Source of the DNA: a virus
DNA length: 24,806 nucleotides
IMG/VR virus record: IMGVR_UViG_3300042518_000188
Location: 1-24,806 of that record
Reading direction: 5' to 3' (one strand)
Shown here: positions 1-24,806 of the stretch, one piece after another
Layout: each line of letters opens with the position of its first letter
Position numbering within the stretch: position 1 is the stretch's first letter
Notes under the pieces: model-generated
What the model saw: only the letters and a program-made list of their open reading frames with translations
The model's database searches: none
Told to the model about the DNA's origin: nothing
Position numbers and translations under genes: made by a program

Positions 1-759
1 GCGACATTACAGGAACTTATGCCGCCATCCGCTGATGTCTCGAAAGTCAATCCGCAAAATGAGATTATAGCGGAAATCATGCACGACATAAAATTTGAAG
101 GTATGTCGCCTGCCGAAGCTGTCTCTAAAATTCAGCAGACTCAGTTGAAATATGCGCAGGATGCAATGGAACGTTTTAAGTCAGCCCCGGCGCATATGAA
201 AGATAAACGCGCAGGGTATGTGCAAAAATATATTGAAGGAACTAAGTTTGCTAGAACATTGAACCCAGAAGATTTTGTCCCCACAAAAGGACGTATGTAT
301 GAGGTGAATATTAAAGCAAATCCTGAAGATTTTCTTGATTGGCATACACCTTTAGGTGAACAAAAAGCCGGAAAAGAATTACTTGATAAAATGAATCCTG
401 AACTACGCGCCGAGTTAGAAGATAGATTAGATAGGGCCGGATACAGCCCAGACTTATCAGCTTTTAACGGCCAAGAGTTACACTCACTCCTTGTAAAACA
501 CACACATGAAAATTCTTTAATGCCTGATTTTATGGAGGGCGGTCAAAAAGAAGTCGCCGCGTATTTACAATCTCAGGGCATTCCAGGCATCCGGTATCAA
601 GACGCTGGATCGCGTGGCGCGGCGAATAAAACATTCAATTACGTTGTCAATGACGACAAATTGGTTGAAATTATGCGTAAATACGGTCTAATGGGGCCAA
701 TAGGCGCTGGAATAGCGGCTAAGATATTGGCCCGCCAAGAACAGCGGCAGGATATGTAA
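1..759 (+). CDS. C-terminal part of a phage polyvalent-type protein (5' end outside window)
   Basis: The frame is open from base 1 with no stop before the first ATG at 19, so the true start is probably upstream. The segment after about residue 90 (counted from the ATG at 19) has MYEVNIKANPEDFLDW followed by TPLGEQ, and near the end GIPGIRYQDAGSRGA and NYVVNDDKLVEI. From memory, this MYEV..DFLDW..LSEQ / GI.GIRY.D..SR / NYVVFDDKL combination closes many large phage and mobile-element polyvalent proteins, and is sometimes annotated as an ADP-ribosyltransferase-like (ART-PolyVal) domain. I cannot confirm the enzymatic class. It ends in a TAATG overlap with the portal gene. Base composition differs strongly from the portal gene: 23 of 60 bases are G or C at 241-300, against 43 of 60 at 901-960. 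It may be a recent insertion between the terminase and portal genes. Confidence 0.6.
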   Translation, partial: ATLQELMPPSADVSKVNPQNEIIAEIMHDIKFEGMSPAEAVSKIQQTQLKYAQDAMERFKSAPAHMKDKRAGYVQKYIEGTKFARTLNPEDFVPTKGRMYEVNIKANPEDFLDWHTPLGEQKAGKELLDKMNPELRAELEDRLDRAGYSPDLSAFNGQELHSLLVKHTHENSLMPDFMEGGQKEVAAYLQSQGIPGIRYQDAGSRGAANKTFNYVVNDDKLVEIMRKYGLMGPIGAGIAAKILARQEQRQDM

Positions 760-2885
760 TGGCTTCTGATGACGTAATTGCCGCTGGCAAAGTCTCCGAC
801 AACCCAGACGATGACCGTCTGGCGACCATGCGTCACCGCTTTACGGTGGCGATGGCGGCCTATTCGGACTCGCGCGAAGACGAGTTAGACGATCTGCGCT
901 TCATGGCGGGTTCGCCGGACAACGCGTGGCAATGGCCGGCGGACGTGCTGGCGACGCGTGGCGCGGTGCAGGGCCAGACGATCAACGCACGCCCGTGCCT
1001 GACGATCAACAAGCTACCGCAGCATGTGCGTCTCGTGACGAACGAGCAACGCCAGAACCGTCCGACTGCGCGGGTCATCCCGGCCGATGAGAACGCCGAC
1101 CCTGAGGTCGCGGAGATCTTCGACGGTATTGTGCGGCACATTGAGTATATGTCCGACGCCGATGTTGCCTATGACACGGCCTGCGATAATCAGGTCACAT
1201 ACGGCGAAGGCTATATCCGCATCCTGACGGAATACTGCAAAGAAGACTCGTTCGAGCAAGACATCCGCATCGCTCGGGTGCGCAGTTCTTTTTCGGTCTA
1301 CATGGACCCGATGATTCAGGACCCGTGCGGTCAGGACGCGAATTATTGCTTCATCACGGAAGACATTCCGAAGGCTGAATACGAGCGCATGTATCCCGAC
1401 GCGACGCCTGTGACCGGCATGATGTCGCAGGGCGTGGGCGATCAGACGCTCAGCATGTGGGTCAGCCAAGAAACAGTCCGCATCGCGGAGTATTTTTACG
1501 TCGATACAAAGCGCGCCAAGCTCAATCTTTATCCGGACAACATCACGGCGTTCGATGGCACGCCGGAGGATAAGCGTCTGAAAGCGGCTTATGGCAAACC
1601 GCTGCGCAGCCGTGAGAGCGACCGCCGCAAGATCATGTGGATCAAGACCAACGGCTATGAGGTGTTAGAGGAGCGTGAGTGGGCGGGTAAATATATCCCC
1701 GTAATCCGCGTGATCGGCAATGAGTTCGAGGTCGACGGTCAGATCTACATTAGCGGGCTGGTGCGTAACGCTAAAGACGCGCAGCGTATGTATAACTACT
1801 GGGTCAGCCAAGAAGCGGAAATGCTCGCTCTGGCCCCCAAAGCGCCGTTTATCGGCTATGGCGGCCAGTTCGAAGGCTACGAAACCAACTGGAAGACGGC
1901 CAATACGAACAACTGGCCGTATCTGGAGGTCAATCCCGATGTTACCGACGGAGCCGGCAACCCGCTACCGCTACCTGAACGCGCCCAGCCTCCGATGGCT
2001 CAAACGGGCCTTATTCAAGCCAAGATGGGGGCTGGCGAAGACATCAAGTCGACCACTGGCCAGTACGATAGTAGCATTGGGGCGACTTCCAACGAGCGGA
2101 CGGGTCGTGCGATCCTCGCTCGGGAGCGGCAAGGCGACACGAGTACTTATCATTATGTCGACAACCTCGCGCGCGCGGTAAAATATGTCGCGCGTCAGCT
2201 CGTCGACATGATCCCGAAGATCTATGACACGCAACGCGTCGCTCGTATTATCGGCGTTGACGGCGAAGTTGGCATGGCGCGCATCAATCCGGCCCAGCCG
2301 GAAGCTGTGCGCAGAATCGTCAACGAAGAAGGCATTGAGATCGCTAAGATCTACAACCCAAACGTCGGCACCTACGATGTGCAGGTGTCGTCTGGCCCCA
2401 GCTACATGACCCGTAAGCAGGAGGCGATGGACACGATGGGCCAGATCCTCCAGACCAACCCGGCGCTTTGGAGCGTTGCGGGCGATCTGTTCGTCAAGAA
2501 CATGGACTGGCCAGGCGCGGAGACGATGGCCAAGCGGTTCGAAAGGATGCTCGATCCAAAGGTTCTTCAGGACACGGACGAGTCGCCGGAAGCGCAGGTC
2601 ATGCGTCAGCAGATGGAGCAAATGGCGCAGCAGATGGAGCAGACAACGGCTCAGATCCAAGCGCTTATGCAGTCCTATGAAATGCAGAAACTGGCGATTG
2701 ACGAGCAAAACAGCCAGATTAAGGCTTATGAAGCCGAAACTAAACGCATTTCGGCTACATCGGCAGCTATGACGCCTGAACAGGTGCAGGACATCGTTCA
2801 AGGCACCATTGCGGCTGCGCTTGACATGGGCGACATTGTTCCGGGCAATATGCCAATGAGAGAAATACCGGAGATGGGACAATGA
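759..2885 (+). CDS. Portal protein, P22 gp1-like
   Basis: The portal is the dodecameric DNA channel at one capsid vertex. It docks the terminase during packaging and later the tail factors. The length of 708 aa is close to P22 gp1 (about 725). The N-terminal third has the P22-portal-type stretch with conserved RPCLTINKL, VTNEQRQNRP and a D-rich ADENADPEVAEIFDGIVRHI segment. The middle has GATSNERTGRAILARERQGDTST, split here as GATSNERTGR and ARERQGD, typical of this family. Residues about 605-665 are Q/E/M-rich and predicted helical, matching the long C-terminal barrel helices of P22-like portals. The start ATG overlaps the upstream stop by one base (TAATG), and its stop overlaps the next start (ATGA), so it is probably translationally coupled on both sides. 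The position just ahead of scaffold and coat genes supports the call. Confidence 0.93.
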   Translation: MASDDVIAAGKVSDNPDDDRLATMRHRFTVAMAAYSDSREDELDDLRFMAGSPDNAWQWPADVLATRGAVQGQTINARPCLTINKLPQHVRLVTNEQRQNRPTARVIPADENADPEVAEIFDGIVRHIEYMSDADVAYDTACDNQVTYGEGYIRILTEYCKEDSFEQDIRIARVRSSFSVYMDPMIQDPCGQDANYCFITEDIPKAEYERMYPDATPVTGMMSQGVGDQTLSMWVSQETVRIAEYFYVDTKRAKLNLYPDNITAFDGTPEDKRLKAAYGKPLRSRESDRRKIMWIKTNGYEVLEEREWAGKYIPVIRVIGNEFEVDGQIYISGLVRNAKDAQRMYNYWVSQEAEMLALAPKAPFIGYGGQFEGYETNWKTANTNNWPYLEVNPDVTDGAGNPLPLPERAQPPMAQTGLIQAKMGAGEDIKSTTGQYDSSIGATSNERTGRAILARERQGDTSTYHYVDNLARAVKYVARQLVDMIPKIYDTQRVARIIGVDGEVGMARINPAQPEAVRRIVNEEGIEIAKIYNPNVGTYDVQVSSGPSYMTRKQEAMDTMGQILQTNPALWSVAGDLFVKNMDWPGAETMAKRFERMLDPKVLQDTDESPEAQVMRQQMEQMAQQMEQTTAQIQALMQSYEMQKLAIDEQNSQIKAYEAETKRISATSAAMTPEQVQDIVQGTIAAALDMGDIVPGNMPMREIPEMGQ

Positions 2886-3238
2886 GCTGCGCGGATCTGA
2901 TCGGACATCTCTTTTTGGCGCGGGATGTGACCCATTCCGTGCATTTGAACACGCGTTCTTACGCAAAACACAAGGCTTTGGGTGGTTTTTACGAAAAAAT
3001 CATCGACCTAGCCGACGATTTGGCGGAAGCCTATCAGGGCCGATACGGCCTGATCGGGCCGATCACGCTGCATTCGGCTAAAAAAACAAACAATGTCGTT
3101 GAATTTCTTGAAGATTCTCTGAAAGAGATTGAAGAAGCTCGTAAAGAGTATAAAGACGACAGCGCGATTCAAAACATTATCGATGGCATCGTGGACTTAT
3201 ATCTGTCTACGTTGTATAAATTGAAATTCCTAGCCTAA
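2882..3238 (+). CDS. Small ferritin/Dps-like four-helix protein (DUF5856-like)
   Basis: This is a 118-aa, mostly helical protein. Its N-terminal half reads H18, H30, D45, E49, giving H-x11-H-x14-D-x3-E. As I recall the sequence, this is the spacing of the E. coli Dps ferroxidase ligands H51, H63, D78 and E82. Residues around H30 (HKALGGFYEKIID, then DDLAE) line up without gaps with the Dps helix (HEMLDGFRTALID, then DTMAE). The C-terminal part (EARKEYKDD and a following amphipathic helix) resembles the last Dps helix. It is shorter than Dps (about 150-167 aa) and lacks a basic N-terminal tail. From memory the family is often labelled DUF5856 in phages. The gene overlaps the portal stop by ATGA. 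Whether it binds iron or only keeps the fold is unknown. The fold call is an inference from aligned motifs. Confidence 0.65.
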   Translation: MSCADLIGHLFLARDVTHSVHLNTRSYAKHKALGGFYEKIIDLADDLAEAYQGRYGLIGPITLHSAKKTNNVVEFLEDSLKEIEEARKEYKDDSAIQNIIDGIVDLYLSTLYKLKFLA

Positions 3239-3248
3239 CGAGGGCATT

Positions 3249-3524
3249 ATGGGTTTGAAATCTACCACTGTCTGCTTGGGCTATCAGCAGATCACGTCGC
3301 TTAGCGCCGCTGCTGGCCTGACGCCGCCACAAGGCGCTACGCTGGCTCTTATCGTTCCTGAGACGCAGGGTATTCGTTGGCGTGATGACGGCACGAACCC
3401 GACAGCTTCAGTCGGTATGCCTGTAGCGGCTGGATCATATCTCAGCTATGACGGCGATTTGAATCGTATCAAGTTCATTGAACAGACGGCTTCGGCTAAA
3501 ATCAACGTAAGCTATTACGCATGA
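3249..3524 (+). CDS. Small conserved phage protein, function unknown (91 aa)
   Basis: The start is preceded by GAGGG about 6 bases upstream. The protein is beta-rich, with LTPPQGATLALIVPE, then GIRWRDDGTNPTASVGMP, and ends in KINVSYYA. I recognise this layout (ATxALI..E, IRWRDDGT.PTASVGMP, IKFI.QT..AKLNVSYY) as a recurring small protein in tailed phages, usually found beside tail or fibre genes, but I know of no assigned function. Its stop is shared with the next start (ATGA). It could be a decoration or adaptor protein on the virion. That is inferred only from its neighbours, the fibre and capsid genes. Confidence 0.75.
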   Translation: MGLKSTTVCLGYQQITSLSAAAGLTPPQGATLALIVPETQGIRWRDDGTNPTASVGMPVAAGSYLSYDGDLNRIKFIEQTASAKINVSYYA

Positions 3525-3724
3525 TTCGTGTTCGCGACGCTAATCAGGTCGAAATCGCAATCTGGAACCGCCCCGATCCTTGGGGCGCGGGAACAGGCCC
3601 GATTATTGTCGAGTTATCCGAAAGCACACCTCCGCCGATTCTCACAAACGGCATATTATTGGAAGATAATGTTTACTTCCTGATGATGGAAGATAATACC
3701 AGCTACTTGCTGCAAGAGGCATAA
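3521..3724 (+). CDS. Small hypothetical protein with LLED/LMMED repeats (67 aa)
   Basis: The gene is ATGA-coupled to the preceding one and ends one base before the next start. The C-terminal half contains two short beta-strand-like repeats, ILLEDNVYFLMMED followed by NTSYLLQE, a pattern seen in small phage virion proteins with repeated LLLED/G strands. There is no signal peptide or membrane segment. The middle is rich in proline and glycine (PDPWGAGTGP, STPPP). I cannot assign a function. Its tight packing between the 91-aa protein and a fibre gene suggests a small structural or fibre-associated protein. Confidence 0.7.
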   Translation: MIRVRDANQVEIAIWNRPDPWGAGTGPIIVELSESTPPPILTNGILLEDNVYFLMMEDNTSYLLQEA

Positions 3725-3725
3725 A

Positions 3726-4982
3726 ATGGCAAATACCAGCATTTCCAATCTTGCGGCGGGCGCTGCGGTTTCCGCCACTGACATTGTTCCGAATGTGCAG
3801 ACTGCTGGTGTCGGGCCGGTCAAAACAACGGCCGCCCAGTTAAAAACTTATATGTCGGATTCTCCGACGCTTGTGACGCCTACGCTCGGCGTTGCTACAG
3901 CGACCTCTATCAATAAAATAGCGCTGACTGCGCCCGCAACTGCGGCCACGCTCACGATTGCAAACAATAAAACATTAACCGCGAATAATACGTTAACTTT
4001 TACAGGTACAGATTCTAGCTCAGTAGCTTTTGGTACCGGCGGCACAGTCGCTTACACTGGAGGAACTTTGGATCAGTTTGCGTCTACGACATCGGCGCAA
4101 CTTGCTGGTGTTATTTCAGACGAAACTGGTTCTGGAGCGCTTGTTTTTGGCACTACACCCACGTTTACCACTAGCATTATCGCGCCACTTGCTATTGGCG
4201 GAACAGGCACGACTTCTACGCTCACGCTCCGCTCTACGTCTGGCGTAGGGACGACAGGTGCGGATATTGTCCTTCAAGCAGGAAATAATGGCGCTACAGA
4301 ATTGGCGAGATTTGCTAATTCAGGAAATGTCGCCGTCGGTACCTCTACTACAACAGGCGGACGATTCGTCGTTCAAGCCGCCGCAGCCAGCGCGCAATGG
4401 GCGATCCGAGCCCATTCAGCGGGCGTTAGCAACGAGAGCGGTCTTTATGTAGACGTTAGCAACAATATGGAACTCGCCGTAAGAAATGGTTCTGGAACGC
4501 TAACGGGCGCTATAAGAAGCGCGGGCGACAGCTACGTCAATTCTGCAACAGGCAATTTCGGCGTTGGCACGAACGCGCCGGCCACAACGCTCCATTCAAA
4601 CGGCACTATCAGATATACTAATAGACCGGCTGCCGGAACTATCACGGCTATAGGATTTGACACGAATGGCGACCTAAAGGCGTCTAGTTCGTCTCTGAGG
4701 TACAAATACGATATAGCTGACTATAACAAAGGCCTTGATGTCGTAAATCAACTGCGGCCTGTATTGTTCAAATTTAACGGCGAGACACGTGAAAATATAG
4801 GGTTCGTAGCAGAAGAGATCGATACATTAGGGCTTACAGAAATAATGCTCTACGACGAACAAGATCGACCCGAAGGCGTTCTTTACTCAAATATGGTTTC
4901 GCTTCTGACGAAAGCTATTCAGGAACTTTCGGCGGCATTAGACGCCGCCGAAAGCCGTATAGCTGATTTGGAAGCTAGATAA
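3726..4982 (+). CDS. Tail fibre with C-terminal peptidase S74 intramolecular chaperone
   Basis: The 418-aa protein has a short N-terminal anchor-like stretch (MANTSISNLAAG, VQTAGVGPVKTTAAQL) of the type found on many phage fibres. A long Thr/Gly/Ala-rich beta region with VGT and GNFGVGTNAPATTLH turns follows. The C-terminal domain is an S74/endosialidase-type chaperone: S322-S-L-R-Y-K327 keeps the Ser-x4-Lys dyad spacing, followed by LRPVLFKFNG, ENIGFVAEEI and a terminal helix with LLTKAIQEL. In this family the domain drives fibre trimerisation and then cleaves itself off just before the catalytic serine. That would release about 97 residues here. The usual Asp after Ser is Ser in this protein. 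Placement between portal and scaffold genes is unusual. It is probably a host-contact fibre or head fibre. Confidence 0.85.
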   Translation: MANTSISNLAAGAAVSATDIVPNVQTAGVGPVKTTAAQLKTYMSDSPTLVTPTLGVATATSINKIALTAPATAATLTIANNKTLTANNTLTFTGTDSSSVAFGTGGTVAYTGGTLDQFASTTSAQLAGVISDETGSGALVFGTTPTFTTSIIAPLAIGGTGTTSTLTLRSTSGVGTTGADIVLQAGNNGATELARFANSGNVAVGTSTTTGGRFVVQAAAASAQWAIRAHSAGVSNESGLYVDVSNNMELAVRNGSGTLTGAIRSAGDSYVNSATGNFGVGTNAPATTLHSNGTIRYTNRPAAGTITAIGFDTNGDLKASSSSLRYKYDIADYNKGLDVVNQLRPVLFKFNGETRENIGFVAEEIDTLGLTEIMLYDEQDRPEGVLYSNMVSLLTKAIQELSAALDAAESRIADLEAR

Positions 4983-4989
4983 GGCGTTA

Positions 4990-5018
4990 TTGACAGTAAA
5001 ATCAAGACCGTTTAACAT
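4990..5018 (+). promoter_or_regulatory. Sigma70-type promoter for the scaffold/coat operon
   Basis: TTGACA lies at 4990-4995 and TAACAT (4 of 6 matches to TATAAT) at 5013-5018, separated by exactly 17 bases. It sits in the only sizeable gap in the first 7 kb, downstream of the fibre gene and 46 bases ahead of the scaffold start. This would give extra transcription of the genes needed in highest amount. It is identified by eye from consensus only. Confidence 0.6.
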
Positions 5019-5024
5019 CAACAG

Positions 5025-5051
5025 TTACCGACTAGCCGGATAGCTAGGTAA
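5025..5051 (+). promoter_or_regulatory. 5' leader hairpin abutting the scaffold ribosome-binding site
   Basis: TTAC (5025-5028) and CTAGC (5032-5036) pair with GCTAG (5043-5047) and GTAA (5048-5051). This makes a 9-bp stem with a three-base bulge and the loop CGGATA. The stem ends exactly where the AAGGAG ribosome-binding site (5052-5057) begins. It could protect the transcript 5' end or tune scaffold translation. There is no following T tract, so it is not a terminator. Confidence 0.4.
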
Positions 5052-5063
5052 AAGGAGAATCGC

Positions 5064-5843
5064 GTGAGCGATGAAGAACAGGCTGTAGCGGAAATCAGCC
5101 CCGCGCCGGAACCGGGAGCTACGGCGGCACCGGAATCTGCTGAGACGACGCCGGAGGAACAGCAGTTTACAAAATCGTTCTCTCAAGAAGAGTTGGACGC
5201 GATTGTAAGCAAGCGCCTTGCAAGAGAACAGCGTAAATGGGAAAGAGAGCAGGCCCAACGGCTTGCGGAGCAACAGGCCAGACAGCCTGTCGCACCTCCA
5301 CCTGCGCCGGATGATTTTGAGAACGCTCAGCATTATGCGGAAGCATTGGCTAACCAGCGCGCTCAGGAACTACTGGCACAGCGCGAGGCCGCACAGCAGC
5401 AAGCGGCTCTTTTGGAGTCCTATAAGGACCGTGAAGAAGAAGCGCGGGATCGTTACGAAGATTTTGAACAAGTCGCGTATAACCCGAATCTCCCCGTCAC
5501 GGACATTATGGCTCAGGCTATCCAGGCTTCCGACATTGGGCCAGAAGTGATCTACTTCCTTGGCTCCAATCCAAAAGAAGCCAGCCGAATTTCCCGTCTG
5601 TCGCCAGTTTTGCAGGCAAAAGAGATCGGAAAGATTGAGGCCAAATTGGTCGATAATCCGCCGGTTAAGAAAACCTCAACCGCGCCCGCACCTCTTGCTC
5701 CTGTCACAGCTACCCGGTCAAACTCAGGCCCGCGTTACGATACGACTGACCCCCGGTCACTCAAGTCAATGTCAACGTCGGATTGGATAGAAGCGGAACG
5801 GCAAAGACAGATCAAGAAGTGGGAAGCGCAGAATCGGAGATAA
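5064..5843 (+). CDS. Capsid scaffolding protein
   Basis: It would act as the transient internal scaffold that guides coat assembly and then leaves the procapsid. The 259-aa protein is acidic and proline-rich at the N terminus (about residues 10-40), followed by KSFSQEELDAIVSKRLAREQ and a long charged helix rich in Q, E, R and A to about residue 130. A proline-rich linker (APAPLAPV) leads to a short basic C-terminal helix (WIEAERQRQIKKW), the usual place for coat contact in scaffolds. It starts at GTG with a strong AAGGAG six bases upstream; an ATG reading two codons later is out of frame. The position directly between portal/fibre and coat supports the call. P22 gp8 is about 303 aa, so this one is somewhat shorter. 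Confidence 0.85.
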   Translation: MSDEEQAVAEISPAPEPGATAAPESAETTPEEQQFTKSFSQEELDAIVSKRLAREQRKWEREQAQRLAEQQARQPVAPPPAPDDFENAQHYAEALANQRAQELLAQREAAQQQAALLESYKDREEEARDRYEDFEQVAYNPNLPVTDIMAQAIQASDIGPEVIYFLGSNPKEASRISRLSPVLQAKEIGKIEAKLVDNPPVKKTSTAPAPLAPVTATRSNSGPRYDTTDPRSLKSMSTSDWIEAERQRQIKKWEAQNRR

Positions 5844-5846
5844 AGA

Positions 5847-7043
5847 ATGTCTAACTCACTTCTTACTATTGATATGATTACTCGCAAGGCTCTTGAGATC
5901 CTTGAGAATAATCTTGTCCTTACCCGCACCGTTAACCGTCAGTATGACGACTCTTTTGCCGTTGAAGGCGCTAAGATCGGCTCGACCCTGCGCATCCGTC
6001 TGCCCGACCGCGCTCTGGTCACGGACGGCGCTGCCCTTCAGGTGCAGGACGACAACGAGCAGTACACGACCCTGACCGTTTCGTCCCAGAAGCACATCGG
6101 CGTGAACTTCACGACCGCCGAACTGACGATGCAGTTGGACGACTTCGCGGAACGTGTGCTGAAGCCGCGTATTTCGCAGCTTGCGTCCTCCATTGACGCC
6201 GACGTTGCGAACAGCTTCAAATACATCGGCAACTCAGTCGGCACGCCCGGCACGACCCCGGCCACCTCACTCGTTCTGTTGCAGGCGCAGCAGAAGCTGA
6301 ATGAGAACGCCGCTGTCATGTCGCCGCGCTACGCGACGGTCAACCCGGCCGCCAACGCGTCGCTGATCGAAGGCATGAAGGGCCTGTTCAACCCTGTTTC
6401 GGCTATTTCGAAGCAGTTCAAGAACGGCATCTTCGGTGAAGGCATCCTCGGCTATGAAGAGCTGAATATGTCGCAGTCGATCAAACAGTTCACGACGGGC
6501 TCCCGCACCGGCACGGTGACGGTCAGCGCCTCGGTCACGACCGAAGGCTCGACCACGGTTGTCCTGACGGGCCTTGGCTCGACGGTCATCAAGGCTGGCG
6601 ACGTGTTCACGATTGCTGGCTGCTACGCCGTCAACCCGCAGACCCGTGAGTCGACTGGCTCGCTTTATCAGTTCGTTGCTCTGGCTGATGTTACGGCGTC
6701 GACCACGGCTTCGGTCACTGTTCCGGCGATGTACTCGGCTTCGCAGGCTCTCGCCACGATGGATGCTCTTCCGGTTTCTTCGGCGGGCGTCACGTTTGTG
6801 GGCGCTGCTTCGACGCAGTATCCGCAGAACCTGATCTACCACAAGGACGCCATTGCGTTCGCCACGGCCGACCTCTTGCTCCCGCAGGGCGTCGACATGG
6901 CTTCGCGTCAGGTCCACAACGGTATCTCGCTCCGCGTTGTCCGTCAGTATGACATCAACAACGACCGACTGCCCTGCCGTATTGACGTTCTGTATGGTTA
7001 CAGCGTCATTCGTCCGCAGATGGCGGTTCGTCTTTGGGGCTAA
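5847..7043 (+). CDS. Major capsid (coat) protein, P22 gp5-like
   Basis: This is the main shell protein with an HK97-type fold. At 398 aa it is close to P22 coat (430). Features of the P22-coat family include the N-terminal MITRKALEILENNLVL, the spine-region segment RLPDRALVTDGAALQVQDD, and HIGVNFTTAELT. A beta-rich insertion from about residue 215 to 310 corresponds to the I-domain (TVSASVTTEGSTTVVLTGLG, then INPxTR-like VNPQTRES and LYQFV). The ending ISLRVVRQYDINND plus LYGYSVIRPQMAVRL is very typical. It begins four bases after the scaffold stop and is followed at once by an intrinsic terminator. G+C and codon use look like the portal and unlike the fibre genes. Confidence 0.95.
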   Translation: MSNSLLTIDMITRKALEILENNLVLTRTVNRQYDDSFAVEGAKIGSTLRIRLPDRALVTDGAALQVQDDNEQYTTLTVSSQKHIGVNFTTAELTMQLDDFAERVLKPRISQLASSIDADVANSFKYIGNSVGTPGTTPATSLVLLQAQQKLNENAAVMSPRYATVNPAANASLIEGMKGLFNPVSAISKQFKNGIFGEGILGYEELNMSQSIKQFTTGSRTGTVTVSASVTTEGSTTVVLTGLGSTVIKAGDVFTIAGCYAVNPQTRESTGSLYQFVALADVTASTTASVTVPAMYSASQALATMDALPVSSAGVTFVGAASTQYPQNLIYHKDAIAFATADLLLPQGVDMASRQVHNGISLRVVRQYDINNDRLPCRIDVLYGYSVIRPQMAVRLWG

Positions 7044-7044
7044 T

Positions 7045-7069
7045 AGAGGGGGCTTCGGCCCCTTCTTTC
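7045..7069 (+). terminator. Intrinsic terminator after the coat gene
   Basis: AGAGGGGGC at 7045-7053 pairs with GCCCCTTCT at 7058-7066 across a TTCG tetraloop. The stem is nine pairs including one G-T, followed by a short T-rich tail. It starts immediately after the coat stop codon. It would lower expression of the genes beyond the coat, or act as a partial terminator. Confidence 0.85.
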
Positions 7070-7091
7070 TCAAATTAAGGAGTTTTAGATC

Positions 7092-7568
7092 ATGGCTATC
7101 ACTACTCAGGGCGCTTCCTACCCGCTTGAATCGTTCGGCCCTACGCCGCCGATTTCGCAGGGCACCGGCGGCTATCAGTATTCGGCGGGCAACCGCACCG
7201 AACCGTTGATGCTTGCGCAGGGCGCTCCGGCTGCTTTGACGGGCGCGACTGTTACGGTCACGGCTGCCAATCTGGCGGCTGGTATCGTTACGATGGATTC
7301 CGGCGGCACGGATGCTGGCACCTACACGTTCCCGACGGGCGCGCTTATCGACGCGGCTTTCCCGAGCGTTGCGGTCAATACGGCGTTCGACGTTGTGTTT
7401 ATCAACATCGGCGACAACGCGGCTAACGACGTGACGTTCGGTGCTGGCACCGGCAATAGCATTGTTGGCAGCGCGGTCGTCATTGACGGCGCTACCACGC
7501 CGTCCTCGGCGATCTTCCGTTTCCGCAAGACGGGCACGGCGGCGTATTCGATCTACCGCATCGCGTAA
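7092..7568 (+). CDS. Putative head decoration / small virion protein (158 aa)
   Basis: There is a good AAGGAG about 12 bases upstream. The protein is Gly/Thr/Ala-rich and predicted nearly all beta, without charged helices or membrane segments. It starts with MAITTQGASYPLESFGPTPP, an extended arm-like stretch. The C-terminal part (FDVVFINIGDNAANDVTFGAGTGNSIVG, then FRFRKTGTAAYSIYRIA) resembles a compact beta domain seen in phage capsid-decoration and fibre proteins. Its place just behind coat and terminator, with coat-like high G+C, fits an abundant capsid accessory protein. I do not recognise a specific named family, so decoration is an inference from position and composition. Confidence 0.6.
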   Translation: MAITTQGASYPLESFGPTPPISQGTGGYQYSAGNRTEPLMLAQGAPAALTGATVTVTAANLAAGIVTMDSGGTDAGTYTFPTGALIDAAFPSVAVNTAFDVVFINIGDNAANDVTFGAGTGNSIVGSAVVIDGATTPSSAIFRFRKTGTAAYSIYRIA

Positions 7569-7583
7569 TCATAGGAGAAGGCA

Positions 7584-8039
7584 ATGCCTAATACAAAAGC
7601 TGTAGGTGTTGCCTTCTCTGATCCCGAACTCGTTGCTGGCACGACCATCACGGGTGCGACGATCAGTGGAGGCACGGTTTCCGGCGCTACTTCCGTAAGC
7701 GCGGGCGACATTACGACGACTGGCGGTTTGTATCTAAAATCCGCTACGGTTGCGGCGGCGGGCACCAATCAGGCGACGGCTGCGGCTGTTTCTGACGGCT
7801 TTACGCTGGTTTCGGCGGCTGACGGCACTAAGGGTGTTCTTCTTCCGGCGGCGGTCGCGGGCCGCACGGTCATCCTCAAGAACAATGCTAACGCTGTTCT
7901 GAAGGTCTGGCCGGCGTCTGGCGACGCTGTAAACGCCATCGCAGCCGATTCTAACTATGTTTTGGCGGCTTATACGTCCTCGCTTCTGGTGGCGTATGAC
8001 TCGACGACTTGGTATTCAGTCCCGCTTTTGGCGTCTTAA
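7584..8039 (+). CDS. Second putative decoration/fibre-like virion protein (151 aa)
   Basis: It follows the 158-aa protein after 15 bases that contain AGGAG. Residues about 18-50 carry short Gly/Thr/Ser repeats (GTTITGATISGGTVSGAT), typical of triple-stranded fibre shafts. The C-terminal domain (VILKNNANAVLKVWPASGDAVNAI, split here by function not position, then DSTTWYSVPLL) has the same general strand pattern as the end of the preceding protein. In phages this N/A-x-x-L-x-V-x-P-x-S-G-D motif is common in small trimeric beta domains. It could be a capsid spike or short fibre. No enzymatic motif is visible. It ends just before a GC-rich hairpin. Confidence 0.6.
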   Translation: MPNTKAVGVAFSDPELVAGTTITGATISGGTVSGATSVSAGDITTTGGLYLKSATVAAAGTNQATAAAVSDGFTLVSAADGTKGVLLPAAVAGRTVILKNNANAVLKVWPASGDAVNAIAADSNYVLAAYTSSLLVAYDSTTWYSVPLLAS

Positions 8040-8050
8040 TCTAATCCTAC

Positions 8051-8070
8051 GGGCGGGCTACGGCCCGCCT
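8051..8070 (+). terminator. GC-rich hairpin after the decoration genes
   Basis: GGGCGGGC (8051-8058) pairs with GCCCGCCT (8063-8070) across a TACG loop, giving seven G-C/C-G pairs plus one G-T. Only a weak T-rich tail follows (CCCTTA). It may be a Rho-independent terminator of low efficiency, a processing site or an RNA-stability element at the 3' end of the transcript. Confidence 0.6.
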
Positions 8071-8091
8071 GGCCCTTACCATAGGTGTAAA

Positions 8092-8373
8092 ATGGCCCTC
8101 ATTTATTTGCGTCATGACGTGCATGGCGTTAAGATCGCTACGCTGGAATTAGAAGCCGAAGCCGACGAAGAGAACGGCTGGGAAAGGTTTGATCCGAATG
8201 ACGACAGCGGGCGAGCAGATCAACGGAGCGCTGAGACTTCTGGGCGTCCTCGCAGAGGGCGAAACGCCCTCGTCGGAAACGTCGCAAGACGCGCTGATGG
8301 CGCTGAATCAGATGATCGACTCGTGGAACACCGAGCGGCTGTCGGTATTTTCGACACAGGACCAAGTTTTTAA
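8092..8373 (+). CDS. Small phage protein with long 3' overlap into the gp4-like gene
   Basis: The frame opens at ATG 8092 shortly after the hairpin and reads 93 codons. The first 38 residues look real: MALIYLRHDVHGVKIA, then a run of acidic residues and NGWERFDPNDD. I recognise this as the start of a small protein common in tailed phages (ALI.LRH..HG.KVA, E.GWE.Y.P). After about residue 38 the frame overlaps the gp4-like gene (from 8198) and its composition changes to Arg/Gly/Asp-rich, as expected of a shadow frame. Either the protein truly ends with an overprinted tail, or its original 3' end was lost when the gp4-like gene was brought closer. The ribosome-binding site is weak (TAGGTG). Function unknown. 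Confidence 0.5.
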   Translation: MALIYLRHDVHGVKIATLELEAEADEENGWERFDPNDDSGRADQRSAETSGRPRRGRNALVGNVARRADGAESDDRLVEHRAAVGIFDTGPSF

Positions 8374-8908
8374 CTGGCCATCGGGAGAGCTTTTCCGCAC
8401 GCTCGGTCCAACCGGCAATTTCGTCGGCGAACGCCCGGTTCTGCTGGATGACTCGACCTACTTTCGAGACCCGCAGACAGGTGTCTCCTACGGCATAAAA
8501 TTCATCAACCAGCAGCAGTATAACGGTATTGCTGTGAAGACAGTGACCAGCACCTATCCGCAGGTCATCTTTGTCAACAATACGTTCCCCGACATTGAAA
8601 TGTATATCTATCCGAAGCCCTTGCGGCTTTTGGAATGGCATTTCATTTCGGTTGAAAAGCTGACCGAGCCCGCTCAGTTGGCTACGCCGCTGACGTTCCC
8701 GCCGGGCTATTTGCGGGCATTTCGCTATAATCTCGCGTGCGAGATTGCGCCGGAGTTTGGCGTCGAGCCATCCGCGCAGGTGCAGCGGATCGCGATGTAT
8801 AGCAAGCGCAATCTGAAGCGTATTAATAACCCTGATGACATCATGGCGCTTCCGTACAGCATCGTCGGAACTCGTCAGCGCTATAACATCTACGCGGGGA
8901 ATTACTAA
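8198..8908 (+). CDS. Head-completion/tail accessory factor, P22 gp4-like
   Basis: P22 gp4 binds under the portal, closes the packaged head and forms the platform for the hub. The protein here begins MTTAGEQINGALRLLGVLAEGE, then DALMALNQMIDSWNTERLSVF, the conserved N-terminal helices of this family. WPSGELFRTLGPTGNFVGERP and a C-terminal stretch with LTFPPGYLRAFRYNLACEIAPEFG are also typical. At 236 aa it is longer than P22 gp4 (166). I chose ATG 8198 because GGAAAGG lies about ten bases upstream; an in-frame TTG at 8189 would sit on top of that site. It overlaps the small 8092 ORF by 176 bases in another frame. It ends in a TAATG junction with the tailspike. Confidence 0.88.
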   Translation: MTTAGEQINGALRLLGVLAEGETPSSETSQDALMALNQMIDSWNTERLSVFSTQDQVFNWPSGELFRTLGPTGNFVGERPVLLDDSTYFRDPQTGVSYGIKFINQQQYNGIAVKTVTSTYPQVIFVNNTFPDIEMYIYPKPLRLLEWHFISVEKLTEPAQLATPLTFPPGYLRAFRYNLACEIAPEFGVEPSAQVQRIAMYSKRNLKRINNPDDIMALPYSIVGTRQRYNIYAGNY

Positions 8909-10647
8909 TGGTCGACTTTGTAAGAATATCGCAACTCCCGGCTGCGACTACATCAAATTTAAGCGATGTTTATGTAGTCAATCAGGGAACTACGACCAAA
9001 AAAATATCTGGGTCAGTTATAAATGCTTCTCAGACCGTAGGGACTATATCTGCGCTGAGAGCATTAGCCGTAGAGTCCGCTAAAACCGTCGTTGTAAGAG
9101 GATATTACTCTAATAATGACGGCGGCGGCGGTATGTTTAGCGCGTCATCAACGGCGACACCGGGCACATATGTAGATAATGGGGGCACTGTTATTGTGCC
9201 CACGGGAGGTAACGGTTCTGTAGCGTGGCTTAGACTTTTTGACGGCCCCATAAGCGTTAAATGGTTTGGCGCTAGAGGAAATGATTCTGCTGACGATCGC
9301 CCCGCAATCGTGGCGGCGTTATCAGAGGCGTCTAATAATGACATTTTTTTCCCTGCTGGAACTTATTTGATAAATGCGCTTATAACATTGGCCGGCAACG
9401 GGCGACGTATAAATCTCGCTAATGAAGCAATCATAAAACGTAATTTTAACGCCGACGCTATGTTTCTTGTCACCGGGTCACTGTGGGTTTTCAATGGAGG
9501 TCAACTTAACGGAAATAAAAGTAACTTTGCAACAACTTCAAATGCCGGTATCTTTATAACAGGAAATAATAATTCTGTACAAAATATGGATGTTTATGAT
9601 TGCAAGTCCCATGGTCTTTCAATCGACGGCGATGCGGGCGGCGGCTACGACAATAAGATATTAAATAATCAGATAAGAACTGTAGATGAAGTCGGCGTAT
9701 CTCAATTTAAGGCACGTCGCAGCGTCATAACGGGGAATGTCATTTTAGACGCCGGAGCGGAAGGCATCACTATAGATGTCCAGACTACCGGAACTCGCGT
9801 TGCCAATAACATAATCGTGGCCTGCGGACGAATTGGCGCTGTTGGCGGCATTGGCATAGATGACGCCTTCTATAACACCATCGCGGATAATCTTATCGCC
9901 GAAACTAAAAATTCACTTCCGGGGATAGGTTTCCAGTGTAACGCCGGGTTTACTTATCACAATACAGTGGTGGGCAATAATATAGTATCCAATACGGGGT
10001 ATGGTATCTGGCTAAAACGCACTCAGATCATACCTCCGTATCCGGGCGCAGGATCTTTTGCTACCTCTGATTGGAATACAATCACCGGCAATCAATTTCA
10101 GAATAATACGCTTGCCCCGATCAGAATAGAGCAAGATTGCACCGGAAATGTTCTGTCTGGAAACTCATACGACGGCAATCTACCTTCTATAGCGGCAAAC
10201 GCCGCCAACAATAACCGCATAGACAATGGGCTGATAACTCTTCGGGTTAGCAATAGTATTACACGCACTAATGTTACTGGTGATGGGACTGTATATCAAA
10301 TACCTTTCGATACAGTAGATCTGAACAGGAGCGCTACGTATAATTCAACGACCGGTGTGTTTACCGCTCCTGTAAACGGAATATATTCTCTCAGCGCCGG
10401 CGCGCGTTGCGTAGGCGGCGGCCTCCACGATTTTATGGCTATTTCTATAGTCACATCTAAAGGTACTTTTAGTTCTGGGGTTGACTATACCGACGAGGCT
10501 AACCAGAACGCATGTGTCAGCGGAAGTATATACTTGACTTCAGGCGACACAGTATTTGTTACTGTAGCCGTCGGCGGGGATACACTGACCGTAGACGTAT
10601 CAAACGACATCAACTACACTTTCTTAACCGCTGTCTTACTAGCCTAA
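8908..10647 (+). CDS. Tailspike/fibre: pectate-lyase-like beta-helix with C-terminal C1q/TNF-like domain
   Basis: The 579-aa protein has an N-terminal virion-anchor-like part (FVRISQLPAATTSNLSDVYVVNQG). About residues 115-430 form the repeat-rich right-handed beta-helix typical of glycan-cleaving spikes: VKWFGARGNDSADDRPAI, then FFPAGTYLI, then runs of N-x-I/V turns such as ILNNQIRTV, ITGNVILDAG and NTVVGNNIVSNTGYGIWL. From about residue 445 the sequence TGDGTVYQIPFDT, then TGVFTAPVNGIYSLSAGARC and a closing strand is characteristic of C1q/TNF-like trimeric jelly-roll domains. It probably binds and perhaps cleaves a host surface polysaccharide. Catalytic residues cannot be named by eye. The gene is very A+T-rich (16 of 60 bases G or C at 9541-9600) with many ATA and AGA codons, unlike its neighbours, suggesting separate acquisition. 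Confidence 0.85.
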   Translation: MVDFVRISQLPAATTSNLSDVYVVNQGTTTKKISGSVINASQTVGTISALRALAVESAKTVVVRGYYSNNDGGGGMFSASSTATPGTYVDNGGTVIVPTGGNGSVAWLRLFDGPISVKWFGARGNDSADDRPAIVAALSEASNNDIFFPAGTYLINALITLAGNGRRINLANEAIIKRNFNADAMFLVTGSLWVFNGGQLNGNKSNFATTSNAGIFITGNNNSVQNMDVYDCKSHGLSIDGDAGGGYDNKILNNQIRTVDEVGVSQFKARRSVITGNVILDAGAEGITIDVQTTGTRVANNIIVACGRIGAVGGIGIDDAFYNTIADNLIAETKNSLPGIGFQCNAGFTYHNTVVGNNIVSNTGYGIWLKRTQIIPPYPGAGSFATSDWNTITGNQFQNNTLAPIRIEQDCTGNVLSGNSYDGNLPSIAANAANNNRIDNGLITLRVSNSITRTNVTGDGTVYQIPFDTVDLNRSATYNSTTGVFTAPVNGIYSLSAGARCVGGGLHDFMAISIVTSKGTFSSGVDYTDEANQNACVSGSIYLTSGDTVFVTVAVGGDTLTVDVSNDINYTFLTAVLLA

Positions 10648-10658
10648 AACGAGGGAAA

Positions 10659-10715
10659 ATGAACGACTATGACCCCGATACAGCTTTGACCGAACACTTT
10701 TTTGGCCGCGCATGA
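10659..10715 (+). CDS. 18-codon leader ORF before the gp10-like hub gene
   Basis: A GAGGG ribosome-binding site at 10651-10655 precedes ATG 10659. The ORF reads MNDYDPDTALTEHFFGRA and stops at TGA 10713-10715. That stop overlaps the ATG of the gp10-like gene (ATGA at 10712). The hub gene has no good ribosome-binding site of its own, so ribosomes finishing this ORF could restart on it. It may be only a coupling leader, or the degenerate remnant of a longer gene. Confidence 0.45.
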   Translation: MNDYDPDTALTEHFFGRA

Positions 10716-12235
10716 AAACGCCGATTCTAGGGTCCAGCTATGTTGTCCGCAGCGTAAATGCTGCGGACAACCGTATGATTAATCTATTTCCTGAAATTAT
10801 TGCTGACGGTGGTAAAGAACCGGCATTTCTTCAACGCGCGCCCGGTTTGCGAGAACTCGCGCGGTTTCCTACGGGACCAATTCGCGGGTTATGGACGTTT
10901 GGTGATTATGCTTACGCTGTGGCGGGCAACCGTTTTTATAAGATTGATTTTGACTGGAATTATGTCGACAAGGGCGCGGTTTTAGGTTCAAGCCCGGTCA
11001 ATATGGTCGATAATGGCACGCAGCTATTCATCGCTGCGGGAGCCTACGGGTACATTTACAACGCGAATACGGACGTGTTCGCTGAAATCACAGATCCCGA
11101 CTTTGCCGGCGCAGTCGGCGTTGGCTTCCTTGACGGATATTTTGTATTTAACGAGCCCAACAGCCAGAAATTCTGGGTCACGTCTCTCTATGACGGCACT
11201 TCTGTCGATCCGTTGGACTTTGCCAGCGCCGAGGGCTCCCCCGACGATCTTGTTACGCTTATCGTCGATCACCGCGAAGTTTGGTTGTTCGGCCAAACTT
11301 CGGTTGAGGTTTGGTATAACGCGGGGCTCCCTGACTTTCCGCTTGCACGTATTCAAGGCGCGTTCAACGAGATCGGATGTCAAGCTCCATATTCAGTTGC
11401 TAAGCTGGATAATGCGCTGTTTTGGTTAGGAAAAGACGCCCGTGGCAATGGTGTTGTGTATCGTTCCAAAGGCTACACAGGCGAACGTATTTCAACACAC
11501 GCCGTAGAATGGCAGATACAGCAATACACAACATTAGCTGATGCCGTGGCATATACCTATCAACAGGATGGCCATGCGTTTTATGTGCTGAACTTTCCGA
11601 CCGCTAATACAACATGGGTATACGACGTATCAACCGGCGTTTGGCACGAACGCGCCGGCTGGGAAAACAACAACTTTACGCGTCATCGCGGCCAATGCCA
11701 GATGAACTATAATAACGAAATTGTCATTGGCGATTATGTATCTGGCGTTCTTTACGCCTACGATATGAATGTATATACGGAAGCCGACACTACTCAAAAA
11801 TGGCTTCGGTCATGGCGCGCTCTTCCGACTGGGCAGAATACTTTGAAACGAACCACACAGCACAGTCTTCAACTTGACTGTGAATCCGGTGTGGGATTAC
11901 CTGGCTCAGACATTGAGTCTGAATTTGTGCTCGCCGCTGAATCTGACGCCCTTATACTCACTGAGGATGACTATTTAATTGGTTGCGGTAGCGCGTTTGT
12001 GCAGGGCGCTAATCCGCAAGTGATGCTACGCTGGTCCGATGATGGTGGCCATACTTGGTCAAGCGAGCATTGGAAGTCGATGGGTAAAATTGGTCAATAT
12101 GGCCATCGTGTTATTTGGCGACGCCTTGGCATGACGTTAAAACTGAGAGATCGCGTATATGAAATTTCGGGGACCGATCCGGTTAAGATCGCGATTATGG
12201 GTGCTGAACTGATTATGAGCCCTACCAATGCCTGA
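10712..12235 (+). CDS. Tail hub / packaged-DNA stabilisation protein, P22 gp10-like
   Basis: P22 gp10 forms the hexameric hub below gp4, holds the tailspikes and keeps packaged DNA from leaking. The 507-aa protein (P22 gp10 is 472) starts MKTPILGSSYVVRSVNAADNRMINLFPE, with EPAFLQRAPGLRELA, a typical opening of this family. A beta-propeller-like repeat region follows: GPIRGLWTFGDYAYAVAGNRFY, NGTQLFIAAGAYGYIY, VDHREVWLFGQTSVEVWYNAG and NALFWLGKDARGNGVVYR (quoted as landmarks, not contiguous). A late segment has LRWSDDGGHTWSSEHW, also common in the family. It is coupled to the 18-codon ORF upstream and overlaps the next gene by eight bases. Confidence 0.92.
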   Translation: MKTPILGSSYVVRSVNAADNRMINLFPEIIADGGKEPAFLQRAPGLRELARFPTGPIRGLWTFGDYAYAVAGNRFYKIDFDWNYVDKGAVLGSSPVNMVDNGTQLFIAAGAYGYIYNANTDVFAEITDPDFAGAVGVGFLDGYFVFNEPNSQKFWVTSLYDGTSVDPLDFASAEGSPDDLVTLIVDHREVWLFGQTSVEVWYNAGLPDFPLARIQGAFNEIGCQAPYSVAKLDNALFWLGKDARGNGVVYRSKGYTGERISTHAVEWQIQQYTTLADAVAYTYQQDGHAFYVLNFPTANTTWVYDVSTGVWHERAGWENNNFTRHRGQCQMNYNNEIVIGDYVSGVLYAYDMNVYTEADTTQKWLRSWRALPTGQNTLKRTTQHSLQLDCESGVGLPGSDIESEFVLAAESDALILTEDDYLIGCGSAFVQGANPQVMLRWSDDGGHTWSSEHWKSMGKIGQYGHRVIWRRLGMTLKLRDRVYEISGTDPVKIAIMGAELIMSPTNA

Positions 12236-12800
12236 AAATATTACCCAAATTCCGGCGTCGCGTGTCCCCATAACGTCCGCCGAAATTCCGTCGCGCGAAT
12301 GGTATCGCTATTTCTATAATCTGTTCGCCCTGCTTGGCGGCGGGTCACTTCGCTATGGCGCTTTTCACAGCACTGTCTCGCAACCTTTAGCGGCGGCCGG
12401 CGTTGCCCAACCCGTCACATACAATATAACGGATCTCTCAAAAGGTGTGTATATCGGCACGCCGGCATCACGCTTGTATGTAGACAGGCCGGGCGCATAC
12501 AACTTTCAGTTTTCTTTACAGTTAGTTAGCCGCGATCCGTCAAACAAGTTTGTGTATATCTGGGCGCGCGTTAACGGCAACGACATCCCTGACTCGGCCA
12601 CCAAAATCACCATGCAAGGGAATAACGACGCTTATGTCGCCGCGTGGAATTTTGTGCTAAGAATGAATACAGGCGACTATTTCGAGCTTATGTGGTCCGG
12701 GAGTAATCCCAATCTGGAAATAATCGCTGAAGCGGCAGCGACGCCGCACCCAGGAATTCCTTCGGTCATTATGACCGTTTCATGCAATATAGGTGAATGA
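12228..12800 (+). CDS. Small C1q/TNF-like virion protein at the needle-gene position
   Basis: The 190-aa protein has an N-terminal amphipathic segment (SAEIPSREWYRYFYNLFALLG) of a type found in several podovirus tail genes. A beta-rich domain starts near residue 40 and ends with an aromatic strand. RPGAYNFQFSLQLVSR, then FVYIWARVNGNDIPDSATKI and NTGDYFELMW match the strand order of C1q/TNF-like trimer domains. In P22 the needle gene gp26 follows gp10, and in some relatives (for example Sf6) the needle tip is a TNF-like knob. This protein has the position and a knob-like domain but no long coiled-coil shaft, so a needle role is only a guess. It overlaps neighbours by eight and four bases. Confidence 0.6.
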   Translation: MPENITQIPASRVPITSAEIPSREWYRYFYNLFALLGGGSLRYGAFHSTVSQPLAAAGVAQPVTYNITDLSKGVYIGTPASRLYVDRPGAYNFQFSLQLVSRDPSNKFVYIWARVNGNDIPDSATKITMQGNNDAYVAAWNFVLRMNTGDYFELMWSGSNPNLEIIAEAAATPHPGIPSVIMTVSCNIGE

Positions 12801-13708
12801 TGGCGGTCCTTACCCCAACTCCTAGGATGCAGTTTTTTGCTGCTGATGGAACTCCGCTAGTAGGCGGAAAAGTATATACCTATCAAGCGGGAACAACTTC
12901 ACCTCAAGCAACTTATACAGACACCACGGGCGTTACGTCCAATACCAATCCTATTATCCTAAATTCGCGCGGTGAGGCGGCTATTTGGCTTGGAGGGCTA
13001 AATTATAAATTCAAATTGACTGATGCGAATGACGTAGAAATATGGACCGTTGATTATATTTCCGGGCCTATATCCGGCGCGTCGCCTACTTTGACCGGAA
13101 ATGTCGCAATAGAATCCGACTCTTCTTCGCCGGCGCTCAAGATCACTCAAACAGGATCTGGCTACGCGCTTCAAGTCCAAGATGCGGCTGATCCTGACAT
13201 TACACCTTTCGTAATTGACGCTAACGGATCTGTGGGTATAGGAACCGCCAGCCCGTCTAGCGCATTAGAGATCGCGGCTCCGGGTGTGTTTACCGGCGCA
13301 TGGGCGTATCTTCCTACAGGTACGACGATGCTTTTTGCGCAAGCGAATGCGCCAACAGGTTGGACCAAATCCACTACCCATAATAATAAAGCGCTCCGTG
13401 TTGTATCTGGAGCGGGCGGCGGGTCGGGCGGCTCCGTAGCGTTTACATCGGCATTCGCGTCGCAGGCTGTTATCGGCACCGTCGGCGGCACCTCGCTGAC
13501 TATCGCACAAATGCCGGCGCACGCGCATACTTATTCGGTGCCTACAGGCGCTCTGGTTCAGTCCGGCGTGGGCGGCGCTGGCGCAACGGTAGCTGGAGGC
13601 AATACTGGCAGCACAGGCAGTGGCGATCCACATAGCCATCCTTTCAGCGGAACGGCCATTGATTTGGCGGTTCAGTATGTCGACGTTATCATTGCGGTAA
13701 AAAATTGA
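12797..13708 (+). CDS. Tail fibre with phage collar (gp12-type receptor-binding) domain
   Basis: The N-terminal 90 residues (MMAVLTPTPRMQFFAADGTP, LVGGKVYTYQAGT, then NPIILNSRGEAAIWL) form a common phage fibre attachment domain. The middle has a short beta segment with SVGIGTASPSSALEI. From about residue 172 a collar-type tip begins: PTGTTMLFAQANAPTGW, with His pairs at H242/H244 and H279/H281. In T4 gp12-like fibres such HxH pairs bind an interior metal row and hold the trimer tip. It ends in the strand VQYVDVIIAVKN, typical for the family. It starts by ATGA overlap; a second ATG directly follows, so the start may be one codon later. It probably takes part in receptor binding next to the tailspike. 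Confidence 0.85.
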   Translation: MMAVLTPTPRMQFFAADGTPLVGGKVYTYQAGTTSPQATYTDTTGVTSNTNPIILNSRGEAAIWLGGLNYKFKLTDANDVEIWTVDYISGPISGASPTLTGNVAIESDSSSPALKITQTGSGYALQVQDAADPDITPFVIDANGSVGIGTASPSSALEIAAPGVFTGAWAYLPTGTTMLFAQANAPTGWTKSTTHNNKALRVVSGAGGGSGGSVAFTSAFASQAVIGTVGGTSLTIAQMPAHAHTYSVPTGALVQSGVGGAGATVAGGNTGSTGSGDPHSHPFSGTAIDLAVQYVDVIIAVKN

Positions 13709-13974
13709 TGGAACTGAAAAACGGCACATTCTGTCCGCTCATCAAGAAGGACTGCGTGCAACTTAAATGCGCGTGGTTTACATTGCTTCGGGGCACAAAC
13801 CCCAACACAGGCAAAGAAGTTGACGAGTGGATGTGCGCTGTTACAGCTCTGCCTATGCTTCAGATTGAAGTGGCTAAGGAAGTCCGTCAGGGAGCCGCCG
13901 CAACTGAGTCTTTCCGTAATGAAGTCGTAGCCCCAAGACAGCCACAGATGCTCGCATGGCCACCACTATCGTAA
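13708..13974 (+). CDS. Small four-cysteine phage protein, function unknown (88 aa)
   Basis: A TGATG junction joins it to the collar fibre. The N-terminal half has C9, C16 and C21 (CPLIKKDC, then KCAW), followed by LLRGTNPNTGKEVDEWMC with C43. This pattern of four cysteines with RG.NPNTG.EVDEW.C is a recurrent small protein in tailed phages, and the spacing suggests a bound metal (probably zinc) or a redox-sensitive site. The C-terminal half is helical and has ESFRNEVV, also conserved from memory. It lies between the fibre and ejection-protein genes. No function is known to me. An in-frame TTG three bases earlier is less likely as a start. Confidence 0.8.
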   Translation: MELKNGTFCPLIKKDCVQLKCAWFTLLRGTNPNTGKEVDEWMCAVTALPMLQIEVAKEVRQGAAATESFRNEVVAPRQPQMLAWPPLS

Positions 13975-14312
13975 AAAACAGAGACTTGGCGTTGAAAATT
14001 GGCTACGCCGCGACGGACTGGAATTATCCGATCTCGTTCGAAGAACACGTTGAACGGGCAAACGGTTGGAATGTAGACCTTATCGAGCGCGACGGGCAAC
14101 CGATAGGCGCTATATTTGAGCGCGATGGGGAAGTTCATTGTTCTATCTTGCCTCAGTGGCGGCGCAAATGGCTGACAAAAGGGTTGCTGAAACAAATTGT
14201 TGCCCACCCCAAATTTTATACGCGGGTGGACGACGGCCATGATTATATGTATGGTATTTTGGCGCGACTTGGTATGAAAAGCCGCCCTGACGGCACTGTA
14301 GGAAGGGTCTGA
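13956..14312 (+). CDS. GNAT-like internal virion/assembly protein (118 aa)
   Basis: It overlaps the preceding gene by 19 bases. The sequence has WNVDLIERDGQPIGAIFERDGEVHCSIL, in pieces GQPIGAIF and GEVHCSILP, then a basic helix (RRKWLTKGLLKQIV) and YMYGILARLGMKS. This order (strand, strand, helix with R/K-rich start, F/Y..LGF-like end) resembles the core of GNAT acetyltransferase folds used as structural proteins near ejection genes of podoviruses, such as T7 gp13. It is shorter than active GNATs, and the acetyl-CoA loop (normally Q/R-x-x-G-x-G/A) is not intact: the expected place reads WRRKWLTKG. I infer a non-catalytic virion or assembly role. Confidence 0.55.
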   Translation: MATTIVKNRDLALKIGYAATDWNYPISFEEHVERANGWNVDLIERDGQPIGAIFERDGEVHCSILPQWRRKWLTKGLLKQIVAHPKFYTRVDDGHDYMYGILARLGMKSRPDGTVGRV

Positions 14313-14314
14313 CA

Positions 14315-14992
14315 ATGGGTTGGGGTGCAGCAGCTAACGCTCAAAATCAAGCGACGCAAATGTCTATGATGTTGCAGGCTCAGCAGGCCGCGCAGGCGCA
14401 GCAAGCGCTTCAGCGTGGTCAGCAGCAAGCTACGGAAGCATATCAGCCATATTCGCAGTTTGGACAGGAAGCCACGAATAGGCTGGCCGTCCTCATGGGT
14501 CTACGCCCCGGCGTTGACTCCGGCAGTCTTATGCAGCAGCCCACGGCGGCGCAGCTTCAGATGGACCCCGGCTATGCGTTCCGTGAGCAGCAAGGTATGC
14601 AGGCCGTTAATCGTTCGGCCGCAGCGTCAGCGGGTCTTCAGTCTGGTGCGGCATTAAAAGCGGCGCAGCGATTTGGCCAAGATTTGGCCAGCCAAGAATA
14701 CGGCAACGCCTACAATCGTTTTATGCAGAACCGCCAGAATCAGATCGGGCTTTTGCAGGGTGGGCAGCAAACAGGATTTGGCGCGGCGCAAGGTATCGGC
14801 AACGCCGCTATTGGTACTGGCACTAATTTGGCCCAAAACTATCAGAATCTTGGCCAGGCGCTTGGCCAAGGATATGCGAACATCGGTGCAGCCAATGCGT
14901 CGTCTTACATGGCTCCGACCAATTTATTGGCGTCGGCGCTTGGTCAAGGTATTCAAGCTGCTGGTTATGCTTATGGACGGAGGCCGCAATAA
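14315..14992 (+). CDS. DNA ejection protein, P22 gp7-like
   Basis: Ejection proteins leave the virion with the DNA and help form a channel through the envelope. This 225-aa protein (P22 gp7 is 229) is Gln/Ala-rich and helical at the N terminus. It then has the conserved core around residues 83-140: MDPGYAFREQQGMQAVNRS, ASAGLQSGAALKAAQRFGQD and LASQEYGNAYNRFMQNR. The C-terminal half is Gly/Ala/Gln-rich with hydrophobic patches, suited to membrane contact. Only two bases separate it from the upstream stop, and a TAATG junction joins the next gene. Position first of three ejection genes also matches P22. Confidence 0.88.
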   Translation: MGWGAAANAQNQATQMSMMLQAQQAAQAQQALQRGQQQATEAYQPYSQFGQEATNRLAVLMGLRPGVDSGSLMQQPTAAQLQMDPGYAFREQQGMQAVNRSAAASAGLQSGAALKAAQRFGQDLASQEYGNAYNRFMQNRQNQIGLLQGGQQTGFGAAQGIGNAAIGTGTNLAQNYQNLGQALGQGYANIGAANASSYMAPTNLLASALGQGIQAAGYAYGRRPQ

Positions 14993-16611
14993 TGGCCGTT
15001 CAATATACACCCATTCCTGAGTTTCAGGTTCCTAATATTAATTTTCTTGGTGCTATGGCGCAGGGCGAAGCCTCGCGATTGCAAGAAATTCAAGCCGCCA
15101 AAGCTGCGCAGGCTATGGAGTTGCAAGGCAGAGCCGCGCAGCGTCAGGAAGAAGAATCGGCGCTTAATGCCAGAACAAAGCTGCAAGAGCTTAATGAAAA
15201 GATCCGTAAACTGGCCTTGTCTCGATTAGACATGATCCCTGAAGGGGACCAAGAAAATTATCTTAAGACAATCGGCGAATTTAAAGACATTTTTCCGTCC
15301 GAATACGAAGTATTGTCTAAGCGTAAATGGGATGCTGACACTCGCAAAATGGTGTTGTTGACGCCGGAGCAGCAATACGCGCAGGCTAAACCTGTCTACA
15401 AAGAATACGGCGGCGAAGTTTATAAAGAGACGCCACAGGGGCTTGAGCCCGCGCCTATTCTGCCAGTTGGCGGCGGTCGTGGTCAGGCCGGCGCATTTAA
15501 CGCCGCGTCAGTTGCTGCGCCGGCCGCGCCTACGAACATAATTGAACAGGCTAAGCAGGGCGTCGCTCGTGTCGAAAGCGGCGGTAATTACGGTGCTATT
15601 GGCCCGGCAGTTAAGCGCAAAGACAGCGTTGACCATGCTTATGGCAAGTATCAGGTCATGGGCGCAAACATCCCGTCATGGACCAAGCAGGCGTTAGGCA
15701 AGAGTCTAACCCCGCGAGAATTTTTAGACGATAAAGACGCGCAAGAAGCCGTTTTTGAAGATCAGTTCAAGCGCAATATCGCTAAATACGGTTCGCTTGA
15801 AGACGCAGTATCGGTCTGGTTTTCAGGACGCCCGCTTGCGCAAGCTACGAAAGCCGGCGCTCGTGACGTGAATATGGGCGTTCAAGATTACGTCAGTAAA
15901 GTTATGGGTGGCGCTGTCGGTCCTTATCAGACCGCCAAAACTGCGCCAATGACAGGCGAAGCTCCGTCGCTGCGCAATGTCCCGGTCAATGCGTTTACGT
16001 CGGAAATTGCACCAACTAATACTTTTGCGGCGCAGGCCGCCCCAGCGCCTCAAGTTGATATTTCCGCCGGACTTACTCAGCCGCGTCCACAAACGCCTAT
16101 ACAACCTTTGACTGTTGGAACTAAAGTTCAAGTAAAGGGCCAGAGCGATGTTGATAGCACGCTTGGCAAAATGCTGGAAAAATATAACCGTCTTGATGAA
16201 TTGAAGGCTATTCCAAGTTCCGAGCGTGGGTTTTTAGAAAATCTTGGGGCTTACACTGCTGGCACGACGGCAGGCCAAGAAGTTGAAAAGATACGTGCTA
16301 CGCCGGCGCAACGTGAACGTAATGAGTTGAAATCGCTGCGCCGCCTGCTGTTGAAAGATTTGATGAAAGCGACGGGCGCAAGCGCCAAAGAGCTTGACTC
16401 CAACTTTGAGCTTAAAAGCGCTTTGGAGTCGTTGTCCGACGAAACTATGGACATTGATTCCGTTCGTCGCATCATGGCGGATCTGTCCGCGCGATATGGC
16501 GGCGGTGGCGTTGCAGCGCCCAAAGAAAAGCCTGCGGCGTCAGCTCCTCCTGCTGTTTCGGCAAATGCGCCGCGTGTGATTGATTTTAGTCAGCTTCCTA
16601 AGAGGCGATAA
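14992..16611 (+). CDS. Ejection protein with lytic transglycosylase domain (gp20 position)
   Basis: The 539-aa protein has a charged helical N terminus (about residues 25-90), a Pro/Ala linker, and a compact domain from about residue 180 to 310: GVARVESGGNYGAIGPAV, then YGKYQVMGANIPSW, then LTPREFLDDKDAQEAVFEDQF and VWFSGRPLAQA. ESGGNYGA with E195 as the likely acid/base and AYGKYQVM matches lysozyme-like lytic transglycosylases carried in virions. It would cut peptidoglycan locally during DNA entry. A second linker follows, then a helical C-terminal domain (residues about 380-510). P22 gp20 occupies this position but has no such enzyme domain that I know of. TAATG junctions lie on both sides. 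Confidence 0.82.
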   Translation: MAVQYTPIPEFQVPNINFLGAMAQGEASRLQEIQAAKAAQAMELQGRAAQRQEEESALNARTKLQELNEKIRKLALSRLDMIPEGDQENYLKTIGEFKDIFPSEYEVLSKRKWDADTRKMVLLTPEQQYAQAKPVYKEYGGEVYKETPQGLEPAPILPVGGGRGQAGAFNAASVAAPAAPTNIIEQAKQGVARVESGGNYGAIGPAVKRKDSVDHAYGKYQVMGANIPSWTKQALGKSLTPREFLDDKDAQEAVFEDQFKRNIAKYGSLEDAVSVWFSGRPLAQATKAGARDVNMGVQDYVSKVMGGAVGPYQTAKTAPMTGEAPSLRNVPVNAFTSEIAPTNTFAAQAAPAPQVDISAGLTQPRPQTPIQPLTVGTKVQVKGQSDVDSTLGKMLEKYNRLDELKAIPSSERGFLENLGAYTAGTTAGQEVEKIRATPAQRERNELKSLRRLLLKDLMKATGASAKELDSNFELKSALESLSDETMDIDSVRRIMADLSARYGGGGVAAPKEKPAASAPPAVSANAPRVIDFSQLPKRR

Positions 16612-18182
16612 TGGACGTTCGACTTCCTGATGGCACGATTGTCCAAAATGTGCCTGATGACATAACGCAGGAAGACTTGATGGAGCGCGTCGGCATGGCG
16701 CAGCAACCATCAGAAGGCATGACTGGCCGCCGTGCGGCTGAAGTTGCGGGAAGCGCTGTTGCGCCTATCGTGGCGGCGGCTGGACTTGGTGGTATAGTCG
16801 GCGGTCCGGTCGGCGCGCTGGCGGCTCCCGCCGCGCTCGGCGTCGCTGATCTGGCGACAACGCTATATAACGTCGCGGCTCCGCGTTTTGGTGGGCAGCC
16901 TGTTCGCACACCGTCTGAAATTGCGCGGGGCTATTTGACGCCTGAATCATTTCAACCACGCACGCAGGCCGAACAGCTTTTAGCCGCTGCGGCTGAAGGC
17001 GGTGCGGGTGCGTTGACTGGCGGTGGCGCGGCTAATGTTCTTGCCAAACGCGCAGCGCCAGGGCTCGTACGTAATGTTCTGGCCACGATGGGCGAGCGTC
17101 CGTTCGTGCAGGCTGGCGCAGGTGCTGGAGCGGCGGCGGCTCCAGTTCGTGCTGAACAAATGGGCGTTGAAGATCCGCGCGCTTTGCTGGCTACGAGCCT
17201 TGTCGGAGGTTTAGCCGGTGCTCGCGGTGCGGGCGCTCTACAGCGCGGTGTCGAGTCGGGCGCGGCGGCGGCGCAACGCGGCGTCATGGGCGCGTTTGGC
17301 AAGCCGCCAACGACAGAAGCTCTCGGAGAACGAGCAGCGCAGTCGTTTGAGCGCGCCACGTCGCTTGGCGTGCAGTATGATCCGACGGCGTATCAAAAGT
17401 TTGCTTCGGGACTTGAGACTGACTTGAAGGGCTACGACCCGGATTTCAGCAAGTTTGCCGACGTTAAAGTCGCGATTAACAAGCTGAAGGATCTGGACAG
17501 CCAGCCGTTGACGATTGAACGTCTACATAATGCTCGACAGATGCTAGGCGTTCTGCGCGGCGATAGCGAAAAAGACGTGCGCCGTATGGCCGGCATTCTT
17601 ACGGACAAGTTGGACAGTTTTATCACGAACGAAAAAAATGCTGTTGGCGCGGATGCTAAAGAAGCCGCCGACGCTCTTATGTCCGGCATTAAAGATTATA
17701 AGTCGATGAGTAAGAGCGCTGAGATAGAGCGCTTAATTGAACGCGCTGATTTATCTGGTGGATCGGCCGAAAATATTCAATCGCAATTCCGTTCTGTCGC
17801 CAAGAACGAAGGACGTATGCGCAAGTTCACGCCTGACGAACAGACAATGATTCGCCGCATTGCTAAGGGTGAAGAAGGTTCGACAATCGCTAATCTTCTT
17901 AGCCGCGTCGCGCCATCTCGTAGCCCCGGCATGTTGGCGACTCAAGCGCTTGTCGGCGGCTACGGCTACTCCAGCGATGATCCTTACGCTTTCTACGGCG
18001 CTGGCGCGGCGGCGCTCGGCGGCGCGGCTGGCCGCGCTGTTCGTAACGCTATGTCTCGTCGTGCGGCCGGCAATGTTGCGGCGATGACGCGCGGCGCTCC
18101 GACGGCCGTGCCGTTTACGCCTACTTATGGTTCTCTTGCGCTGCCGATTATGTCGCAGGGCGTCAACGCGATGGCGAGATGA
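16611..18182 (+). CDS. Large ejection protein, gp16-position, with hydrophobic Gly/Ala segments
   Basis: The 523-aa protein opens with LPDGTIVQNVPDDITQEDLMERV, in pieces PDGTIVQNVPDDIT and EDLMERV, a short N-terminal motif shared by many phage injection proteins. Residues about 43-82 and 120-145 are long Gly/Ala stretches without charge (APIVAAAGLGGIVGG, APAALGVADL), capable of membrane insertion as glycine-zipper-like helices. The centre (residues about 230-440) is charged and helical. The last 80 residues are again Gly/Ala-rich and end with TYGSLALPIMSQGVN. This alternation fits a protein that forms part of a transenvelope conduit. It is third of the three ejection genes, as gp16 is in P22 (609 aa). 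It overlaps the next gene by ATGA. Confidence 0.8.
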   Translation: MDVRLPDGTIVQNVPDDITQEDLMERVGMAQQPSEGMTGRRAAEVAGSAVAPIVAAAGLGGIVGGPVGALAAPAALGVADLATTLYNVAAPRFGGQPVRTPSEIARGYLTPESFQPRTQAEQLLAAAAEGGAGALTGGGAANVLAKRAAPGLVRNVLATMGERPFVQAGAGAGAAAAPVRAEQMGVEDPRALLATSLVGGLAGARGAGALQRGVESGAAAAQRGVMGAFGKPPTTEALGERAAQSFERATSLGVQYDPTAYQKFASGLETDLKGYDPDFSKFADVKVAINKLKDLDSQPLTIERLHNARQMLGVLRGDSEKDVRRMAGILTDKLDSFITNEKNAVGADAKEAADALMSGIKDYKSMSKSAEIERLIERADLSGGSAENIQSQFRSVAKNEGRMRKFTPDEQTMIRRIAKGEEGSTIANLLSRVAPSRSPGMLATQALVGGYGYSSDDPYAFYGAGAAALGGAAGRAVRNAMSRRAAGNVAAMTRGAPTAVPFTPTYGSLALPIMSQGVNAMAR

Positions 18183-18433
18183 TTATGGTCGAATACCAAG
18201 TTCTTTTTGATGTGGCCATTGGCGTCATCGGCGTGCTGGGCGGCTGGACGCTCAATACCGTCTGGGCGGCTGTGAAAGATCTCCAGCAGGCCGACAAAGA
18301 ACTGGCCGAAAAGGTCGGGCAGATTGAAGTGCTGGTAGCCGGGCGCTATGTGACTCGCGAAGACTTTAATCAGGTGCTGAATCAAGTCTTTGAAAGACTA
18401 GACCGCATCCGTGACTTGGTGAGCCGCCAATGA
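18179..18433 (+). CDS. Small membrane protein with coiled coil, holin-cassette candidate (84 aa)
   Basis: A single hydrophobic segment (about residues 8-30: FDVAIGVIGVLGGWTLNTVW) is followed by a heptad-like charged helix (KDLQQADKELAEKVGQIEVLV) and a short C-terminal helix with YVTREDFNQVLNQVFERLDRI. Proteins with this one-TM-plus-coiled-coil plan are frequent directly before phage endolysins and are sometimes labelled holin or lysis-associated. A single TM with a soluble helical domain could also fit an inner-membrane spanin-like role. The start overlaps the ejection-gene stop; a second ATG two codons later (18185) is an alternative. The stop overlaps the endolysin start (ATGA). Confidence 0.75.
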   Translation: MIMVEYQVLFDVAIGVIGVLGGWTLNTVWAAVKDLQQADKELAEKVGQIEVLVAGRYVTREDFNQVLNQVFERLDRIRDLVSRQ

Positions 18434-18936
18434 AAGAGAATTACGACGCCGCGCTGAAGGCGACGCTGCGCTACGAGGGCGGCAAGGTCGATGACCCGCG
18501 CGATCCTGGCGGACGCACGGCCTACGGCGTCACGCAGAACACTTACAATGCGTGGCGGGCCAAGCACGGGCTTAGCCAAAAGGACGTATTCCAGATCGCC
18601 GATTCAGAAGTCGCGGCGATTTACAAACAAGAGTATTGGGACAAGATCCGGGGTGATGATCTGCCGGATGGTGTCGACTTCGCCGTGTTTGATTTCGCCG
18701 TTAACAGCGGCGTCAGCCGCGCGGCTAAGTATCTCCAGTCCATCGTTGGCGTGCCACAGGACGGCATAATCGGCCCAAAGACGATCCTTGCCGCCAAGTC
18801 TTATCTTGGCAATAAGGTCACGGATAAACGACTGGGCTTCCTGAAAGGATTGTCTACATGGGCTACCTTTGGTCGTGGTTGGTCAAATCGAATAAACGAC
18901 GTTTATGCTGTTGTGCGGGACTTATGCTCGCGCTGA
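18430..18936 (+). CDS. Endolysin, GH108 muramidase with PG-binding domain
   Basis: It cleaves the glycan strand of peptidoglycan to lyse the host. The 168-aa protein has the GH108 signature EGGKVDDPRDPGGRTAYGVTQ, in pieces EGGKVDDP and GGRTAYGVT, with E16 as the expected catalytic acid. It continues with IYKQEYWDKIRGDDLPDGVDFAVFDFAVNSG, landmarks YWDKIRGD and DFAVNSG, typical of the family. The C-terminal part (VPQDGIIGPKTILAA, then a basic tail) is the peptidoglycan-binding segment. There is no signal peptide, so it needs a holin or equivalent for release. The last 79 bases are shared with the nested lipoprotein gene. ATGA-coupled to the TM protein upstream. Confidence 0.93.
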   Translation: MKENYDAALKATLRYEGGKVDDPRDPGGRTAYGVTQNTYNAWRAKHGLSQKDVFQIADSEVAAIYKQEYWDKIRGDDLPDGVDFAVFDFAVNSGVSRAAKYLQSIVGVPQDGIIGPKTILAAKSYLGNKVTDKRLGFLKGLSTWATFGRGWSNRINDVYAVVRDLCSR

Positions 18937-19004
18937 GCGGCTGCGCTGACCTTAAGTATTACGAATGTATCGCGCGCGATAGCACATCGCGGCCGTGTAA
19001 CTAA
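18858..19004 (+). CDS. 48-aa lipoprotein nested in the endolysin 3' end (lysis lipoprotein, o-spanin candidate)
   Basis: ATG 18858 in a different frame from the endolysin is preceded by GAAAGGA at the usual distance. The product begins MGYLWSWLVKSNKRR, then a hydrophobic core (LCCCAGLMLA) and the lipobox LSGC with C29. The predicted mature lipoprotein is only 20 residues, with two more cysteines (C37, C47). A short lipoprotein whose gene overlaps a lysis gene in another frame is the hallmark of Rz1-type outer-membrane spanins, although Rz1 normally overlaps Rz rather than the endolysin and is proline-rich, which this is not. The signal peptide is clear; the lysis role is inferred from position. 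It is too short for most gene callers. Confidence 0.75.
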   Translation: MGYLWSWLVKSNKRRLCCCAGLMLALSGCADLKYYECIARDSTSRPCN

Positions 19005-19015
19005 AAGAGGCTAAA

Positions 19016-19192
19016 ATGTTAGTTAACTGGATGACCACGATTCCCGGCATTCTGACGCTGTTGTCCGTGCTGTTCCACGCTTGGCAGACCAAAGACGTGA
19101 ACTGGACGGATCTCCAGAACGCGCTCGTCGCGCTGGGCCTCGTCGCGGCTAAGGACTGGAACGTGACCGGCGGCAGCAAGCCGAATGATTGA
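19016..19192 (+). CDS. Small hydrophobic protein, possible holin (58 aa)
   Basis: AGAGG lies about six bases before ATG 19016. The product has two hydrophobic stretches: about residues 8-23 (TIPGILTLLSVLFHAW) and 35-45 (NALVALGLVAAKD), separated by a polar turn, and ends KDWNVTGGSKPND. The ending GL(I/V)AAKD.NVTGG recurs in small phage proteins near endolysins, from memory. Two short TM segments could make a hairpin holin, but the second is short and contains a lysine at its end. It overlaps the following lipoprotein gene by eight bases. Confidence 0.65.
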   Translation: MLVNWMTTIPGILTLLSVLFHAWQTKDVNWTDLQNALVALGLVAAKDWNVTGGSKPND

Positions 19193-19418
19193 AGGGGTCA
19201 GGTCGCAGCGCCAAAGACTGTTGATGAAACTGCCGATGATCTTGATGCTGGCAAGTTTTAGTGGTTGTGCGTCGACCAGCAGGTGCCCCCCGCTGGTCGA
19301 CTATTCAAAAGAAGATCAAGCCAAAGCGGCCAAAGAGTTACGCGCTCTCCCCAATGACAGCGCTATTGCTAGGCTCGTCCAAGATTACGGCCAGCTCCGG
19401 CGAACTTGCCGCCTTTAG
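19185..19418 (+). CDS. Second lipoprotein of the lysis cassette (77 aa)
   Basis: The N terminus carries RSQRQRLLMK, then a hydrophobic core (LPMILMLASF) and a lipobox-like FSGC with C28. Phe at -3 is less usual than Leu. The mature part of about 50 residues starts CASTSRCPPLVDYSKEDQ, continues helical (AKAAKELRALPND, IARLVQDYGQLRR) and ends near a Cys. This C-P-x-(L/V)-V-x-Y-S..DQ.KAA.EL.ALP.DS pattern recurs in phage lysis regions. An alternative ATG at 19224 would give a shorter signal peptide but has no ribosome-binding site. It would be an outer-membrane or periplasmic partner in lysis. Its last 81 bases overlap the end of the opposite-strand DUF6378-like gene. Confidence 0.75.
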   Translation: MIEGVRSQRQRLLMKLPMILMLASFSGCASTSRCPPLVDYSKEDQAKAAKELRALPNDSAIARLVQDYGQLRRTCRL

Positions 19419-19757
19419 ATTCTTAGAGATACGCGCGACTTTCATGTTATCGCGGCGTTTATACGCGGCTTCTGACCGACTGCCATGCGAAGTTGCATAA
19501 TCAGCGGCAAAAGTTGCGGCAAATAATTCATAGTTAACCGCGTCAATATGGCTGTCTAAGTGATTCGGCGTATTAAATGCCCGCGCATTTTTTACACAAG
19601 CCATTATTATCGCGATTTCATACGGATGAAATTCACGGCCAATCCGCAGCGTCGCCAGATCGGCGGCAAGCTGAAAATTATTCTCTATGCCACCGTAGCC
19701 TTCGCCGCGTTGGTCGATAATATCAGCGGCTTGCGCCAGTAGTTCTTGAGGGTTCAT
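19338..19757 (-). CDS. DUF6378-like phage protein
   Basis: The N-terminal 80 residues match the pattern of this phage family: LLAQAADIIDQRGEGYGG, then NFQLAADLA, HPYEIAIIMACVKNARAF and HLDSHIDAVNYELFAA. The RG..YG and N-F blocks followed by a K.AR...P.H.DS.ID.(A/V).Y end are characteristic; the function is unknown. The C-terminal tail of about 50 residues (after HGSRSEAAYKRR) is unlike the core and partly overlaps the plus-strand lipoprotein gene end to end (81 bases). It is the last gene of the leftward block and overlaps the 72-aa gene by 35 bases. Confidence 0.75.
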   Translation of the reverse strand: MNPQELLAQAADIIDQRGEGYGGIENNFQLAADLATLRIGREFHPYEIAIIMACVKNARAFNTPNHLDSHIDAVNYELFAATFAADYATSHGSRSEAAYKRRDNMKVARISKNLKAASSPELAVILDEPSNSAVIGESA

Positions 19758-19941
19758 TTATGATCTCCATAATGGCCGCCCTTTCTCGCAACATTCTCAG
19801 CACCGTATAGCGCTGATGCAGCCGCACTAGGATTGTAGAGCGCCGGGCGTGACGCATCTCTTCCTCCAGAAGATCTTGCACTTCTGTCTCGGTAAGATCA
19901 GCAAGCTGATCGTTAAGGGTTTTCCATGTTAAGTTCTGCAA
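19723..19941 (-). CDS. Small helical protein of the replication block, function unknown (72 aa)
   Basis: A compact charged helical protein: TWKTLNDQLADLTETEVQDLLEEE, pieces TWKTLNDQL and EVQDLLEEE, then RRSTILVRLHQRYTVLRMLRERA. Similar short proteins (L.EA....L...LL..E.....R...L.RIHQRY..LR..RER) often sit beside phage helicase and nuclease genes, but I know of no function. The basic second helix could contact nucleic acid or a protein partner. Its start lies within the 3' end of the helicase gene (29-base overlap) and its end overlaps the DUF6378-like gene, so all four leftward genes are probably one transcript. Confidence 0.75.
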   Translation of the reverse strand: MQNLTWKTLNDQLADLTETEVQDLLEEEMRHARRSTILVRLHQRYTVLRMLRERAAIMEIINEPSRTTGASR

Positions 19942-21199
19942 GGGCGATTTCCGCTAAAGATTTCTTGTCTTGTAAACTAGACAAGATCCTTTCGTCAATA
20001 GTTTTATTACACATGATGACGTAACACCACACGTCACGCGTTTGTCCGCTGCGGTGCAAGCGGCCGACAGTTTGTTCGAACAGCTCCAGCGACCACGGGA
20101 GTGAGAGGAAGACGATCTTGTTACCGCCAAACTGGAGGTTCAGCCCGTGGCCGGCGCTCTTGGGATGGATCGCCAGCAACTCAATCTTGCCAGCGTTCCA
20201 GCGCTCCACGGCGTTCGGCGCGTCGATTGTTGTAACATTAAATGACCGTTGAAGTTCGGCTAGTTCTTCTTTGTAATTGTAGACGATGATGGTGTTGTCG
20301 CGCTGGTTTTCGTCGAGGATGTCTCTGAGAGATTCAAACTTTTGGCGTCCAAACCACTGAGCAGAGCCTTGGCTATCATAAGCGAAGCCGGACGTGAGCT
20401 GCTGAAGTTTGTTTGTGACAGCAGCCGCTGTCGGAGCCGTGATCTCTTCATGCACATAATCCTTCTTCATGTTTTCATACGGCTCACGATCCTCAAGATC
20501 GCATTTGATCTCGACGATGTGAAGCGGCGGCAGCTTGTCCTTATATTCGCCAGGCTCCAGCACATAAGTCGCCGGCTTGATCGCCTCCATGACCTTCGGC
20601 AGCGCGTTCGGCAGCGGCTCCCATTGGCCGTAATCGCGGTTGACGCAGTAGAAGTATTGCTGTAAGAACGCGCCCTTGCTGCGGCCTAGCAGCGTCTGGT
20701 CGACGACCTTGCACTGTCCGAACGTATCTTCTAATCCGTTCGATGTAAACGATCCGGTCAAGCCCCAGCGGATCTTGAACTGGTCGAGGATCTTGAGCAG
20801 GAACTTGAAGCGTTTGCCGGACGGGTTTTTAAGCCGCGTCAGCTCGTCGAATACAATACCGTCGAAGTCTTTAGGATCTATCGACGGGATGTTGTCGTAG
20901 TTGGTGACAACTATATCCACGTCAGCGGCGAATGCTTTCTTACGTTGAGCGGCCGTGCCAACGGCGACAGCCATGCGCATGTGTTCAGCCCATTTGGGCC
21001 GCTCAACAGGCCACACGTCCGTGCAGACACGCTTTGGCGCGAGCACAAGCCAGCGGTCGCAATGACCTTTGCTGGTCATGTCCGCCATCGCCGTTAATGT
21101 AATCGCTGTCTTACCCGCGCCGACTGGCGCAAGTATCATTGCCCGATCATGGGCGAAGAGGAAATCGGCGGCTTCGTGCTGGTATGGTCGCAGATCCAT
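19913..21199 (-). CDS. SNF2-like superfamily 2 DNA helicase/translocase
   Basis: The 428-aa protein carries the ordered SF2 motifs: N-terminal LRPYQHEAADF (Q-motif-like), Walker A APVGAGKT with K30, motif II FDELTR with D118/E119, motif III LTGS at 147-150, SAGHGLNLQ at 348-356, and motif VI QTVGRLHRSGQ at 376-386. The RxGQ-type motif VI (HRSGQ) is diagnostic of the SNF2 group, which moves along duplex DNA using ATP. The usual DEAH/DEAQ is DELT here. It is compact, with no extra DNA-binding domains. In phages such proteins accompany a VRR-NUC nuclease, as here, and are thought to serve replication or recombination. The first 64 bases overlap the nuclease gene. Transcribed leftward. Confidence 0.92.
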   Translation of the reverse strand: MDLRPYQHEAADFLFAHDRAMILAPVGAGKTAITLTAMADMTSKGHCDRWLVLAPKRVCTDVWPVERPKWAEHMRMAVAVGTAAQRKKAFAADVDIVVTNYDNIPSIDPKDFDGIVFDELTRLKNPSGKRFKFLLKILDQFKIRWGLTGSFTSNGLEDTFGQCKVVDQTLLGRSKGAFLQQYFYCVNRDYGQWEPLPNALPKVMEAIKPATYVLEPGEYKDKLPPLHIVEIKCDLEDREPYENMKKDYVHEEITAPTAAAVTNKLQQLTSGFAYDSQGSAQWFGRQKFESLRDILDENQRDNTIIVYNYKEELAELQRSFNVTTIDAPNAVERWNAGKIELLAIHPKSAGHGLNLQFGGNKIVFLSLPWSLELFEQTVGRLHRSGQTRDVWCYVIMCNKTIDERILSSLQDKKSLAEIALAELNMENP

Positions 21200-21453
21200 T
21201 GGTCAACATCCTCTTTGGACCATAGGCAGGCATAGTTCTGATTTAACGCGCGCATATCAGACGCAAATATTTGTTGTAATGGCGATAATTTACCGCCATG
21301 ACGTTTCAATTCGACAAAATGTGTGGACCCGTCGGCAAAGCAAACCACGCGATCACTGACGCCGCGATTTGATGGCGAAACGAATTTATATGCTTTGCCG
21401 CCAACGGCTTGCACACATTTCACAAAATATTTTTCTATTTCGCGTTCGAGCAT
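21136..21453 (-). CDS. VRR-NUC domain nuclease
   Basis: A 105-aa stand-alone PD-(D/E)XK-type nuclease of the VRR-NUC family. Motifs: N-terminal LEREIEKYFVKCV, GGKAYKFVSPSNRGVSDRVV with D34, then THFVELKR with E48-x-K50, and a downstream LSPLQ with Q60 (S/T-P-x-Q is typical). Family members cut branched or structured DNA, sometimes together with a helicase. The gene is first in the leftward block and overlaps the SNF2-like helicase by 64 bases. Its C-terminal tail (STKPPISSSP) is outside the domain and probably unstructured. The start ATG at 21453 has a weak AAGAGA upstream. Confidence 0.9.
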   Translation of the reverse strand: MLEREIEKYFVKCVQAVGGKAYKFVSPSNRGVSDRVVCFADGSTHFVELKRHGGKLSPLQQIFASDMRALNQNYACLWSKEDVDQWICDHTSTKPPISSSPMIGQ

Positions 21454-21463
21454 AAAAAGTCTC

Positions 21464-21493
21464 TTGACACATCCGTAAAGAAAAGTCTAGTGT
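21464..21493 (+). promoter_or_regulatory. Rightward promoter in the divergent control region
   Basis: A perfect TTGACA lies at 21464-21469. With an 18-base spacer the -10 would be TAGTGT at 21488-21493, which keeps only three of six consensus bases. It lies in the 62-base gap between the divergently transcribed nuclease genes. A small inverted repeat, AGTG-TCGAAT-CACT (21489-21502), overlaps the -10 and could be a regulator site. The -35 is convincing and the -10 weak, so an activator may be needed. Confidence 0.45.
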
Positions 21494-21515
21494 CGAATCA
21501 CTGAAAGGTAAGGTA

Positions 21516-22604
21516 ATGACGCACAGCAACATCGTCGGCGGTTCGACCGCCAAGCGGCTCATCAAATGCCCAGGCTCACGAGCGCTGGTCAACACAGTTC
21601 CTGAAAAACCCACAAGCAAATACGCTGAAGAAGGCTCGCGTCTGCATGACGCCATGCACATGATCTTGTCGCATGGCGGCAGCGTCGAGGATTATCCCGA
21701 CAATGCGAAGTTAATCCTTGCTCTTGACGCATTGAACGAGATCGACCCTAATGCGGAGCTTGAGTTTGTCACGGAGGTAAATGTCCATTTCAATGACTTT
21801 CTTGCCGGAGTTTACGGTTCTTGCGATCTCGCTGGCCGTATACGCAATCGTGCGATAATCCTCGACTGGAAGTTTGGGGACGGCGTTGCGGTAGACGCCG
21901 AAGAAAATGAACAGCTTATGTTCTACACCGCCGCAGGGATGCGGACGGAAGCGCTGCGCTGGGTCTTTGAAGGCGTTGATGAGATCGAACTCATCATCGT
22001 GCAGCCGCCGTATGTAAAGCGTTGGCTTACAACCCCGGGCCGCATTAAAGCATTCGAGCGCACTCTGTATGATGCTGTGCAGGCGTCATTTAAGCCTAAC
22101 CCTAAGTTTGAAGCTGGCGATCATTGTCGTTGGTGCGCCGCTAAGCCTGTCTGCCCTTTGCTTACAGGTCAGCTTGAGCGCGCTGTTGCGACGAAGGTTA
22201 AAGCCATTGATGTGGAGAAAGTCGGCAATGCTCTGGCGTTTGCGGTCCTTGCGGAAGAATGGGCTAAAAGCGTCCGTGAACTGGCCCAGACGATGTTGGA
22301 GAACAACGCGCCTGTGCCGGGATGGAAGCTTGTCCCCAAGCGCGCCACTCGTCAATGGGTTAATGATGAAGGAGCGCGCGAAGCTCTTGAACAAATGGGA
22401 CTTGATTCCGAAGAATTGACGGAACTCAAATCACCGGCACAAGTCGAAAAGATCCTGAAAAAATCTAAACTTGATCTGCCGAAAGATTTAACCGTTTCCG
22501 TCTCAACAGGTAACACAATCGCGCCGGAGAGCGATCCCCGGCCGGCGGTGCTTACAATAGGCAAGAACATTCGTTCTGCCTTCTCTAAACTTGAGGTAAA
22601 GTAA
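21516..22604 (+). CDS. RecB/Cas4-like Fe-S nuclease (DUF2800 family)
   Basis: The 362-aa protein contains the RecB-type motifs in order: EEGSRLHDAM with H44, GSCDLAG with D104, ILDWKFG with D117-x-K119, and QLMFYTAAG with Q133 and Y137. Four cysteines frame the core as in Cas4 and AddB: C18 in IKCPGS, then C204, C207 and C213 in HCRWCAAKPVC. These would hold a 4Fe-4S cluster. Such phage proteins are thought to process DNA ends for recombination or packaging, but the exact role is not established for this family. The C-terminal 130 residues are charged and helical with a basic stretch (LVPKRATRQW). AAGGTAAGG precedes the start. It is the first rightward gene after the divergent control region. 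Confidence 0.9.
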   Translation: MTHSNIVGGSTAKRLIKCPGSRALVNTVPEKPTSKYAEEGSRLHDAMHMILSHGGSVEDYPDNAKLILALDALNEIDPNAELEFVTEVNVHFNDFLAGVYGSCDLAGRIRNRAIILDWKFGDGVAVDAEENEQLMFYTAAGMRTEALRWVFEGVDEIELIIVQPPYVKRWLTTPGRIKAFERTLYDAVQASFKPNPKFEAGDHCRWCAAKPVCPLLTGQLERAVATKVKAIDVEKVGNALAFAVLAEEWAKSVRELAQTMLENNAPVPGWKLVPKRATRQWVNDEGAREALEQMGLDSEELTELKSPAQVEKILKKSKLDLPKDLTVSVSTGNTIAPESDPRPAVLTIGKNIRSAFSKLEVK

Positions 22605-22605
22605 A

Positions 22606-23232
22606 ATGAGCAATATTGTGAAGTTCGGCAACGCCAATCTCCCCACTGCTGCGTCTCTGGCTGAGTCGCTGCGTAAACTCGACACCGACGCTGGCGTTGG
22701 TTCGGTCATCCTGAAAATGGATAAGACTGGTCATTGGGTTTACGGCGCGGATCAGACTGAGATCGACAAAGATGGGCGCTGGGCGGTCAATCCGTTCTCG
22801 TTCGTCCACGGTTTCATTGCGTGGGGCGAAGGCGAGGTGCTTGGCGAGAAGATGGTGTCCATTACGGAACCGCTTCCCGAACTGGACGTGGCCCCTCCCG
22901 GCGCTAAGCGCGGTTGGGAGCCTCAGGTTGGCATGAGCGTCAAGTGCCTCGACGGTGAGGATGCTGGCGTTGAAGCCCGCTATACGGTCACGTCCGTTGG
23001 CGGTAAGCGCGCTATGCACCAGCTTGCCATGAAGGTTGCCGATCAAGTCGAGAAGAATCAGGACGCGCCTGTGGCCGTTGTGAAGCTCGGCTCGGAATAT
23101 TATCAGCATAAATCCTACGGTCGCGTCTACACTCCCGTGTTTGACGTGATCGACTGGATCTCGCTCGACGGTGCGCCGGCCGAATCGGTCGATGGCTCCG
23201 CTGGTGACACCGGCCGTCGTCGTCGCGGCTGA
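22606..23232 (+). CDS. Conserved phage protein beside recombination genes, function unknown (208 aa)
   Basis: It starts one base after the preceding stop, with GAGGT upstream. Conserved-looking stretches are GHWVYGADQTEID, RWAVNPFSFVHGFIAWGEGEVLGE and VGMSVKCLDGEDAGVEARYTVTSVGGKRAM, with KSYGRVYTPVFDVIDWIS near the end. It ends in GDTGRRRRG, a short basic tail. Proteins of this kind repeatedly neighbour DUF2800-like nucleases in phages, where single-strand-binding or annealing proteins are expected. The beta-rich N-terminal two-thirds could be an OB-like fold, but that is a guess, and the basic tail is opposite to the acidic tail of typical SSBs. A strong terminator follows. Confidence 0.7.
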   Translation: MSNIVKFGNANLPTAASLAESLRKLDTDAGVGSVILKMDKTGHWVYGADQTEIDKDGRWAVNPFSFVHGFIAWGEGEVLGEKMVSITEPLPELDVAPPGAKRGWEPQVGMSVKCLDGEDAGVEARYTVTSVGGKRAMHQLAMKVADQVEKNQDAPVAVVKLGSEYYQHKSYGRVYTPVFDVIDWISLDGAPAESVDGSAGDTGRRRRG

Positions 23233-23240
23233 TAATAGGG

Positions 23241-23275
23241 AGGGCGGCGTAGTAGGGCTGCGCCGCCCTTTTCTT
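23241..23275 (+). terminator. Intrinsic terminator after the recombination genes
   Basis: AGGGCGGCG (23241-23249) pairs perfectly with CGCCGCCCT (23261-23269), with inner pairs possible in the loop, followed by TTTTCTT. It directly follows the 208-aa gene and should end the transcript starting near 21.48 kb. Confidence 0.93.
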
Positions 23276-23289
23276 ATGGGGCTATTTCA

Positions 23290-23829
23290 ATGTTTGACAA
23301 GAAAGCGTGGCGTGAAGCCAACAGAGACAAGTGCAAACTTTACTCGGTGCGTTACAGGCTGAAGCAGAAAGGTCTGCTGTCGCCGGAAACGACCGAACAG
23401 ATGATGGCGGAACGCGAAGCCAAGAAAATCGCGTCTGCCGAACGGGCCCGACAGCGCAAGCGTGAGTGGGCGGCGGCTAATAAGCATCGCAAAAACGAGC
23501 GTTATCGGGAGCGCTACCATAGCGATCCTGAGTTTAGACGGCGCGAGATCGACAAGCGTATGGCGGCGTTTAAGCCTACACAGACAGACCGCGCAGAGAT
23601 CAAGGCCAAGAAGCTGGCCGAGAAGATGGCGCTAAAACAAGCGCAGCTTGAGAGCCGTGTAAGAGCTAGAGAAGAAGACAGGCTAAAAAAGAAAAAGTTA
23701 GAGAACGCCAAACGGCACGCGCTGGCAATGGAGAAGGCGGAAAAGATACCTCCAAAGAAGCCAAAAGTAACCATGAAGACAAGAAAGCCTGGACGGCTTG
23801 TAGCATTATCGGGATGGATGGGATGGTAG
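23290..23829 (+). CDS. Highly basic helical protein with two W..AN..RY repeats (179 aa)
   Basis: The protein is dominated by Lys, Arg, Glu and Ala and is predicted to be almost entirely helical. Two short repeats are visible: AWREANRDKCKLYSVRYRL (from about residue 6) and EWAAANKHRKNERYRERYHSD (from about residue 58, quoted as EWAAANKHRKNERYRERY). Both follow W-x2-AN-x(5-8)-Y-x-x-R/Y. The YHSDPEFRRRE segment resembles linkers in phage homing-endonuclease-type proteins, but no HNH or GIY motif is present. The C-terminal part (PPKKPKVTMKTRKPGR) is Lys/Pro-rich and probably binds nucleic acid. Function unknown. There is no good ribosome-binding site, and the gene lies right after a terminator, so its expression source is unclear. 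Confidence 0.6.
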   Translation: MFDKKAWREANRDKCKLYSVRYRLKQKGLLSPETTEQMMAEREAKKIASAERARQRKREWAAANKHRKNERYRERYHSDPEFRRREIDKRMAAFKPTQTDRAEIKAKKLAEKMALKQAQLESRVRAREEDRLKKKKLENAKRHALAMEKAEKIPPKKPKVTMKTRKPGRLVALSGWMGW

Positions 23830-24029
23830 GAAGAGCGCTCAACACAACACGTCGGTTTACTGATCCGTCTGAGCTGACGCCGTATGAACAGAAGATCTTA
23901 GATCTACGTCGTCAGGGGCTGAAGTATAAAGAAATTGCCGCGCAGATCGGCAACATCAGTGAGCGTTCTGTCAGCGTCAAGTATATCGTCATCAAGGAAA
24001 AGCTGGCCGCTAGGGGAGAAACGCCGTGA
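23814..24029 (+). CDS. Small helix-turn-helix protein (71 aa)
   Basis: The sequence LTPYEQKILDLRRQGLKYKEIAAQIG, in pieces LTPYEQKILDL and GLKYKEIAAQIG, then ISERSVSVKYIVIKEKLAA, has the layout of a sigma-70 region 4 / LuxR-type HTH. L-T-x-x-E-x-x-I-L-x-L and G-x-x-x-x-E-I-A precede a recognition helix with S-x-x-S-V. It is a candidate transcription regulator of the early or accessory genes. The start at 23814 overlaps the preceding gene by 16 bases; an in-frame ATG at 23823 is an alternative. Its stop overlaps a GTG start downstream. Confidence 0.8.
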   Translation: MDGMVGRALNTTRRFTDPSELTPYEQKILDLRRQGLKYKEIAAQIGNISERSVSVKYIVIKEKLAARGETP

Positions 24030-24442
24030 CTGACTACACCGACCTAATCGCACGGCTGCGCTCTGACGAGGCTGTGCGCATAAATTGGGACGACCACATC
24101 AACGGTAGGCTTGAGCATCGAAAACCAACGGCACGAGAACTTGAAGCCGCCGACGCATTAGAGGCGCAGGCGCGACGGATTGCGGAGTTGGAGGACGCCA
24201 ATGTGAGCTTGGCGAACTTGAACGAGGGATTGATGAAAATGCTTATGAATAGAGACGCCCGCATCGCGGAACTTGAAGCTGCGCTGAGTGACACCACAGC
24301 CCATCTTGTCGCCGCTGTTTCGCTACTTGAAAGAGGCGGTAAGAAAGCCGCGCCAAGCAATACGATGTTCGAGCAAATGCTTGTTGACCACAAGAATAGC
24401 ATTGAGCGTGCCCGCGCCGCTTTGGAGAAGAAGAATGACTGA
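24026..24442 (+). CDS. Ead/Ea22-like coiled-coil accessory protein (138 aa)
   Basis: It starts at GTG 24026 within GTGA, overlapping the HTH gene stop, with GGGGA upstream. The product begins MTDYTDLIARLRSDEA and has AADALEAQARRIAELEDAN, then a long coiled coil (ARIAELEAALSDTTAHL). This organisation (short N-terminal domain, ALEAQA.RIAELE, coiled coil) is shared by Ea22-like proteins of temperate phages, whose function is poorly known. It ends RARAALEKKND. The start and end share sequence with the next two genes. Confidence 0.75.
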   Translation: MTDYTDLIARLRSDEAVRINWDDHINGRLEHRKPTARELEAADALEAQARRIAELEDANVSLANLNEGLMKMLMNRDARIAELEAALSDTTAHLVAAVSLLERGGKKAAPSNTMFEQMLVDHKNSIERARAALEKKND

Positions 24443-24701
24443 CTATTTAGCCCTCGCGAAGCGAATGGACGATATGTATCATTTAGACCAGCCGCCAGAG
24501 GAATTTTACGCTGCGGCTGACGCTATTAGGGCGCAGGCTGCCCGCATAATGGCACTTGAAGTCGCGCTAAAGCCATTTGCTGACGACGTTAAGTCTTTTG
24601 ATGGCTTCTCTGACGCTTGGGAAATAGACCCGCTCAGCAATCTTACAGTTGGCGACCTCCGCGCCGCCCGCGCTGCTTATAGTGGAGAGAAGAATGACTG
24701 A
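24435..24701 (+). CDS. Paralogue-like accessory protein (88 aa)
   Basis: GGAGAAG sits upstream of ATG 24435, which overlaps the preceding gene end by eight bases. The product starts MTDYLALAKRMDDMY, contains AAADAIRAQAARIMALEVALKPFADD and ends RAARAAYSGEKND. The beginning, the AADA.(E/R)AQA.RI..LE segment and the KND end all echo the upstream 138-aa protein, as if one module had been duplicated and shortened. The segment ALEVALKPFADD is a common ending in phage Ead-type proteins. Function unknown. Confidence 0.8.
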   Translation: MTDYLALAKRMDDMYHLDQPPEEFYAAADAIRAQAARIMALEVALKPFADDVKSFDGFSDAWEIDPLSNLTVGDLRAARAAYSGEKND

Positions 24702-24806
24702 CTTCTTTAACACCTATCCCGACCTCGCGAATGTCGAAGACTGGCTAAACGCCAAGGGCTACACGGAAGAAGCGGGCCTATGCACGAAGGCGATGGATGA
24801 AATCAA
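24694..24806 (+). CDS. 5' part of a third MTD-starting accessory gene (runs off the window)
   Basis: ATG 24694 overlaps the previous stop by eight bases in the same arrangement as the preceding junction, with GAGAGAAG upstream. The visible start is MTDFFNTYPDLANVEDW, then NAKGYTEEAGLC. The frame stays open to the end of the window. I do not recognise the protein from this fragment. Confidence 0.65.
   Translation, partial: MTDFFNTYPDLANVEDWLNAKGYTEEAGLCTKAMDEI

Follow-up and report, generated by a model that had tools for sequence, protein, structure and literature searches.

A micro-lipoprotein gene nested in the 3' end of a phage endolysin gene and the undescribed family to which it belongs

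Here, we report that a short open reading frame at positions 18858-19004 of a viral genome sequence is a real gene with lipoprotein architecture, nested in the 3' end of an endolysin gene. Its product, which we call a micro-lipoprotein, is a member of an undescribed phage family that combines a variable signal peptide with about 20 mature residues and the ending C-x2-RD-x-T-x2-PCN. The gene was studied in a window of 24,806 nucleotides, the whole stretch analysed of IMG/VR virus record IMGVR_UViG_3300042518_000188, and in its relatives among viral contigs. The micro-lipoprotein is best explained as a further envelope protein encoded in the lysis cassette and not as its o-spanin.

The nested gene and its conservation

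The gene (18858..19004; like every feature located here by coordinates in the window, on the plus strand) has 48 codons plus a stop and encodes MGYLWSWLVKSNKRRLCCCAGLMLALSGCADLKYYECIARDSTSRPCN. It overlaps by 79 nt, in another frame, the gene of a GH108 endolysin (18430..18936), which matched Pfam PF05838 with E 3.5e-29 and phrog_315 endolysin with E 1.9e-49. A GAAAGGA ribosome-binding site, assigned from the sequence, lies at 18843..18849 and ends 8 nt before the ATG. The product runs from a Lys/Arg-containing n-region through a hydrophobic core to the lipobox LSGC (18933..18944), in which the Cys codon 18942-18944 specifies the residue predicted to be acylated, and on to a predicted mature lipopeptide of 20 residues, CADLKYYECIARDSTSRPCN (18942..19001). 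The C-terminal motif C-x2-R-D-x-T-x2-P-C-N (18966..19001) includes a possible Cys loop, C-x9-C. The mature part holds three Cys, the acylated one included, and three further Cys are found in the hydrophobic core of the signal peptide, which is made up of the endolysin's last codons read out of frame. The original prediction had described this 48-codon frame with its GAAAGGA, basic n-region, LSGC and endolysin overlap, all of which was borne out, and the three Cys that it counted in a mature part of about 20 residues are present and conserved. An AlphaFold2 model of the 48-aa protein was uninformative (pLDDT 64).

The endolysin was found in 80 viral contigs or loci, 50 of which retain the frame, the lipobox and the C-terminal motif. 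Two contigs stop less than 80 nt past the endolysin stop and four have a cut endolysin; among the remaining 24, a different lipoprotein occupies the slot in 8 and none is present in 16. Endolysin identity to the window was 78-100% in the 50 keepers and 64-73% in the 24 loci without the motif lipoprotein. Loss of the frame or lipobox next to a conserved endolysin was sought and, at 78-100% endolysin identity, no case emerged: every one of the 50 complete relatives in this range retains the nested frame with its Cys-containing C-terminal motif, as well as the lipobox (judged by pattern).

Substitution patterns on both sides of the endolysin stop agree with this retention. Among 28 distinct endolysin genes, synonymous divergence was 0.06 in the last 14 codons, against 0.35-0.61 in eleven other 14-codon bins and 0.48 upstream of the overlap. 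The suppressed stretch spans the signal-peptide core and the lipobox, and the first ~12 codons of the small ORF lie outside it. The non-overlapping tail evolves as protein: in 22 distinct ORFs, third codon positions were variable at 20 of 21 codons, first positions at 6 and second positions at 8, with a pS of 0.44 and a pN of 0.056. The ATG was kept in all 43 ungapped 48-aa ORFs and AAAGGA in 42 of them, the remaining one having AAAGGG. That the ORF is an untranslated accident of overprinting is scarcely credible; against it stand the synonymous suppression, the pattern of the tail, the retention in all 50 complete relatives and the occurrence of the family outside any long endolysin overlap.

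A family with a near-invariant C-terminal motif

A DNA pattern for C-x2-R-D-x-T-x2-P-C-N-stop matched at least 119 stretches in viral contigs and, among the matches listed, these were with few exceptions the ends of short lipobox ORFs. One viral match (L174) was without a lipobox and was regarded as chance. Across 84,980 cellular genomes (257 billion bases) the pattern gave a single match (L220), which was read as having an in-frame stop and rejected, likewise as chance. When R and T were left free in the pattern, R was present in 67 of 67 distinct peptides and T in 66; when D and P were left free, 56 of 59 distinct peptides belonged to the family, and each of the 56 had D and P. The other three had no lipobox when read by eye, and two of these contained an in-frame stop. 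The invariance of these residues is thus not built in by the search pattern.

A profile search of viral contigs gave 188 hits, window included, which were reduced to 70 distinct loci. A lipobox, judged by pattern, was present in 69, and the mature part was 20 residues long in 51 of these 69, with a range of 20-25. The window protein shares the lipobox, the length of the mature part and the C-terminal motif with the family, the signal peptides differ among members, and a 15-member alignment had eight invariant positions. Some members end in PCNW or PCH. The +2 residue is Asp in one of the 69 loci, the Asp clade comprising L034 and L049. In L129 a Phe replaces the lipobox Cys, which may be an error or a lost acylation. 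In L126, L106 and L336 the open frame extends upstream and encodes one more hydrophobic segment ahead of the one with the lipobox, which leaves start and topology uncertain in these three; L336 is the member whose full extended frame was read.

The window protein had no match in PHROGs (E up to 1), Pfam or NCBIfam. Where other members had weak hits in PHROGs, NCBIfam or the PDB, the aligned part was mainly the signal peptide; two exceptions, with phrog_12111 at residues 20-34 (E 0.24) and with phrog_3641 at residues 9-51 (E 0.07), were too weak to use. Seven family queries found no member among 50,697 phage records by tblastn, a method so weak for a motif this short that it could pass over a distant member carried by an isolate. 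All members seen in this analysis come from uncultured phages. No description of such a family was found among the titles and abstracts listed from the open-licence literature, and five motif strings gave no text match there. Entericidins and other small cellular lipoproteins resemble the family in size and signal peptide; what scores is confined to the signal-peptide region (residues 1-21 with NF007319, below cut-off at E 0.0025) and, unlike these proteins, the family has a motif that is absent from the cellular genomes scanned, the one chance match aside.

Lysis cassettes, T4-like genomes and the slot

An endolysin lies directly upstream, with its start within 900 nt, in 40 of the 70 family loci, and these endolysins are of four unrelated kinds: GH108 (15), M15 (13), the phrog_181 type (11), which we take to be GH19, and Amidase_2 (1). 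The overlap of 76-79 nt is limited to the 15 GH108 loci, so that the nested arrangement is peculiar to this clade; elsewhere the genes overlap by 1-4 nt or not at all, the endolysin stop being overlapped by 4 nt in 14 loci and by 1 nt in 3. The usual downstream order is a holin-like protein followed by a second lipoprotein. The latter is present in 42 of 70 loci, as the CPPL type (phrog_26778) in 27 and as the phrog_1275 Rz-like spanin type in 15, and an i-spanin-like ORF adjoins it in 20, as counted by hand from the table of neighbour clusters.

The window follows this order. The gene at 19016..19192 encodes a 58-aa membrane protein without a family match that is holin-like by position and hydrophobicity, and its cluster is found near 34 of the 70 loci. 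The gene at 19185..19418 encodes a 77-aa lipoprotein (CPPL...DYGQLRRTCRL), a better o-spanin candidate than the micro-lipoprotein, with a match to phrog_26778 (E 5.4e-16) and weak matches to Rz-like spanins; its homologues overlap i-spanin-like ORFs elsewhere. In the window, a remnant of such an i-spanin-like 3' end, RGQVAAPKTVDETADDLDAGKF with its stop (19193..19261), overlaps the signal peptide of the CPPL lipoprotein. The remnant consists of the last 22 codons and continues the frame of the 58-aa gene beyond its stop. By regular expression, the bare tail was found in 20 loci of the window clade and the full form (~70 aa) in 6 loci of the sister GH108 clade.

Upstream of the endolysin, positions 18179..18433 encode an 84-aa protein with an N-terminal membrane segment and a coiled-coil-like remainder. 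It matched phrog_462 (E 8.1e-11) and has a homologue near 19 of the 70 loci. Although phrog_462 is labelled 'lipoprotein', the 84-aa protein of the window is without a lipobox. It occurs mostly in cassettes without the usual i-spanin-like ORF; L184 and L082 (the Manatee Spring record) have both. The protein may serve as an i-spanin substitute in the window cassette.

T4-like contigs account for 24 of the 70 loci, near gp33, gp59 or PD-(D/E)XK genes. The label denotes nearby gp33, gp59, gp32, PD-(D/E)XK or PhoH-cluster genes, of which PD-(D/E)XK, gp59 and gp33 were checked by family models, and gp32 and PhoH are names that we presume for the neighbouring genes. Here the micro-lipoprotein gene is found amid DNA-metabolism genes, away from recognised lysis genes. 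The late-promoter box TATAAAT was absent from the 150 nt upstream in all 26 loci scanned (the 24 T4-like loci, L136 and L090), with a background of 0.04 per 150 nt. This setting, together with the absence of the box, does not favour a purely late lysis role. The context was classed as 'other' in 6 loci, three of which (L106, L134 and L159) have lysis-type neighbours.

Sampling through an alignment of the holin-like gene, which is weighted to relatives of the window, gave 80 loci. In 72 of them the slot between endolysin and holin-like gene is occupied by the motif lipoprotein; one (L336) has a PCQ variant there, 6 have another lipoprotein with C-x9-C and one, L333, has none, an M15-like endolysin frame reaching the holin-like gene. 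A second kind of slot lipoprotein, with a longer mature part and a different sequence that shares the C-x9-C spacing, was seen in L331, L332, L335, L340, L345 and L348, and in L057, L060 and L062. The six from the holin-like sample end in C-KQxRPNxTE-C, and the L057 type also has C-x9-C near its end. A 31-aa lipoprotein, MRIILLCLLLSGCAPAKYIFHCTVTQPRNCN or one-residue variants of it, occupies the same slot in L067, L068, L070, L071 and L075, from -9 to +86 of the endolysin stop, and ends in C-x7-C-N. It scores weakly against the family profile (E 0.006) and, if related, shows that the loop can vary in length. After the endolysin of L065, L056, L061, L076 and L082 there is no slot lipoprotein; the sequence is open for a hydrophobic peptide (NRIVYIVAVAASISYGAKLAFMLGIYFRRTME or a variant of it), with an apparent TTG start inside the endolysin end.

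Possible roles at the host envelope

The reading that we prefer, tentatively and at somewhat less than an even chance, is that the product sits in the outer membrane as a lipopeptide and helps the outer-membrane stage of lysis by binding, through its C-terminal Cys loop, a conserved component of the host envelope. The protein would be synthesised from its own ribosome-binding site within the endolysin gene, exported and then acylated at Cys29, and it would be sorted to the outer membrane because its +2 residue is not Asp. In the end product, a short linker would join the lipid anchor to a Cys-bounded segment at the C-terminus (C-x9-C-N), probably closed by a disulfide. The family conserves two non-acylated Cys, a candidate pair for one intramolecular disulfide and, judged by their spacing of 10 residues, these would fit such a loop at least as well as the disulfide-linked dimers first suggested. 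Most likely, the loop, which is near-invariant in phages whose endolysins, holins and spanins are unrelated, would dock on a conserved component of the host outer membrane or periplasm and, as lysis begins, would weaken or lock it so that the outer-membrane step is assisted. The position in the lysis cassette argues for a role in lysis, and the presence of unrelated endolysins and holin-like proteins beside the family speaks for a partner in the host and not for one specific to the phage. Against the lysis reading, the sister GH108 clade does without the motif lipoprotein, and 16 of its 24 loci have no slot lipoprotein at all.

A serious rival, though an unlikely one, is a superinfection-exclusion or receptor-jamming lipoprotein whose disulfide-braced loop binds an outer-membrane beta-barrel from the periplasm, like T5 Llp, Cor and Rtp45, and makes infected cells and debris inaccessible to adsorption by related phages or by progeny of the same phage. 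According to the excerpted text of two reports, Rtp45 is a protein of ~6 kDa that has a Cys30-Cys38 disulfide and LptDE as its binding partner, and Llp attaches to FhuA from the periplasmic side (PMC12685063, PMC9586334). Rtp45 and Llp have the architecture predicted for the family, a lipid anchor and one small Cys loop, and this resemblance, together with the T4-like loci, in which the gene lies among DNA-metabolism genes and is without a late-promoter box, argues for exclusion; a conserved target would also account for the invariant loop. All are small phage lipoproteins with a Cys pair able to close one loop, but the family is two to three times shorter, with a mature part of 20-25 residues against the ~6 kDa of Rtp45 and the 61 residues of Llp. 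No sequence match extends past the signal-peptide region into the mature part, phrog_1119 (Cor) being matched weakly by residues 1-27 (E 0.0085) and 3-24 of two members. Unlike these proteins, the family sits in lysis cassettes in small phages, where the gene is fixed between the endolysin and holin-like genes and not beside a receptor-binding protein, and a protein tuned to the receptor of each phage should vary more.

Two further readings are improbable to a similar degree. The micro-lipoprotein could destabilise the envelope by itself, as do the colicin lysis proteins (PF02402) in bacteriocin release, which are likewise lipoprotein precursors of ~45-50 aa linked to lysis; the ColE1 lysis protein, of 45 aa, is of comparable size, and the family shares the lipid anchor and adjoins lysis genes. 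The sequences are, however, dissimilar: none of eight family representatives matched Pfam Lysis_col (PF02402), which the ColE1 control matched at 3.2e-30, BLASTP did not align the window protein with the ColE1 protein, and the mature ColE1 protein is without further Cys. Alternatively, the micro-lipoprotein could regulate the timing of lysis from the envelope, for example as a partner of the downstream holin-like protein, which its gene precedes in most non-T4 loci. Against this, the holin-like proteins next to the family fall into no fewer than two clusters (0 and 40), its T4-like loci lie apart from recognised lysis genes, and the micro-lipoprotein is predicted to reside in the outer membrane.

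Still less probable is the Rz1 analogy of the original prediction, by which the micro-lipoprotein is the o-spanin of its cassette. Like lambda Rz1, T4 PseT.2 and P2 LysC, it is a short outer-membrane-type lipoprotein from a lysis region, overlaps a lysis gene and has C-terminal Cys. The excerpted text of a paper on spanins describes a similarly spaced C-terminal Cys pair in T4 PseT.2, for which a change from intramolecular to intermolecular bonds was proposed, and a combined periplasmic length of at least 62 residues in the catalogued spanin pairs (PMC6139136). The two non-acylated Cys near the C-terminus recall PseT.2, which ends in C-x10-C-K, and the window clade is without the usual i-spanin-like ORF, which makes its cassette unusual. 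The analogy nevertheless gives way on several counts. Twenty mature residues would contribute little to the combined length in that text, and the window micro-lipoprotein has the endolysin and the holin-like gene, not an i-spanin, as neighbours. In contrast to the known o-spanins, the micro-lipoprotein overlaps the endolysin and not an i-spanin, its family has a mature part of 20-25 residues, and one near-invariant motif recurs across unrelated cassettes. The Rz-like spanin matches of other members are weak and lie over the signal peptide. The o-spanin position of the window is filled by the lipoprotein at 19185-19418; a separate o-spanin-like lipoprotein follows in all 42 loci with a second lipoprotein, and in 20 of the 70 the micro-lipoprotein lies beside a separate pair of i-spanin- and o-spanin-like genes. 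The two largest T4-like genomes examined, G001 and G002 (168,653 and 164,392 bases), both of near-T4 size, carry spanin-like pairs at ~34.8-35.5 kb and 160.6-161.3 kb, tens of kb from their micro-lipoprotein genes at 67.2 and 97.6 kb, the i-spanin calls resting also on the adjoining lipoprotein ORF since the phrog_739 profile scored in all 14 control genomes.

Accounts of lysis in Gram-negative hosts usually name holin, endolysin and spanin. The family reported here adds a further, strongly conserved lipoprotein to the lysis gene order, beside unrelated endolysins and apart from the spanin candidates, and it is also present in T4-like genomes. Genes of this kind are easily missed; the one in the window has fewer than 50 codons, is nested, fits none of the PHROG, Pfam or NCBIfam models searched and was not found in the isolates searched. 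The conservation of the motif suggests one host target, and the 20-residue mature peptide is small enough to be synthesised. It is possible, though we would not call it probable, that many uncultured phages carry a spanin-independent envelope effector of this sort, a 20-residue disulfide-looped lipopeptide that would act against one conserved machine of the host outer membrane or periplasm and be common to small phages, in their lysis cassettes, and T4-like phages, its slot being taken at times by lipoproteins of other kinds that share its Cys spacing.
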